NCBI GenBank assembly: GCA_029821735.1
Contig: JALGSU010000014.1
Span: 1 to 64,000, forward strand
Source of the DNA: Candidatus Zipacnadia bacterium
GTDB lineage: Bacteria; Armatimonadota; Zipacnadia; Zipacnadales; UBA5352
DNA length: 64,000 bases
Reading direction: 5' to 3'
Shown: in pieces, positions 1-64,000 of the stretch
Layout: each line of letters starts with the position of its first letter
How positions within the stretch are numbered: the stretch's first letter is position 1
Notes under the pieces: model-generated
Databases searched by the model: none
Seen by the model: the letters and a program-made list of their open reading frames with translations, nothing else
What the model was told of the DNA's origin: nothing
Position numbers and translations under genes: made by a program

Positions 1-203
1 AGAGCTGCGGTGACCACCCCGGAGGGACAGGCTTCCACCTTCAATGACCTGCTTCGCAATCCTGGGCCGCTGGGTCCGCAGGAACCTACCGTGCAAGCAC
101 TGTGGGCGCAGTGCGGCAGACAGCAGGGCAAAGGAGGAACATACTGCATTTCGTCGCCACACAACGAGGCAGGCGCATATGTCACCTCGGTTCGCAACAT
201 CTT

Positions 204-665
204 CTATGCGTGTCCCGGCCTGGCACTTGCCGATCCCGATTTCGTCGGATCGTCACGATCAGCCCCGACCCCGGCCCCGAACGGGTCAGTCACGCAGCCG
301 AACACGTGGATGAGCTGCCCTTGCTGGTTAGCTGATGCGAGCGTCTGCAGGGATGGCGTGGTGAGGGTGACCGCCATCCCGAAGTCGCCACCGACGATGG
401 CACTGGCAGTCTGGTTCGCTGTGGTCATGTCGCCCTGGGCATCGAAAGCCTTGCCCCGGTAGTGCTTCCCCTCTGTATATCCCCCGCGCTCCAGTCCGTC
501 GTACACACCTTGAAGGCAGTCCATGATGGCCGGTCTATTGGAGAAGTGCAAGAAGGCAATTCGAGGAAGATCGGCTTTGGCGGCGCTGCGCTGCCCCCAG
601 TTCGACACCAGGAGACCTGCCGAGCCGATGAAGATCAGCAACAGCCCAAGCCATAGGTGCTTCAT
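204..665 (-). CDS. N-terminal fragment of an ABC transporter substrate-binding protein (ABC_sub_bind-like), apparently truncated
   Basis: ORF with start MKHLWLGLLLIFIGSAGLL (signal-peptide-like), then PRIAFLHFSNRPAIMDCLQGVYDGLERGGYTEGKHY and FGCVTDPFGAGVG, typical of this family; stops about halfway through the expected fold. Confidence 0.5.
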   Translation of the reverse strand: MKHLWLGLLLIFIGSAGLLVSNWGQRSAAKADLPRIAFLHFSNRPAIMDCLQGVYDGLERGGYTEGKHYRGKAFDAQGDMTTANQTASAIVGGDFGMAVTLTTPSLQTLASANQQGQLIHVFGCVTDPFGAGVGADRDDPTKSGSASARPGHA

Positions 666-814
666 GACGTTACCCATGAGTCGGCCAGTCCTCCAGACTC
701 GCATCTGCCCGGTCAGACGTAGTCAGGAGCCCGTCTTGCCGAGGGCTCCCGCAGCCGTCGAGTGTGCATTGTAGCACGGTCACACACACCGGACAACCTG
801 CGTCACCTACTTGC

Positions 815-843
815 TTGCGCCGGTCTGGCGCCGCTGCTATAAT
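815..843 (+). promoter_or_regulatory. sigma70-like promoter for the permease-phosphatase gene
   Basis: TTGCGC (815-820), 17 nt spacer, perfect TATAAT (838-843), just upstream of the ATGs at 864/888. Confidence 0.5.
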
Positions 844-863
844 CCACTCAGCATCTGGCCGAA

Positions 864-2741
864 ATGCCCAAACTCCGGGGACCAGCCATGCCAACCAGAC
901 CCCCAGGCCTGATCTACGCCGTCAATGACTCCCCGCCAACTTGGGTCGCGATCGTGCTCGGGCTCCAGCATCTCTGTGTCGTGGCCATCTCGTTCGTGTT
1001 CCCGGTCGTTGTTGTCCGCGCGATGGGCGGCACTGCTGCGCAGGCCGAGTTCATGGTCAACATGTCCATGCTCGCCGCCGGCATCGGCACCGTGCTCCAG
1101 GCATTGCCGCGCGGCCCCGTCGGTTCCGGCTACCTCTGTCCCATGGTCTGCGGCCCGTCGTACCTCTCCGCATCGATTCTGGCCGCCCAGACCGGTGGCG
1201 CTGCTCTTGTCAGCGGCATGACCGCTTTCGCCAGTCTCTTCGTTGTCGGCGCATCTCGCGTGATGCACCATCTGCGCATCCTTTTCCCCACCGAAATTGT
1301 CGGACTGGTCGTCGCCATGGTCGGCCTCACTGTCCTCAAGCTCTCCGCGACGCACTTCCTCGGCCTCGACGACGCCGGCAGAATCATCGGCCCCGAGAGC
1401 GCCATTGTTGCACTCATCACCCTCGCCACGATGTGCGCCCTGAGCGTCTGGGGCCGCGGCTTCCCGCGCCTGGCCTGTGTCATCATTGGCATGGCCGTCG
1501 GCTACTCCGCTGCTGGCGTCATGGGCCTGCTCACCCGCGAACACGCCAATGAGATCGTCTCGGCGACCTGGATCGCATTCCCCTTCACTGACCACCCCGG
1601 CTTCGCTTTTGACGCCTCCATGGCCGTGCCCTTTGCCGTGGCCGCGGTCTGCTCGCTGCTCAAAAACGTCGGCGACATCACCACCTGCCAGAAGATCAAC
1701 GACGCCGACTGGCAGCGCACGGACATGGTCAACGTCCGTCAGGGAATGCTCGCCGATGGCATCGGCTGTCTCGTCGGCGGAGTGGCCGGCGGCCATGGCC
1801 TGTCCGGCTCCTCCAGCAACATTGGTATGTCACTCGCCACCGGCGCCACCAGCCGCACCATCGCCTGGATCACCGGCGGGCTGCTGATCGTCATGGCCTT
1901 CTGCCCGAAGCTGTCATCCATCTTCGCCATCATGCCCGACCCGGTAATCGGTGCGGTCCTCATCTTCGTCGTCAGTTTCATGGTTATCGCCGAACTGCAG
2001 GTCGCCCGCGCGATACAGATGGATCTCGTCCCCAAAACCTTCCCGCCCTTCCCCGAGCGCGAGGACCTCGATCTCTACGCACTTCTCGAGCCCGCTCGCG
2101 AGATCGGCGGCGACTACTACGACTTCTTCATGTGTGACGACCACCGCCTCTGCCTTGCAGTCGGCGACGTCTGCGGCAAGGGCATGCCGGCCGCTCTCTT
2201 CATGGCCGTCACTCGCACGCTCCTCCGAGCCCTCCAGGATCCCGACTGCGGCCCGGCCGCAACCCTCTCACGCCTCAACGATGAGCTCACCCAGGACAAT
2301 GACGCCAGCATGTTCGTCACGATCTTCCTGGCGATCGTCGATCTGCGAACCGGTGCATGCACCTTCGCCCGAGGTGGCCACAACCCGCCATTCATGATCC
2401 CCGCTGACGGGCCGGTGACCATGCTCCCCGCAATCGACGGCCCTCTGATCGGCGTCTTCGAGGGCGCTGCATTCGCCGAGGAGTCCATCGCCCTGCAGCC
2501 CGGCGACACACTCCTGATCTACACCGATGGCGTCACTGAGGCGATCAATCCGGCTGAAGAGGTCTATGGCGTCGAGCGCACGCGAGCCCAACTGTCTCGC
2601 TGTCGCGGCGAGACCTGCGAGGGTCTGCTCACCTGCGTGCGCGACGCAGTGACCGAGTACGCCGACGGGGCCGATCAGTTCGACGACATCACCATGCTCG
2701 CATTCCGTTTCCTCAAGAGCACGAGCAACAAGACGCACTGA
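864..2741 (+). CDS. Fusion protein: N-terminal NCS2 xanthine/uracil permease-like domain plus C-terminal SpoIIE/RsbU-type PP2C serine phosphatase
   Basis: Single 625 aa ORF. N-terminus has NCS2 features (GLQHLCVVAISFVFPVVV, GGHGLSGSSSNIGMSLATGATSR); C-terminus reads AELQVARAIQMDLVPKTFPPFPEREDLDLYALLEPAREIGGDYYDFF...VGDVCGKGMPAALFMA...GGHNPPF...YTDGVTEA...DDITML. Alternative start at 888. Confidence 0.85.
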   Translation: MPKLRGPAMPTRPPGLIYAVNDSPPTWVAIVLGLQHLCVVAISFVFPVVVVRAMGGTAAQAEFMVNMSMLAAGIGTVLQALPRGPVGSGYLCPMVCGPSYLSASILAAQTGGAALVSGMTAFASLFVVGASRVMHHLRILFPTEIVGLVVAMVGLTVLKLSATHFLGLDDAGRIIGPESAIVALITLATMCALSVWGRGFPRLACVIIGMAVGYSAAGVMGLLTREHANEIVSATWIAFPFTDHPGFAFDASMAVPFAVAAVCSLLKNVGDITTCQKINDADWQRTDMVNVRQGMLADGIGCLVGGVAGGHGLSGSSSNIGMSLATGATSRTIAWITGGLLIVMAFCPKLSSIFAIMPDPVIGAVLIFVVSFMVIAELQVARAIQMDLVPKTFPPFPEREDLDLYALLEPAREIGGDYYDFFMCDDHRLCLAVGDVCGKGMPAALFMAVTRTLLRALQDPDCGPAATLSRLNDELTQDNDASMFVTIFLAIVDLRTGACTFARGGHNPPFMIPADGPVTMLPAIDGPLIGVFEGAAFAEESIALQPGDTLLIYTDGVTEAINPAEEVYGVERTRAQLSRCRGETCEGLLTCVRDAVTEYADGADQFDDITMLAFRFLKSTSNKTH

Positions 2742-2860
2742 GACTCGTGCGGAGGAGAACGCGCATGGCGGAGCGATTAGGTCCACTTCCCGGAGAGATC
2801 TTGGCGTGACAGGCCAGCGGGGGGAGCCATCTCACCCCCCAGAAAAGGGAGAGTGGCAAG

Positions 2861-3301
2861 ATGCGCTCAGTGGCAGTAATCGTCGTGATTTTGGTGGCTG
2901 TGACCACCGGTATGTGTCAGGACCTCGAGACATCCATGGCGGGTCGCGCACAGGTTGGCGGACCGGGCATGGCAGAGGCATGGCTCCAGAACCCGGCGTT
3001 CCTTGGGCTGGATGCCGCAAGCAATGGTGCAGGAAACGGTTGGTCGCACGCGCTCGCCGGCCAGCATGAGGTCGAGGGAATGTTCGACCTCACCACCGTC
3101 AGTTGGGGCGGGCACCCCGCCGGGGCCAACTGGGGCGTTGGCGCTGGCGTCGACAACGGCGACCCCACCGCGGGTCTTGCCTATGACTTTGGCGCCGTGT
3201 CCGATGGCCCAAACTGGCAGCTCGGCCTGGTCTGGCACGAGCATGACACGGGCGTCGACGACTCCTGGCTCATTGGCGCCACAACACAGTGGGGCAACTA
3301 A
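2861..3301 (+). CDS. Small secreted Gly/Trp-rich hypothetical protein, possibly beta-rich
   Basis: 146 aa, signal peptide MRSVAVIVVILVAVTTGMCQ, alternating hydrophobic/Gly/Trp pattern; RBS aaaagggagagtggcaag; followed by a terminator. Confidence 0.6.
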   Translation: MRSVAVIVVILVAVTTGMCQDLETSMAGRAQVGGPGMAEAWLQNPAFLGLDAASNGAGNGWSHALAGQHEVEGMFDLTTVSWGGHPAGANWGVGAGVDNGDPTAGLAYDFGAVSDGPNWQLGLVWHEHDTGVDDSWLIGATTQWGN

Positions 3302-3328
3302 CCCTCATCCGCTGACGCCACGCAATCA

Positions 3329-3362
3329 AAAGCCGCCCCTCCTGCGATGGAGGGGCGGCTTT
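3329..3362. terminator. Bidirectional intrinsic terminator
   Basis: Perfect 14 bp inverted repeat AAAGCCGCCCCTCC-tgcgat-GGAGGGGCGGCTTT between convergent genes. Confidence 0.85.
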
Positions 3363-3391
3363 GGTTTGCGTAGGTGTCGATGCCGGACAGC

Positions 3392-4126
3392 TCACCGGAC
3401 CTCGGCCACGCCTGGCGCCTCAAGCAGGAAATCCTCGCGCACTCCCCGGGAGATGCGGACCTCGTCGATCGACCCGATAAAGTCATACCGGTAGCCGCGG
3501 CTGCCGATGCGCAGCGGCAGCGTTTCATTGCGCACGGTCACCAGAAAGCTCATGTCCGCCGAGGACTGCAGCGCGCCGTCCACGAACAGGCGCGCCTCGC
3601 CGTCACGGTCGCATGTGAGCCCGACGTGGTGCCACTGCCCGTCATTGAGCGCCGCCTCACTCGCCAGACTATCGGTCCAGTTCACCTTGTCCCCGACCGC
3701 CGCGAAAAGCCGGAAGTTCGGGTGCAGATACAGCGTGTAACCATCCTCAATACGCAGCCGCGTGCTCAGGATGAAGTAGAACTGCGGGTCGATCCCCTCC
3801 GCGACCTTGATCCAGCACTCCACGGTGAAGTCACACGTTTTGCCGAAGTCCAGCGCGGCCGGCCTGCCAACGAGCACGTGACCGTCACCGTGCATCTCCA
3901 TCCCACCGCCGAACTTGCCCTCGCCCCACGTGCAGTCGCCCATGACGCGTCCGTCGGCTCCCGATCCGCTGGCATCGCCCGCAACCGTCCCCTGCCCCTC
4001 GTCCAGATGAAGCAGCAGCACTGTCTCCGGCTTCTCATCATGCGCGCCACACGCGGCGACGGTGAACGCTGCAAGCACTACCATGGCGATGCGCACAGCT
4101 GGTCTCATCGGTGTCCTCCGTCGCAC
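3392..4126 (-). CDS. LamG (concanavalin A-like) domain lipoprotein
   Basis: Lipobox-like LAAFTVAACG; TVECWIKV...NDGQWHHVGLTCDRDGEARLFVDG...PLRIGSRG...FIGSIDEVRI is a LamG signature. Confidence 0.8.
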   Translation of the reverse strand: MRRRTPMRPAVRIAMVVLAAFTVAACGAHDEKPETVLLLHLDEGQGTVAGDASGSGADGRVMGDCTWGEGKFGGGMEMHGDGHVLVGRPAALDFGKTCDFTVECWIKVAEGIDPQFYFILSTRLRIEDGYTLYLHPNFRLFAAVGDKVNWTDSLASEAALNDGQWHHVGLTCDRDGEARLFVDGALQSSADMSFLVTVRNETLPLRIGSRGYRYDFIGSIDEVRISRGVREDFLLEAPGVAEVR

Positions 4127-4243
4127 GTTTCATGCAGGCGCCGGGCCCGCGCGAGCCGAAATACAGCGCACGAAATGCCCGATCATGGTAGCCTGCCATC
4201 TTCCGAGCGTCAAGCAACACACAGTCACGAGGAGGCACACCTG

Positions 4244-6703
4244 ATGGTCCGCAGCTTCACGCCCACCGCCGTCGCCGTCAGCATCATGCTCACCACCGTC
4301 GCGCTCGCCCAGCCGATCACGCTGGTCGACGGCGGCGCCACCCGCTACAGCATCTACCACGCGCCCGATGCCCCGACCAGCGTCCGCAGCGCGGCAATCG
4401 AGCTGCAGCGCGTGCTGCAGATAGCGACCGGCGTCGAACTACCCATCGTCACCGAGCCCGCCTCCCCGATGATCGCGCTCGGAGACAGCCCCGCCGCCGA
4501 CGCCGCTGGCCTGCGCGGCACCGAGATACCGTTCGAGGGCTACCGCATACTCACCAGCGGCGAGAACCTGTTCATCGTCGGCCACGACACCGCCGACGAC
4601 CAGGAGATATGGATGTTCCAGGTGAGCAAGGGCACGTTCTACGGTGCGCACGCCTTCATGGAGGACGTGGTGGGAGCGCGCTGGCTCATGCCTGGCGCAG
4701 CCGGTGAAGACATCCCTCACCATGACACCCTCACCGTCCCGGACCTCGACCTCACCCGCTCACCCTCCATCCCGTTCCGCGCCCTCGCCTATGTGCAGGA
4801 CCGCACCGGCTCGGTCAAAGTCTGGAAGGCCCGACACGGGATCCACGACCGTTACTGGGTCAGCTTCCCGCACGCGTATCACAACTATCCGCCCAACGCC
4901 GTCCTGCGCGAGCACCCCGAATACATGGCCATGTACGCGAGCGGCATCCGCCAGCCGGTGCCGGAAGGCCGTAGCCTCAACCACAAATACTGCCTGACCC
5001 AGCCCGGACTTGTCGACGCCTTTGCGGACGCGATCATCGCCACCTTTGACGCTCAGCCCGACCGCTACCACGCCACCATGTCCCCGGCCGATGGCGGCGG
5101 CTTCTGCGAATGTCCCGAGTGCAACAAGTACCGCGAGACCGACGATGCCGGTCTGTGGGGCGACTTCGCCGAACGCGGCTGGTCCATCACGCCGGTCATC
5201 TTGCGCTTCTACAACCAGGTCGCCCGACGCGTCGCTCAGAAATATCCCGACCGCACCATCGGCGGCCTCATCTACAACGCCTATACCTACCCGCCAAAAG
5301 AGCCGGTCGCCATGGAGCCGAACGTGGTCCTCAACATCGCGGCCCTCGACCACTACGGCTACAAGCTCTACAAGCCCGCCCGCGCCGATGAACTCTCCCG
5401 ACTCATGCCCGCCTGGTCGCAATCAACAGACCGCCTCGCGTGGTCCGACTACTCCACTTGGATGCGCGACTGGTACGGCGTGCCGCTGCCTCCGGGCCTG
5501 CCCATCATCGAGATGATCTTCAAGCAGTTCCGACAGCACCCGGTGATGCTCATCAACTACACCGGCCACGCAGCATGGGGCACCGGCGGGGTGCACAACT
5601 ACATCATCGCCAAGCTGCAGTGGGACCCGACCCGCGACGTGCAGGAGCTTTACCACGAGTATCTCGACCGCGCCTACGGAGCCGAGGCAGCGCGCCAGAT
5701 TGACCGCATCTACCAGCTCTCCGAAGAGGCGCTCTCGAGTTACATCCGCGCCAATCCCGGCCACCGACAGCCCTCCTACGACGTCACTCACGAGCTCGTC
5801 GCCAAATACTACGGGCCGCGCTTCGCCGAGATCGAGGGCGCGTACACCGCGGCGGCTGCAACCGAGATGACCGTCCCTCAGCGCACCCGCCTGGAGATGT
5901 TCGGCGCGGTGCTGACCCTTCTGCGTGAGAACCTCGTGCGCGCGGGCGTCGTCGAGACCAACCCGGATTCCCTGCTGCACAAGTCGCCGGACGCATTCGC
6001 GGAGTTCCTCGCCGAACAGGCCCCGGGCCTTGCCCTGAACGAAGCCATGAAGCCGCGCGAAGATGGCAGCCGCCGCATCCTCTTTGCTCCCGAGGAGCGC
6101 ACACTCCTCATCTCGCGCCTGCCCGCCGACGCCGAGGCGCCCGTTATCGATGGCGATCTCTCCGACGCCGCCTGGGGCGAAGCAGCCGAGGCCACCGACT
6201 TCCGCCTGCGTGGCAGCCGCACCGAGGCGCCCCATCGGACCGAGGTCCGAGTGGCCTGCGATGACCAGCGCCTCTACGTCGCGGCCCGCATGTTCGATGA
6301 CCAACTCGATCTGCTCGGCCATGCCACCACCGAGCGCGACACCGAGGCCCTCTTCTCGGACGATACCTTCGAGCTGTTCTTCAGCAGCAAGATCAACTTC
6401 GAGGTCAACTACTGGCACATCGCCTTCAACGCCGCCGGTGGTGTGTGGGATGATGTGGCTCTGGAGCGCGACTACGATCTGCAGTTCGAGAGCCGGGCCG
6501 CTATCGAGGATGATTCGTGGACCGTCGAGATCGCCATACCCTTCGCCAGCATGCGCCTGCCGGGTCTGCCCGCCGGCAAGAGCTGGCGCGGCAACTTCAG
6601 CCGCATCCGCCGGGCCGGCACCCGCGAACTCAGCTCTTGGGCCGGCATCGAGGACACTTTCCACGAGCCCAAGAGCTTCGGCACCTTCGTCTTCGGGGAG
6701 TAG
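4244..6703 (+). CDS. DUF4838 domain secreted protein with C-terminal CBM9-like domain
   Basis: RBS gaggaggcac; signal peptide MVRSFTPTAVAVSIMLTTVALAQ; IELQRVLQIATGVELPIV, SPADGGGFCECPECNKYRE (DUF4838 features), C-terminal IDGDLSDAAWGEA...FELFFSS (CBM9-like). The supplied ORF start at 3374 overruns the antisense LamG gene and is not used. Confidence 0.85.
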   Translation: MVRSFTPTAVAVSIMLTTVALAQPITLVDGGATRYSIYHAPDAPTSVRSAAIELQRVLQIATGVELPIVTEPASPMIALGDSPAADAAGLRGTEIPFEGYRILTSGENLFIVGHDTADDQEIWMFQVSKGTFYGAHAFMEDVVGARWLMPGAAGEDIPHHDTLTVPDLDLTRSPSIPFRALAYVQDRTGSVKVWKARHGIHDRYWVSFPHAYHNYPPNAVLREHPEYMAMYASGIRQPVPEGRSLNHKYCLTQPGLVDAFADAIIATFDAQPDRYHATMSPADGGGFCECPECNKYRETDDAGLWGDFAERGWSITPVILRFYNQVARRVAQKYPDRTIGGLIYNAYTYPPKEPVAMEPNVVLNIAALDHYGYKLYKPARADELSRLMPAWSQSTDRLAWSDYSTWMRDWYGVPLPPGLPIIEMIFKQFRQHPVMLINYTGHAAWGTGGVHNYIIAKLQWDPTRDVQELYHEYLDRAYGAEAARQIDRIYQLSEEALSSYIRANPGHRQPSYDVTHELVAKYYGPRFAEIEGAYTAAAATEMTVPQRTRLEMFGAVLTLLRENLVRAGVVETNPDSLLHKSPDAFAEFLAEQAPGLALNEAMKPREDGSRRILFAPEERTLLISRLPADAEAPVIDGDLSDAAWGEAAEATDFRLRGSRTEAPHRTEVRVACDDQRLYVAARMFDDQLDLLGHATTERDTEALFSDDTFELFFSSKINFEVNYWHIAFNAAGGVWDDVALERDYDLQFESRAAIEDDSWTVEIAIPFASMRLPGLPAGKSWRGNFSRIRRAGTRELSSWAGIEDTFHEPKSFGTFVFGE

Positions 6704-6729
6704 CTCGCATCGAGTTCACTGACACCAGC

Positions 6730-6757
6730 AGGCCGCCCCGGCATCTCGGGGCGGCCT
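6730..6757. terminator. Intrinsic terminator between convergent genes
   Basis: AGGCCGCCCCG-gcatct-CGGGGCGGCCT followed by gtt. Confidence 0.75.
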
Positions 6758-6784
6758 GTTCGTTTGCATGCCCCACCTCACCGG

Positions 6785-8905
6785 CTACTCATCGCCCGGG
6801 AAGTCCACCGTCACCACCAGGTCGTGGATATACGCGCCGGCTATCCCCGGGCTGCTCAGCTTGATCGAGCGCCACAGGGCCTCGCCCTGGGATGGAGAGT
6901 TCGAGGCTCCGAAGGCCATGTTGTTCCGGCCGGGCGCCGCGTACGTGTACATCCCGGTGCCGTCGATGCACAACTCACCGTCCACGTAGACATGGATGTC
7001 TTCGCCCTGCACCGTAACGCGATACGTGTGGTAGTCGTCCGTGGTGTCCATATCGAAGCGCAGACCCGAGTAGTAGGTCCCGACGTGGTCCGGATACAGC
7101 ATGACGCGTTCGTTCGACACGCCGTTCGCGGCCATGATGTTGTTCCAGCCCGACACCACCTTGACTTCCGCCTCCACCTCGGCAATCCGGTCCGGTTGCG
7201 CGTTCCACGGGTAGCGGTAATACAGGTATGAGCCCGGCTCAGTGTCGCGATCGACAACCAGCAGTGCGTCGTCCTGCATCTCCGCGAACACCGTCCCCCC
7301 GCGGAAGTGCTCATGCCGCCACGGCATCTCCGGGGGCGCCTCGGCCGTCCACTTCACAGTCTGAACCGCGCCGTCCCCCTCATCGTCGGCCGCCGGCGCC
7401 ACCAACTCGAAGCTGTTCGCGCCAGCCCGCAGCAGCCCATCCGGCAGCGGCAGATGCAGCCACGGCGCTTCGAACCTCCGATCCGTAAGCTCCTGCCCGT
7501 TCAGTCGCACCACCAGTTCGTCGCACCCGCTGACCGCTACGTGGCAGGCGACCTCAGGCCGAAGCCCCTGCTCCCGCACCGCCGCCAGGTCATCGCCCAC
7601 GGAGAGCGGCACGATATGGGTCTCGCCCGCAGCCAGTGCGATCGGATCCTCCGGCGTCAGGACCGGCACGTTCTGCCATTGCTCGCCGTCGGCCACCCAG
7701 AAATTGGGGCTCCCGTATGACCGCCCATGCCCGCCGCGCACCGTCGCGAAGTAGGTCTTCTCGAGCGGAGCAAGCACCGACGCGTCCCCGATATCGTGCA
7801 GGAAACCCATTCGCGGGTTGAACATGTTGAACAGGTAGATGCCGTCGACGCCCGCCTGCCACGCCCGGGAGGCCCGAGCCCGGTAGCTGTCCTGACCGCG
7901 CCGGGCGAACTGCGATGTGTCGGCGGTCACGCGCGAGTCGCTCAGCCCCGCATACACCTTCACGTCGTGCCGCCGGCCCAGTTCGACGAAGTAATCCCAC
8001 GGGTTCATCCTGAAGTAGCCGCTCCCGATGATCATATCCACCAGACCCTCGGACAGCCACGTCTCGAGATCGAGGCCCATCGCGCGCGCCAGCGGCACCG
8101 AATCGGTCGACCGCAGGGCGACGAGGATCGGCCGGCCACGCTCCCGCCCCACCTGCTCGGTCATCTCGCGCACCCGCCGGACGAAGCCGGTCATCGTCTC
8201 AGTCTCTTCATCCGTCGCAACGCCGCCCCACGCCACGCTCCGGAAGTAGCACGGGTGGCGGAAGTAGTCCAGCTCTATCCCGTCCACGTCGTAGTTGCGG
8301 CACACCTCTTCGATGATGCGGAACATCGTGTCCCGCACGACCTCATGCGTGTAGTCCACCTGCGTCCATGCGCCGTGCGGGGGCGGATTGTCTGCGGTGC
8401 TCATCAGGCACTCGGGGTGCTCTTTCTTCCACGCGGAGATCCCCGCCGAGCCCGCTGCGTCGTGCCTGTCATTCATGCGCTCTGACCAGAACACCTCGAC
8501 GTCGTTCTCCCTGCACCAGTCGATCATCACCTGCAGCGTGTCGGTGCCCTGTTCGAGCAGCGCACCCGTGATGTTGTGGCGGTAACGCCCCTCCGTGCCG
8601 GTGAAGACCTCCGTGACCTCGGAGCGATGGCTGTGGCGGGCGAACGAGCCCCGGTTGGTGCAGTAGAATATCGTGTCCACGTGCGTGTCTTCCAGACCGA
8701 TGGTGCGCGGTATCAGCATTCCCTCAGCAGTCGCCTCTCGCGCCTGCATCACCGCATCGCCGCCGTCGTTGTTGAGTATGACGCGGCGCTGGCGGTTGAG
8801 CATCTCGGCGCGCTTGCTCTCAAACGTATCGGCGTCTTGCGACCACGCCGGCAGCGACATCGCTGTCACCATGAGCACAACTGTCATCAGGGAATGTAAT
8901 CGCAC
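6785..8905 (-). CDS. Secreted glycosyl hydrolase-like family 10 (GHL10/DUF187-like) protein with C-terminal concanavalin-like domain
   Basis: GTG start at 8905 after GGAGGT; NYDVDGIELDYFRHP, GLVDMIIGSGYF, AWQAGVDGIYLFNMFNPR are TIM-barrel features; C-terminal FDMDTTDDYHTYRVTVQGEDIHVYVDGE. Confidence 0.75.
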   Translation of the reverse strand: MRLHSLMTVVLMVTAMSLPAWSQDADTFESKRAEMLNRQRRVILNNDGGDAVMQAREATAEGMLIPRTIGLEDTHVDTIFYCTNRGSFARHSHRSEVTEVFTGTEGRYRHNITGALLEQGTDTLQVMIDWCRENDVEVFWSERMNDRHDAAGSAGISAWKKEHPECLMSTADNPPPHGAWTQVDYTHEVVRDTMFRIIEEVCRNYDVDGIELDYFRHPCYFRSVAWGGVATDEETETMTGFVRRVREMTEQVGRERGRPILVALRSTDSVPLARAMGLDLETWLSEGLVDMIIGSGYFRMNPWDYFVELGRRHDVKVYAGLSDSRVTADTSQFARRGQDSYRARASRAWQAGVDGIYLFNMFNPRMGFLHDIGDASVLAPLEKTYFATVRGGHGRSYGSPNFWVADGEQWQNVPVLTPEDPIALAAGETHIVPLSVGDDLAAVREQGLRPEVACHVAVSGCDELVVRLNGQELTDRRFEAPWLHLPLPDGLLRAGANSFELVAPAADDEGDGAVQTVKWTAEAPPEMPWRHEHFRGGTVFAEMQDDALLVVDRDTEPGSYLYYRYPWNAQPDRIAEVEAEVKVVSGWNNIMAANGVSNERVMLYPDHVGTYYSGLRFDMDTTDDYHTYRVTVQGEDIHVYVDGELCIDGTGMYTYAAPGRNNMAFGASNSPSQGEALWRSIKLSSPGIAGAYIHDLVVTVDFPGDE

Positions 8906-8972
8906 GACGACACCTCCAGAGGGTGGTCTGTCTCCGTTCGTGATGCGAGTTGCGCTGCCCCGCTCGGGCGCG

Positions 8973-10112
8973 TCATTCTGCCGGCTCCGAGAGCTTCCAG
9001 ACAAACGTTTCCCACGGCTCGGCCGCCACCGTGATCCGGCCATCGGCGACGGTCGCACCAGCATCGCGCGTATGTCCCCACGGCTCCAGCCCGGTGCCGT
9101 CGGCGAGACGCCCTTCCGTGCCACGGCTGATCGTGCGGGCGATGGCCTGACCGTTCGCGAGCACCATGTACTTGCCCGTCGGCCGCTCCCAGATCGCGAT
9201 ATGGACATCCTCATCGCGCGCGAACTCAAAGATCTCGGGCTTGTGCGCCGGTGCCACGAGGTCGGCGAACTCGCGCACCTCGCCCATCGCTTCCTTGAAG
9301 GTCGAGTTTATCCACCCATACCCGCCCTGGATCGAGCGGTAGTATGACCACCAGAAAAGCCCGCGCGTGCCCTGGGCCAGGCTGGAGTATGACCAGTAGT
9401 GCAGTTCCGCAGCGCTCGGATACCGGCACTGCTCGGGGTCAATGCCCTTCGACTTCATGTAGTCGGCCATGACCTTCCAGTTCATGCACTGCAGCACCGG
9501 CATGATCGGCGTGCTCTCAAGCGCGACTGCTCGCCCGACGAACTCCGTCACGTTGCCCAGCGGGGCGGTCGGGAAGGGCTCAGCGTGCACCGGGTAGTGG
9601 TCGAGTTGGAGGATGTCACACACCTCGGCGGTCTTCCACCATTCCTTCGTCCACGCTTCGACGATAGCGACCGGCACGTTGGGCGTCTCATACTTGATGA
9701 GCCAGTAGAAGGGCAGCAACTGCGCGTGGGTGAGCTTCCCGGCAGGTTCGTCGTAAAACAGCCAGAAGCCCAGCGCTGGATGGTCTTTGAGCGCCAGCAC
9801 GATCTTGTGCATCTCCGCCAGGCCATGCTCGGCAACCCATTTGCGACCATTGAGATAGACCATCACCTTCAGCCCGTGCTTCTCGGCGAGGTCCATGTAG
9901 GCGAGGTCATCGGCGATGCCCTCGTCACTGGCATCGTTCCCCATCCCATACGTATGCACGTACCCGACGCCCATCTCCTTGACCTGCACCATGGCCCCCT
10001 CGGAATCGACCGAATACATGCCGATCGGGAACTCGTCGGAGGCAAGGTCCAGCGGCTCAGCGGCCAGCGGGGCCGCCAGCAGAATCAAGACAAGAGCGAC
10101 GCAACGATGCAT
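8973..10112 (-). CDS. Secreted TIM-barrel glycoside hydrolase-like protein
   Basis: Signal peptide MHRCVALVLILLAAPLAA; ALGFWLFYDEPAG, VCDILQLDHYPV, GTRGLFWWSYY. Confidence 0.65.
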   Translation of the reverse strand: MHRCVALVLILLAAPLAAEPLDLASDEFPIGMYSVDSEGAMVQVKEMGVGYVHTYGMGNDASDEGIADDLAYMDLAEKHGLKVMVYLNGRKWVAEHGLAEMHKIVLALKDHPALGFWLFYDEPAGKLTHAQLLPFYWLIKYETPNVPVAIVEAWTKEWWKTAEVCDILQLDHYPVHAEPFPTAPLGNVTEFVGRAVALESTPIMPVLQCMNWKVMADYMKSKGIDPEQCRYPSAAELHYWSYSSLAQGTRGLFWWSYYRSIQGGYGWINSTFKEAMGEVREFADLVAPAHKPEIFEFARDEDVHIAIWERPTGKYMVLANGQAIARTISRGTEGRLADGTGLEPWGHTRDAGATVADGRITVAAEPWETFVWKLSEPAE

Positions 10113-10160
10113 GGCAATCTCCTCTGCAGCAACATGGCTTCCTGGCCGCTTAGCTGCGTA

Positions 10161-13100
10161 TCATTTGCTCCACGTGGTCGTCATCGGGATGCGCCAGGTA
10201 GTGGCAGCGCGGGCCTCGAATCCTGCGCCGTCCAGCTTCGTCAAAATTCGCGTCTGATCTCCGGCCTGCCTCACTTCGCGGATCGGGTACCCCCGCCGCA
10301 ACTCGCCATCATCCACGAAGAGCGCCCTGCCGACCAGCGTCTCGTCCGCCGGCAGCGCCGCGTCGACCACAAACCACGAGCTGCCCGCCTCGCTGCCCGT
10401 CTCCAGGATGGTCCCCGACAAGCTCGCCTCCGCAGACGCAACCCGCACCTCGCCTGCCGCCAGCGACGTCCCGCCAATCAGGCAGGCGGCGGACGGCGTC
10501 CGCTCATCCTCGACCACCACCGCCAGGCGACCGTCGCAGGTCACCTCGCCCATTGGCGTGGCAACCGTCAGCGGCGCTGGCTGCGTCATGCTCACCACCA
10601 GGTCCGTGCCCTCGGAGGTCTCGATGGCCAGCGCGATAGCCCCCGCAGGCGCGTCGTCGGGCAGTGGCAGTCTGACCACGCCGCGCACCAGCTCCGCGTC
10701 CGCGGGCCCGCCCACGAACACCGTGGCGAAGATGTCAGCGCCATCGGCGCCCGTGCGTCGGCGGACGATGTAAGGCAGCGTCCCGCCACGGTCGGAGTTG
10801 CGGTGATCGCGCTGACCCCAGCTATCGCCGATCATCACGGTCTCGCCCGCATCGCCCGGCGCGAAGGCCTCGAAGCGATAGCCGTCATCGAGTGTCCACG
10901 CGACGCTCCACGGTCCGGCGCCATCCGCCTGCTCCGAGTCCGCAAGCAGTATCTGCTGACGCTCGAGCAACGTGAAGCTGCCCTCATAGCTCTGCCACTC
11001 CTCGCCCGCGACCACCGGCCGATCCATCTTCACACCGGAGTGGTGGCGATCGTTGGCGGAGGTCGGGTCATTCGGCCAGACCACCGCGCCCACGCTGACC
11101 GTCGGGGCCGACCCGCGCACTGAAAAGCGCACGCGGTACTTCGTCCCTCTCCTGCCGACCAACGCCTTCGCACCCCGGTAACCGTCGGAATCGCCGCATA
11201 TCAGCGCGGCGTTCATCCGTCCGTCCGCATCGAGGGCAGTCGCCTCGATCCGCGCGCAGCGTCCATCGCCCTGCCCCGGTGTGGCGGCCCCCCACTCCGC
11301 CGTGCCGTTGCCTCGGTAGCAGCCCCAGCCCGGCGGCGGCGCGTCCTCTTCCCCCTCGGCGACGGTCGGATTGGGCATCAGGTTCGGCCCCTCCGTGCCG
11401 TCATCGGCAAGCTCGCGGATCTCGACATCGTCCACAAGCAGCTCGCCCAGCGCCGCCACGTGCAGGCGCAGCGCGAACCGCACCTCGCCCTCCTCCGCTT
11501 CCGGCGCAGCTGCCCCCAGGTCGAGACCGTCGACCGCGTAGTCCGTCCCCGGTCCGTGGAAGACATAGTCGCGATCCCGCCCGCCCCCTGCCCGGAAGAT
11601 ATCCACCAGATACGAGCCCGCCTCGCCGTGGTCAATCTGCACGCACGTGCGCCGATACTCAGACGCCCGCTCGTACGCGACCGAGGAGGCCTCCATCGCC
11701 TTGACGCGCGGCGTGACCGAGAACAGATCGAAGCTGCCGCCGCGCCCCTTCGTTCGCTGGTTCTGCCCGTCAAGCATCACCAGGTTGTGCGCCCACGTGC
11801 GCGTGGTCATCTTCTTGTCCGGGTGGTCCCACAGGTAACCCAGATCGCTCAGCAGCTCGCGCCCATCCTGCCAGTAATACAGGTTCAGGCTGTCGTAGTG
11901 ATGGTGCCCGCCCCAGCCGGTCGCGTTGAGCATCGCGAGACTGTCGCGCCCCGTTTCCCCGGTGCGCAGATATCCCTGCGACAGGTACGGGAAGACCACA
12001 TCGGGCAGACTGAAGGCCGCCACCTCGCGCGTCTCCGAGCCCGGTTCGCGGTAGAAGATCGCTGTGCTCACCGAGCCGGGCGTCTCGCCACCGCTCACCG
12101 CCTCCAGCAGAGCCACGTGTTCGTCGGTCGGATACGCCACCGCAATCATCTCCGCGTAAGTGGCGGCGATGCGGGTCGTGCGGTATGAGTCGGCAGATGG
12201 CGGGAAGCGCAGGTTCCCCTGCAGCGTCCAGATCAGCCCCTGCCAGCAGTCGCCGTAGAGCGTGTCGCGGGCCGCATTGAAGCCGTCCAGCCGCGAACCG
12301 TCAGGAGCGGCGTACCCGGTCGGGTCCGAGTAGTCGCGGAACGCGAGCGCGAACTTGCGGATGCCACTCATGGTCATCATGGCGTACGCCGGCGACTCGG
12401 ATGTCCCCCCGTCGGGCAGGAACCACTCATCGACCGTGCGCTGGAATCCGTCCAACCCGAAGCGCACCAGCCCCGGGTGCCCCACGCACATCCCCACGAT
12501 GGCCGCTCCCGCGCGATTGCCCACCGACTTGTTGTTGATCGAGCGATCGCACGCGGCCAGGTAGCTGCCCTCCAGCAACACGTCCCGCTCGATGCGGATG
12601 CGTTCCTCCTCCGAGTAGACCGGCTGCCCGTCTTCCTCGGCGGTGCAGGTCAGGTCATAGGCCTCCGCGAGGATCGTGACGTTGCCGCCGTCCATCCCGT
12701 TCGTGCCCAGCCTGCTCGCCGACCAGTAGCCCGTGTAGAGCACCCGATCTGGCTTGTTGGGTGGATACACCAGCTCGTCCTCGGGCAGTTTCTTGATGTA
12801 CTTGGCCGCCACGTGCGGGTCCATCCCACAATACTCGCCATACCCGTACCCCGCCCGCACCAGATACTCCGGGAACACCTCGGCGAAGCGCAACAGTATC
12901 TCCCGTGCACCACGCGCGTAAGCGGGATCGCCCGTCAGCGCGTGGGCCAGCCCCATCGTGCGCAGCCGCCCGAGCATGTGGCTGACCTTCGAACGCCGGA
13001 TCATCCCCGTGAAGCTCGGCCGCTCATACTGATACCCGAAGGTCTTGAAGGTGTCCCCGCCGTAGAAGCTGATCTTCTGCCCGCTTCCCCACGTGGACTC

Positions 13101-13562
13101 CAGCACAACCGTCTCCGGGTATTCCTCATTGGGGAAGACCGTCCCGCATATCTTGCACTTGATCTCCTCCGGGCGACTCGAAGACCACCTGAACTGCCCG
13201 TTCGGATGCCACGGCAGGCCCTGGGCGCGGCACGCCGGACACGGACCCACGCCGCCCGGAGTCGTCGCCGGGATCATCTGCACCAGGTACTCGGGGCTCA
13301 GCAGTTCGAGCGTGGAGTCCGCGGAGCTGCGCACCGAATCGGCATACTTACGCGCCCATTCGTACTCCTCGATATTGCGGCGCGCGCGCTCGATGTCATC
13401 GGGCTTGATCGACCCGCATGGATGCGTGACCTGATCGCGATACTTCTCCCAGTCCGACCAGTCAGTGGCGTCGGGGAGTTGCGCTGCCACGGGAATCACC
13501 GCCAGGAGAACGCCGAGGGTCAGCAGGATGCTTATCGACTTCAGCAGGTTGGTGCGAGCCAA
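10161..13562 (-). CDS. Large secreted heparinase II/III-like polysaccharide lyase with N-terminal zinc-ribbon-like motif
   Basis: 1133 aa; PCPACRAQGLPWHPNG...CKICGTVFP; GGTSESPAYAMMTMSGIRKFALA; NATGWGGHHHYDSLNLYYWQDGRELLSDLGY is a heparinase II/III signature. Confidence 0.8.
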   Translation of the reverse strand: MARTNLLKSISILLTLGVLLAVIPVAAQLPDATDWSDWEKYRDQVTHPCGSIKPDDIERARRNIEEYEWARKYADSVRSSADSTLELLSPEYLVQMIPATTPGGVGPCPACRAQGLPWHPNGQFRWSSSRPEEIKCKICGTVFPNEEYPETVVLESTWGSGQKISFYGGDTFKTFGYQYERPSFTGMIRRSKVSHMLGRLRTMGLAHALTGDPAYARGAREILLRFAEVFPEYLVRAGYGYGEYCGMDPHVAAKYIKKLPEDELVYPPNKPDRVLYTGYWSASRLGTNGMDGGNVTILAEAYDLTCTAEEDGQPVYSEEERIRIERDVLLEGSYLAACDRSINNKSVGNRAGAAIVGMCVGHPGLVRFGLDGFQRTVDEWFLPDGGTSESPAYAMMTMSGIRKFALAFRDYSDPTGYAAPDGSRLDGFNAARDTLYGDCWQGLIWTLQGNLRFPPSADSYRTTRIAATYAEMIAVAYPTDEHVALLEAVSGGETPGSVSTAIFYREPGSETREVAAFSLPDVVFPYLSQGYLRTGETGRDSLAMLNATGWGGHHHYDSLNLYYWQDGRELLSDLGYLWDHPDKKMTTRTWAHNLVMLDGQNQRTKGRGGSFDLFSVTPRVKAMEASSVAYERASEYRRTCVQIDHGEAGSYLVDIFRAGGGRDRDYVFHGPGTDYAVDGLDLGAAAPEAEEGEVRFALRLHVAALGELLVDDVEIRELADDGTEGPNLMPNPTVAEGEEDAPPPGWGCYRGNGTAEWGAATPGQGDGRCARIEATALDADGRMNAALICGDSDGYRGAKALVGRRGTKYRVRFSVRGSAPTVSVGAVVWPNDPTSANDRHHSGVKMDRPVVAGEEWQSYEGSFTLLERQQILLADSEQADGAGPWSVAWTLDDGYRFEAFAPGDAGETVMIGDSWGQRDHRNSDRGGTLPYIVRRRTGADGADIFATVFVGGPADAELVRGVVRLPLPDDAPAGAIALAIETSEGTDLVVSMTQPAPLTVATPMGEVTCDGRLAVVVEDERTPSAACLIGGTSLAAGEVRVASAEASLSGTILETGSEAGSSWFVVDAALPADETLVGRALFVDDGELRRGYPIREVRQAGDQTRILTKLDGAGFEARAATTWRIPMTTTWSK

Positions 13563-13600
13563 TCACATCATCTCCGTCGCTTCACCAGGTTGCGCGTTCG

Positions 13601-16600
13601 TCAGGGCGCGGCCGGCCAGTTCAGGCTCACGCAGCCGCCCGCTGGCACGGTGACGGTCTCTGCCACCGAGGGCAGGCCCGCGAAGGCGGGGTTCGATGAC
13701 AGTTCGCAGGTCACTTCATCTTCGCCCGGGTTCTGAGCGAAGATCTCGATGCCTGCCTCCGTCACCCACGCGACTACCTTCAGACTCGGCGCGTCACAGA
13801 GCACCGGGTGGCCGACCACGACATCCACGTCGCCCTGGTTGAGGTCAAGGTTGGTGTAGCCCACACTCTTGTGGACCGTGACCGGCCTGAGCGGGCCGCC
13901 GTTGACCTGTTTGGCGCACGACCAGTCATCGGTCAGCCCTCGGACGTTGACGAACAGGCCGGTGGGCATCTCCGTTTTCGTCAGTTGCGCCGCGAACGCG
14001 CCCCGCTCCGCGGCGGCAGTCAGGTAGCCCGCAGTGTCCTCAACCTGCCCCTGCGACGCCGTCACCACGTATGCCGGTTCGCAGCCGATGCCGAGCGTGC
14101 GGCGAATGTCGTCGAACACCTGGTTGCCCTCTTCGAGACTGGTGGGCGCCGACACCGCCATGAATGGCAGAAGGAGCCTGTCGCCCTTACGCACCTGCGT
14201 CCCCCCGACCGGCAGACCGAAGAGCGCCGCGAACAGCGTCTCCGTCATCGTGACCCGCGCCGACATCGGCACCAGCGGGAAGATCGCCCCTGCGCCGTTG
14301 GGGTTGGGATATGCCGCCACGTAGTTGCCGGGCCCCATCTGACCAAATGGGTGCACGGGACTGGCGCCGCGGGGCCCGACGCGGTTGATGACTCGACCGT
14401 CCGCGAAGCTGGCGATGAAATGGTCGCCGATGCCCTCAGGCCGACTCCCGTAGTCACTGAAGCTGAAGCCGTGGAGACCGACGCGGGCCTCGGAATCGAA
14501 GCGGAAGTCCCGCAGCGCCGTCACGATGATCGCGTTGAAGCTGATCCCCGGCCGTCCGAAGCTGGCCGTCGGAGTAATGCGACGAAGTGTGCACGCGATG
14601 TACTCGTTGGGCACCGTGCGATACGTCGGTGCGCAGTCACGCCGATCGGGCGTGCCCTCCGGATATTTCTGGTTGACCACCTGCTCCATGATCTGCACTT
14701 CAGGCCCGGCCACCTGGTAGATATTCGTCGCGGCCAACTCGCGGCCGCCCTCCCTGATGCCGCCCTCGATGTACGCAACCGGGCCCGACCAGCCGCCGGT
14801 GCCCGTGGCAACACCGTCCCAGTATGGCGGGTACTCCTCCGCCGGGTCGACCGGACATGGGGCGCTCCAGCGCGGTTCCCAGCCCGCGTAGGCGGAGGCA
14901 GTAGTGCCGGACGTATACACGCTGCGGCCCTTCTCGTTCACCTGCAGGCAGGCGCTGATGGTGTTCTGGTGGTCGCCGCACTGGATGATCCACGTGTCGG
15001 AGAACCGAATGCGGATGTTCGACGACACGAGCATCCCGCCCGCCTCGTCGCGGGCCACGAGGTGGAACACGTGCTGGTCATCCTGCAGCCCCGGGAACTC
15101 CCGCGCGATCTCCTGTCCGTCACCGGCGAAGCGCAGGTAGTCGCCCCCCTTGTCGAGGACTTTCACCTCGCTCATACCTGCCTCGGAGTCGACGTTGAGC
15201 CGTATCCTCCAGAAACGCGACCCCTCGGCCGCCGGCCCCCAGTAGAAGATGTTGATCCCATCCCAGGCTTCGAGCCGCGGACCACTGCTCAGATAGGTCC
15301 CATGGGGGTTGCGCCAGTACGTCAGGTTGGCCTGAGCCTGGGGTGTGATCTGCTCCGCGAGGTCGGCCGCGTCGCGAACCTGCCACACGTTCTGCAGGCC
15401 CATCTGCGCCGCCCCGGCGACCTCCGAGGGAGACTTGAGCAGGTGAAGGGCGAGCGGCACCATGTTGTGGTACTGAGCGTCGAGCGCCAGATAGTGGTCC
15501 AGCGAATCATCAATCAGCTTGCCGTCCTCCCACGTCTGGACGGCACACGAGACCATGTTCTTGAGCATCTGCGGATCGCGGTCGGGATGAAGGTGCAGCC
15601 GCGTGGCGGCGATGAAGCCCATGTGCATCTGGCTGCCCCACAGGTTATACGTGTCATCGATGTGCTCGCCGTCCGGCGCCAGCCCCGGAGGCTTCGGGAA
15701 ATCGAACGTGCCGAAAGCCACATACTGGTCGCCCTGCAAGGTCTCGAAGTCGATCCCCGGCAATGCGAGGAAATCATCGCTGCTGTTTTCTGCACACTGC
15801 TCGCGAAGACCGTTCCAGCCCTCAGGCGTGAGTTGGTCAAGACCCTCGGCGAAAAACACCGCGCTGTAGCCTGCCGCCCGCGCGGCCTCGCAGTATTCGG
15901 CCACGGTCCCGCTCCCCCCCGTCAGCGCCGTCCGCACCCCCGCCAGCACGCGCCAGTGTTCGCGCGGAGGCGCTTCCGGGTACGTGATCGTCGCCCAGTC
16001 CACCTCGTGCGCAGGGTACTGATCCGGGCGCGGCTCGGGGTTCTCGGGGGTCAGATGGCCGCCGAAGGCCCCGCTTGCCACCGATGGCTCCGCCAGCCAG
16101 CCGACGAGTTGCACCAGGAAGCGCCCGGTGTCGCTCGATACCCCGCTGGCCCCGTTCTCCCACACGATGCCCTCGATCGGTTTGCGCCGCGCGCCCCAGA
16201 ACGTCCAGTTCGGCCACAGCGCAAACACCGCCGCCCGACCCTCGCCGACTGACCTCGCTGCGGCCATCGGCGGCTCTGAGGCATAGGTGGCGGGTTCGTC
16301 GAGCATCACGCCGGTCTTCGGCGCGGATGCGGACGAGCGAGTCGTCCTCTCGCCCCGCACCAGCACCTGCCAGTCGTCCCCCGGGTCGAGCGCATACAGC
16401 GTCTTCTGACCGTCCGCGCGCCATGGTCTGGACGGGTAGAACACGGTATTTACGCCCGCCGTCGATGGCGCCTCCGCAATGTTCGTCGTCCACGAGAACG
16501 ACCACCGGATGTACCTCGTCTGCCGGTAGAAGTTCGTCGGGTCGGTGACCTGTTCATCTAGCAGCCGCATGTCCCACGGACTGAGGAGCACGTTGGCCGC

Positions 16601-16993
16601 GACGCGACTCTTGTCCCAGCCGCCCGCGCCCATGCAGGCAAGCACGCCGCCGCCGGCCTGTGCGTATTCATGGATCGCCTGCACGGCTGGCACTATCGCG
16701 TCGGGCAGTTCACCCCGCTCGTTAGCGCCGGGCATGTCAGTCAGAACGATGGCGTTGAAGGGCTGCAGTGACTCCGCCGTCACGGCCTTCCAGCCCAGAA
16801 CACCCACCTCGAAACCCGCGTCGCGGAAATCAGCCACCACGTCGTAGTCCCCGAGGTAGATGAACTTACTGGAGACGAACGCCACCGCCGGCGCCGCATC
16901 CGCAGCGGGCACCAGGACGAGCACCGCCGCCAGCGCCGACAGGACAGCAAAGAGCAAGCGCACCAGTCGACTCGTCGACCTCTGACTAATCAT
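13601..16993 (-). CDS. Large secreted multidomain protein: GATase/ThuA-like N-terminal module plus PHP-like region
   Basis: Start MISQRSTSRLVRLLFAVLSALAAVLVLVPAADA at 16993; FNAIVLTDMPGAN...YAQAGGGVLACMGAGGW (GATase-like); AGVRTALTGGSGTVAEYCEAARAAGYSAVFFAEG...FLALPGIDFET (PHP-like). The supplied ORF starts further upstream. Confidence 0.6.
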   Translation of the reverse strand: MISQRSTSRLVRLLFAVLSALAAVLVLVPAADAAPAVAFVSSKFIYLGDYDVVADFRDAGFEVGVLGWKAVTAESLQPFNAIVLTDMPGANERGELPDAIVPAVQAIHEYAQAGGGVLACMGAGGWDKSRVAANVLLSPWDMRLLDEQVTDPTNFYRQTRYIRWSFSWTTNIAEAPSTAGVNTVFYPSRPWRADGQKTLYALDPGDDWQVLVRGERTTRSSASAPKTGVMLDEPATYASEPPMAAARSVGEGRAAVFALWPNWTFWGARRKPIEGIVWENGASGVSSDTGRFLVQLVGWLAEPSVASGAFGGHLTPENPEPRPDQYPAHEVDWATITYPEAPPREHWRVLAGVRTALTGGSGTVAEYCEAARAAGYSAVFFAEGLDQLTPEGWNGLREQCAENSSDDFLALPGIDFETLQGDQYVAFGTFDFPKPPGLAPDGEHIDDTYNLWGSQMHMGFIAATRLHLHPDRDPQMLKNMVSCAVQTWEDGKLIDDSLDHYLALDAQYHNMVPLALHLLKSPSEVAGAAQMGLQNVWQVRDAADLAEQITPQAQANLTYWRNPHGTYLSSGPRLEAWDGINIFYWGPAAEGSRFWRIRLNVDSEAGMSEVKVLDKGGDYLRFAGDGQEIAREFPGLQDDQHVFHLVARDEAGGMLVSSNIRIRFSDTWIIQCGDHQNTISACLQVNEKGRSVYTSGTTASAYAGWEPRWSAPCPVDPAEEYPPYWDGVATGTGGWSGPVAYIEGGIREGGRELAATNIYQVAGPEVQIMEQVVNQKYPEGTPDRRDCAPTYRTVPNEYIACTLRRITPTASFGRPGISFNAIIVTALRDFRFDSEARVGLHGFSFSDYGSRPEGIGDHFIASFADGRVINRVGPRGASPVHPFGQMGPGNYVAAYPNPNGAGAIFPLVPMSARVTMTETLFAALFGLPVGGTQVRKGDRLLLPFMAVSAPTSLEEGNQVFDDIRRTLGIGCEPAYVVTASQGQVEDTAGYLTAAAERGAFAAQLTKTEMPTGLFVNVRGLTDDWSCAKQVNGGPLRPVTVHKSVGYTNLDLNQGDVDVVVGHPVLCDAPSLKVVAWVTEAGIEIFAQNPGEDEVTCELSSNPAFAGLPSVAETVTVPAGGCVSLNWPAAP

Positions 16994-17246
16994 TGTCAGC
17001 TTCCCTCCACTTGCGTCAGGCTGCTTCCCTCTTCCCCCTGGGGCTCGCAGGGCCTCCCGGACGCCGGTCCGGCGCCCAGTGGCTGAGGGACGCACACACT
17101 TGTGAACTCGTTCCACGCCGCAGCCCTGGTGACCTACCGGAGTCGGCAATGCCGGTGAAGGTGCTCATCAGATGCCTCTCGAAGTGCCAACTCAATACGC
17201 GTGCCCAGACCGTCCGCCACGCGACCTTCGGGAGGCATGTTAAGCC

Positions 17247-20048
17247 ATGGCCCGCCTGGCACCAAGTGCGCTGTCCCTTGCCGCCACGCTCTGCCTGATG
17301 ACCGGCAGCCTGCTCGCCGCCGCAGCGCAGCCGCTGCCCAGCGCACAGATCGACCATCCTGCCGTGCCTCAGATGGTCACTGACCGGCGCCTGGACGTCG
17401 ACGATGCCCGCACCGCGCGCCTTGTCGAGCAGGTGATGGCCTTCAGCGACGAGGAAATCGGCGAGCTGATTCTGCCTCTGCATGGCTTCGGACCTGATCC
17501 GGTGTGCGTGCAGTGTGGCTGTCAGACTCTCGACTTCTCGCTCGATAGCCCCCACCAGTTCACCTGTCCCGACTGTGGCGAAACGATCACCGCCGACAGT
17601 CGTCCGATCGACGCCGAACTGTCAGGCATGAACCCGCTCGGGGAGACCGTCACTTACCAATGCGCAACCGTCGACCGCAACTTGGTCTGTCTCGCGGGCA
17701 GCATTCGGCAAACGCGTCACATCGAGATGGCTGCAGCGGCGCGGGCGCTTGGTGAGGTCTACCACGAGACCGGCGATGAGGCGCTGGCCCGGCGCGCGGT
17801 GCAGATCATGGCACGCTTCGCGCAGGTATACCCGCACTGGCCGATCGTTGGCACCGCCAAGCCCGCCTCCTACCTGTGGCGGTACGAGATCGGGCCCGAG
17901 CCCCCATACGAGGAGTGGACGGTCGGCAAGTGGACGCGCCTGTTCATGTATGAGATCCCGCAGGACCTCGTCTTCGCCTATGACCTCACATACGCTGCCG
18001 ACGCGTGGGACGCACTCTCCGATGATCCCGGCGACGCCCTCAGGCGCGAGATCGAGGACGTGCTGCTCCGGCCCGCGCTGAACTTGGCGCTGGACGTGCA
18101 TGAGCAGATGGGCGGCCACATCACCAACCTCAACCCGACGCTCTATCAGCGCATGATCCACCTCGGGCGCGTGCTCAACCAACCCGGAACCGTCCACCAG
18201 GCCGTCGCCTTCATGCAGGACATGATCCGCATGTCGTACCACTTCGACGGGATGGAATTCGAGGGCGCGATGTGCTACCACGGCATCGTCACCGGGCGCC
18301 TGGGCATTGCGTCGCGCATGCTCGCTGGCTACGTTGACCCCGAGGGCTACGTCGATGAGCGCTTCGGCTTCAGCATCGGTCGGGGTGAGAGGCCCCTGGA
18401 CTTCCCGATCCACGCGAAGGCGTGGCAGGTCTGGGGAATGATGCGGCACCCGGATGGCCAGCCGGTACACATCCATGACACCAACTGGAAGCCGGGCCGC
18501 CCGAATGTCGAGCCGGACGCGGCGATCCCCAACATCGAGCTCAACGCCTACGGGCACTTCGCGCTCGGCGGCGGCCTTGGCGATGATGGCATGCAGGCGC
18601 ACCTGCACTTCTGCCCGCGCGATCGTGGTCCGCACTACCATCGCGACCGACTCAGCCTGATCCTGTGGGGCGCCGACGAGGAGCTGCTCGCCGACATCGG
18701 CTACCAGCATGTCGGCAAGCCCGCCCGCTACTTCGCCAATCGCGAGACCGCACACAACATGGTCCAGGTGCTCTTCGACGATCCGCCCCAGCCCCCGGAA
18801 ATCGACGAACCGACCGACCTGCCGACCGATCCCGTCGCGCGTTTCAAGGCCGTCGCCGAGAATGAGCGGCCGCTCATCGACGCGCGCTCAGATCTCCTCG
18901 CATATGACCCGGGCACGCTCTCGGATGGCCAGGTGCAGCTCGTCGCGGCCTCGTCGCCGGGCCCGGAGTGGATGGACATCGCCCGGCGCGAGCGAGGCCT
19001 CCTCATGGTCCAGGTCGATGAGCGGCGCAGCTACCTCGTCGACGTGTTCCGCGTAGCTGGCGGCGACCGGCATCGCTTCACGCTTCGCGGCAGCGCCGAC
19101 GAGGATATGCGCGTGCAGTGCGCGCTTGCCCTCGAGCCCGTGCCCGGCACGCTCGCCGGCCCGGACGTCCCCTACGGGCAGCACGAGCCCGGCACCGAGC
19201 CCTACTCGTGGTTCGTCCATGACCTGCGCCGCGCGACGGTCGAGGGCCCGTGGGAGATGACCTGGACCGGCGTCGACAGCGGCTCCGCCGTGCGGATGTT
19301 CTTCGCTGGCGATGGCGGCAGCGAGGTCACCATGGCGCAGTCGCCGAGCCTTCGCCGCGCCCGCAACGACGCCCGGAAAGCCAGCGACTTCATGGCGCCG
19401 CACCTGCTGCTGGAGCGCCCCGACAGCGGCGACGGTAACCTGTTCGCGGCCGTCTATGACTGTTGGCCCGAGGACTCAGCGCCGGCCGTGCAGTCGGTGA
19501 CGTGGGAGCGCATCGGCGAGGGTGCGACGGCCGCAATCGCGGTGCGCGTGGCGCTTGCGGACGGTCGCGAGGACCTGATCTACGCCAGCCTTGACGACGA
19601 AACCCGCGAGGTCGCCGACGCCACGTTCGCCGGTCCATGGGCGGCTGTGAGTTACCAAGCCGGGCAGGTGGCTTGGGCGTGGGCGCACGGCGGCAGTGTC
19701 CGCGCCGGAGAGACCGAAGTAGCGGCGCAGGAAACCCTCCAGCTGCCCCTGGTGGAGGTCAGGCGCGTCGCCGACGGCGCCGATGCCAATGCTCTCGTCG
19801 TGGACGCCAAGCTCGCCGCTGCCCCGCCACCCGGAACGTGGATCCGCGCATTACTCGGCGATCGCGAGGTCTACGGCTACGAAGTAGCCGCCGTCCACGA
19901 GGAGAACGGTCGCACTGTGATCCAGCTCACCGGAGAGCCTGGCTTCGCGCTCGATGGCGACCGCTGGGAGTTGCTCTTCAACCCATTCTACGAGGGCGAT
20001 GGCCCCTGCCGCGTGGAGATCGAGCAGACTGCGTTCACGCGGCGCTGA
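17247..20048 (+). CDS. Secreted heparinase II/III-like polysaccharide lyase with zinc-ribbon-like motif
   Basis: Signal peptide; CVQCGCQTLDFSLDSPHQFTCPDCGE; FCPRDRGPHYHRDRLSLILWGADEELLADIGY; C-terminal lyase beta-sandwich motifs. Confidence 0.8.
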   Translation: MARLAPSALSLAATLCLMTGSLLAAAAQPLPSAQIDHPAVPQMVTDRRLDVDDARTARLVEQVMAFSDEEIGELILPLHGFGPDPVCVQCGCQTLDFSLDSPHQFTCPDCGETITADSRPIDAELSGMNPLGETVTYQCATVDRNLVCLAGSIRQTRHIEMAAAARALGEVYHETGDEALARRAVQIMARFAQVYPHWPIVGTAKPASYLWRYEIGPEPPYEEWTVGKWTRLFMYEIPQDLVFAYDLTYAADAWDALSDDPGDALRREIEDVLLRPALNLALDVHEQMGGHITNLNPTLYQRMIHLGRVLNQPGTVHQAVAFMQDMIRMSYHFDGMEFEGAMCYHGIVTGRLGIASRMLAGYVDPEGYVDERFGFSIGRGERPLDFPIHAKAWQVWGMMRHPDGQPVHIHDTNWKPGRPNVEPDAAIPNIELNAYGHFALGGGLGDDGMQAHLHFCPRDRGPHYHRDRLSLILWGADEELLADIGYQHVGKPARYFANRETAHNMVQVLFDDPPQPPEIDEPTDLPTDPVARFKAVAENERPLIDARSDLLAYDPGTLSDGQVQLVAASSPGPEWMDIARRERGLLMVQVDERRSYLVDVFRVAGGDRHRFTLRGSADEDMRVQCALALEPVPGTLAGPDVPYGQHEPGTEPYSWFVHDLRRATVEGPWEMTWTGVDSGSAVRMFFAGDGGSEVTMAQSPSLRRARNDARKASDFMAPHLLLERPDSGDGNLFAAVYDCWPEDSAPAVQSVTWERIGEGATAAIAVRVALADGREDLIYASLDDETREVADATFAGPWAAVSYQAGQVAWAWAHGGSVRAGETEVAAQETLQLPLVEVRRVADGADANALVVDAKLAAAPPPGTWIRALLGDREVYGYEVAAVHEENGRTVIQLTGEPGFALDGDRWELLFNPFYEGDGPCRVEIEQTAFTRR

Positions 20049-20058
20049 GCCCGCCTCC

Positions 20059-23000
20059 CTACCCCTCCGCATCCGCGGGCACGGTAAGGTCGTCGAGGTC
20101 CAGCACCGTCTCGCCGCCCATCTGGTAACGCAGCCGGGGCGAGCCACCATCATCGCCCGCCAGTTGCAGCTCAAGCCTGCACGCCTCCCCGTCCACCTCC
20201 GCAGTGAACACCACCTCATCGCCCGTGACCACCGCGGCAGCGTCGATGGCCCCGACCTCCCCGATCTCGATCAGCGTGACCAGAACGGTCCGCTCCGCCC
20301 CCGGCGCATTGGCCTGAACGTAAGCGTTATATTTCTCAGCGCCGGGGTAGGTCACATACTCTGACGTCATACCCTCCGGCGCCAGAAAGCGCACCTTCAT
20401 CGCGTAGCCATCCTTGACGATGTCCACATCGCCCGGCACGGACGCGGCGCCGACCTCTATGGTCTGCCCGCCCCGCGTGACCTCCGCCAGCCCGCCCTCG
20501 CCCTCCCACGAGTGCGGATGCAGCAGCCACTGGAAATCGCGCGCACCACCCGCTGCCCACAGGTCATCGACAACCAGCAGCAGCCGCGGCTTGAGGAGGA
20601 TCAGGTGGCGATGGGCGCGCTCGACCATCGAGCTGCTGTAGGCCTGCGTCGCGTCACCCATCGCGTAATCGAGGACATCGGTTGACGCGAAGAACGGGAT
20701 TGACCCGCGTTTGGCGATCTGCATCTTGCCGTCGACGAGGATGCAGTTGTGCCCGACCGCCCATCGCCGCCCCCAGCGCCGAGGCGTAGCCGCAATCCAT
20801 CGCCACCATGCGCGGCCCGTCGTAGATCAGGAAGTTGTTCTGATCCATGTGGCAATGCCCCTGCCCCGATGAGCTCGACTGCAGCGCGACGAACACGCCG
20901 TCACGCTCCCAGTCCGAGCGCAGTGACGCCCACCCGACCCGAGGGAAGATCGCCCCGGTCTCCTCGGGGCCCGCCTCAGCCACCGGCATCGCCGGATCGT
21001 ACGCGAGCAGCTTCATGTGGTCATGCCCGCGCAGACCCACCGTCTGCGTCTCCTTGAGATACCAGCCCGCATCCGGGTCGCCGGTCCACGAGCCCAGCAA
21101 GGTCGCCGGGAAGTGCCAGGCCACGTACGCCACCGAGCCACCCGCGTCCGCGAACCACGCCTGGTGGTTGCGGTCATTGGCCAGGAAAGCGGTGCCGAAA
21201 TCGATCATGGTCGGGAAGAACGGGTGGTCGAGATGGTCGGCTCCGCAGTTGCGCCGGAGCGCCTCCACCAGGAATATCTGCAGCCCGTACGCCCACGCAT
21301 CATACCCCTGCGCCTCCGCGCGATGGTTCGTGGCCCGCTGGTCGAAGTAGTCGAGCACGCAGTCCTCAGCCAGCCGGATGCATCGCGAAGCCCCGGGCAC
21401 ATCGCCGTGCACGCTCATCGCGCACAGGCCCATCGCCGTCGCCCACAGCGCCCACCCATTGCTGTTGCCCATCCCCGCCGACAGCTTCGAGTACAGAGGC
21501 AGCAGCGTGTTCCGCCCGATCGCCTCGGCGGTGAATGCTCGCTCCTGTTCGCTGAGCAGGTCGTAGCACAGGTCGTGGGCGAACGCGACCCCGATCGAGA
21601 TATTCCCGATCTCCAGGGCGAAGTAGCCGTTCGTCGGGTCGTACCATTGCTCCCACTCACACAGGGCCAGCAGCAGCTCCTTCGCGCGGTTCCCGTATCG
21701 CTCATCGCCGGTGCCCGCATAGGCGACCGACAGGCTCTTGAGGCGCTCCGCAAGAGCACCCGCGAGTGGATTCCAGCTCAGCCCACCGCCCTCCTGCGGC
21801 ATCACCGCAGGCGGCCACGGAAGCGATTGGTCCGCGCCGAAGCTGATCTCGGTCTCCTCCAGGTAACCATCCGCACGGGTCCTGATGCTGGCGAACATAT
21901 CTGCCGGCGATGCGCCGAACGCACCCGCTTCGGTGACGGTCACCTTTGCCGGGAACGCCGCCGCCGCTGCGGCGCTCATCACTGCACGCGGGTGCTCGGC
22001 TGGCAGATCAAGTGGCGTCTCGGCAGCGAACTGCTCCTCAGCCGTCTCCGCCCGCGCCACCTCGACCGCCTCGACGCTGATCGACCCCGTCGGCAGACTC
22101 GGGCGCGACGTCCTGCGTCTGCACGTCTGTGCCCGCCTCAGCCGGGATGGCGTCAGTGGCAATCTCGCGGTGCGGTATCTCGATGCCGTCGATGTTGTAG
22201 AAGCGCATGTAGAAGTGGCCGGTCGCGGGGGCGCTCCCCGGAACGGCCACCATCCGCGCGCGTGCTGAGAGCCTGTAGGTCTTGCCCGCCTCCGCCTCTT
22301 CGCTCCCCAGCGGGATGCTGATCCACGGCGCGAACATGCCCTCACCCGGCGGCGCGCTGATGCGCCAGGCACCGTCAACAGCCTCGACGCCGTAGTCCAG
22401 AGTCTCCATCGGCCCGGTCGGTGGCTTGGTGAGATCGGGGCTGATCAGCGTCGCCCCGCTGCGGCCTTCGTTCGCGCCAAGTAGCCGTGGCGTGACCACC
22501 CTCGGCCACTCGCGCGCGACCGTCCGCGGCGCATTGATCGGCGGGCCGAAGCGCTCCTGGGCTCTGCCGTAAATCAGATACGTCATCATCCGGTCGCGGA
22601 ACTCGCCCGCCGTACCATCCCAGCCGCCGGCGTAGGCCAGGTCCCCGCACGTGAAGAGCACGCAGCCCTCCCCATGCTCGACGATGAAGGCCGCCGGCGA
22701 CCCATTCCATTCCTCGAGCAGAACCGTGGCCCGCTCGTCGACGCCGCTCACTCGACCTCGATATGCCCCGTAGACGACGACCTGCCCAAGGTCCATCCCG
22801 CGCGTGATGGGGTGGTCGTTATTGGCCACGTTCCAGTCCGGACCCTTACCGAAGCCGGTGTAGCTGCCGCCGATGATCTGCGCGGGCGGCGCGCAGCCAT
22901 ACGTGCACAGCACCCGCCCGCCACCGGCCACGTACTCGGTGATCGCCGCTTGCGCCGCTTCCGTGAAACCATACTGCTCCTGCCCTGCATCGCCACGGGT

Positions 23001-23234
23001 CACCACCGCGATCGCATCGTATGCCGACAGCGTCGCGACGTCCTCGAGATCAGCGCCGGGGATGTTCACCGCGTCCGCTCCCAGGCGCTCGCAGACCGGC
23101 ACATAGCCGTTCTTGTACTTGTTGCCCGCGAGGCCGATCTGCGGGCGGGATACCTGAGCCGCACACACTCCCGCGACCAGCAGTGCGATGGCGATATGCC
23201 CGGCACGGCGCAGTGTCGAGTTTGCGTGAAGCAT
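20059..23234 (-). pseudogene. Heparinase II/III-like protein with N-terminal GATase-like domain, split by two apparent +1 frameshifts
   Basis: Three overlapping minus-strand ORFs (22038-23234, 20654-22378, 20059-20724) read as one protein: N-terminal QIGLAGNKYKNGYVPVCERLGADAVNIPG...YVAGGGRVLCTYG; middle QGHCHMDQNNFLIYDGPRMVAMDCGYASALGAA; C-terminal (V)GHNCILVDGKMQIAKRGSIPFF...DRHLILLKPRLLLVVDDLW-type. Shifts near 22095 and 20760. Could be assembly indels. Confidence 0.7.
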
Positions 23235-23426
23235 TGCGGACCTCCGCGTAACGGATTGCTCATGTCGTCTCAGGCGGCCCGATCGCTGGTGCAGCGGCAG
23301 GCTCCCGCAGGGGGTATTCCCTCATCCGTGCACCGGAAACCTGCACAGCATGAGGAGGACTTGCAGGTCGCGCCGTGAAGAATGTCTACGCCGATGTCGC
23401 TGTTCCTGGACGGGAAGGACCGGCTC

Positions 23427-26400
23427 ATGAGAGACCATCGTCTGGTGCTCGTCGTCGGACTGCTCCTCGGGATGACCACCGTGAGTTCCGCCCAGGCGCC
23501 ACCCGCCGGGCCTCACTGGACCGCGCCCGACCGTGCCGCGAAAGTCGCCGCGCTCGTCCCCGGCCGCAAAGTGCCGCGCCCCAGTCCCGACGAGCTCTTC
23601 GCCGACTGGACAGCGGCCCAGGTGCAGCGCTGGGAGCAGGACCACCCGGGCGTCTCCCTCGACGAGGCCTATGAGCAGCACGCCGCCGCCGAGCCCACCG
23701 ACGAGGAGCTGCGCGCAGATTTCCCTCGCCACATCTCGCCCTTCGGACGTGTGCGCGCCGGTGACCCCGACCGCGCGAAGGCCGAGCAGGTGCTCATCAC
23801 CTACTGCCCATTCTGCGGCAGTCGCTCGTTCTCATTGCTCTACGACTCCAATGACCGCTACCACGCAACCACGCGCTGTTGCCGCACCGAACTCTACGGG
23901 AGCGACGACCTCGCGCCCGCCGACTACGCCCTGAAGACGAACTCCAGCGCCACCTTCCCGCACCTGGATGAGACATCGGTCGACGTGCCCTGCACGGTCT
24001 ATCGCGACGCCGAGGGCGTCGAGTGGGAGTTGTTCATCCCGACGCTCTTCGCGCACCACCGCTGGCTGGCGCTGTGCGATCAGGTGCGCGCGTATGGCGG
24101 CAAGTTCGAGGCCACCGCCGACCCGCTCTACGTGCACAAGATCGCGGTGCTGCTCGACCTGATGGCTGACACCTACTACGGCCTGCCTCTGAGCTTCAAC
24201 AACACCCTCGCCAAAGGGCGCGATGGCGCCCAGCTCACCCGCGCCGAGTGGGAGGCCGTGCCCAGGCCCGCCATCTTTGAGGTGAGCTACCTCGGGCCCT
24301 GGAACCGCCGGCGGGTCGTCGGCAACAAGGGTTGGCTCAACATGATGGACGAGCACATATGGGTCGAGCCCTTCGCCCGCACGCGCCACCATCCTGCCTT
24401 CCGCCACTACTCCGAGCGCACCTACGGCGACCCCGACGCGCTCGATCAGAAGGTCAGAGACAAGCTCATGCGCGAGTTGGCGCTCATGTTCAAGAGCGTC
24501 TTCGCCCAGAAGCTGCTCAACAACTATCAGGAGGCCAACTACGTCGACATGTGGCTGCTCGGCCTGCTGCTCGAGGACGACCTGCTGGTCGACTTCGCCG
24601 CCCCCGCCCAGGAGGCCACGGTCTACAACCACACCTACCGCGACGGGATGAATGGCGAGGGCGCGCCCAACTACATGGCCATGCCCGGCGGCTACTTCTA
24701 CCCCTTCCTGCGCGACGAGAAGGGCTGGCTGCAGTATTACCCGCGCTTCCTCGAGGACAACCCCTTCTACTGGGCGGCCGACGCCGAGATGCGCAAGCTG
24801 ACTACCGTCCGGGGCATGCAGGTCGAGTTCGGCGACCAGCACGAGTACGCGATGCCTTCGGGATTCCTGACCGACCCGGCTGCGGTGAGCCGCAACGAAC
24901 TGGTCGGTAGCCGCAACTGGGCCGACTACGGGGTGGGCATTCTGCGCGTGGGCGGGCCCGGCCACCGCATGGAGGCCTGCCTGAGCTACACGCGCGCCAC
25001 TCTGCACAACTCCCAGGACGCACTCAGCCTCGGCTGCTGGGTCGATGGCGTCCCGGTCATGCGTCGCGGGGGATACGCGGCCTCGTGGCACAACGCCCAC
25101 CTGCAGTGGGAGCGCCCCGAGTTCGCCGCGTTGCGCAAGATGGACTACCCGCACGAAATCGCCGAGGCCGAGCGCGGCTTCGATGGCTGGTCGTGGCGCT
25201 ACGCACACAGCCCGCTGTGCCAGAATGGCGCCGTCGTCGATGCCGCTGGCACTGGAAGTGGCTGGGGCGACAACCGTGGCTACGGTGAGGTCATCACCTA
25301 CAAGGGCGGCGAGCCGGGCGGGGAGCCCGGCTCCGGCCTGCAGGTGCTGGACGTCCGCGACCACTACTCCTGGTCACGGGTCGAACGCGATGTGCAGGAC
25401 TTCCGGCGCACGCTCATCGGCGTCGAGGGCCCCGATGGCCGCGCCTACATCGTGGACCTGCTCACACTCGTCGGCGGCTCGCGTCATGTGCTCCCCAGCA
25501 GCGCATTCGCCGAGCGCGCAGGCGATGATCTGCCCCCGGTGCAGTCCGAGGCCGACGCTCTCGCCGAGATACTCCAGCCCGATGCCGCCGACGAGAACAT
25601 ACTTCCCGACAACGTCCTCGCCCCGGTGCGCGGGCTCCAGCGGCTGGCGAAGCCCGAGAGTTCCTGGGATCTCACCTGGGCCACCGACATCGCTGCCTAC
25701 GCCCCCCGTGACGTGAACGGTGGCGAGTTCGTGCGCCCCATGCCCGACGACGTTGGCCGCGTGCGATTGCGCATGCTGGGGCTCACGCAGCCCGATGGGC
25801 AAACCGAGTTGATCCGCGCCACCGGGCCCTGGGTCGGCTGGTTGAGGCAGCCTTTGCCCGACGCCCAGCAGGTCAACGGCAACGTGGCTTTCATGGACGC
25901 GCGCGACTTCCTCATCGAGTCCCGGTCCGCCGAGGACGGCGCGCCACTGCGCAGTCTCTTCGTCCACGTCCTCGAGGGGTTCCGCGAGGGCGAGGCATCC
26001 GCGATCGCCGAGGTGGCCCCGCTCGACGCCACGCCCGTCGACGGTCCCGACCGCGACATCGTAGCGCTCGCCATCAGCTTCACCGACGGCCACACTGACA
26101 CCGTGCTCTACCAGTCCGACGCAGGCGCGGTGCAACTGCCCGGAGACATCCGCACCGACGCCCGCTACGCCGTGCTGCGCCGCGACGCCGCCGGCGAGGT
26201 CATCGCTGCCGAAGCCTGTCGCGGTACCGAGCTCACTTGCGGCGATTTCTCCGTCACCATGCCCGGCGACTTCGGCGGCACCATCGTCGACGTCATCGGC
26301 GACCTGACCGGCACCCGCCAGGAGAGCGCGCTGGTCATCCGCCCTGACCGTCCGTGGCCTGCGGGCGAGCACCTCGCCGACCGCCAGCTCCTGGTCCGCT

Positions 26401-27890
26401 TCGAGAGCGAACTCCGCGACGCCTGCAACGAGGGCTTCCGCGTGCAGACCGTCACGCCGATCGCGGACGGTCTGGTGCGCGTCGACCTGCAGGACAACGT
26501 GCCCTTCGCCACAAGCTGGCACCAGGTCGTCGAGCTTCCAGCCGACCAGCCGAGCACCATCCGCACGTGGCGCCCGATGTCAGAGCACGCGAACAACCCC
26601 TGGTACAATGGCATGTCGCTGTGGTTCCCCGAGCGCGACATCGCCTACACCATCGACCACGTCAACCGGCTGGGCGGCGGCTACGGAGGCGATACGGTCG
26701 AGTTGATCGGCGACGTCGACCCGGCTGCAGACGGCATCGAGATCGGCGACTGGTACGCGATCTATGGCGTCCAGCCCGGCCTGCGCGTCTCCGTGGCCAA
26801 TGACCTGTCATGGCGGCGCGAGCCAGCCGCGCAGTGGCAGCAGCACACGCTGCGCGCCACCGGTGAGGTGCAGGTGCGCTCGGAGGCCACTAGCTCGGGC
26901 CTGTGGTTCCGCGCGGGCGAGGGGCGCTGGCAGCAGGCGCCCGAGGGCAAGCAGGTATTCACCGCCGACGAGACCGCCGGGCAAATAGTGCGCCTGATCT
27001 CCGGACAGCCGACCTGGCTGAACCTTGACGACGCCGACCCGCCAGCCCTGGTCACTTTCACCCTCGATGGCGACGAGATCGACCTCGCCCCCGAGACTGA
27101 CCTCGGCTGGATTGACCCGCCGCGACTGCTAGTGGCCGAGTTCCGTGACGCTGGCAACCCGCTGGATCAGACGTCCCTGACCGTGACCTTCAACGGTTCG
27201 CCTGTGGCCATCGATGACGCGGGGCCGGTGCACGTGACCGCCGCCGAGGATGGCCGGGCCTTGCGCGTGGAGGTAGACCTCACTGCCGCCCTCGCTGATG
27301 CGGGGCAGCAGCCGCGCCGTCACCTGCTGGAGATCGCGCTCGCGGACCGCTCGGTCGAGCGCCATGCCACCACCGTTCGCCTGTCATTCATGAACCAGGT
27401 GCCACTCGAGCCCGACGCGACCTACCTCAGCGATCTGCCCGCGCTGAGTCACTTCGCACACGGTGGGCTGATCCTCGACCGCGATTACGTGGGCAACCCC
27501 GCGCGAATCGCCGGACGCATCTACCCGAAGTGTCTGACTCTCTGTCCGGAGGTGGCGGGCGGCGGAGCATACGGTGAGGTCGTCTACGAGTTGCCCCCTG
27601 ACCGCACCGACCTGGTCCTCAAGACCGACGTCGGCATCACCGAGGCCAGCGGCGGTCGCGGCAGCGTTACCTTCACGATCGAGTGCAGCGATGCGCTTGA
27701 CGGGCAGTGGCAGACGCTCTACACCTCCGCCGTGAAGCGCGGCGGGCAGGATCCCGAGAGCGTGACGGTCCCTCTCGGTGACGCGAAATACCTGCGGCTG
27801 CGCACCACCGACGCCGGAGATGGCATCAACAGTGACCACGCTCTCTGGGGAGCGGCCCGTCTCAAAGCCGCCGAAGACACCGCGCCCTGA
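23427..27890 (+). CDS. Very large secreted heparinase II/III-like protein with Cys-motif N-terminus
   Basis: Signal peptide MRDHRLVLVVGLLLGMTTVSSAQ (start 23427; alternative 23382); YCPFCGSRSFSLLYDSNDRYHATTRCC; TRATLHNSQDALSLGCWVDGVPVMRRGGY; C-terminal beta-sandwich regions. Confidence 0.7.
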   Translation: MRDHRLVLVVGLLLGMTTVSSAQAPPAGPHWTAPDRAAKVAALVPGRKVPRPSPDELFADWTAAQVQRWEQDHPGVSLDEAYEQHAAAEPTDEELRADFPRHISPFGRVRAGDPDRAKAEQVLITYCPFCGSRSFSLLYDSNDRYHATTRCCRTELYGSDDLAPADYALKTNSSATFPHLDETSVDVPCTVYRDAEGVEWELFIPTLFAHHRWLALCDQVRAYGGKFEATADPLYVHKIAVLLDLMADTYYGLPLSFNNTLAKGRDGAQLTRAEWEAVPRPAIFEVSYLGPWNRRRVVGNKGWLNMMDEHIWVEPFARTRHHPAFRHYSERTYGDPDALDQKVRDKLMRELALMFKSVFAQKLLNNYQEANYVDMWLLGLLLEDDLLVDFAAPAQEATVYNHTYRDGMNGEGAPNYMAMPGGYFYPFLRDEKGWLQYYPRFLEDNPFYWAADAEMRKLTTVRGMQVEFGDQHEYAMPSGFLTDPAAVSRNELVGSRNWADYGVGILRVGGPGHRMEACLSYTRATLHNSQDALSLGCWVDGVPVMRRGGYAASWHNAHLQWERPEFAALRKMDYPHEIAEAERGFDGWSWRYAHSPLCQNGAVVDAAGTGSGWGDNRGYGEVITYKGGEPGGEPGSGLQVLDVRDHYSWSRVERDVQDFRRTLIGVEGPDGRAYIVDLLTLVGGSRHVLPSSAFAERAGDDLPPVQSEADALAEILQPDAADENILPDNVLAPVRGLQRLAKPESSWDLTWATDIAAYAPRDVNGGEFVRPMPDDVGRVRLRMLGLTQPDGQTELIRATGPWVGWLRQPLPDAQQVNGNVAFMDARDFLIESRSAEDGAPLRSLFVHVLEGFREGEASAIAEVAPLDATPVDGPDRDIVALAISFTDGHTDTVLYQSDAGAVQLPGDIRTDARYAVLRRDAAGEVIAAEACRGTELTCGDFSVTMPGDFGGTIVDVIGDLTGTRQESALVIRPDRPWPAGEHLADRQLLVRFESELRDACNEGFRVQTVTPIADGLVRVDLQDNVPFATSWHQVVELPADQPSTIRTWRPMSEHANNPWYNGMSLWFPERDIAYTIDHVNRLGGGYGGDTVELIGDVDPAADGIEIGDWYAIYGVQPGLRVSVANDLSWRREPAAQWQQHTLRATGEVQVRSEATSSGLWFRAGEGRWQQAPEGKQVFTADETAGQIVRLISGQPTWLNLDDADPPALVTFTLDGDEIDLAPETDLGWIDPPRLLVAEFRDAGNPLDQTSLTVTFNGSPVAIDDAGPVHVTAAEDGRALRVEVDLTAALADAGQQPRRHLLEIALADRSVERHATTVRLSFMNQVPLEPDATYLSDLPALSHFAHGGLILDRDYVGNPARIAGRIYPKCLTLCPEVAGGGAYGEVVYELPPDRTDLVLKTDVGITEASGGRGSVTFTIECSDALDGQWQTLYTSAVKRGGQDPESVTVPLGDAKYLRLRTTDAGDGINSDHALWGAARLKAAEDTAP

Positions 27891-27909
27891 CCGGCGGACC
27901 GCCTAAGGA

Positions 27910-30297
27910 ATGGTACCGATGATCAGAGACATCGCTCGGCGCTTGCGGAGGCTCCTGCCCATGCTCTGTCTCGCCTCGCTCTGCCTGAGCCTCAGCCACG
28001 CGCAGGAACCCTTCCAGCTCCTCAAGGACAGCCGCCGCTGGGGTGGCGATGCGACCACGATGCTGGTACTACGCACGCAGGCCGGCTACCTCGAGCGCTT
28101 CGCTGCCGACGAGTTCGCGGCCTACCTGCACCGCGCCAGCAAGAGCCGAATGCTCTTGCCCCGGGCCATCGGCGACGTGCCGCCGGGCTGGGAAGGCTCG
28201 GCCATCTTCCTCGGCGTCGCCGGACAGCCGCCCTTCGCCGACGTCGCTCCCGAGAGCCTGCCGATGAACGGCTTCCGCATCCGCACCGGACCGGCCCGCC
28301 TCGATCTCATAGGCGCCAGCGAGCAGGGCGCGAGCAACGCCCTCTACTGGCTGCTGCGTGAGAAGGTCGGCGTCCGCTGGTACATGCCCACCCGCCTCGG
28401 TGAGGAAGTGCCCGTGCACGAGGAGATCACCTTGGAGCCGATGGACCTCGTCGCTGGCCCCGACATCCCTGCCGGCACCTTCGACGTCCACTACTATGGC
28501 GCCAGCGGCAACCGTTCTGCCGGCGGCCAGCCCCGGGATTTCTACGGTCGCCACTACTGGAGCGACGTCGTCCGCCCCTCCGATAAGAACCGGCAGCAGC
28601 ACCCGGAGTGGTTCGCCCTGACCGATCGCGAGCAGCTCCCGGCCGAAGACTGGAAGAACTGGCTGTGGACCGATGCCGAGGGCCACATCCGCAGCAATCA
28701 GGTTTGCACGACCAACCCCGAGGTCATTGCGCAATTCGTGGTGGCCGCAACTGCGTACTTCCGGACCAACCCGGACGCCAGTACTTTCCCCATTGACCCG
28801 AATGACTACAGCGACTTCTGTACCTGCGAGCGTTGCCTCAAGCTCGACCACGACCTCGGCGATGGCCCCCTGATGAATCGCCTGACGCTCTTCTTCAACG
28901 AGATCGCCGCCCGGCTCAAGCCCGACTTCCCGAACAAGCATCTCGGCTTCTACGCCTACGCTTCACACACCCGCCCGCCCACGACTGTCAAACCCGATCC
29001 CATGCTCACACCGGCGCTGTGCTTCTTTGGCAGCCCGGCCTGCTACGCGCACGCAATCGCGGACCCCGACTGCCCGATCAACAGCACCTGGAAGCAGTCG
29101 GTATTCGACCCCTGGACCAAGCTCTGCGATCGCTTCGGTTACTACGCCTACTACGCCTACTCCGGCAACTGGCAGGGGCCGCAACTGATGGTGCGCACGC
29201 TGCCCGAGGACCTGAAGCTCATGCACGAGCACGGGTGCTTCTACTTCAACGTTTCCGGCCCGCGCCACTATGCCACCTCGGCCCCCATGCAATACCTGGC
29301 CCGCCGCCTGCTGTGGGATGTCGACGCCGACCCCGCCGCCATCCTCGACGAGTGGTACACCGGCACCTATGGCCCTGCATACGAGCCCATGAAAGCCTAC
29401 TGGGAGACCTTGATCCGCGGCTACTACCAGGGCACCCACCATGGCTCGAAGCCTGACAGGCCCCAGGACATGTTCACCCCGGGCATCATGGCCGAGGCCC
29501 AGAGCCACCTCGAAGCCGCCGAACAGGCCGTTGCCTCAGCCCCCGATCGCTACCAGCGCCGCGTCGCCATCGCCCGCGCCGGATTCCAGTACACTGAGCC
29601 CATGACTCGCGGCTACGGGCACGCCGCCAATGGCGAGTGGCAGCAGGCCATCGCCGCCGGTGAGCAGGCCCTGCAGGCCATCGTGCAAAGCCGTGCCATC
29701 GAGCCCGCGCCCTACGTCACACCCCTCTGGCCACGCGATGAGCAGACCTGGGTCTGGTACCGCAGTTGGGATGGCAGCAGGTCCTCCGAGATCATGACCA
29801 GCAGTATCATCGACGGGTGGCGCGAGCAGAGCGCTCAGGCCCCGCCTGCGGGGCAATTGGTGCTGGAGTTGCCCGAGCAATGGAGCTTCCGCAAGGACGA
29901 GGCCGGGCAGGGCGAGCAGCAGAAGTGGTTCGACCTCGACATCACCCCAACCGACTGGCAGCCCGTCAGCACGCACATGTCATGGACCACTCAGGCATAC
30001 CCCGGCGACTGGCACGGTACCGGCTGGTACCGCCTCGACTTCACACTGCCCGAGGCCGGACCCGGCCCGCTCGTGGTGCGTTTCGGCGCCGTCGATGGTC
30101 GCGCCAAGGTCTGGCTCAACGGGACGCTCGTGGCTGAACGATCCGACGAGCCCGGCCTGGTGTGGAACAAGCCGTGGAGCGTTGACATCACCGACGCCGC
30201 CCGCGCCGGGCAGGTCAACCGGCTTGCGGTCAGTGTCACCAAGCAGGAGTTCGCAGCCGGCATCTGGCGCCCGACTGAGATCCGGCGCATGGACTGA
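27910..30297 (+). CDS. DUF4838 domain secreted protein with C-terminal GH2-type sugar-binding domain
   Basis: Signal peptide; EFAAYLHRASKSRMLLP, SNALYWLLREKVGVRWYMPTRLGEEVP, SDFCTCERCLKLD; C-terminal GTGWYRLDFTLPEAGPGPLVVRFGAVDGRAKVWLNGTLV. Confidence 0.85.
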   Translation: MVPMIRDIARRLRRLLPMLCLASLCLSLSHAQEPFQLLKDSRRWGGDATTMLVLRTQAGYLERFAADEFAAYLHRASKSRMLLPRAIGDVPPGWEGSAIFLGVAGQPPFADVAPESLPMNGFRIRTGPARLDLIGASEQGASNALYWLLREKVGVRWYMPTRLGEEVPVHEEITLEPMDLVAGPDIPAGTFDVHYYGASGNRSAGGQPRDFYGRHYWSDVVRPSDKNRQQHPEWFALTDREQLPAEDWKNWLWTDAEGHIRSNQVCTTNPEVIAQFVVAATAYFRTNPDASTFPIDPNDYSDFCTCERCLKLDHDLGDGPLMNRLTLFFNEIAARLKPDFPNKHLGFYAYASHTRPPTTVKPDPMLTPALCFFGSPACYAHAIADPDCPINSTWKQSVFDPWTKLCDRFGYYAYYAYSGNWQGPQLMVRTLPEDLKLMHEHGCFYFNVSGPRHYATSAPMQYLARRLLWDVDADPAAILDEWYTGTYGPAYEPMKAYWETLIRGYYQGTHHGSKPDRPQDMFTPGIMAEAQSHLEAAEQAVASAPDRYQRRVAIARAGFQYTEPMTRGYGHAANGEWQQAIAAGEQALQAIVQSRAIEPAPYVTPLWPRDEQTWVWYRSWDGSRSSEIMTSSIIDGWREQSAQAPPAGQLVLELPEQWSFRKDEAGQGEQQKWFDLDITPTDWQPVSTHMSWTTQAYPGDWHGTGWYRLDFTLPEAGPGPLVVRFGAVDGRAKVWLNGTLVAERSDEPGLVWNKPWSVDITDAARAGQVNRLAVSVTKQEFAAGIWRPTEIRRMD

Positions 30298-30309
30298 AGG
30301 AGAGGCCCC

Positions 30310-31242
30310 GTGCAGCCGTCACCCAGCTTTGACTGTGTCGCACACGCCGCCACCTGGTCTCCGCGTTACGGACACGCCTGCGTCGCCTGGCAGGACCGCC
30401 TCTGGCTGCTCGGCGGCACTGAGACCTGCGACGCTGGTCGCCAGTGCAATGACGTCTGGTCCTCGGCCGACGGCCTCGACTGGACTCGCGTGACCGGCGC
30501 CGCGCCATGGGCGCCCCGCTGGGGCCATGCGGTATTCGCGATCGGCGGCGCAATGGTTCTCATCGGCGGCCTCGACTCCGTCAGCCCCATCCACAACTGC
30601 GCGGACATCTGGATCACCCATGACGGTGCCGACTGGACGCTCATTTCCGAGCGTGCGCCGTGGACGCCAAGGCACGTCTGGGCGACTGCCACCACCGAGC
30701 AGGCCATCTGGCTCATTGGCGGCGCAACCGACGGGCAGCTCTACCACAACGATGTTTGGCGGGCAACAGACGGTCGCACCTGGAGTGACGCCGAGGCGCA
30801 GGTGCCGCGCTTCGCCCCCCGCAAGTGCCACGCCGCTGCAGCGCTGGGAGAGACCCTCTGGGTCGCTGGCGGCAGCGTCCGCGATGCCGATGCGCCCCAC
30901 GGCGCCCGATATGTCAACGACGTCTGGCGGTCCGCAGATGGCTCAAACTGGCAGCTCGTGAAGGCCCATGCTCCGTGGCGCCCCCGCTGCTTCCATCACC
31001 TGCTCGCCTGCCACAGCGCCCTCTGGCTCGTCGGCGGCAATTTCGGCGGCGCTGTCTACTCGGACGAGATCTGGCGTTCGACGGACGGTGCCCACTGGCA
31101 GCAGGCGGGCCATTTCCCGTGGGAGCCACGCCACGCTGAGACCATGACGATCTTCCGCGACCGGGTCTGGGTCATGGGCGGCACCTCCACGTCTCGCGGC
31201 ACGTCCGCCCACAACGACGTCTGGACCTGGTCACTGATCTGA
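30310..31242 (+). CDS. Kelch-like beta-propeller protein (no obvious signal peptide)
   Basis: GTG start; repeated WLLGG/WLIGG/LWVAGG ... NDVWRSADG-x-W motifs, about six repeats. Confidence 0.8.
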   Translation: MQPSPSFDCVAHAATWSPRYGHACVAWQDRLWLLGGTETCDAGRQCNDVWSSADGLDWTRVTGAAPWAPRWGHAVFAIGGAMVLIGGLDSVSPIHNCADIWITHDGADWTLISERAPWTPRHVWATATTEQAIWLIGGATDGQLYHNDVWRATDGRTWSDAEAQVPRFAPRKCHAAAALGETLWVAGGSVRDADAPHGARYVNDVWRSADGSNWQLVKAHAPWRPRCFHHLLACHSALWLVGGNFGGAVYSDEIWRSTDGAHWQQAGHFPWEPRHAETMTIFRDRVWVMGGTSTSRGTSAHNDVWTWSLI

Positions 31243-31246
31243 AGGG

Positions 31247-32731
31247 ATGGCACCGCCCATGCGCACGCCCGACAGGAAGGAACTATTCCTCGACGACCGC
31301 GAGATCGAGGCCCTCGATAACCTGACGCGGACCTTCCACAAGCCCGTGCCCTCTGGCGACGAGCCGGTGCTCATCCCTGACCGCCCCTGGGAGAGCCTGA
31401 ACGTTGGCCCCGCCACGGTAATCTACGACCCCGCCGGGTGCCGCTTTCGCATGTGGTACCAGACCCATTACACAGCGGCGGATGACGTCCCGGAGACGGG
31501 AATTCCCCCGTCGGGATTGCCCTTCCGCTACGGCGTCGGCTACGCAGAGTCCGAGGATGGCCTCCACTTCACCAAGCCCCTGCTCGGCAAGGTCGCCTAC
31601 CGCGGCCAGGACACCAACATGGCCGTGCGCGGCTACTCCTCGCCCTCCCCGCAGACCTGCCTGCTCGACCCCGACACCCCCGACCCGCGCCGCCGCTACC
31701 GGCTCTGGGTTTGGGATGAAGCGCATCACCCCGGCTGCCACGCGCTGATCGGCATGAGCCACTATGCCTCCGCCGATGGCTTTGACTGGCAGGGCCTCGA
31801 GTGGGATGACAACGCCAACCCCGATCCGCAGCCCTTCTGCTACGTCAAGACCGTCGGCAACTATCGCTATCCCTACAGCATCGGCCCCAACGAGACCAAC
31901 GGTATCTACTGGGACGAGCCGAGCCGCCGCTACGTCAACTACTGCCGGGCCAGCAACGGGTCGGTCCGCTGCATCGGGCGCATGGAGAGCCCCGACGGCA
32001 TCCACTGGACGCAGCCCGAACTCGTCGCCATGCCCGACCTGCAGGACCCCTTCCTCTTCCAGTTCTACTGGGCCCGCCCCTATCGCGCCGGTGAGTTCGT
32101 GATCCTCTACGTCACCACGTACGCACCGGCCCAGAGCCACCAACTCCAGGTGCAGGTCCTCGCCTCGCGCGATGGCCGCCACTTCACCCGCGTCGGGGAT
32201 CGGCAGACCTGGATCGCACCCGGTGAGCCGGGGAGTTGGAACGCCGGCATGGTGAGCGCGACCGCTCCCGTCCTGCATGACGACCGGCTGTGGATATACG
32301 CCTCCGGCACCGCCGAGACGCACGCAGCCGACCAGACGCACGGGGCCATCGGGCTCTACCACTTCCGCCCCGATGGTTACGTCTCGCTGGACGCGACGGA
32401 CACCGAGGGCTCGTTCACCACCCGCCGCATGGTCTGGGAGCACGACGAGCTGCGCCTGAACTTCGAGGCCCCCCAAGGCGAGGTCCGAGTCGAGGTCCTG
32501 CCCGGCGAGGCCGTAGGCGGGCAGTTGCGTGCGCCCACCACAACGTTCGGTGACCACTACCCGCCGGGCCTGCCCGGCTTCACGCGAGAGGATTGCGTCC
32601 CCCTGACCGGCGATCACCTCAGCGCGCCGGTTCGCTTCGAGCGCGCAAAGCTCAGCGACCTGCGCGGTCGCTACGTGCAGTTGCGCTTCTGGCTGCGCGA
32701 TGCGCGCCTGTTCTCCTGGGCGGTCTCCTGA
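31247..32731 (+). CDS. GH32/GH43-like beta-propeller glycosidase-related protein
   Basis: ELFLDDREIEALDNLTRTFHKP; FRMWYQTHY; GYAESEDGLHFTKP; C-terminal beta-sandwich RVEVLPGEAVGG...RGRYVQLRFWLRDARLFSW. Confidence 0.75.
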   Translation: MAPPMRTPDRKELFLDDREIEALDNLTRTFHKPVPSGDEPVLIPDRPWESLNVGPATVIYDPAGCRFRMWYQTHYTAADDVPETGIPPSGLPFRYGVGYAESEDGLHFTKPLLGKVAYRGQDTNMAVRGYSSPSPQTCLLDPDTPDPRRRYRLWVWDEAHHPGCHALIGMSHYASADGFDWQGLEWDDNANPDPQPFCYVKTVGNYRYPYSIGPNETNGIYWDEPSRRYVNYCRASNGSVRCIGRMESPDGIHWTQPELVAMPDLQDPFLFQFYWARPYRAGEFVILYVTTYAPAQSHQLQVQVLASRDGRHFTRVGDRQTWIAPGEPGSWNAGMVSATAPVLHDDRLWIYASGTAETHAADQTHGAIGLYHFRPDGYVSLDATDTEGSFTTRRMVWEHDELRLNFEAPQGEVRVEVLPGEAVGGQLRAPTTTFGDHYPPGLPGFTREDCVPLTGDHLSAPVRFERAKLSDLRGRYVQLRFWLRDARLFSWAVS

Positions 32732-32868
32732 GCGGTGGGCTTCGCCTGCCAGCGACTTGTGCGAGATTTGCAGGAGGATAGTGACACACTAAGTTGAAGA
32801 AATCGGGTAAGATGGCGCTACAGCATACGCGCTCAACCACGCGGGCAGTTTGAGAAGGAGTGCCGAAG

Positions 32869-33375
32869 ATGAGAATCAATACGGTGGTCCGCAAACGCAA
32901 TGGCAGTGCGCGATGGGCGGCGCTCGCCTTGGTGGCAATCTCGGTGGCAGCGCTCCTGGTGCTGTCAGGCTGCCCGGAGACAGCCACGGAAACGGAAACC
33001 GCCCCGGCCCCGACGTCTTCCGGCGGTGGCTCGTCGGATGGCGTCGCGACCATCAGCCGCGGCGAACGCGTCGACCTGGCAGATCACGCGATCGCTGGCA
33101 AGATCACCATTTTTGACTTCTACAGCGACTACTGCCCACCGTGCAAGGCGATATCCCCCAAGCTTGAGGAACTCGCCGCCAGGCGCGATGACATCGCCGT
33201 TGTGAAGGTCGACATAAATCGCCCTGGCGAGAGGGGCATTGACTGGCGGTCCCCGGTGGCGCAGCAGTATTCGCTGCAGAGCATCCCTCACTTCATCATA
33301 TACGGCACCAACGGCCGAGTGATGGATGAGGGACGCGCCGCCAGCCAGAAAGTCTTTGGATGGCTTGACGACTAA
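32869..33375 (+). CDS. Thioredoxin-like lipoprotein
   Basis: Lipobox LLVLSGC; thioredoxin motif FDFYSDYCPPCKAISPKLEELA...SLQSIPHFIIYGTNGR. Confidence 0.85.
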   Translation: MRINTVVRKRNGSARWAALALVAISVAALLVLSGCPETATETETAPAPTSSGGGSSDGVATISRGERVDLADHAIAGKITIFDFYSDYCPPCKAISPKLEELAARRDDIAVVKVDINRPGERGIDWRSPVAQQYSLQSIPHFIIYGTNGRVMDEGRAASQKVFGWLDD

Positions 33376-33428
33376 GCCCGCCGAGCCAGCCGCTGCCGTC
33401 GACGACGGCAAACCGGGGAGTGGTGTGG

Positions 33429-34070
33429 ATGTCAGCCAACCAGTGGCAGAAGGCCCGCGCGCAGGTAGTGAGACTGCGCGAGCAGGGCCACACGGACCAG
33501 CAGATCAGGAACATGGCGCTTGAACGCGGTTGGACTGAGGAACAGGTCAGGAGACTGATCCAGAGGAGGGTGCTTCAGGCGCCACCGTCGCCGCCTGAAG
33601 CAGTCGCGCCTCCTCCGCCGCCCTCGGGCTCCGTGCCCCCGTCGGCAGCAGTGACCAGACCGGCCGCCGTGACCATACCGGTCGTAATCGCCGACATCGG
33701 CGCCAGTCTATGGCTCATCTTGTTCACGGTTGGGGTCGTGGCGCTGTTCATCTCGGGGGAGCTTGGCGGCATCGGGAACCTGCCGACGCCCGCCATTATG
33801 ATCGCGGCGCTTCTGCTCGGAGGTCTCCTCGTCAACCTGGGCATATTGGTCGTGGGACACTTCCTCTGGAGGGGTGCCAACTGGGCTCGGCTGACCTTCA
33901 TGGTGCTGCTGGGTGCGTCAGCCCTGCAATTCGCTCTCGGCCTGATTTTGGCCCGGATCGACGGCGCCGTCTTGGTCCCCCCATTCTGGATCCTGTTTGG
34001 GATAGCGGTGCTCGGCAAGCTCATCCACGTGCTGAACCATGACGACGCGAAGCAGTTCTGCACCCGATGA
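33429..34070 (+). CDS. Small multi-TM membrane protein with N-terminal helical domain and Pro-rich linker (paralog A)
   Basis: SANQWQKARAQVVRLREQGHTDQQIRNMALERGWTEEQVRRLIQRRVLQAPP; Pro-rich linker; ~4 hydrophobic segments; ends AKQFCTR. ATG 33429 with GGGGAG RBS. Confidence 0.75.
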   Translation: MSANQWQKARAQVVRLREQGHTDQQIRNMALERGWTEEQVRRLIQRRVLQAPPSPPEAVAPPPPPSGSVPPSAAVTRPAAVTIPVVIADIGASLWLILFTVGVVALFISGELGGIGNLPTPAIMIAALLLGGLLVNLGILVVGHFLWRGANWARLTFMVLLGASALQFALGLILARIDGAVLVPPFWILFGIAVLGKLIHVLNHDDAKQFCTR

Positions 34071-34150
34071 TGCGGCCCGGCGAGGATCGGTGACTGACGC
34101 GAAATCTGAGTAGAGCAGTAGCGCACATCAAGCTCAAGGGAGTGGTGGAG

Positions 34151-34801
34151 ATGTCCAGTAACGAGTGGGAGCAGGCACGCGCGCAGGTCAAGAAGATGCG
34201 CGAGGACGGACACACGGACGACCAGATCAGGGAGATGGCGCTCGAACGCGGTTGGACGCAGGAGCAGGTCGAGAAGATCCTCTCGAGGGAGGTGCTGCAA
34301 GCGCCGCCGCCCTCCTCGCCGACACCAATTCCGCCGCCGCCCTCGGGCGCCGAGCCCTCATGGGCTGCAGCAGACCCGTCGCGGCCGGAGCCACAGCGAC
34401 CCGCCGCGCCGATGCCCAGGCCATTCGGCGTAAGCTTTCTGGTCGTTCTCTGCGACATCGGGGCGCTGTTCGGACTCCTTGGCGGTATCGGAGCCCTGGT
34501 GCTTGGTGGCGTGGCGGTGAGCGCCGGTGGCGGACCGGGGATGGGAGGACTCATGATGCTGCTTGGGTTTATCGCTATTGCGATCTATCTGGGCATCCTG
34601 GTCGTGGGTCACTTCCTGTGGAATGGAGTCAACTGGGCTCGCATCACCTTCATGGCGCTGCTCGGCCTCTGGTCCCTGCAGTCGATCCCTCAACTCCTCA
34701 CGTCTGAAGGCCGGATTGTGGCTGTGCTGACGATCGCGGTCAACGTGCTGTTCATCTTCATTCTGAACGGCCGCGGGGCTCGGGAGTACTGCACCCGCTG
34801 A
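34151..34801 (+). CDS. Small multi-TM membrane protein, tandem paralog B
   Basis: SNEWEQARAQVKKMREDGHTDDQIREMALERGWTQEQVEKILSREVLQAPP; LGILVVGHFLWNGVNWARITFMALLG; ends AREYCTR; clearly homologous to the preceding ORF. Confidence 0.75.
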   Translation: MSSNEWEQARAQVKKMREDGHTDDQIREMALERGWTQEQVEKILSREVLQAPPPSSPTPIPPPPSGAEPSWAAADPSRPEPQRPAAPMPRPFGVSFLVVLCDIGALFGLLGGIGALVLGGVAVSAGGGPGMGGLMMLLGFIAIAIYLGILVVGHFLWNGVNWARITFMALLGLWSLQSIPQLLTSEGRIVAVLTIAVNVLFIFILNGRGAREYCTR

Positions 34802-34952
34802 TGCCACCGGCTGGCGCACAGGTCATACCGGTGCTACTTGCCCACCGTAAGAGCGGAACATTCCGCGCACGAGGCGTGTTAGAGGGTGAGTAGTTACCCA
34901 ACCGCGCAAAAAACCGGCGGAGCCACGTCGCTTCGCGGGAGTGCTGCTTTTA

Positions 34953-36518
34953 ATGAGACCATCCCTGTTGGCCATTCTGGTCGTTCTGGCGGTCCACGGA
35001 GGACAAGCTGCGGACGCCCAGCAAACACGCCCGTTCGAGAGCGATACCTGGTCCGTGCCGGCGAACGGCATCGACACCCGCGTCCTGGCCGCGCTTGAGG
35101 ACAAGGGCATCACCCCCGCAAATCCGTGCTCGGACGAGGTCTTCGTTCGCCGCGTCCACCTCGACGTCATCGGCACGCTGCCCGACCCCGCCGATGTCCG
35201 CGAGTTCCTCCAGGACGATAGCCCCGACAAGCGCTCCGCCCTGATCGAGCACCTGCTGCAGCGGGAGGAGTTCGCCGACTACTGGGCGCTCAAGTGGGGC
35301 GACCTGCTGCGCGTCAAAGCGGAGTTCCCCATCAACCTGTGGCCCAACGCCGTGCAGGCCTACCATCGCTGGATATGGCAAGCCATCAGGCAGAACCGGC
35401 CCTATGACGAGTTCGTCCGCGAAATGCTGACCGCCAGCGGCAGCAACTTCCGCGTGCCCCCCGTGAACTTCTACCGCGCCGTCCAAAGCCGCGAGCCGTC
35501 CGGCCTCGCCGAGGCCGTGGCCCTGACCTTCATGGGCGTGCGTGTGGCCAGTTGGCCCCCGGACCGTCTCGACAACATGGCCGTGTTCTTCTCGCGCGTC
35601 ACCTTCAAGCCCACCGACGAGTGGAAGGAACAGATCATCTGCCTCGACCCGACGGCAACGGACACGCTCGAGGCCGTATTCCCTGACGACACCACCGCGA
35701 CCATCGGGCCGGACGATGATCCTCGCGTAGTCTTCGCAGACTGGCTCATCACCCCCGAAAACCCGTGGTTTGCACGCAACATCGTCAACCGCGTCTGCGC
35801 ATGGCTTCTGGGCCGCGGTATCGTCCACGAGCCGGATGACATCCGACCGGACAACCCGCCGGTCAACCCCGAGCTGCTGGCCTATCTCGAAGAGGAACTG
35901 GTGGCGGCTGAGTTCGACCTCACGCACATCTACCGGCTGATCCTGAACTCCCGCACCTACCAGCAGTCCTCGATTGCGCAAAGCGACAGTCCCGACGCCG
36001 AAGCCATGTTCGCCTGCTATCCCGTCCGCCGACTGGATGCGGAAGTGCTCATCGACGCCCTCGACTGGGTGGGTGGCACCGGACAGAGCTACGTCAGCCC
36101 CATCCCCGAGCCCTTCACCTACGTGCCCGAGGACCAGCGCTCCATCTCGCTCTCGGACGGCAGCATCACCAGTACCTTCCTGCAGACCTTCGGGCGCCCG
36201 TCACGCGATACCGGGCTGGAGTCCGAGCGCGGCAATCAGACGACCGATGCGCAGCGGCTGTATCTGCTCAACTCCACCGCCATCTACCGAAGAATCGCCG
36301 ACAGCATTCGCCTGCGCAGGATAGCCATAGCAGCGGGCGGAGACCGTGCCGAGGCGATCGCGGGGATCTACATGACCCTCCTGTCGCGCGACCCGACGCC
36401 CACCGAACAGACCGCCGCGCAGGCCTACTGGCAGACCCCAGGGCTCGGCTCAAGCAACGCGGCGACGGATTTGGCGTGGGCACTGATCAACAGCATGGAG
36501 TTTCTTTACCGGCACTGA
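34953..36518 (+). CDS. DUF1549/DUF1553 (planctomycete-type PSD1) secreted protein
   Basis: VRRVHLDVIGTLPDPADVREFLQDDSPDKRSALIEHLL; VFADWLITPENPWFARNIVNRVCAWLLGRGIVHEPDDIRPDNPPVNPELLAYL; LILNSRTYQQSS. Confidence 0.9.
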   Translation: MRPSLLAILVVLAVHGGQAADAQQTRPFESDTWSVPANGIDTRVLAALEDKGITPANPCSDEVFVRRVHLDVIGTLPDPADVREFLQDDSPDKRSALIEHLLQREEFADYWALKWGDLLRVKAEFPINLWPNAVQAYHRWIWQAIRQNRPYDEFVREMLTASGSNFRVPPVNFYRAVQSREPSGLAEAVALTFMGVRVASWPPDRLDNMAVFFSRVTFKPTDEWKEQIICLDPTATDTLEAVFPDDTTATIGPDDDPRVVFADWLITPENPWFARNIVNRVCAWLLGRGIVHEPDDIRPDNPPVNPELLAYLEEELVAAEFDLTHIYRLILNSRTYQQSSIAQSDSPDAEAMFACYPVRRLDAEVLIDALDWVGGTGQSYVSPIPEPFTYVPEDQRSISLSDGSITSTFLQTFGRPSRDTGLESERGNQTTDAQRLYLLNSTAIYRRIADSIRLRRIAIAAGGDRAEAIAGIYMTLLSRDPTPTEQTAAQAYWQTPGLGSSNAATDLAWALINSMEFLYRH

Positions 36519-36530
36519 GGAGGCCAGGGA

Positions 36531-37877
36531 GTGGGCAATATGGACGACGAACGAACGAGAGGCCTTATGAGTCGGCGAGACGCGCTCAGGAGCATCCTGT
36601 GGGGCGCTGCCGGCCTGACTTTCGCCAATCACCTTCCGGCCGCCTTCGCACAAGCTGCGGGCCAGCAGCCCCGTGCCAAGGCGATCATCCAGATCTGGAT
36701 GTGGGGCGGCCCGCCTCATACCGACACTTTTGACCCCAAACCCGACGCGGGCTATGACTACACCGGCCCACTCAATCGCACGCTTGACACCAACGTGCCG
36801 GGGATCCAGATCGGCCAGTTGCTGCCCCAGCTCGCGCAGCAGGCCGACAAGTACTCGATCATCCGCAGCATGACCCACGGCATCAACGGCCACGAGACCG
36901 CGGCATACATCACCCAGACTGGCCACCCGCCCGGCGGACGCCTTGTCTACCCGTCCATCGGCGCCCTCGTCTCCAAGTTCAAAGGATATGATGGCGGCTA
37001 CACCGGCCTCGTCCCGCCCTACGTCGTGCTCACCAGGCCTCAAGGCCGCTTCGACGAGGCAGGCTTTCTCGGGCCGCGCTACAAGCCCTTCTCCACTGGC
37101 GGCGACCCCAACGCGCAACGCTTCGCCGTGGAGGGGATCGTCGCCGGAAACATCACCGACGAGCGTCAGGCTGGCCGCCGCGAGCTGCTCCATTCCGTCG
37201 ACACGCTCAAGCAGGCCATGCCCGAGCACCCGCAGTCCGTGAACCTCGACACGCGCGAGACCAAGGCCTATGACATGATCCTCGGCGATGCGGGCAAGCT
37301 CTTCGACCTCTCCCAGGAAGACGCCGAACTCCGCCAGCGTTACGGCCGCAACACCTTCGGCCAGTCATGCCTGATGGCCCGCCGACTCGTGGGCGCAGGC
37401 GTGCCCTATGTCACCATCAACTATGGCGGCTGGGACACCCACAAGCAGCACTTCGAGACCATGCGCTGGAAGCTGCCGCAGATGGACGCGGCCTTCGCCA
37501 CGCTCCTGCAGGACCTCGCCGATCACGACCTGCTCGACAGCACCATCGTCTGGTGGAGCGGCGAGTTCGGGCGCAGTCCTCGAGTCGCGTGGGAGGCCCC
37601 CTGGAACGGTGGCCGTCACCACTTCGGCCAGTGCTTCTCAGCAGTGCTGGCCGGAGGCGGGTTCAAGGGTGGCCAGGTTGTCGGCGCTTCGAACGCCACC
37701 GGCGAGCGCGTCGCCGAGCGGCCGGTATACCCCGAGGACGTCCTCGGCAGCATGTGCGAACTGATGGGCATCGACCCCGAGGGCCCGTTGCCCAACTCCC
37801 GAGGTATGGACTTGAAAGTGATGGCGTCTGACGAGCGCCCCGACGACGCAGTCGGTCGTCTGAAGGAGATCATGTGA
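36531..37877 (+). CDS. DUF1501 domain protein with Tat-like signal
   Basis: SRRDALRSILWGAAGLTFA; KAIIQIWMWGGPPHTDTFDPKPDAG; GWDTHKQHFETMRWKLPQMDAAFATLLQDL; VWWSGEFGRSPR...GRHHFGQCFSAVLAGGGFKGGQVVGAS. Confidence 0.92.
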   Translation: MGNMDDERTRGLMSRRDALRSILWGAAGLTFANHLPAAFAQAAGQQPRAKAIIQIWMWGGPPHTDTFDPKPDAGYDYTGPLNRTLDTNVPGIQIGQLLPQLAQQADKYSIIRSMTHGINGHETAAYITQTGHPPGGRLVYPSIGALVSKFKGYDGGYTGLVPPYVVLTRPQGRFDEAGFLGPRYKPFSTGGDPNAQRFAVEGIVAGNITDERQAGRRELLHSVDTLKQAMPEHPQSVNLDTRETKAYDMILGDAGKLFDLSQEDAELRQRYGRNTFGQSCLMARRLVGAGVPYVTINYGGWDTHKQHFETMRWKLPQMDAAFATLLQDLADHDLLDSTIVWWSGEFGRSPRVAWEAPWNGGRHHFGQCFSAVLAGGGFKGGQVVGASNATGERVAERPVYPEDVLGSMCELMGIDPEGPLPNSRGMDLKVMASDERPDDAVGRLKEIM

Positions 37878-40201
37878 ACCCAGCGGCGTCGATGAAGATA
37901 CCCAAGTGCTGGCTGACGGTTGCGTTCGCCGCTCTGCTGGCCTTTGCCTGGGCGCAACCCGGCGCGAGCGCGCCGCAGATCGGCTATCTATACCCCGCCG
38001 GCGGCGAGCAGGGCACCACCTTCCACATCACCGTGGGCGGCCAGTCCCTCCGCGGCACCGATCTTGTCCGGGTCTCCGGCGAGGGAGTGCGCGCGTCGGT
38101 CGTGGAATACGTCCGCCCCCTGGATAACCAGGAATTGCGCGACACGTCCACGTTCCTCCGCAACCTCGTCAAGAGGCGATGGAGCGCTGCGGTCATGGCC
38201 GCTGCCGCCGCGAAGATGGACGGGCCCGCCCTGCCGGATCACCCGTGGCTGCGGGACCTCGACGCGAAGAGCCCCGCGCAACTGGCCCGCCTGCAGACCA
38301 TGTTGTTCGACCCCAAGAAGCAGCCGAACGCGCAGATCGCCGAGCAGCTCGAGATTGAGGTCACCATCGACCCGGGCGCCACGCCCGGCGAACGCGAGTT
38401 CCGCGTCGCCACGCCCGGCGGCATGAGCAATGGCCTGTGTTTCCAGGTGGGCGTGCTGCCCGAGGTCCGCGAGGAGGACTTCGCCACCGCCGGCGATCCC
38501 GCCACGCCTGTCGTCGACCTCCCCGTGCTGCTCAACGGTCAGATCACCCCCGGCGAGACCGACTATTTCCGCCTGCGGGCGCGCGCGGGCCAGAAGCTCG
38601 TCATCCGCGCCCAGGCCCGAAAGCTGATCCCATACCTCGCCGACGCCGTGCCCGGTTGGTTCCAGGCGACGATAGCTCTCTATGACCCGAGCGGCAACGA
38701 AGTGGCCTACAGCGACGACTTCCGCTTCGACCCCGACCCGCTGATCCTCTATGAAGTGCCCGAAGATGGCCTCTATGAGCTGAAGATCCGCGATGCCATA
38801 CATCGCGGTCGCGATGATTTCGTCTATCGCATCGCCGTCGGCGAACTGCCCTTCGTCACTCACATCTTCCCCCTCGGCGCTCAGGCGGGCACATCAACCG
38901 CCGCCTCGGTCGCTGGCTGGAACCTGCCCGCCGAGACGCTGCAACTCGACACCCAGCCCGGCGGCGATCCCGTCAGGCGGGCCCGCATCGGCCTCGATCA
39001 GGGCTTTCTCAATCAGGTCCGCTACGCCGTGGATACGCTGCCCGAAGCCACCGAGACCGAGCCCAACGACGCGACCGGCGACGCGCAGGAAGTGACCTTC
39101 CCGCTCATCGTCAACGGTCGTATCGGGCAGCCGGGCGATGTGGACACCTTCCGTTTCCAGGGGCTGGCCGGCCAGGAGATGGTCGCTGAGGTCCACGCTC
39201 GCCGGCTCGACTCGCCGCTTGATTCCGTACTCCGGCTGGTTGACCCGACCGGCGCCGTAGTGGCCATCAATGACGATCACAAGGACCGAGCGATCGGCCT
39301 CATCACGCACCAGGCCGACTCGTACATGCGCGTCGAGCTCCCGCAGGACGGCACCTACGAGGTCCGCCTCTCTGATGCGCAGCGTCACGGCGGCGATGCC
39401 TACGCATACCGCCTGCGCATCAGGCCGGCCCAGCCCGATTTCGCGCTGCGCCTGACCCCCTCGGGCCTCAATGTTCCCGCCGGGCGGTCAGTACCGATCA
39501 CAGTTCACGTCGTCCGCCACGACGGCTTCGACGGTGCCGTGGACGTCGTGCTCGCCGATGCCCCTGCCGGTTTCGCGCTCAGCGATACGCGCATCCCCGC
39601 CGACAAGGAATCGGTTGAGGCGACGCTCACCGCCCCGCGCGGCGCCCCTCGTCAGATACTCTCCCTGGCGCTCGAAGGGCGCGCGGAGATCAACGGTGTT
39701 GCCGTCACTCGGCCGATCGTCCCCGCCGAAGACCAGATGCAGGCCTTCCTGTGGAGGTTCCTCGTGCCGCAGCAGGAACTCCTCGTTGCGATCACGGGAT
39801 CTCGCCCTGTGCCTGCCGTCTGGCGCCCGCTGCTGCCCAGCGTTCGGCTGGCCAGCGCCGCACCCGTCCAGATCCCCCTCGGTGGCACTGCCCAGGTGCA
39901 GATCGAGGCGCCACAGAATCTGCCCGACAGCAGGCAGTCTGAGCTTCACGCGATCCGGTTCGCACTCAGCAACGCGGCCCGGGGTGTGACGCTCCAGGAA
40001 GCAACCGTCGTGCCCACCGGCGTGACTCTCACGCTCAAAGCTGACGCGAACATAGCTCTGGCCGGGGACGCCGCCAACGTGATCATCGAGGCGTCCACCG
40101 AGCAGGAGGGCGTCGCGCCGGATGGCCAGCAGATGGCGAGCAAGCAGCGCGTCTCGCTGGGCGTCCTGCCTGCCATCCCGTTCCAGATCGTGCGTCCCTG
40201 A
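37874..40201 (+). CDS. Secreted protein with bacterial pre-peptidase C-terminal (PPC) domains
   Basis: ATGA overlap with the upstream gene; two PPC-like repeats (PVLLNGQITPGETDYFRLRARAGQKLVI; PLIVNGRIGQPGDVDTFRFQGLAGQEMVAEV). Confidence 0.85.
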   Translation: MNPAASMKIPKCWLTVAFAALLAFAWAQPGASAPQIGYLYPAGGEQGTTFHITVGGQSLRGTDLVRVSGEGVRASVVEYVRPLDNQELRDTSTFLRNLVKRRWSAAVMAAAAAKMDGPALPDHPWLRDLDAKSPAQLARLQTMLFDPKKQPNAQIAEQLEIEVTIDPGATPGEREFRVATPGGMSNGLCFQVGVLPEVREEDFATAGDPATPVVDLPVLLNGQITPGETDYFRLRARAGQKLVIRAQARKLIPYLADAVPGWFQATIALYDPSGNEVAYSDDFRFDPDPLILYEVPEDGLYELKIRDAIHRGRDDFVYRIAVGELPFVTHIFPLGAQAGTSTAASVAGWNLPAETLQLDTQPGGDPVRRARIGLDQGFLNQVRYAVDTLPEATETEPNDATGDAQEVTFPLIVNGRIGQPGDVDTFRFQGLAGQEMVAEVHARRLDSPLDSVLRLVDPTGAVVAINDDHKDRAIGLITHQADSYMRVELPQDGTYEVRLSDAQRHGGDAYAYRLRIRPAQPDFALRLTPSGLNVPAGRSVPITVHVVRHDGFDGAVDVVLADAPAGFALSDTRIPADKESVEATLTAPRGAPRQILSLALEGRAEINGVAVTRPIVPAEDQMQAFLWRFLVPQQELLVAITGSRPVPAVWRPLLPSVRLASAAPVQIPLGGTAQVQIEAPQNLPDSRQSELHAIRFALSNAARGVTLQEATVVPTGVTLTLKADANIALAGDAANVIIEASTEQEGVAPDGQQMASKQRVSLGVLPAIPFQIVRP

Positions 40202-40239
40202 GCGACGAGCTACGACTACTCACCAAGAGAGGCCACAGC

Positions 40240-40986
40240 ATGAGCAGACTGCGGACGTTTACGGTCGCTGCAAGTCTGGCGGCCTGCCTGATTCTGGCGG
40301 CCAGTGCAACATGGGCGCAGGAAGCGCTCACCGCGAAGCCACACGCCTCTGGCGCGATCCACGTCACTCGCGGTGACGTGGAGTTGGCAATGATCGAGCT
40401 CAACGCCCACGGGCCCGCGTGGCAGCATGTGTCGCAGGAGATTGGTACTGCTGACTTCAGCGTACTCCCCGACCAGAACGGCGCGCGGTTCGTCGGCACC
40501 CTGCCTGTCCCCGGCGCCGAAGGCGGCGCCATCGAGTACACTCAGAGCGTCACCCAGCTCTCCCAGGGCTTGCGGATCGAGTATGACCTCGCCATGTCCC
40601 AGACCATGCGGCTCAATGGGCTGCAGGTCTCAATCAACCTGCCGGTCGGTCAGTATGGCGGCAAAGAGGTCATGGTCTCCCAGCCCCACGGCGACCCGAA
40701 GATCGCGGGTCTGCCGGCGGAGATGATTGAGGGAAAAACCCAGATATGGAGCGGCCAGGGCGCCAAGGTTGAGGTGGGACAGGGCACCGAGGATGCGATC
40801 ACGATTCAGTTGCGCGCGGCGGCGGACGTCATCGTTCAGGACCTGCGCCAGTGGGAGCACCAGATCTTCGAGATACGCTTCCCCGCCATCATGGAGGACC
40901 AGGGCCGCGAAGTGAGCGCCGAGGACAGATTCCACCTGGACCTCACCGTCACGTTCGCCGCGCCCGTGACGCTCGAAGCGCCCTGA
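40240..40986 (+). CDS. Secreted beta-sandwich-like hypothetical protein
   Basis: Signal peptide MSRLRTFTVAASLAACLILAASATWAQ; AIEYTQSVTQLSQGLRIEYDLAMSQTMRLNGLQVSINLP. Confidence 0.65.
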   Translation: MSRLRTFTVAASLAACLILAASATWAQEALTAKPHASGAIHVTRGDVELAMIELNAHGPAWQHVSQEIGTADFSVLPDQNGARFVGTLPVPGAEGGAIEYTQSVTQLSQGLRIEYDLAMSQTMRLNGLQVSINLPVGQYGGKEVMVSQPHGDPKIAGLPAEMIEGKTQIWSGQGAKVEVGQGTEDAITIQLRAAADVIVQDLRQWEHQIFEIRFPAIMEDQGREVSAEDRFHLDLTVTFAAPVTLEAP

Positions 40987-41082
40987 GCCGAATCAGAACC
41001 ACGCACCAGTTCACCCACGCTGGGGATAGACGACTTCCTGGGGAGGTTCTCGCACGGGTGGCGAAACAGGAGGTCAGTAGCA

Positions 41083-42786
41083 ATGCTATCTCGCCGGAGC
41101 CTCAAACTGATCGGGCTGTTCACAGCAACGATCAGCGTCGCCCTCATCTGCACAACCGTCGTGCTGGGTGCTGACACGGACGTCAGAGAGAAGAAGTTGA
41201 TCGCCGTCGGCTGGGACATGCCCGACGCAGAGCGACTGCGAGCGAACTTCGAGTCGATGGACAAGCTGCCCTTCCGGGGCAGCTCGCTTCGTTTCACCGG
41301 CCGCAACGGCACCCCGTTCCTCGATTTCGCCCACAACCGCGATATCTGGAAGACCGAGGACCTGGACCAGATCATCGAGGACCTCGCCGCCGCCGACCCA
41401 AAGCGGCTGACTGACAACTTCCTCGACATCAAGGCCACGCCCGGCGATGTGGACTGGTTCGACGATGAGGGATGGGCCATCATCGTGGACCACTGGCGAG
41501 CGGCTGCGCGCGTCGCGAAAGAGGGCGGGATACCCGGCCTACTCTTCGATCCGGAGAGCTACAACAGTGCTCAGTTCGGCTACAAGTCTCAGCCCGGCGT
41601 GGACGAACATACCTTCGACGAGTACGCCGTCATGGTCAGGCAACGGGGCCGTGAGGTGATGACCGCCGTCGCTGAGGAATACCCCGACATCACAATCTTC
41701 AGCCTCTTCATGGTCTCGATTCTCCCCGAGTCGACCCGACCCCCGTCCGTCGTGCTCGCGGGTCACACGTACGGTCTCATGGCCTGCTTCCTCGACGGCT
41801 GGCTGGACGCCGTCACCGAGGACATCACAATCATCGATGGCTGCGAGCAGGCCTACCGGTTCAACAGCGAGGTCGAGTACCTGAATATCGCGAACCTCGT
41901 CCGAAACACCTGCCAGCGTTACATCTCCCCGGAGAACCGCTACAAGTACCGGGCGCAAGTCCAGGTCAGTTTCGGCGTCTACCTGGACGCTTACATCAAC
42001 CCGCCCGACTCGAATTGGTACATCGATCCCGGCGATCAGACCCCCGTGCGGCGCTTCGCGGACAACCTCGAGAGCGCGCTCAACGCCGCCGATGAGTATG
42101 TCTGGCTCTACGGGGAGAAGGGGAGCTGGTGGTCCACGCCGAATCCCAAGGCCAACGAGAACCGTTGGACGCAGTTGCTCCCCGGGATCGAGGAGGTCCT
42201 GTGGGCGGCGATCGACCCGGTGACATACGCCGCACGCGTGATCGCCGAGGCTGGCGACGACACTCAGACCATACTCACAAACGCCGACTTCTCATCGGCC
42301 ACGGCCGAAGCTCCCGACGGCCCTCAGGCCGCAGACTGGGAGCAGGGACGAGCTCCCGCCGGTTGGGGCTTCTGGCAGAGCGCCGCGGCCAAGTCCGAGG
42401 GCACTCCGGGGTGGGATCGCGAGGTCGGACATGGCGCGCCCGGCTCTGCGACCCTCCGCCAGGTCCGAGCTGGCTGCCTGATCCAGTCAGTGGCCGTCGC
42501 GCCCGGCGAGCGCTACGCAGTCGCCGCATGGTATAAGCGACAGGGCAGCGAGGGTGCCGACAGCGCCCGCGTCCGGTGGCAGAAGTCCGACGGCACGTGG
42601 CACGCCGAGCATAAAGACCGCTTCCTCAACATTCACGGGTCAGAGGGCGACTGGCAGCGGATGATCGGCGTAGTGACCGTGCCCGAGGAAGTCGGCCGCC
42701 TCGTACTGCTCCTCTGGGCCGATGGTGTCGGCGCCGATGAGGACGTTACCTGGTGGGATGACGTAGTCGTCTTCAAGCTGGACTAA
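41083..42786 (+). CDS. Secreted TIM-barrel-like putative glycosidase with C-terminal carbohydrate-binding-like domain
   Basis: Signal peptide; GIPGLLFDPESYN, EYVWLYGEKGSWW; C-terminal GCLIQSVAVAPGERYAVAAWYKRQGSEGADSARVRWQ. Confidence 0.65.
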   Translation: MLSRRSLKLIGLFTATISVALICTTVVLGADTDVREKKLIAVGWDMPDAERLRANFESMDKLPFRGSSLRFTGRNGTPFLDFAHNRDIWKTEDLDQIIEDLAAADPKRLTDNFLDIKATPGDVDWFDDEGWAIIVDHWRAAARVAKEGGIPGLLFDPESYNSAQFGYKSQPGVDEHTFDEYAVMVRQRGREVMTAVAEEYPDITIFSLFMVSILPESTRPPSVVLAGHTYGLMACFLDGWLDAVTEDITIIDGCEQAYRFNSEVEYLNIANLVRNTCQRYISPENRYKYRAQVQVSFGVYLDAYINPPDSNWYIDPGDQTPVRRFADNLESALNAADEYVWLYGEKGSWWSTPNPKANENRWTQLLPGIEEVLWAAIDPVTYAARVIAEAGDDTQTILTNADFSSATAEAPDGPQAADWEQGRAPAGWGFWQSAAAKSEGTPGWDREVGHGAPGSATLRQVRAGCLIQSVAVAPGERYAVAAWYKRQGSEGADSARVRWQKSDGTWHAEHKDRFLNIHGSEGDWQRMIGVVTVPEEVGRLVLLLWADGVGADEDVTWWDDVVVFKLD

Positions 42787-42906
42787 GGCCCGCTCAAGTC
42801 GCATCGACTTCGGACAGACGGGGGGCGACGCCATGCACACTACCATGACCCACCGCGCGCTGAACTGCAGCCGCAGAGTCGCCTCCCCGCTCGGGGTGCC
42901 GGCCAC

Positions 42907-44874
42907 ATGAGCGCCCCGCAGACATCGGGCGCGGCGGACCTCGAACCCGCACCGAACGTGCCCGCGCTGACCATCCGCGCGGTCACGATCGCCTGCCTGA
43001 TTCTGCCGCTCAATGCCTACTGGATCACGCAGATGGCTGTTGTGCGCTACCAGGGCCACCCCACCACTGTCTCCCTGTTCTTCAACGCGGTCTTCATACT
43101 CTTCGTGTTGCGCGTGCTCAACGATGGCGTGGGCCGGATCGCGCCGCGACTCGCCCTGCACCGCGGCGAGTTGCTCGTGATCTACGCCATGGTCACACTC
43201 GCCTCCGCGCTTGTCGGCCATGACCTCGTGCAGGTACTCGCCCCGCAGATCATCATGCCTTACTGGCTCGCCACCGCCGAGAACCAGTGGGAGCAGCTCT
43301 TCTTCCAGAACATCCCCGCCCACCTGACCATCAGCGATCCCCAGATCTACCGCCCGGCCTTCGAAGGTGGCGCGACGCTCTACACCCGCGCCCGGCTCCT
43401 CGCCTGGCTGCCGCCGGTGGCAAGTTGGGGCGGCTTCCTCGCGGTCCTCGCCACGATGATGCTTGCCGTGAACTCCCTCCTCCGCCGCCGCTGGATGGAG
43501 CAGGAGAAGCTCACCTACCCGATCACCCACATGCCGCTCGAGCTCACCTCGCCCGACGCCGGCCTGCTGCGCAACAAAATGATGTGGATCGGCTTCGCGC
43601 TGGCCGCAGGCGTCGACCTCATCAACGGTTTCCACGAGCTCTGGCCCGCATGGCCGCTCATCAGTGTCCGCGTCGTCCACTTCGACGCCTTCATGCGCTC
43701 ATTTCTGATCGGCCACCCATGGTCTGCGCTGCGCGGGATGCGCATGTCTTTCTATCCATTCGCCATCGGCCTCGGGATGATGTTGCCGCTCGACCTCGCC
43801 TTCTCATGCTGGGCCTTCTACCTGCTCTGGAAGCTCCAGGCGCTGGCCAGCGCCATGCTCGGCCTCAATCGCCTCCCCGGCTTCCCATATGTCGCCGAGC
43901 AGTCCTCCGCCGCATACCTTGGCCTGGCTGGTTTCGCGCTGTGGATGGGCCGAGGCTACATCGGTGACCTCTTCCACGGTGTGCTGCGCGGGAAGAGCGA
44001 TGACGCTGGGGAGCCCATGGACTACCGCCTCGCTCTCATCGTCCTCGTTGCGGGCACTGCTCTGCTCGCCTTGTTCTCGGCGGCGCTCGGCATGTGGGCG
44101 TGGTTGGCTGTTGTCTTCTTTGTGCTGTACTTCGCCCTGTCCATTGCGGTCACGCGCATTCGTGCCGAGCTAGGCCCACCGGCCCACGATCTCCACCGAG
44201 GCGGCCCGGACCTCATCCTCACCAACATTCTCGGCACCGATCCCACGATGTTGCCCACCCAGCAGCTCACTGCGCTGAGCCTGTGTTTCTGGTTCAACCG
44301 TGCCTACCGCGCTCACCCCATGCCGGTGCAGCTCGAGGCCTTCCGCATCGCGGACAGCACGGGCATCAAGCAGTCGCACATGGCCATTGCGCTGACCATT
44401 GCGGCTTTCGTCGGTGTCTTCTCGGCTTTCTGGGCGCAGATACACTGTTACTACGCGTATGGCATTGCTGCGAAGATGAGTGGTGTCGCCACCACCTTCG
44501 GGCGAGAGCCCTTCACTCGTTTGCAGCACTGGTTGACGTATCCGCAGGGAACTGACTGGCCTCGCGTGGCGGCGTATGGGGTTGGCTTGGGCCTGACGTG
44601 GTTATTGATGTTCGCGCGCGTGAGTTTCGGCAGTTGGCCGATGCACCCGGTGGGTTACGCCATCTCGGGGAGTTGGTCGATGAACTGTTTGTGGATGCCC
44701 ATATTCATTGCATGGTTGGCGAAGCTTCTGATCACGCGGTATGGTGGTCATCGCGCGTTCATGCGAGCCATCCCGTTCGCATTGGGGATGGTCTTGGGCG
44801 AGTTCATAGTTGGCAGCCTCTGGTGCATTGTGGGGATCACGTTGGGTATCAGCACCTACAGCTTCTGGGTCTAA
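42907..44874 (+). CDS. DUF6785/DUF6784-type multi-TM transporter (OPT-like)
   Basis: 655 aa, >10 hydrophobic segments; RRWMEQEKLTYPITHMPLEL and RAELGPPAHDLHRGGPDLIL-type motifs. Confidence 0.75.
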   Translation: MSAPQTSGAADLEPAPNVPALTIRAVTIACLILPLNAYWITQMAVVRYQGHPTTVSLFFNAVFILFVLRVLNDGVGRIAPRLALHRGELLVIYAMVTLASALVGHDLVQVLAPQIIMPYWLATAENQWEQLFFQNIPAHLTISDPQIYRPAFEGGATLYTRARLLAWLPPVASWGGFLAVLATMMLAVNSLLRRRWMEQEKLTYPITHMPLELTSPDAGLLRNKMMWIGFALAAGVDLINGFHELWPAWPLISVRVVHFDAFMRSFLIGHPWSALRGMRMSFYPFAIGLGMMLPLDLAFSCWAFYLLWKLQALASAMLGLNRLPGFPYVAEQSSAAYLGLAGFALWMGRGYIGDLFHGVLRGKSDDAGEPMDYRLALIVLVAGTALLALFSAALGMWAWLAVVFFVLYFALSIAVTRIRAELGPPAHDLHRGGPDLILTNILGTDPTMLPTQQLTALSLCFWFNRAYRAHPMPVQLEAFRIADSTGIKQSHMAIALTIAAFVGVFSAFWAQIHCYYAYGIAAKMSGVATTFGREPFTRLQHWLTYPQGTDWPRVAAYGVGLGLTWLLMFARVSFGSWPMHPVGYAISGSWSMNCLWMPIFIAWLAKLLITRYGGHRAFMRAIPFALGMVLGEFIVGSLWCIVGITLGISTYSFWV

Positions 44875-44909
44875 CCCCCCGCCGTCCGTCGCCGTTGTCC
44901 TTGTCGTAT

Positions 44910-45876
44910 GGAGGGCGGGTCTTTCCTTGGGCACCGAAGCCTTGGCGAAGGTGTCAGACCCGCCGGTCGTTGGTCTTTGCCGTTCGTGGATGCGAAGCAT
45001 CCGCGAGGAAGGGCCGGATTATGTTTATCCGGCCCGGCTGTTCGGATTACACGCACGCGAACTCCATTCGTCAGCGTTCGTGCCATAGCTTCAGCGAAGG
45101 TGTCAGCCCCGCCGGTCGTTGCCCTCTGTCGTCTGGAGGGGCGGGGCTACGCCCCCGCCCTGCCGTTGCCGTTTGCCGTCCGGAGGGGCTGCGTTCCCAC
45201 GCAGCCCACTGGCCCACAGGGCCAGAGGCCGTCGCCGTTGCCGCGTGCCGTCTGGAGGGGCGGGGCTACGTCCCCGCCCTGCCGTTGCCCTTTGCCGTCC
45301 GGAGGGGCTGCGTTCCCACGCAGCCCACTGGCCCGAAGGGCCAGGCCGTCTGCCTCTGCCGTCGCCGTCTGGAGGGCCGATTCGTCAGAATCGGCCGGCC
45401 GTTGCCGTGGCCGTTCTGCAGGGCGGGGTCCTCGCCTGCCGACCGTAGCTTCAGCGAAGGTGGGTGCCCCGCCCTGCCGTTGCCCTTTGCCGTCCGGAGG
45501 GGCTGCGTTCCCACGCAGCCCACTGGCCCGAAGGGCCAGGCCGTCTGTTTCTGCCGTCTGCCGTCGCCGTCTGGAGGGCCGATTCGTCAGAATCGGCCGG
45601 CCGTGGCCGTGGCCGTTGCTTTGTGGTATGGAGGGGCGGGGCTACGTCCCCGCCCTGCCGTTGCCGTTTGCCGTCCGGAGGGGCTGCGTTCCCACGCAGC
45701 CCACTGGCCCGAAGGGCCAGGCCGTCTGCCTCTGCCGTCGCCGTCTGGAGGGCCGATTCGTCAGAATCGGCCGGTGGTGGCGTTGTGGTGGTGCCGTTGC
45801 GGTACGCCGTCAGGAGGGCGGGTCTTTCTCTGGGCACCATAGCTTCAGCGAAGGTGTCAGACCCGCCGGTCGTTGG
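44910..45876. repeat. Modular hairpin array: ~14 units with conserved flanks and different palindromic cores, bracketed by ~60 bp direct repeats
   Basis: GGAGGG (or GCAGGG) at 44910, 45135, 45182, 45254, 45301, 45371, 45418, 45496, 45573, 45630, 45677, 45747, 45813, each followed by a near-perfect inverted repeat and most then by CC-x-GTTG(CC). Confidence 0.9.
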
Positions 45877-45886
45877 CCGTTCCCCG

Positions 45887-45925
45887 TTGACATGCGGCAA
45901 TCCTTGTACCATACTAATTGCCGCA
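45887..45925 (+). promoter_or_regulatory. sigma70-like promoter overlapped by a 9 bp inverted repeat (candidate operator)
   Basis: TTGACA (45887-45892), 17 nt, CATACT (45910-45915); TGCGGCAAT (45893-45901) / ATTGCCGCA (45917-45925). Confidence 0.5.
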
Positions 45926-46161
45926 ACTAGCAGGAGAAGAACTCTCTCTCGATGACAGTTCATTGTTCCTGAGCATTCAGGCGCTAAGCCACACGTATGA
46001 TGTCTCGGCGGGACGGCTGTGCGCCCTGCGGACGCCTTCACCCGCTTGACGCTCACCACCAAACCATGAAGAGAAGTCCGACCGACCGGTAACGAACGCG
46101 CTGTATTGGCTATATCAATAGTAGGGACAGAGCATTCCCGTGCGGGCAAGGGGGAAGTGCG

Positions 46162-47247
46162 GTGCCAACACCTGTTGACGAAGCCAGACGCCTGATCGAG
46201 AACGGCCAGCCGCAGAAGGCCATCGAGATACTACGCCCTTACCTTGAGCAAAACGGGGATGACATCCACGGCTGGTCCGCACTGGCTGCTGCCCACTTCG
46301 GGCTTGAGCAGTGGGGCGAAGCGCGCAATGCCGCCGTCAGAACCATCGAGCTTGACCCCGACAACCCGCGCTACTGGTCCAACCTCGGAACTATCGACCG
46401 CAAGGCTGGATACCTGAAGAGTGCCTCGGAAGCGCAGCGCCGCGCGCTCGAACTCGATCCGCTGTCAGAGCAGGCCAACACTGAACTGCGCAAGCTCCGC
46501 AAACTGCGCACCACCCGACAGCCAGCCGCCACACGGCTATGGGCCCTCGGGATAGGGCTTGTCGTCGTCGTGCTGATCGTCGTCATGCTGATCATTGCCG
46601 GTCGTGCGAGCAAGTTGGGCGAAGACCTCAGAGAACCCGTTACGCTCGGGGCAATCCTGCCGGTACTCAGCGGAGACCAGTTGGTGGCGATTCGGGGCCA
46701 GGTCACGTCGTTCAGCTCGGGCCGGGCTTTTGGTCACCTAACGCTCAGGCCAGAGAAGTCTTCCGCCTCCGACATTGGCGAGGTGGAGGTGCTCTTGGAC
46801 GGATCCGCGCCCACGGTAGGTATAGGTGAGGATGTGGTTGTTGTTGGTGAGCTTCGCGTAGATCTTTACGGGACGCCCATAGGGAGCCCGACGTATGAGC
46901 TATCGAATGCCCACATCGGATCGGCAGCACAGGGACAGGAGATCGCGCCGCCTGCGGTCTTCCAGGCGCTGGTCTCAGTGGTAAGCCGCGGGCGGCCCGT
47001 TTCGTGTACGGGCGAAGTGCAAGGGGCGACGACCTTGTCCGTCCCTGATGTTGGTGATACGCCTTGTATTGATCTGCTGTGCTGGCCGTATGGTGCGTCT
47101 GAGCCGATCGAGGTCAACGTCTTTCTTGAGGATGGTCTGCCTCGGGGACTGGCGAAAGGAATGAGAGTGACAGCCGTCGGAGACGTAACATGGCTTATCA
47201 GTAATCCCGTAGTCGGTCTCGCCCTGCATCGCGCTAGGTTGGAGTAG
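46162..47247 (+). CDS. TPR-repeat single-pass membrane protein
   Basis: GTG start with RBS; N-terminal TPRs (GWSALAAAHFGLEQWGEARNAAVRTIELDPDNPRYWSNLGTI), TM segment LWALGIGLVVVVLIVVMLIIAG, C-terminal beta-rich region. Confidence 0.75.
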   Translation: MPTPVDEARRLIENGQPQKAIEILRPYLEQNGDDIHGWSALAAAHFGLEQWGEARNAAVRTIELDPDNPRYWSNLGTIDRKAGYLKSASEAQRRALELDPLSEQANTELRKLRKLRTTRQPAATRLWALGIGLVVVVLIVVMLIIAGRASKLGEDLREPVTLGAILPVLSGDQLVAIRGQVTSFSSGRAFGHLTLRPEKSSASDIGEVEVLLDGSAPTVGIGEDVVVVGELRVDLYGTPIGSPTYELSNAHIGSAAQGQEIAPPAVFQALVSVVSRGRPVSCTGEVQGATTLSVPDVGDTPCIDLLCWPYGASEPIEVNVFLEDGLPRGLAKGMRVTAVGDVTWLISNPVVGLALHRARLE

Positions 47248-47366
47248 GCTCCAAGCACGGGCAGCGCTGTGACGTGCGAGGCAAGCATGATAGCACCGAC
47301 GGTGTGAGTGGTGAAAGGGAGAGCTGACGAAGGCACAGATGCAGACTTTGAGGAGGGCGAGGACGC

Positions 47367-47810
47367 ATGAGCAGGCAACAGTATTATGTGGCGCTGGCGG
47401 TCCTGGTCGTGAGCGGAGCGCTGGGCGGCTGCGCCAAACCCACGGACCCGCTCGTGCGTGTCTCTGCTCTAGCGCAGAAGAATATGGCTGAGGTGAACAG
47501 CATCCTCGGTCGGCCTGTAGCCATTGACGAGCCTCAACCGAGTGGCGCAGTGGATGCCACATACCAAGTCGAGGGCTTCACGCTGTTCATAGTCACTTAC
47601 AGCGGCACGGGTGGGCTCACCAGCACGATTGCTGGTGAGCTGAAGACCCCGGTGAGCAATGCCGATGAGGCGTTCGCACTCTTCGGTCTCGCGGGAGCCA
47701 AGCCAGATCACCATTCCCGTGCAGGTGAGAGGGCTCACGGCGTCGGCGGCTGGCGGGAGGTCGGAGTGTTAGGCAGTCCATATGACTACGTCTATGCCAC
47801 CAATAGGTAG
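47367..47810 (+). CDS. Small lipoprotein (hypothetical, SmpA-like region)
   Basis: Lipobox LVVSGALGGC; KNMAEVNSILGRPV. Confidence 0.6.
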   Translation: MSRQQYYVALAVLVVSGALGGCAKPTDPLVRVSALAQKNMAEVNSILGRPVAIDEPQPSGAVDATYQVEGFTLFIVTYSGTGGLTSTIAGELKTPVSNADEAFALFGLAGAKPDHHSRAGERAHGVGGWREVGVLGSPYDYVYATNR

Positions 47811-47887
47811 CCTTGCAGCAACTTGACGGCAGCCGCGAGGACGCAACCTGTGCATGGGGGGAGGACGCGTGAGAGGGATGAGGTTCC

Positions 47888-48484
47888 ATGCGTGGTGCAA
47901 CACGTCTTCTGTTCTGCCTGGTGGCAGTCAGCTTCTGGTCTTCAGCCTACACCCAGGAAACAGCGCCAGTAGTCGAAGAAGTCACCGCTCAGTCCATCAT
48001 CGAGCCGGCCACACACGTCCGGATAGGCATGCCTGCAGCCGAGCTAGAGACATTACTCGGCCGACCTGCCGACGAGACATCGGGCACTCGCATCGAGGCA
48101 GATCCCGAGACTGAGATCGTGCGGACACTGAGTTGGTATCTCGGTCCCTACGACGACATGCTTCTCACGACCTGGGTTCTCGATGATCTCGTCATCGGCT
48201 CCGTTGTCTACCCGTTCGGCGGTTGGTATGAGGCTGAGCCGCTACCGGTTGCCGGTGGGATTCCCCAACCCGTCGCGGTCGGCCCACTACCACCCTACGT
48301 AACTGAGTGGGAGCCGCTACCCGTCACGGTACGCCCGACAGCCCCGGCGGCGCAGCCCACATACCGGGCTCCGACCTACAGTGCACCCGCGACCGGCAAC
48401 TGCCCCCAAGGGGGCAACCATGTGCGCGGCAAGGTGGACCGCAACGGCCGCGTGCACTGCGCCAAGTGCGGCCAGTTCATGTGA
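47888..48484 (+). CDS. Secreted SmpA/OmlA-like protein with C-terminal zinc-ribbon-like tail
   Basis: Signal peptide MRGATRLLFCLVAVSFWSSAYTQ; VRIGMPAAELETLLGRPADE; C-terminal CPQGGNHVRGKVDRNGRVHCAKCGQFM. Confidence 0.6.
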   Translation: MRGATRLLFCLVAVSFWSSAYTQETAPVVEEVTAQSIIEPATHVRIGMPAAELETLLGRPADETSGTRIEADPETEIVRTLSWYLGPYDDMLLTTWVLDDLVIGSVVYPFGGWYEAEPLPVAGGIPQPVAVGPLPPYVTEWEPLPVTVRPTAPAAQPTYRAPTYSAPATGNCPQGGNHVRGKVDRNGRVHCAKCGQFM

Positions 48485-48980
48485 CACGACGGCAGCGAAG
48501 GCCGCTGCAACTAGCTTTCTGACTGTGGGGCCGCCCGTGTTTGCAGTTACATGCGCTCCTACCCGCGGCAAGCCGGATAGGCCGGATCCTATCCAGCCCA
48601 GTTGCTGCTGTCGGCCTTCGCCGCCCGACTCAAAGCCCGGATTCACTCGAATGGACTCCCGAATCACTGTCCGCCACTTATTCGCCCTCTTCGTCACAAT
48701 TACCCCTGCCTCTTTCGTCTCCCCCCGATTTGCCCCCCCAATGGGCTCCTGTCGCGATCCTCGGTCGCCGAGCGCCATCCCAATCGTCACAATCGCTCGC
48801 ACCCATAGTGCGACCGCCTTGTTAAGAGCCCCCGTGTGAGTGGTAACTAACAACTGTCAGGTACTTCTGTGAGGTACTCGCCCCGCATCCCACCCCCTCT
48901 GAAGGGCCCAACTCCCCCCTCGGCGAACATCCCCAACGCCCGTTTCTAACAAGCAAAAGCCAGGCCGGGAGCGTTATCCC

Positions 48981-51900
48981 ATGACGCGGCGACGATTTCC
49001 CCAAAACGCGGCTACGGCGATCCTGGGTGTCCTCACGACGCTTTTCGCCTGTTCAGCCCAGCAGCAGCCCGCTCCGCTGATTCTTGACCCCGGAGGCTAC
49101 TCCGCAAACCTTCCCGACGAAGTTTCAGCCCAGCCCCGCCTCGGTGAGAATCTCATCGAAAATGGCGGTTTTGAGGATCTCGATCCGGCTACAAATGAGC
49201 CTTTCAGTTGGCGAAACGCCTTCCACATCTTCGCGGCCGCTCACGACAAAGATCGCCGTGACACCCTCCAGGAGGCGATTCTGGGCCTTTCCCGCCGCGA
49301 GGCCACCGACGAGAATCCTCACTCGGGCGCGCACAGCATGCATCTGCTCAATCCGTACGAGATGCACGAACGCCGCGCCGGAATCGACCTCAATTTCGGC
49401 AGTTATCTCGCCACCGAAGTGATTCTCCCCGAGCTAACCGCCGACACCAAGTACGTGTTATCTCTCGCAGCCCGCGGCGAGACCAGACCTGGCATCCCCG
49501 GACGCGCCCGAGCCATGGTCGCCTTCTACGACCAAATTGAGCCCAGAGGGGCCAAAACGACGCGTAGCAGCGAAATGGCCTATCCGCAGCTCAGCGATTC
49601 CTGGACCGAATCCACCATGGATTTCGTCGTCCCGCAGACCACTAAACGGCTGACGCTCTTCCTTTATCTGGACAACTGCGGTGAAGTATGGTTCGATGAC
49701 ATAGCTTTGTACCGAACTACCATCGAAAACGGCCTGACGGTCCGCCTGATTCCGATGCAATTCATGGACCAGACCTTCTGCCTATCCTCGGGCGATGTTG
49801 CCACAATGGTCTTTGCTTTCCGCAACGAACTCGAAGTTCCGGTGGATCAGCCCCGGCTGATGCTGGAGCTGCCGCGCGCCATCGAAATCCTGACAACTCG
49901 CGATTCCACCGAGGTCCTCAGCGAAGCCACCCTCGACCGAGATGGGGCCGAAAATGCCCTCTACGCGCTTGATATGGCCGTTCTGGCCCGTCAGGCCCCG
50001 AAAGAAACGTGGTCAGCTCACCAGGGATTGGCGGTCGTGGTGACAACGAATCTGCCCCCCGGAGAGGCGCGATTGCCCGCTCGGTACTGGCTCACAGACG
50101 GAGATTACGAGACTGAGCCGCTGGAGTTCGATTTGCAGGTTCTGCCGCCGATCAGCGGCGAGCGCCCGCAGCGCTTCCGCACGGCCGCGATGTTCAGCTC
50201 CGCCGACTGCCTCTACTCTGATCTGCCGGCCGTCGAAGCGCTGGCGGATTTCTACGACCGCGTGGGGCTCAACTCCGCGCACCTGCGCCCCACCATGCTC
50301 GGCGATGCGCTGCGCCAGCGCGGCATCGTGCGCTACACCGAGAACTACTGGCTGGTCAACGGTTACCGGCTGGGCGCGGGTCAGAAACCCGATGAGTACG
50401 CCTACATGCTGGCAGATGGGACGCCGCATCTGAGAGGCATCTGCCCGACTGAGGTCTACACCCGCGGCGAGTACTACCGCGAGCACGTCTACGGCGCCAT
50501 CCTGCGCAAGGTGATCGTCGAGGACCGCGGCGCGGAGCACTTCCAGCCCAATTGGGAGCCTTACATGTTCGACTGGAAGGGCTGCTTCTGCGACCGCTGC
50601 CGTGAGGAGTTCATCCGCTGGTCGGAGCTGCCCCGCGCCGACGTCGAAGCCGCCTGGCCTGAGGACATCATCCGCAACTACCGCGAGAAGTGGGTGCAGT
50701 TCCGTTCCTGGCAACACGGGGAGCTCGTGCGCACGCTCGAGGAGGACGTGAGCGCGCTGGGTCGCGAGGTCGGCATCGAGTCGCACTTCATTCCGGAGGT
50801 CGCTTTCCCGATGTTCACCGAAGAGGGGCAGGGCGACGACTTCGCCGCGCAGTATCACAGCCGCGACTACAGCAAGTATCTCCCCGTGGTGCAGCCGTGG
50901 GGAGGCTACTGCTCGCAGAACCTCTACAAGCCGTATGTCTATGAAACCGGCTATCACCTGAAGGTCCAGGCCGTGGCTGAGGCGGTGCGCAAGTTCGTCG
51001 ATACGCTGCCTGCAGACGAGCGCCCCGAGATCATCGGTCTGCCCCACAGCTATCAGGGCGACAACCGCGTCACGCAGCCCGAAGCCATCGCTTTTGACTT
51101 CCTGACCTACTTCGCCAACGGCTGGGACGGCGCCATGGCCTACGTCTTCCCGCGCGGCTATGACGCTCGCTACTGGCGGGCGATGGCGGGGGCCAACTCC
51201 CTCATCGCGCGCTTCGAGGAGGCAGTCTCCGTGGACGCCCGGGAGGATAATCACGCCATCGAGCCGGTTACTCCGGTACCGTCCCCCGATCCGGACTGGG
51301 TCGAAGAGCTCGGTCGGGAGGACATCGTCTACTCGTGGGAGTACCGCTCTGGCAATCGGCGGCTGTTCATCGTCGCCAACTTCTGGGCGAAGGGCGAGTG
51401 CTTCTTCCGCCTGAAGCCCGAGGGGCTGGAGGCCGACCGGCAGTACCTGCTGACCGAGCCCGCCGCCGGGCGCTGCTATGCTGACGCGACCGGTCTGCCC
51501 GCCCTGACGGCAGCGGATCTGTCTGACGGCGCGCTGCTGCACGTGGGAGCCATGCGTTACGCGTTCTTTGTGCTGGAGCCTCTCGGTGATGGGCCCGAGC
51601 CGGGCGCGCGACTGGTCACGCCCGCCGAAATGCAGGCCGCCATGGCACAGCGCCTGCCCGCGATCCAACAGGCCTTCAGTGACGAGCAGGAGTTGGCGGC
51701 CGGGCGCGAGGACGAGGATGCGACCGAGATCGTCGACTACTCCGGGCTGAAGACTGTGCGCGCCGGTGAGATGACCTGCGGACCACTGGAGGTGCTCGAC
51801 CTGAACGGGCCGGGCATCTCGATTCGCACCGAGGATCGCGAGGTGATCATCGACCCCGCTGGCGGCGGCCGGCTCGTGAGCTGGAAGGCCGGCGAGGATG

Positions 51901-52565
51901 AGCTGGTGTGTTGGGACGGGCAGTGGGCGATGCTGCTCGACGGCTTCTGGTACCCAGAGGCTTCGGCGAAGGTTGTGGTTAACCCCATGCAGGTTATCGC
52001 CCAAGAGGCCACCGACACGGGCATACGCGTGGTTCTGCGCCGTAAGCTGAGCGAAGAGGTCAACGACCTGACCGGTCTGGTGCTGACCAAGACGTGGGAG
52101 ATCGGCGACGGTGGCGCGCGCATCGAATTGACTTCGGAGTTGGCCAACGAGACCGGCGGGGCGCTGGAGTTCTCGCACCGTTACCACAACATGCCCGCCC
52201 ACCTGGAGCTGCGCCCGGACCAGCGCGGCTGGGCGGACATGAGGGGTGAGGGCGAGCCGGTGCGCTTTGAGCGCATGTTCGTCAAACGTCTCTACGAATA
52301 TGAGCCGGCTCCAGACGATGAGCTGGTGCTCCGCGGCTTCCCAATGGACAAGCGGGAGATGATAGGCCGCGCGGCAGTGGTGCTGGACGCTGATTGGCTG
52401 CCGGCGATGCAGTTTGAGCTGGACCCGGACCGGCTGCTGGCGATCGCGTTCTGGGACCACGGCTCCCAGCGCTGCGCGACACTGGAGCCCATCCACCAGC
52501 GGGTGCGCCTGGAGCCCGGCGAGACCTGGAGCACCAGCGTAACGCTGACCGCGGAGGCCCCATAG
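48981..52565 (+). CDS. Large secreted glycoside hydrolase-like protein with N-terminal CBM-like domain
   Basis: ENLIENGGFEDLDPATNEPFSW...WFDDIALYRT (CBM4/9-like); central catalytic-like region FDWKGCFCDRCREEFIRW, FANGWDGAMAYVFPRGYDARYWRAMAGAN; C-terminal aldose-epimerase-like beta-sandwich. Confidence 0.7.
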   Translation: MTRRRFPQNAATAILGVLTTLFACSAQQQPAPLILDPGGYSANLPDEVSAQPRLGENLIENGGFEDLDPATNEPFSWRNAFHIFAAAHDKDRRDTLQEAILGLSRREATDENPHSGAHSMHLLNPYEMHERRAGIDLNFGSYLATEVILPELTADTKYVLSLAARGETRPGIPGRARAMVAFYDQIEPRGAKTTRSSEMAYPQLSDSWTESTMDFVVPQTTKRLTLFLYLDNCGEVWFDDIALYRTTIENGLTVRLIPMQFMDQTFCLSSGDVATMVFAFRNELEVPVDQPRLMLELPRAIEILTTRDSTEVLSEATLDRDGAENALYALDMAVLARQAPKETWSAHQGLAVVVTTNLPPGEARLPARYWLTDGDYETEPLEFDLQVLPPISGERPQRFRTAAMFSSADCLYSDLPAVEALADFYDRVGLNSAHLRPTMLGDALRQRGIVRYTENYWLVNGYRLGAGQKPDEYAYMLADGTPHLRGICPTEVYTRGEYYREHVYGAILRKVIVEDRGAEHFQPNWEPYMFDWKGCFCDRCREEFIRWSELPRADVEAAWPEDIIRNYREKWVQFRSWQHGELVRTLEEDVSALGREVGIESHFIPEVAFPMFTEEGQGDDFAAQYHSRDYSKYLPVVQPWGGYCSQNLYKPYVYETGYHLKVQAVAEAVRKFVDTLPADERPEIIGLPHSYQGDNRVTQPEAIAFDFLTYFANGWDGAMAYVFPRGYDARYWRAMAGANSLIARFEEAVSVDAREDNHAIEPVTPVPSPDPDWVEELGREDIVYSWEYRSGNRRLFIVANFWAKGECFFRLKPEGLEADRQYLLTEPAAGRCYADATGLPALTAADLSDGALLHVGAMRYAFFVLEPLGDGPEPGARLVTPAEMQAAMAQRLPAIQQAFSDEQELAAGREDEDATEIVDYSGLKTVRAGEMTCGPLEVLDLNGPGISIRTEDREVIIDPAGGGRLVSWKAGEDELVCWDGQWAMLLDGFWYPEASAKVVVNPMQVIAQEATDTGIRVVLRRKLSEEVNDLTGLVLTKTWEIGDGGARIELTSELANETGGALEFSHRYHNMPAHLELRPDQRGWADMRGEGEPVRFERMFVKRLYEYEPAPDDELVLRGFPMDKREMIGRAAVVLDADWLPAMQFELDPDRLLAIAFWDHGSQRCATLEPIHQRVRLEPGETWSTSVTLTAEAP

Positions 52566-52590
52566 CCCCGGGTCAAAGCACCGGCATCGC

Positions 52591-54858
52591 TCACGGCTCC
52601 TCAGCCAGCCGCTGCAACTCAACTATCAGCGACGCCATCTCGCGGCGGCACTCCTCGACGAGTTCCGGCCGGTGCACGAAGTTGCTGAACCGGAAGGTGA
52701 GTTGCTCAGGGAAGCTCCTGGCTGCGGCGACGCGTGCCGCGACCTCGGGTGTGACTGCTCCCCGGGCTTCGGCCTGCGAGAGAAGTTGGTCGATCAACCA
52801 GAAATACTCCCGGTCCTCCAGTCCGTCGCGAATGTGATGCAGCCGCGCCGAACGCCAGAGGCCCTGGACGTTGGCGTCCTCGGTGCCGGGGTAGTAGAGC
52901 GTGCCGTCGCCCTGCCTGACGTCATCGCGGCGGACGATGCCATGAGGAGCGTGCTCGAACTGCCCCCGTGGTCCCAGTGACCAGTAGCTGACCCCCTCAA
53001 ACCCGTGCTTCTGCAGCATCCAGAAGAACAGCCGAGCTCCTGCGGGATCGCTCACGTGGAAGAGGAAGTCGTGGATGTACGGCCACACCTGCTCGCCCTC
53101 CTGCTGCCGGCCCTTGTAGAAGTCTGCGGCAGCGAGGACATAGCGCGAACTGGGACACCAGATGTCGGCAATGCCGACGCCTCGGCTGAGCTTGGTGGCG
53201 TCGGGGGTGCCCATTGAGGTGACCATGAGCTTGACGCCCGGTGCCCATTCGCGGGTTTTGGCCGCCATCTCGCGCGCCTGGTCGATTCGATCAGGTCCGA
53301 GTTCGTCTGGCATCCGGGCATACGCCTGGTCGATCCAGCCATTCGCCTGGAGGATGGGATAGTACGCCTCCCAGAACCGGCGCATCCCCTCGTAGCCAGC
53401 TTCGGGCTCGCCGCGAAGCACGCGGTACGTGTCCCCCCAGGGACAGACCATTGTGAGTTGCAGACCGCGCTCGTTGAGCGTCTCCGCCGTTCTCACCAGC
53501 GCCGACTGCAACTTGGGTCCGAGGACCTGCTGGTACGCTTCCTCGGAGAAGTCCGACTTCCGGAGAATACCGTGCTCCTCTCGGTGGAACGGGTAGCCCA
53601 TGGCGATGCGGAAATCGGCGAGGTCCTCGGTCCACCACAGATGCCGCTCGAGTGTCCCGCCCGTCGCGCGGAACAGGCCGGTGCGGGTATGCGTTTCGCG
53701 TGGCAGCGCGAAATCCCAGACCTCGATTTCCACCGGCATCTGCAGCGGTAGCGTGCCGTTCACCGTGGCGGTGACGGTGGACTTGTAGATGCCCGGGGCG
53801 GCGCTCGCCGGAGCATACACCGAGACCCAGAACGTCGTGTTCGGCTGCTCGATCGCGAGATCAGGCGACAGTTCAGCGTGGGATGTGGGCGCGAGGGGAT
53901 CGGGGTACAGGCGCTCTTTGGTGCGGTCGCGGTAATACTCAAGCGAGTAGCGCAACCACTCGACTCGCGTCTGCAGAGAACCATCGGTCGCGCCTGCCGG
54001 GCCGGTCCAGGGCCCGACGGCCAGGTCAACGGTGCTGACCTGGAAATCGGGCGCTGGCGATGCGGTAATCTGCGCGCTCACCCACTCGTTCCGCGCGACA
54101 GTCAAACGCAGCGGCCCTTGTGCACCCTCGCGAAGCATCAGGTCGGCTGTCGCGTTCGCGTCCGGCCACAGCCGCTCTTCAGGCGGCGCTGACCAGAGGA
54201 CCGCGTCTGCCGTCCGCGCACCCGTGCAGGTGGAGGCACGATGCACGCGCAGGTGCAGATCGCCATCTACCGGCCGACCGTCCAGATACATGCGTCCGTG
54301 CGGGTAGACATCACCCTCGGTGGCCTTGATGTTGTTCTTGCGCACGGTGGTGGTCAGCCGGTCAGCGACAACTTCGTAGTACCAGACTGTCTCCGGGTCT
54401 GACGGGAAGTCGACAACGAGGGGCAGATCATCGGTGATCTGTTCCGGCGGGAACTGCTTCTGTGCGACGAGGTCCCCGCCCGGGCCGCCCCGGTAGAGGC
54501 TAACCGTCATGGACGGCCCCGTCTCCCTATAGGTCAGGCCAGGCGCGCCACTGAGCGACCCCAGCCCCAACTGCACACCCGCCAGCCGAGGGCCGGCGCA
54601 GCGGAAGGTCTGCCCGACGGCCCGGCAGGTGGTGAGGTCAATCCACCAGTTGCAGTGAACGCCAGCCAGGGCCTCCGCGCGGTAGCACTGCGCCGTGATG
54701 GTGCCGTCGGCGTGCCAGACTACCTCGTTGTCCAGAAGCTCTTCGATGGCCTCCAGTGCACACGCCGGACCGGCGACCAAGATCACGCAGAGCCCCATCA
54801 GTAAGCCGGGCAGCCACATGCGGTGCATGTTTCGCGAGCGCCCTCGTTCGATGATCAT
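52591..54858 (-). CDS. DUF4091 domain secreted protein
   Basis: Signal peptide; EIEVWDFALPRETHTRTGLF; RLFFWMLQKHGFEGVSYWSLG; SARLHHIRDGLEDREYFWLIDQLL. Confidence 0.8.
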   Translation of the reverse strand: MIIERGRSRNMHRMWLPGLLMGLCVILVAGPACALEAIEELLDNEVVWHADGTITAQCYRAEALAGVHCNWWIDLTTCRAVGQTFRCAGPRLAGVQLGLGSLSGAPGLTYRETGPSMTVSLYRGGPGGDLVAQKQFPPEQITDDLPLVVDFPSDPETVWYYEVVADRLTTTVRKNNIKATEGDVYPHGRMYLDGRPVDGDLHLRVHRASTCTGARTADAVLWSAPPEERLWPDANATADLMLREGAQGPLRLTVARNEWVSAQITASPAPDFQVSTVDLAVGPWTGPAGATDGSLQTRVEWLRYSLEYYRDRTKERLYPDPLAPTSHAELSPDLAIEQPNTTFWVSVYAPASAAPGIYKSTVTATVNGTLPLQMPVEIEVWDFALPRETHTRTGLFRATGGTLERHLWWTEDLADFRIAMGYPFHREEHGILRKSDFSEEAYQQVLGPKLQSALVRTAETLNERGLQLTMVCPWGDTYRVLRGEPEAGYEGMRRFWEAYYPILQANGWIDQAYARMPDELGPDRIDQAREMAAKTREWAPGVKLMVTSMGTPDATKLSRGVGIADIWCPSSRYVLAAADFYKGRQQEGEQVWPYIHDFLFHVSDPAGARLFFWMLQKHGFEGVSYWSLGPRGQFEHAPHGIVRRDDVRQGDGTLYYPGTEDANVQGLWRSARLHHIRDGLEDREYFWLIDQLLSQAEARGAVTPEVAARVAAARSFPEQLTFRFSNFVHRPELVEECRREMASLIVELQRLAEEP

Positions 54859-55020
54859 CGCAGTCTCCGCCTCCATCTCGCGCTTGGTGTAGTAGTGCTT
54901 CCGCCAGCGTTCCGTCAACACCTGCGGTGGAGGGTTCCGGACTCAAGGCGAGGAATGGATTCCCGTTCACGGCAGCACGCTCAGCAACCCGACCATCGAC
55001 GAGGTACGGGAGGATGCGCC

Positions 55021-56565
55021 ATGACGGCGAACATAGCGACGCTGGCTTTTCTCCTGGCCGCCGCGAGTGTATGCGCCCAGCCGGAAGCAGCGCCGATTTT
55101 CAGCGCTGACTTCGATCAGCCCGACGCTCTTGAGGCCTGGTCGGCGGGCGGCGAACTCGTCGAGCATGATGGTGGCCACGCGCTGGTCGTCGAACGGCCC
55201 GAGGGTGGCGAAGGCACCTCGCTCCTGCTTCGGTGCGACGTGCCCGCGGAGGAGATCGCGGGGAAGATGATCACAGTGCAGGGCTCCGTGCGGGCGGAGG
55301 GCGTGAGCGTCCCGCCGAACAGTTGGAATGGCGTCAAGGTCATGCTCATCCTCGAGTTGGACGAGGGCAGACAGCATCCGCAACTTGCTCTGGACGTGGG
55401 CACGTATGACTGGCGAACAGCGACGCGCGCCATCCGCATCCCACGAGGCGTGACCGGAGCGACGCTTGCCCTGGGACTGGAGAAGGTCACCGGGAGGGCC
55501 TGGTTCGACGATATCACGATCCGGGTCGGCAGGCTGTGGACCGACGGCAGGCGGTCGGAGACCATGGACCGCGGTCACGACCTGCCGCGTCTGCGCGGCG
55601 CCATGCACGGGCCGGACTTCGTCGAGGAGGACTTCCGCACGCTGGCCACCGAGTGGGGCGCCAACCACATGCGCTGGCAGATCAACTGGCGCCCGATGAG
55701 CGAAGCGCGGGAGTTGGCCCGAGACCTCGACGCGTACGATGAGTGGCTGGCGGGAGCGCTGGCGGAGTGCGATCAGGCGGTGGACCTGGCCGAGGAACTG
55801 GGTGTGCTGCTGCTGGTGGACCTGCACTGCGCCCCAGGCGGGCGGGCCAGCGGCAACGGCAACCGCATCTTCGCGGAGAAGCGCTACCAGGACAAGTTGC
55901 TGGAAGTCTGGGCCGAGATTGCCACACGCTACCGGGGGCGCAAAGCCGTCTGGGCCTACGAGATCGTCAACGAGCCGGTTGAGGGCCCGGTGGCAGAGGG
56001 CCTGATGGGCTGGCGCGACCTGGCGACTGCGTGCATCGAGGTGATCCGCGCCATCGAGCCGGGCAAGCCGGTGGTGGTCGAGCCCGGGCCAATGGGTGGT
56101 CCCGGCGGCTTCGACAGTCTCAAGCCCCTGGACCTGGACGGCATCATCTACAGTTGCCACATGTACATGCCCCACACGTTCACCCACCAGGGCGTGCACA
56201 GCAGCGAGGTCAGCTTTGTCTACCCGGGCGTGATCAACGGGGAGCAGTGGGACAAGGAGCGGTTGCGAGAGGCGCTGGCGCCCGCGCGTGACTACCAACT
56301 CGAGTTCAATGTGCCGATGTACATCGGCGAGTTCAGCGCCATCCGCTGGGCGCCGGACAACAGTGCCCAGCGCTACCTGAAGGACCTGATCGAGATCATG
56401 GAGGAGTATGAGTGGGACTGGGCGTACCACGCCTTCCGCGAGTGGTCTGGCTGGAGCGTCGAGCACACCACCGACCAGGCCAACACGGAGCCCAGCCCCA
56501 CGCCTACCGACCGCGAGTTGCTTCTGCGCTCGTGGTTCGAACTCAACGAGAGGCCCGAGTGGTAG
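55021..56565 (+). CDS. Secreted GH5 (cellulase family)-like protein with N-terminal beta-sandwich domain
   Basis: ATG 55021 with GGGAGG RBS; ANHMRWQINW, LLLVDLHCAPGG, VWAYEIVNEPVEGP, IYSCHMYMPHTFTHQG, MYIGEFSA: GH5-type acid/base NEP and nucleophile E motifs. Confidence 0.85.
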   Translation: MTANIATLAFLLAAASVCAQPEAAPIFSADFDQPDALEAWSAGGELVEHDGGHALVVERPEGGEGTSLLLRCDVPAEEIAGKMITVQGSVRAEGVSVPPNSWNGVKVMLILELDEGRQHPQLALDVGTYDWRTATRAIRIPRGVTGATLALGLEKVTGRAWFDDITIRVGRLWTDGRRSETMDRGHDLPRLRGAMHGPDFVEEDFRTLATEWGANHMRWQINWRPMSEARELARDLDAYDEWLAGALAECDQAVDLAEELGVLLLVDLHCAPGGRASGNGNRIFAEKRYQDKLLEVWAEIATRYRGRKAVWAYEIVNEPVEGPVAEGLMGWRDLATACIEVIRAIEPGKPVVVEPGPMGGPGGFDSLKPLDLDGIIYSCHMYMPHTFTHQGVHSSEVSFVYPGVINGEQWDKERLREALAPARDYQLEFNVPMYIGEFSAIRWAPDNSAQRYLKDLIEIMEEYEWDWAYHAFREWSGWSVEHTTDQANTEPSPTPTDRELLLRSWFELNERPEW

Positions 56566-56597
56566 AGTGGCAGCGGCGGGGCCTGCGGGAACGAGAC

Positions 56598-56621
56598 GAG
56601 GCAGGCCGGATGGCCTGCCTC
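56598..56621. terminator. Hairpin between convergent genes (putative terminator)
   Basis: GAGGCAGGCC-ggat-GGCCTGCCTC; no strong U-tract. Confidence 0.5.
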
Positions 56622-56645
56622 GATCGGTTCTGCGGGTAGAGAGCG

Positions 56646-58921
56646 TCAGCGCACCTTGGGCAGCGTCATCTCGATGACGCCCTCGCCGCCGATGATGAGG
56701 ATCGGTTCGCCCCACGCGTGTTCGGGGTCGCCCCTGTCTCCCGTGTAGGCCATCACTCCATACTGCAGCCCCGCAACAAGGTTCTCAACCGTGAACTGCC
56801 CGTTCTCGTCGGTCTTCAGGTTCTCGACACGTGTGCGCAGTGGCGCCGGCAGGCCCGTTCCAGCGACTTTCGAGTGGGCCGCCGCAGTGGCGCCGCCGAC
56901 CGGCTGCCCGTCGGCGTCGAGCACGGTGGCGACGATCGTCACCGGCTCGGCCAACTCGATGACCAGCGCCAGCGGCACCTCGGGGTCGATCGGCTCGGCG
57001 TATGCGGCGCTGCCGTCGGGCAATGCCACGAGCACCGTCGTGTCGGCGCGCACGGACAGGCCCGCAAGCTCGAAGTGGCCCTCCGCGTCCGTGGTGGTCT
57101 GCAGGTCTTCCGTGCGACCGGCGAACACGAGTGCGCCCTCGACGGGGTTGCCGTCAGCGTCGACGACCATGCCACTGACCGAGAAGCCCTCGGGGGCGAT
57201 GACGAAGGGCTCAAGGGTGCGCGTCTCGCCGGGCGAGAGCCTGACCGCGTCCCGGGCCTCATCCGGCTCCGAGAGCGTGTTGTTCGCCAACTGGTAGTCG
57301 AGTCTGAAGGTGAGTGGCACGTCTGCGGGCAGCGGCCCAATGCGCGCGCAGCCATCGGCGTCGGTCGAGGTGGTCATGGGCGTCTGCATGCTCCAGCCCT
57401 GATCGTCCACCCGCGTGTAGACGAGGATGTCGGGGAGCGGATTGCCCTCGCGGTCCTCGACCGAGGTCTCTATCCATGCGCCCTGCTGCAGCGTGATGGT
57501 AGCCTCGCGGTCGGTCTCGCCGTTGACGATGGCGAGGCCGGCGAGGTCGCGGTCCACGTCCTGCACCAGCGCGGCTGCCATTGGCTTCTGCTCTAGACGA
57601 TGGGCGCGGCGGCCGTACGTCAACTCGATTTGCCCATCCGCGTCGGTGACCCGGTCGACGTCACCGGGATCCCCACCGTAGCGGCTCGCGGCGTCCCAGT
57701 GTACCGGGACTCCAGCCGCCGAGGTGCCGTCGGGATTGAAAACCGTGAGCGTGATGATCGGCTTGCGGAACAGGCGGAAGTCGAGGGTCTGGTCAACGCC
57801 CTCCTCGATCTCCACCCAGAGGTTCTCCGGCTCCGCGTGCCGCGCCTCCGAGGGTGAGCCCTGCCAGTAGATGTAGTTGCGCCCCGGCGGCAGACGCAGT
57901 TCGTAGCGTCCGTCGGCGTCCATCTTCGTGGCCTGGCACCAAGCTGACGACTTCGGGTGCGCGGGACCGTACGCGGCGACGGCCGCCTCGGGCACGGGCT
58001 CGCCCGTGTCCGCCCAGGTCACGACGCCTCGGAGCATGACCCCCTCGATCAACTCGAAGTCGATGTTCTCCGCGCTTTCCCCCGCCGCGACCTGGAGGGC
58101 TTCGTGGGCGACGGCAGTATAGCCCTCGGGTGGCGTGAGGGCGACGTTGAAGGTGCCTGCCGAGACGCCATGAATCTCGTAGCGACCATCGGCGCCGGTT
58201 GTGGCATGACCACCGCCCCCGCCCCCGCGGCTTCGATCGACCTCATGATTGGCCTGCGCGCCGACGTCTACGTCAGCGACTGGTTCGCCGTCGCAGGTGA
58301 CGCGTCCGGAGATGCGGGCCTCGGGCGACATGACGATCCGCACCTCATCGCCCGTGACCGGCCAGTCTGCGGAGTAGGTGTCATGGTAGTTCGCCAGACC
58401 GGCTCGCTCAGCTGAAAGGGATATCTGGCGACCCATGGGGAGGGCGCCGATTGAGAAGCGGCCCTGATCGTCGGTCAACGCGGCGGGAGCGCCGTCCCAA
58501 TCGCCGAAGTATGCGGCACTGCCGTAGGCGCGACCGGGTTCTACCAGCGACCTGACGACAACGTCCACGCCTGCGAGTGGCACGCCAGCGGGGTCGGCGA
58601 CTGTTCCCGAGATCGCACCCATTTCGCGGCTGAGCGTGATTTCCATCGGGCCGTCGGCGGGTCTTGCGTACGCCAGAGCGTAGCCCTCGGCTTGCTCGTG
58701 AAGACGATCTCGAAGCTGCCATCGGGGGCAGTCTTCACACTCAGCCATTTGCGTCCATCAGTTCCACGGTAGTTCCACCATACGTCCGCCTTAGCGACGG
58801 GCTCGCCGCCAGGGCCGATGACACGACCAGTTACGGTCATCTCCTCCTGCGACCAGACACTCGTTGCGCTCAGGACCATGCCCAATACGACCATCCACAT
58901 CCAGGTCCGCCCCGTCATCAT
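56646..58921 (-). pseudogene. Secreted protein with repeated CarboxypepD_reg-like (Ig-like) domains, split by an apparent -1 frameshift
   Basis: ORF 58541-58921 (MMTGRTWMWMVVLGMVLSATSVWSQEEMTVTGRVIGPGGEPVAKADVWW...DGSFEIVFTS) joins ORF 56646-58748 (EQAEGYALAYARPADGPMEITLSREMGAISGTVADPAG...) near 58700. Many G-x-V-x-D-x-x-G-x-P repeats. Confidence 0.75.
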
Positions 58922-59300
58922 ACGCGCCTCCCCAAAGGTTACCCGACCAAGTGCGCTCGAACTGATACCAGTACCTTCTCTATCTCATCGACAATTTCCT
59001 CGCGATTTCGTGCGGGACTTCACCGTCGGCATGAAGCTCCCGGCTGGCGGCAGGTCATACCAGCGGTCCGCCAGCGGGTCACCCTCTCGTCGCATCCAGT
59101 CGAAGACGCGCTTCCGCGGCTACGCCATACCGAGAAATGCGAGCGTCCCCGTCCCCACTATCCCCGGTCGCCGCCAGCTTCCTCAATTCCCTTGAGGAAA
59201 CCGCCACATTGTTGCCCTGATATTGTGGTAATCTGCACCTGCAGGCGTGGTGGGAATGTCGGTGAGACTGAGCAGGGCGACGATTGCGCAATTGACCACA

Positions 59301-59340
59301 CAGGCCCACGCGGAAGGTGAGCTACCTTCGCGCGGGCCTG
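59301..59340. other. Long intergenic hairpin (terminator/attenuator candidate)
   Basis: CAGGCCCACGCGGAAGGT-gagct-ACCTTCGCGCGGGCCTG, one bulge, upstream of CDS 59414; followed by cgcttgttctgtctt. Confidence 0.5.
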
Positions 59341-59413
59341 CGCTTGTTCTGTCTTAGCCGTCGCGAGCGACAGGGAGTGCAGCGCCCACGGGCGGGGACA
59401 TGGAGGAGGAACT

Positions 59414-62383
59414 ATGAAGAGGTCAACGGTGTGGCATTGGGCAGCACTTGGACTGATCGCAGCCATGGTGTCCATCGGGACACCGGCCGATGCAGCATAC
59501 ACCAAGCTCTACCGGTTCACGAACAACACGGCAACGGAAAAGGGCGGGGTCCGGGCGGTCAACAACAGTCTCGAAATCATCATGAGCCATTACGTGAACC
59601 GATGGGACTGGGACCATGCGCCGTATCCGACGGTAGGCAACATACTGCTTTCGGGGCTCTACTGCACGAAGCTGAAGTGGTTTGGCACGCCGGTGCCGGT
59701 CGGGAAGACTGTCGAGGTCGGCTGGACCACGGCTGACAACAGCTGTCGCCTGTGCGACCTGCGCTGGGTGACGGTCGCCAACAACGTTGCCGGATCGGTT
59801 GTGGATGCCGAGCAGTATGGCGGCATACCCGGTGGCGGGCAGGTGGTCTATGACCCGGTCGCCGGCGGCTATATCTGGACGATAACCAATGACACCGGGG
59901 TGCCCATCAACCTGTCGAACACCGAGTTGACGGTCCTGGAGCAAGCCCCCGCGAGCCTGGAGCAACTGGCCCGGTCGCTGTGGCCGGTCACGGAGACAAT
60001 GCAGACCATGCAGGTGGAGTTGCCACACCCCGACCTGGTCGCGATGCGTATCGAGACGATCATCAGCGAACAGATCACACCGCTGCGGGCCGCGGTGCCT
60101 CAGGCCCAGTTGGCCGGTTACCTCAAGCAGGAGGACTCCGACCAACTGCTGGCCGCGCTGGCAGGTGTGGAGACGGCGCTGGAGGCAGGCGCGTCCGTCT
60201 ATGACCCTCTCAACCCCGTTTCAGCTTTGGCTGAATGGCAGGATGCCATCGGGTCCCTGAACGACTTCAAGGCACTGGTCGTCGAGTTCAGCGAGAGGGA
60301 GCCCGAGACCGCGGCCGACTACAAGCTGGATACACTCGCGTTGGCCCCCGGGATCATCGCCGATGACAATCGGATGAAGATCAACGATTCGGGCCAAGTG
60401 GCAGCAACTCTCGGGGACTGCTACGCGGTCGTGTGGGACCCCGCACATGGTTTGGTGGAACTGCCGAGATTCTTCGGCTATTCGACATATGCCTTTGACA
60501 TTAACGAGCTGGGGCAGGTGGTCGGCGGGTGGATCGATCTGGACTTCGACGGCCTCGACCGGGCCTGCGTGTGGGATCCCGATGGAGCGGGTGGATACAC
60601 CTATCGCAGGATTGCCCCCCTTAGCGCTCTGGACAGTTGGCGGGCGTGGGCGATCAATGACTTGGGCCAGGCCGTAGGCGAGGGATATGCTCTTAACCGC
60701 ATGCCCTACTACTACCCGGAGTGGTCTGGGGGCTTGGTGTGGGATCTGAACGACCCCAACGCCACCAAGCGGCTGGACGGGTTCACACCCCGTGACATCA
60801 ACAATCTGAAGCAGGTGGTTGCTGCCGGGATGATGTATAGCTCTGAGCCCGAGCCCTATCTTGTGCAGCCCGATGGCGCCCTCGTCAACATCCGCCCCAG
60901 CGGGACGTCGGGGGTCATCGACCCCCAGGCGATCAGTAACACGGGCTGGATCGCGGGGCATGGTGAGGGGCACGCGTACGCATGGGAACCCAGCGGCATT
61001 TCCCACCATCTCTGCACCCATACCTCGACATGGAAGTATGCTCAGGCGCAGGGGATCAACGATGCCGGGCAGGTGGCTGGGAGCGAGGCCTTTGACGTCT
61101 TGGGCAGATGGCATGCAACGGTATGGGACGTGCCCGATGGGAGCCACATTGATCTGCACCAGTCGGGCTGGAATCGCAGCGGGGCCCAGGACATCAACAA
61201 CAGCGGCGTCATCGCGGGGCATTACGTTATCTCCGGCGAGCAGGGGGAGGAGTATCACCTGTTCCGAGCTGCGCCGATCCGTCTGCCCGAGGCGTTGGCG
61301 CAGGAGTGGCTGAGTGCTTCAGATGCAGTCATCGCGGAGATCCAGGCTCTGCCCGGTCCGGCGGGGACGGCGGGCTCGGACCTGCCGCCGCCCCTGGTGC
61401 CACCGCCACCGCCGCCGCCTGCCGATCCAGAGGACCCGCCCTACGAGTACGTCGTGTGGGACGAGATGCAGGAGCAGCCCACACCCACGCTGCCGCCGGA
61501 CAGCTACACGGCCTTCGTGGTGCCGGACCATGATGAGTACCCGGATGAGACCTTGATGTTGCGGGTGATATACCCCGTGGTAACGATCCCACCCATCATA
61601 ACCATGCAGGATTCCCTGACGGCAGATGTCATCGATTCGGTGGAGTTATTCACGGCTGATGATCCCATCAATCCGCCGGTTGATGACCTGATTCCGCCGG
61701 CCATTGTGGCGGCGACGGCCACGCCTGCTTCCCTGTGGCCGCCCAACCACAAGATGGTCAAGGTCACTTTCGACGTCACGGTAGAGGACAATACTGGCGC
61801 TGTGACCTGGTATATCGACCCCGCCGGCATCAGCAGCAACCAGCCGGAGGACGGACGCGGGAAGGGAGACAGGTCGCCAGACTGGCTCCTGGTGCCGGAC
61901 GTAGATCCGCAATCGGTCTGGCTGCGCGCGGAACGGTCCGGCAAGAAGCATGACCCGGACCGCGTCTACACGGTGCTTCTCCGGGCTATAGACGGCGCGG
62001 GGCTCGTCTCGGCGCGCCCTGACCCGAATGACACGGAGGACCCGGCAGTGGTCACGGTGCGTGTGCCTCATGACCAAGGCACCGCAACCACGGCCATCAC
62101 TTCACTGGCGGCGGTGCCCACGGGCGGTCAGACCGCGGAGATCGTCTTCGGCCTGTCGTGCGGCGGGCAGGTGGAGGTGGAGGTGCTCAACATCGCCGGT
62201 CGGCGAATCAAGACGGTGGTGAGCGACCGCGAGTGTGACGCGGGGCTGACCAGCCTGGTGTGGAACTGCCGCAGCGATCGAGGTCTGGCGGTTCCCGGGG
62301 GCATGTATCTGGTCCGCGTGACAGCGCTAACCGAGGACGGCGGACAGGCCAGCAGACTTTGCCCGCTGAGCCTGGCGAGGTAG
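59414..62383 (+). CDS. Large secreted protein with HAF-type repeats, Pro-rich linker and C-terminal FlgD Ig-like domain
   Basis: Signal peptide; repeats DINELGQVVGG, AINDLGQAVGEG, DINNLKQVVAAG, GINDAGQVAGS, DINNSGVIAGHY; PPPPPPP linker; C-terminal VEVEVLNIAGRRIKTV...LVWNCRSDRGLAVPGGMYLVRVTA. Confidence 0.8.
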   Translation: MKRSTVWHWAALGLIAAMVSIGTPADAAYTKLYRFTNNTATEKGGVRAVNNSLEIIMSHYVNRWDWDHAPYPTVGNILLSGLYCTKLKWFGTPVPVGKTVEVGWTTADNSCRLCDLRWVTVANNVAGSVVDAEQYGGIPGGGQVVYDPVAGGYIWTITNDTGVPINLSNTELTVLEQAPASLEQLARSLWPVTETMQTMQVELPHPDLVAMRIETIISEQITPLRAAVPQAQLAGYLKQEDSDQLLAALAGVETALEAGASVYDPLNPVSALAEWQDAIGSLNDFKALVVEFSEREPETAADYKLDTLALAPGIIADDNRMKINDSGQVAATLGDCYAVVWDPAHGLVELPRFFGYSTYAFDINELGQVVGGWIDLDFDGLDRACVWDPDGAGGYTYRRIAPLSALDSWRAWAINDLGQAVGEGYALNRMPYYYPEWSGGLVWDLNDPNATKRLDGFTPRDINNLKQVVAAGMMYSSEPEPYLVQPDGALVNIRPSGTSGVIDPQAISNTGWIAGHGEGHAYAWEPSGISHHLCTHTSTWKYAQAQGINDAGQVAGSEAFDVLGRWHATVWDVPDGSHIDLHQSGWNRSGAQDINNSGVIAGHYVISGEQGEEYHLFRAAPIRLPEALAQEWLSASDAVIAEIQALPGPAGTAGSDLPPPLVPPPPPPPADPEDPPYEYVVWDEMQEQPTPTLPPDSYTAFVVPDHDEYPDETLMLRVIYPVVTIPPIITMQDSLTADVIDSVELFTADDPINPPVDDLIPPAIVAATATPASLWPPNHKMVKVTFDVTVEDNTGAVTWYIDPAGISSNQPEDGRGKGDRSPDWLLVPDVDPQSVWLRAERSGKKHDPDRVYTVLLRAIDGAGLVSARPDPNDTEDPAVVTVRVPHDQGTATTAITSLAAVPTGGQTAEIVFGLSCGGQVEVEVLNIAGRRIKTVVSDRECDAGLTSLVWNCRSDRGLAVPGGMYLVRVTALTEDGGQASRLCPLSLAR

Positions 62384-62451
62384 CATAGATCGCGAGCGGG
62401 GGTGCAGCGTCGGGAGGGTGCACGCCGAGACGCCTGACAGGGGAGGACGCT

Positions 62452-64000
62452 ATGGATCATGAGGGCCCGCGTTTCGTGTTCTGGGTGGCTCTGGCTATCG
62501 CTGCCGCACTCGTGGTTGCGGCGCACGGGCGCGTCGAGGCACAGACGGTTCGGATCAGCGCCCTCGTGGCCGATGTGCAGCATCGGATCGGCCCCGAGGG
62601 CGCTTCGGTGAAGAGCCGGGTGGGGGTGCAGTTGCCGGTGGGGAGCAGGATACGTACCGGGCCCCGCTCCAAGTGCCAGATCACCTTCCCCAACGGCAGC
62701 ATCATCCGGATGGGTGAGCGCACTGACCTCGTCATCCAGAAGGCGACAAACGTTCAGCTGACCACGGGCCAGCTCTACGCCCGGATCATCAGCGGCTCTG
62801 CGGCCACGGTGACCGGCGAGCAGGCAACTGCCGCCGTCAAGGGCACCACTTTGCAGTTTGAGGTAGCCGATGACGGGACGACGGTGCTCACCGTGGCGGA
62901 GGGCGAAGTGTCGTTCTTCAATGATCTGGGCACCGTGACGGTGGCGGCCGCCCAGCAGAGCACGGCTCGGCCCGGTGAGGCCCCGACGCGCCCGATCGTC
63001 GTCGACCCGTCGAGTCTGATGGCGTGGGAGGCCAGCCTTCGGACGCTGATGATCGAGCTGGAACACCCACCTCAGGTCGGCACAGACCCCGATCAGCTTG
63101 ACCAGGAACTCAAGCGCAAACAGGAGGACGCGCGGCAGCGCCCCGATGATGCTGCGGCGCATGCTGACCTGGCTCGGGTTCTGCTGGACCTGGGACGCAC
63201 CGACGAGGCACAAGCCGCGGCCGAACGCGCAGTTGAGCTTGCGCCAGGAGATGCGGCGTACCAGGGACTGCTCGGGTACGCGCTCCTGCAGGCCGGACGT
63301 CTGTCCGAAGCAGGCGCGCAGTTCTCGCAGGCTACCACAGCGGAGCCAGGCAACGCCCGCTGGCAGCTCGGCGTGGGGCTGCTCGCACTTGTTGAGGGCG
63401 AGACCGAGCAGGCCATGACCAACCTGCAGCAGGCGGCCCAACTGGCGCCGGATGACCCGCTGCCGCGAGCTTACCTGGCGGCGGCTCACCTGCGAGCGGG
63501 CGATCTGGCCGAGGCCGATGCGGCGGGCTCTGAGGCCGTGGCTCTGCAGCCCGACCTGGCTGTGGCCAACGCTTATCTCGCGTACGTGCGCCTCGTGCAG
63601 GGGAACGTTGACGAGGCGGTCAGGTTGGCGACCGTGGCAGTGACCGCGGTCCCCCGATCGGCGCTGGCTCATGAGGCGCTCGGAACGGCCCACTTCTTCG
63701 CCGGCGACCTCCTGCACGCTCGCGATGAGCTGGACCAGACCCTCGCGCTGAACCCAATCTCGGCGAGCGCGCATTTGACACTCGCGAAACTCATGGCCGC
63801 CGAGCAGGATATCGAGGGGGCGCTGGCGGAGGCCCGTCTGGCGGTCGCACTCAATCCCCGCAGCGCGCCCGCCCGCAGCACCTTCGGACTACTCTTGCTG
63901 CTCAACAATGACCCCGGGGCGGCTGGCGAGCAGTTCGAGCAGGCCCTGGCTGTGGATCCCGACCTTGCCGAAGCCCGCACCGGTTGGGGAAAGGCCCTGA
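62452..64000 (+). CDS. FecR-domain plus TPR-repeat protein, truncated by window end
   Basis: Open frame from ATG 62452 to window end (not in ORF track because no stop): VGVQLPVGSRIRTGPRSKCQITFPNGSIIRMGERTDLVIQ...VKGTTLQFEVADDGTTVLTVAEGEV (FecR), then repeated TPRs (DLARVLLDLGRTDEAQAAAERAVELAP...). Confidence 0.85.
   Translation, partial: MDHEGPRFVFWVALAIAAALVVAAHGRVEAQTVRISALVADVQHRIGPEGASVKSRVGVQLPVGSRIRTGPRSKCQITFPNGSIIRMGERTDLVIQKATNVQLTTGQLYARIISGSAATVTGEQATAAVKGTTLQFEVADDGTTVLTVAEGEVSFFNDLGTVTVAAAQQSTARPGEAPTRPIVVDPSSLMAWEASLRTLMIELEHPPQVGTDPDQLDQELKRKQEDARQRPDDAAAHADLARVLLDLGRTDEAQAAAERAVELAPGDAAYQGLLGYALLQAGRLSEAGAQFSQATTAEPGNARWQLGVGLLALVEGETEQAMTNLQQAAQLAPDDPLPRAYLAAAHLRAGDLAEADAAGSEAVALQPDLAVANAYLAYVRLVQGNVDEAVRLATVAVTAVPRSALAHEALGTAHFFAGDLLHARDELDQTLALNPISASAHLTLAKLMAAEQDIEGALAEARLAVALNPRSAPARSTFGLLLLLNNDPGAAGEQFEQALAVDPDLAEARTGWGKAL

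Follow-up and report, generated by a model that had tools for sequence, protein, structure and literature searches.

The analysed window, a 64-kb stretch of DNA, forms part of contig C10 of a 5.73-Mb, 86-contig MAG (completeness 86%), and one of its intergenic regions (44876-46160) hosts an array of hairpins. Fifteen head-to-tail hairpin units, together with small hairpins, run from 44910 to 45867 and fill most of the gap between two genes on the + strand (42907-44874 and 46162-47247). The first of these, directly upstream of the array, encodes a product that is hydrophobic as judged from its sequence, and has its closest relatives in 'Armatimonadetes' and 'Candidatus Zipacnadia' MAGs. An earlier note on this DNA had placed the units correctly and estimated about 14 of them in less than 1 kb; the count is 15 plus the small hairpins, as listed here.

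44905-44972 (core 44910-44964), + strand: Unit 1, type A, GTCGT-AT-GGAG-GGCGGGTCT-(33-nt structured loop)-AGACCCGCC-GGTCGTTG
44988-45002, + strand: small inter-unit hairpin, GGATGC-gaa-GCATCC
45011-45035, + strand: Unit 2, type D, GGGCCGGAT-tatgttt-ATCCGGCCC, with a degenerate tag GAGGAA; type D also surrounds the REP-associated tyrosine transposase (RAYT) gene of contig C59
45083-45113, + strand: Unit 3, truncated A-like unit (CCATAGCTTCAGCGAAGGTGTCAGCCCCGCC)
45135-45160, + strand: Unit 4, type E, GGAG-GGGCGGGG-ctacgc-CCCCGCCC
45182-45225, + strand: Unit 5, type B, two hairpins, GGAG-GGGCTGCGT-tccc-ACGCAGCCC-A-CTGGCCC-aca-GGGCCAG
45254-45279, + strand: Unit 6, type E
45301-45344, + strand: Unit 7, type B; a B-type pair also brackets the RAYT gene of contig C50
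45371-45396, + strand: Unit 8, type C, GGAG-GGCCGATTC-gtca-GAATCGGCC
45418-45477, + strand: Unit 9, type I, GCAGGGCGGGG-(loop with CCGTAGCTTCAGCGAAGG module)-CCCCGCCCTGC
45496-45539, + strand: Unit 10, type B
45573-45598, + strand: Unit 11, type C
45630-45655, + strand: Unit 12, type E
45677-45720, + strand: Unit 13, type B
45747-45772, + strand: Unit 14, type C
45808-45875 (core 45813-45867), + strand: Unit 15, type A, GCCGT-CA-GGAG-GGCGGGTCT-(33-nt structured loop)-AGACCCGCC-GGTCGTTG

Perfect stem-loops with arms of at least 8 bp and loops of 3-10 number 11 in the array, whereas 200 dinucleotide shuffles yield 0.3 on average and never more than 3; folding of the array as single-stranded DNA gives z = -6.5. 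The linkers between units are low-complexity GCCGTT/GTCGTT tracts, and GYCGT is ~11-fold enriched within the array. Shortly upstream, at about 44250-44500 and inside the gene at 42907-44874, the GC skew moves from about -0.12 to +0.15. The array may conceivably be a misassembly, an explanation opposed by the reappearance of identical unit types on dozens of contigs and in another MAG.

Common Borders and Changing Arms

The units share the layout GYCGT-N1-3-GGAG-palindrome-N-GYCGT (on the + strand here), in which the palindrome begins directly after GGAG and N is usually one base; sub-families A-I differ in their palindromes and have these borders in common. The flanks described earlier, GGAGGG before the inverted repeat and CC-x-GTTG(CC) after it, are real parts of this layout that can be put more exactly as G[C/T]CGT-N1-3-GGAG ahead of a G-rich stem, and as N-G[C/T]CGT directly past the stem. 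When the tetranucleotide between CGTNN and the hairpin was left free in a scan, GGAG was recovered 93 times and the next best foot twice, with no GT[AG]G among the feet listed. GYCGT stands at the 5' border in 104 of 105 elements, in a search that required CGT only rather than the full GYCGT. At the 3' border it lies one base past the stem in 67 elements and 18 bases past the stem, beyond the second hairpin, in 15 type-B elements, so that 82/105 carry it at a fixed offset, compared with 0/105 in the random-positions control.

Within a type the arms vary while the rest is conserved. Type B has arms CTGCG, TCGGA, TTGCA, TCGGG, CGGGG, CGGCG, CGGTG and others around a constant loop and tag. In a covariation analysis of 15 distinct rows (matches with at least 7/9 pairs, plus one added row from outside these matches), 97% of cells are paired and slid registers reach at most 44%; preselection of the rows for pairing biases the paired percentage upward, and the informative part is the double changes, with 25 cells changed on both sides compared with 7.7 after shuffling. 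The claim that arms change completely while pairing is kept is thus borne out by these double changes, and the arm covariation that the earlier note had wished to see is present. Type E, anchored by flank and loop only, retains all 8 pairs in 36 of 37 matches. Two related genomes extend the pattern: the type E arms of G004 differ from those of the genome studied here, and G001 retains the type-A loop with its arms replaced by GGGCCGGGCT/AGCCCGGCCC.

The loops of types A, H and I contain a nested module, CC[AG]TAGCTTCAGCGAAGG / CCGAAGCCTTGGCGAAGG (for example at 44934-44955 and 45443-45460), which has GTAG or ATAG at its foot, is common to several outer stems and is sometimes duplicated within one stem, giving 64-nt loops. 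It may derive from an older GTAG-type REP that GGAG units have taken up. The 'GTAG' of type-A loops (CCGTAGCTTCAGCGAAGG) is a less likely candidate for the true tag, being variable (ATAG, GAAG).

Occurrence in This Genome and in Relatives

The array is one of dozens of such hairpin clusters in the genome. BLAST places the units at 71 sites there, and the head shared by types A and F has 65 matches, the reversed pattern none. When up to one mismatch is allowed, this head occurs in 8 of 292 Armatimonadota genomes, of which four belong to the same family and two to the same order, the other two being more distant; within the family, cognate types that differ in their arms are common. The units that the earlier note had suggested seeking elsewhere are therefore carried by both this genome and its relatives. 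Copies are concentrated in few regions, with long stretches lacking any. A simple gene caller put nine elements inside genes, placements that for the most part look due to over-extended ORF starts. Several contigs (C3, C33, C66, C72, C55) end in or near an array, which indicates that the arrays fragment the assembly and that copy number is probably underestimated.

In a genome labelled as another family of the order (G026), contigs C535, C9 and C231 (L237-L239) carry near-identical unit types with the same polarity, reflecting either horizontal spread of the elements or bin contamination. A stretch of ~1.4 kb, probably a repeated gene, is found in several diverged copies beside hairpin units, both at L239 (C231 of that genome) and on contigs C45, C43 and C23 of the genome studied here.

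The exact A-type head was absent from viral contigs. No transposition event was observed and no clean pair of empty and filled sites was found, the single syntenic contrast (G001 against contig C72) failing to align in the gap. GTDB orthologs of the upstream gene, among those shown, have no array downstream, and the gene order around them differs, so that they provide no clean empty-site test. Among the papers searched, none deals with REPs in Armatimonadetes.

Associated RAYT Genes

The earlier reading of the array as a mobile or recombining palindromic family, with its advice to look for a RAYT/IS200-like transposase, is supported by three RAYT genes, each with GGAG-tagged hairpins alongside. 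A profile search of the genome identified them as the three Y1_Tnp genes (PF01797). Two score 90.8 and 87.5 bits against NF047646 (REP-associated tyrosine transposase, cut-off 80), and the third, at 78.4 bits, has YVLTN where Y...NP is expected; this motif reads YVLDNP in the RAYT of contig C50 and YILMNP in that of contig C4. The nearest solved structure is TnpAREP 4er8 for both RAYTs tried. The WQ..(Y/F)WDR..R stretch of the RAYTs resembles that of the GTAG-recognising subclasses described previously (PMC6006769), though the foot here is not GTAG.

The C50 RAYT (162 aa) is bracketed by an inward-facing B-type pair, the C59 RAYT sits in the midst of 12-13 arrayed D-type units, and a single tagged hairpin lies upstream of the C4 RAYT. 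Among 393 genes of 300-900 bases, only the C50 RAYT has an inward GGAGGGG pair within 450 bases. Tagged hairpins or inward pairs also accompany RAYT genes of relatives (L171, L174, L175, L176, L185, L186, L188), with inward GGAGGGG pairs at L174, L175, L186 and L188 and an inverted GGAG-hairpin pair at L176. The more distant IS200-like Y1 proteins of relatives mostly have no GGAG-tagged units alongside. For types A, C, E and F, this 86%-complete MAG yielded no cognate RAYT.

Strand Polarity

The elements are strictly oriented, a genome-wide polarity that is missing from the earlier note. Away from RAYT genes, GGAG lies on the locally C-rich strand in 104 of 104 elements on 25 contigs, none of them mixed; because copies that share a contig cannot be treated as independent, contigs are the proper unit of counting, which gives 25 of 25. 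Array units all point one way, and the exceptions adjoin RAYT genes. Among relatives, three contigs of G026 conform to the rule, arrays are mixed in G004, and no rule is evident in the weakly skewed G001.

Orientation was also compared with that of flanking genes at the 45 loci where both neighbours were called: 18 elements run against both neighbours, 12 run with both, 12 lie in convergent gaps and 3 in divergent gaps. The skew itself is regional, with third-position skew of + and - genes correlated at r = 0.88. Transcription was rejected as the cause of polarity, given that gene direction does not predict orientation and that the skew is regional. Elements are denser in strongly skewed regions (Spearman 0.37, p = 0.0015). 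On contigs C72, C50, C17 and C35 the skew climbs to about 0.2 with several sign changes, and elements lie mostly in the strongly skewed parts.

The location of dnaA at a minus-to-plus skew switch, and of the 16S gene and ribosomal L2 (the latter judged by the neighbouring stretch) on the G-rich strand, suggests that the G-rich strand is the leading one, an assignment made uncertain by the several sign changes of skew along contigs.

Discussion

The array is very probably a tandem cluster of REP-type, non-autonomous, single-stranded-DNA mobile hairpins tied to RAYT (Y1/HUH) transposases, with a layout, GYCGT-N1-3-GGAG-palindrome-N-GYCGT, that is new. The unit anatomy, the genome-wide copies, the compensatory arm changes, the linkage to RAYT genes in this genome and its relatives, and the strict polarity in this genome are direct observations; that the units spread by transposition, and what would have caused their polarity, we infer from them. 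GGAG occupies the place that the GT[AG]G guide has in canonical REPs, at the 5' foot, and the GYCGT direct repeats at the borders look like cleavage or target sites of the transposase.

Canonical REP/RAYT (TnpAREP) systems, BIMEs and REPINs (PMC2817692, PMC3116915, PMC3733652, PMC6006769, PMC8266576) similarly comprise short, high-copy, intergenic palindromes with a tetranucleotide at the 5' foot, several sub-families per genome and a RAYT gene bracketed by its own palindromes, and the RAYTs described here have the traits of the REP-associated enzymes (HUH, Y...NP, WQ REP-associated tyrosine transposase). In contrast to the canonical GT[AG]G foot, these units have GGAG and a longer bipartite border, GYCGT...GYCGT; rather than the inverted pairs of canonical REPs, or the alternating adjacent REPs of BIMEs and REPINs, they form mixed head-to-tail arrays of fixed orientation relative to GC skew; and most copies lack an identified cognate RAYT. 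With neither a GT[AG]G foot nor a BIME arrangement, they are filed as a variant and not as canonical GTAG REPs. The earlier view that this was not a named REP is thus right for the tag, GGAG in place of GT[AG]G, while the system as a whole works like RAYT/REP.

The REP feet known from the literature are GT[AG]G and, in class 3, CnGA, with GGAG absent from those that the text lists (PMC6006769). The class 3 TnpAY1 REPtrons of Planctomycetes, Acidobacteria and Proteobacteria likewise have REP-like high-copy structures and a non-GTAG foot (PMC6006769), but that foot is CnGA, whereas the RAYTs here carry the class 2 motif Y...NP (C50, C4) and the foot is GGAG. CGTC-tagged REPs (PMC3733652) also have CGT(C) near the hairpin, but as an unpaired foot with no transposase linked; here CGT lies 1-3 bases outside the GGAG foot and a RAYT is linked. 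IS200/IS605 elements (IS608, ISDra2) share the Y1/HUH enzyme, subterminal hairpins and fixed short border sites, and their coupling to the lagging strand is known (PMC6006769). Their non-autonomous derivatives have a fixed short site at both borders, as do the units here (GYCGT at the 5' border in 104/105 and at the 3' border in 82). Unlike IS200/IS605, the units contain no gene, no TnpB was seen beside the RAYTs, and each RAYT is present in a single copy. TIRYTs/TIRtrons feature GGGGWSAS terminal inverted repeats around the gene; the regions around the three RAYT genes display GGAG-hairpins. Integron attC arrays hold cassette genes between their sites, and the spacers of tens of bases found here are too short for these. 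The sole precedent that we found for replichore-polarised arrays is that of the GI/GIII tandem REP arrays of P. fluorescens SBW25, whose reported direction differs between the two sides of the chromosome, forward on one and reversed on the other (PMC3116915); that was a side remark on 11 arrays of one layout, whereas the rule described here holds for every dispersed element and array, across several types.

Other origins for the hairpins account for parts of these data. RNA elements (terminators, mRNA stabilisers or structured non-coding RNA) maintained by selection on transcripts would be intergenic, rarely found in divergent gaps (3 of 45 loci), stably folded and covarying in their arms, as the units are. 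Their orientation is nevertheless scattered relative to flanking genes while following regional GC skew without exception, loops and DNA borders stay constant as arms change, copies are tied to RAYT genes, and the few terminator-like sites are not made by unit stems; Rfam at gathering threshold returned no match for the array. We therefore regard an origin as RNA elements as very improbable. Selection on secondary structure, as proposed earlier, fits a DNA hairpin, and the independence of element orientation from that of flanking genes gives no indication of an RNA role.

The polarity could itself be selected, if the asymmetric tags serve some strand-tracking machine as KOPS- or Chi-like directional signals in the DNA and RAYT did no more than supply the copies. 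A perfect polarity (104/104) and the greater density where skew is strong (Spearman 0.37, p = 0.0015) agree with such a signal, which is very doubtful all the same, given that copies are clustered and absent over long stretches, unlike a dispersed guide motif, and that related genomes have the same tag without polarity. An origin by plain slippage or tandem expansion of GC-rich filler, in which chance or template switching produced the hairpins, is extremely unlikely: the low-complexity GCCGTT/GTCGTT linkers and the ~11-fold enrichment of GYCGT point in that direction, but borders common to different palindromes are not a slippage product, and units of the same types and with the same borders turn up repeatedly, on dozens of contigs as well as in other genomes, with linkage to RAYTs.

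If the units are indeed REP-type mobile hairpins, each RAYT lineage would recognise its own palindrome, and a unit would insert 3' of one GYCGT and end in another; landing behind GYCGT and ending in GYCGT would create a new landing place, and hence mixed head-to-tail arrays. Enzymes of the RAYT kind use folded single-stranded DNA as their substrate, and TnpAREP is specific for one of the two strands (PMC8266576). Polarity may arise if the transposase works on just one of the DNA strands and if that strand is accessible mainly on the lagging-strand template. A tagged strand that simply inserted into the lagging-strand template would give the opposite of the sign seen: with the G-rich strand taken as leading, the GGAG strand would lie on the leading-strand template, where it would rarely be single-stranded. 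Copies facing the other way would become accessible on the lagging-strand template in every round and could be cut or lost, leaving the survivors now seen; as the GGAG strand would lie on the leading-strand template, loss of the other orientation may explain the sign better than an insertion bias. A more specific proposal, that an Armatimonadota RAYT clade with a GGAG guide and GYCGT cleavage sites has, by strand-specific action at forks, sorted every dispersed hairpin into one replication orientation, is one that we advance tentatively and lean somewhat against; if true, the arrays would be a fossil record of fork direction and inversions.

The spread of REPs is a matter of continuing debate: its mechanism has been called poorly understood, and RAYTs are single copy (PMC8266576). 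Clear GYCGT borders, a guide changed by one letter to GGAG, several RAYT-palindrome pairs in one clade and strict polarity make REP spread testable, and open the questions of whether the lagging-strand template is where RAYTs act and whether a changed guide gives them new targets. These arrays also warrant a warning for annotation, as they produce long spurious ORFs and break MAG assemblies. Between 44598 and 45930, long open frames of 340, 414 and 232 aa cross the array as by-products of the repeats, and are likely prone to mis-annotation as proteins.
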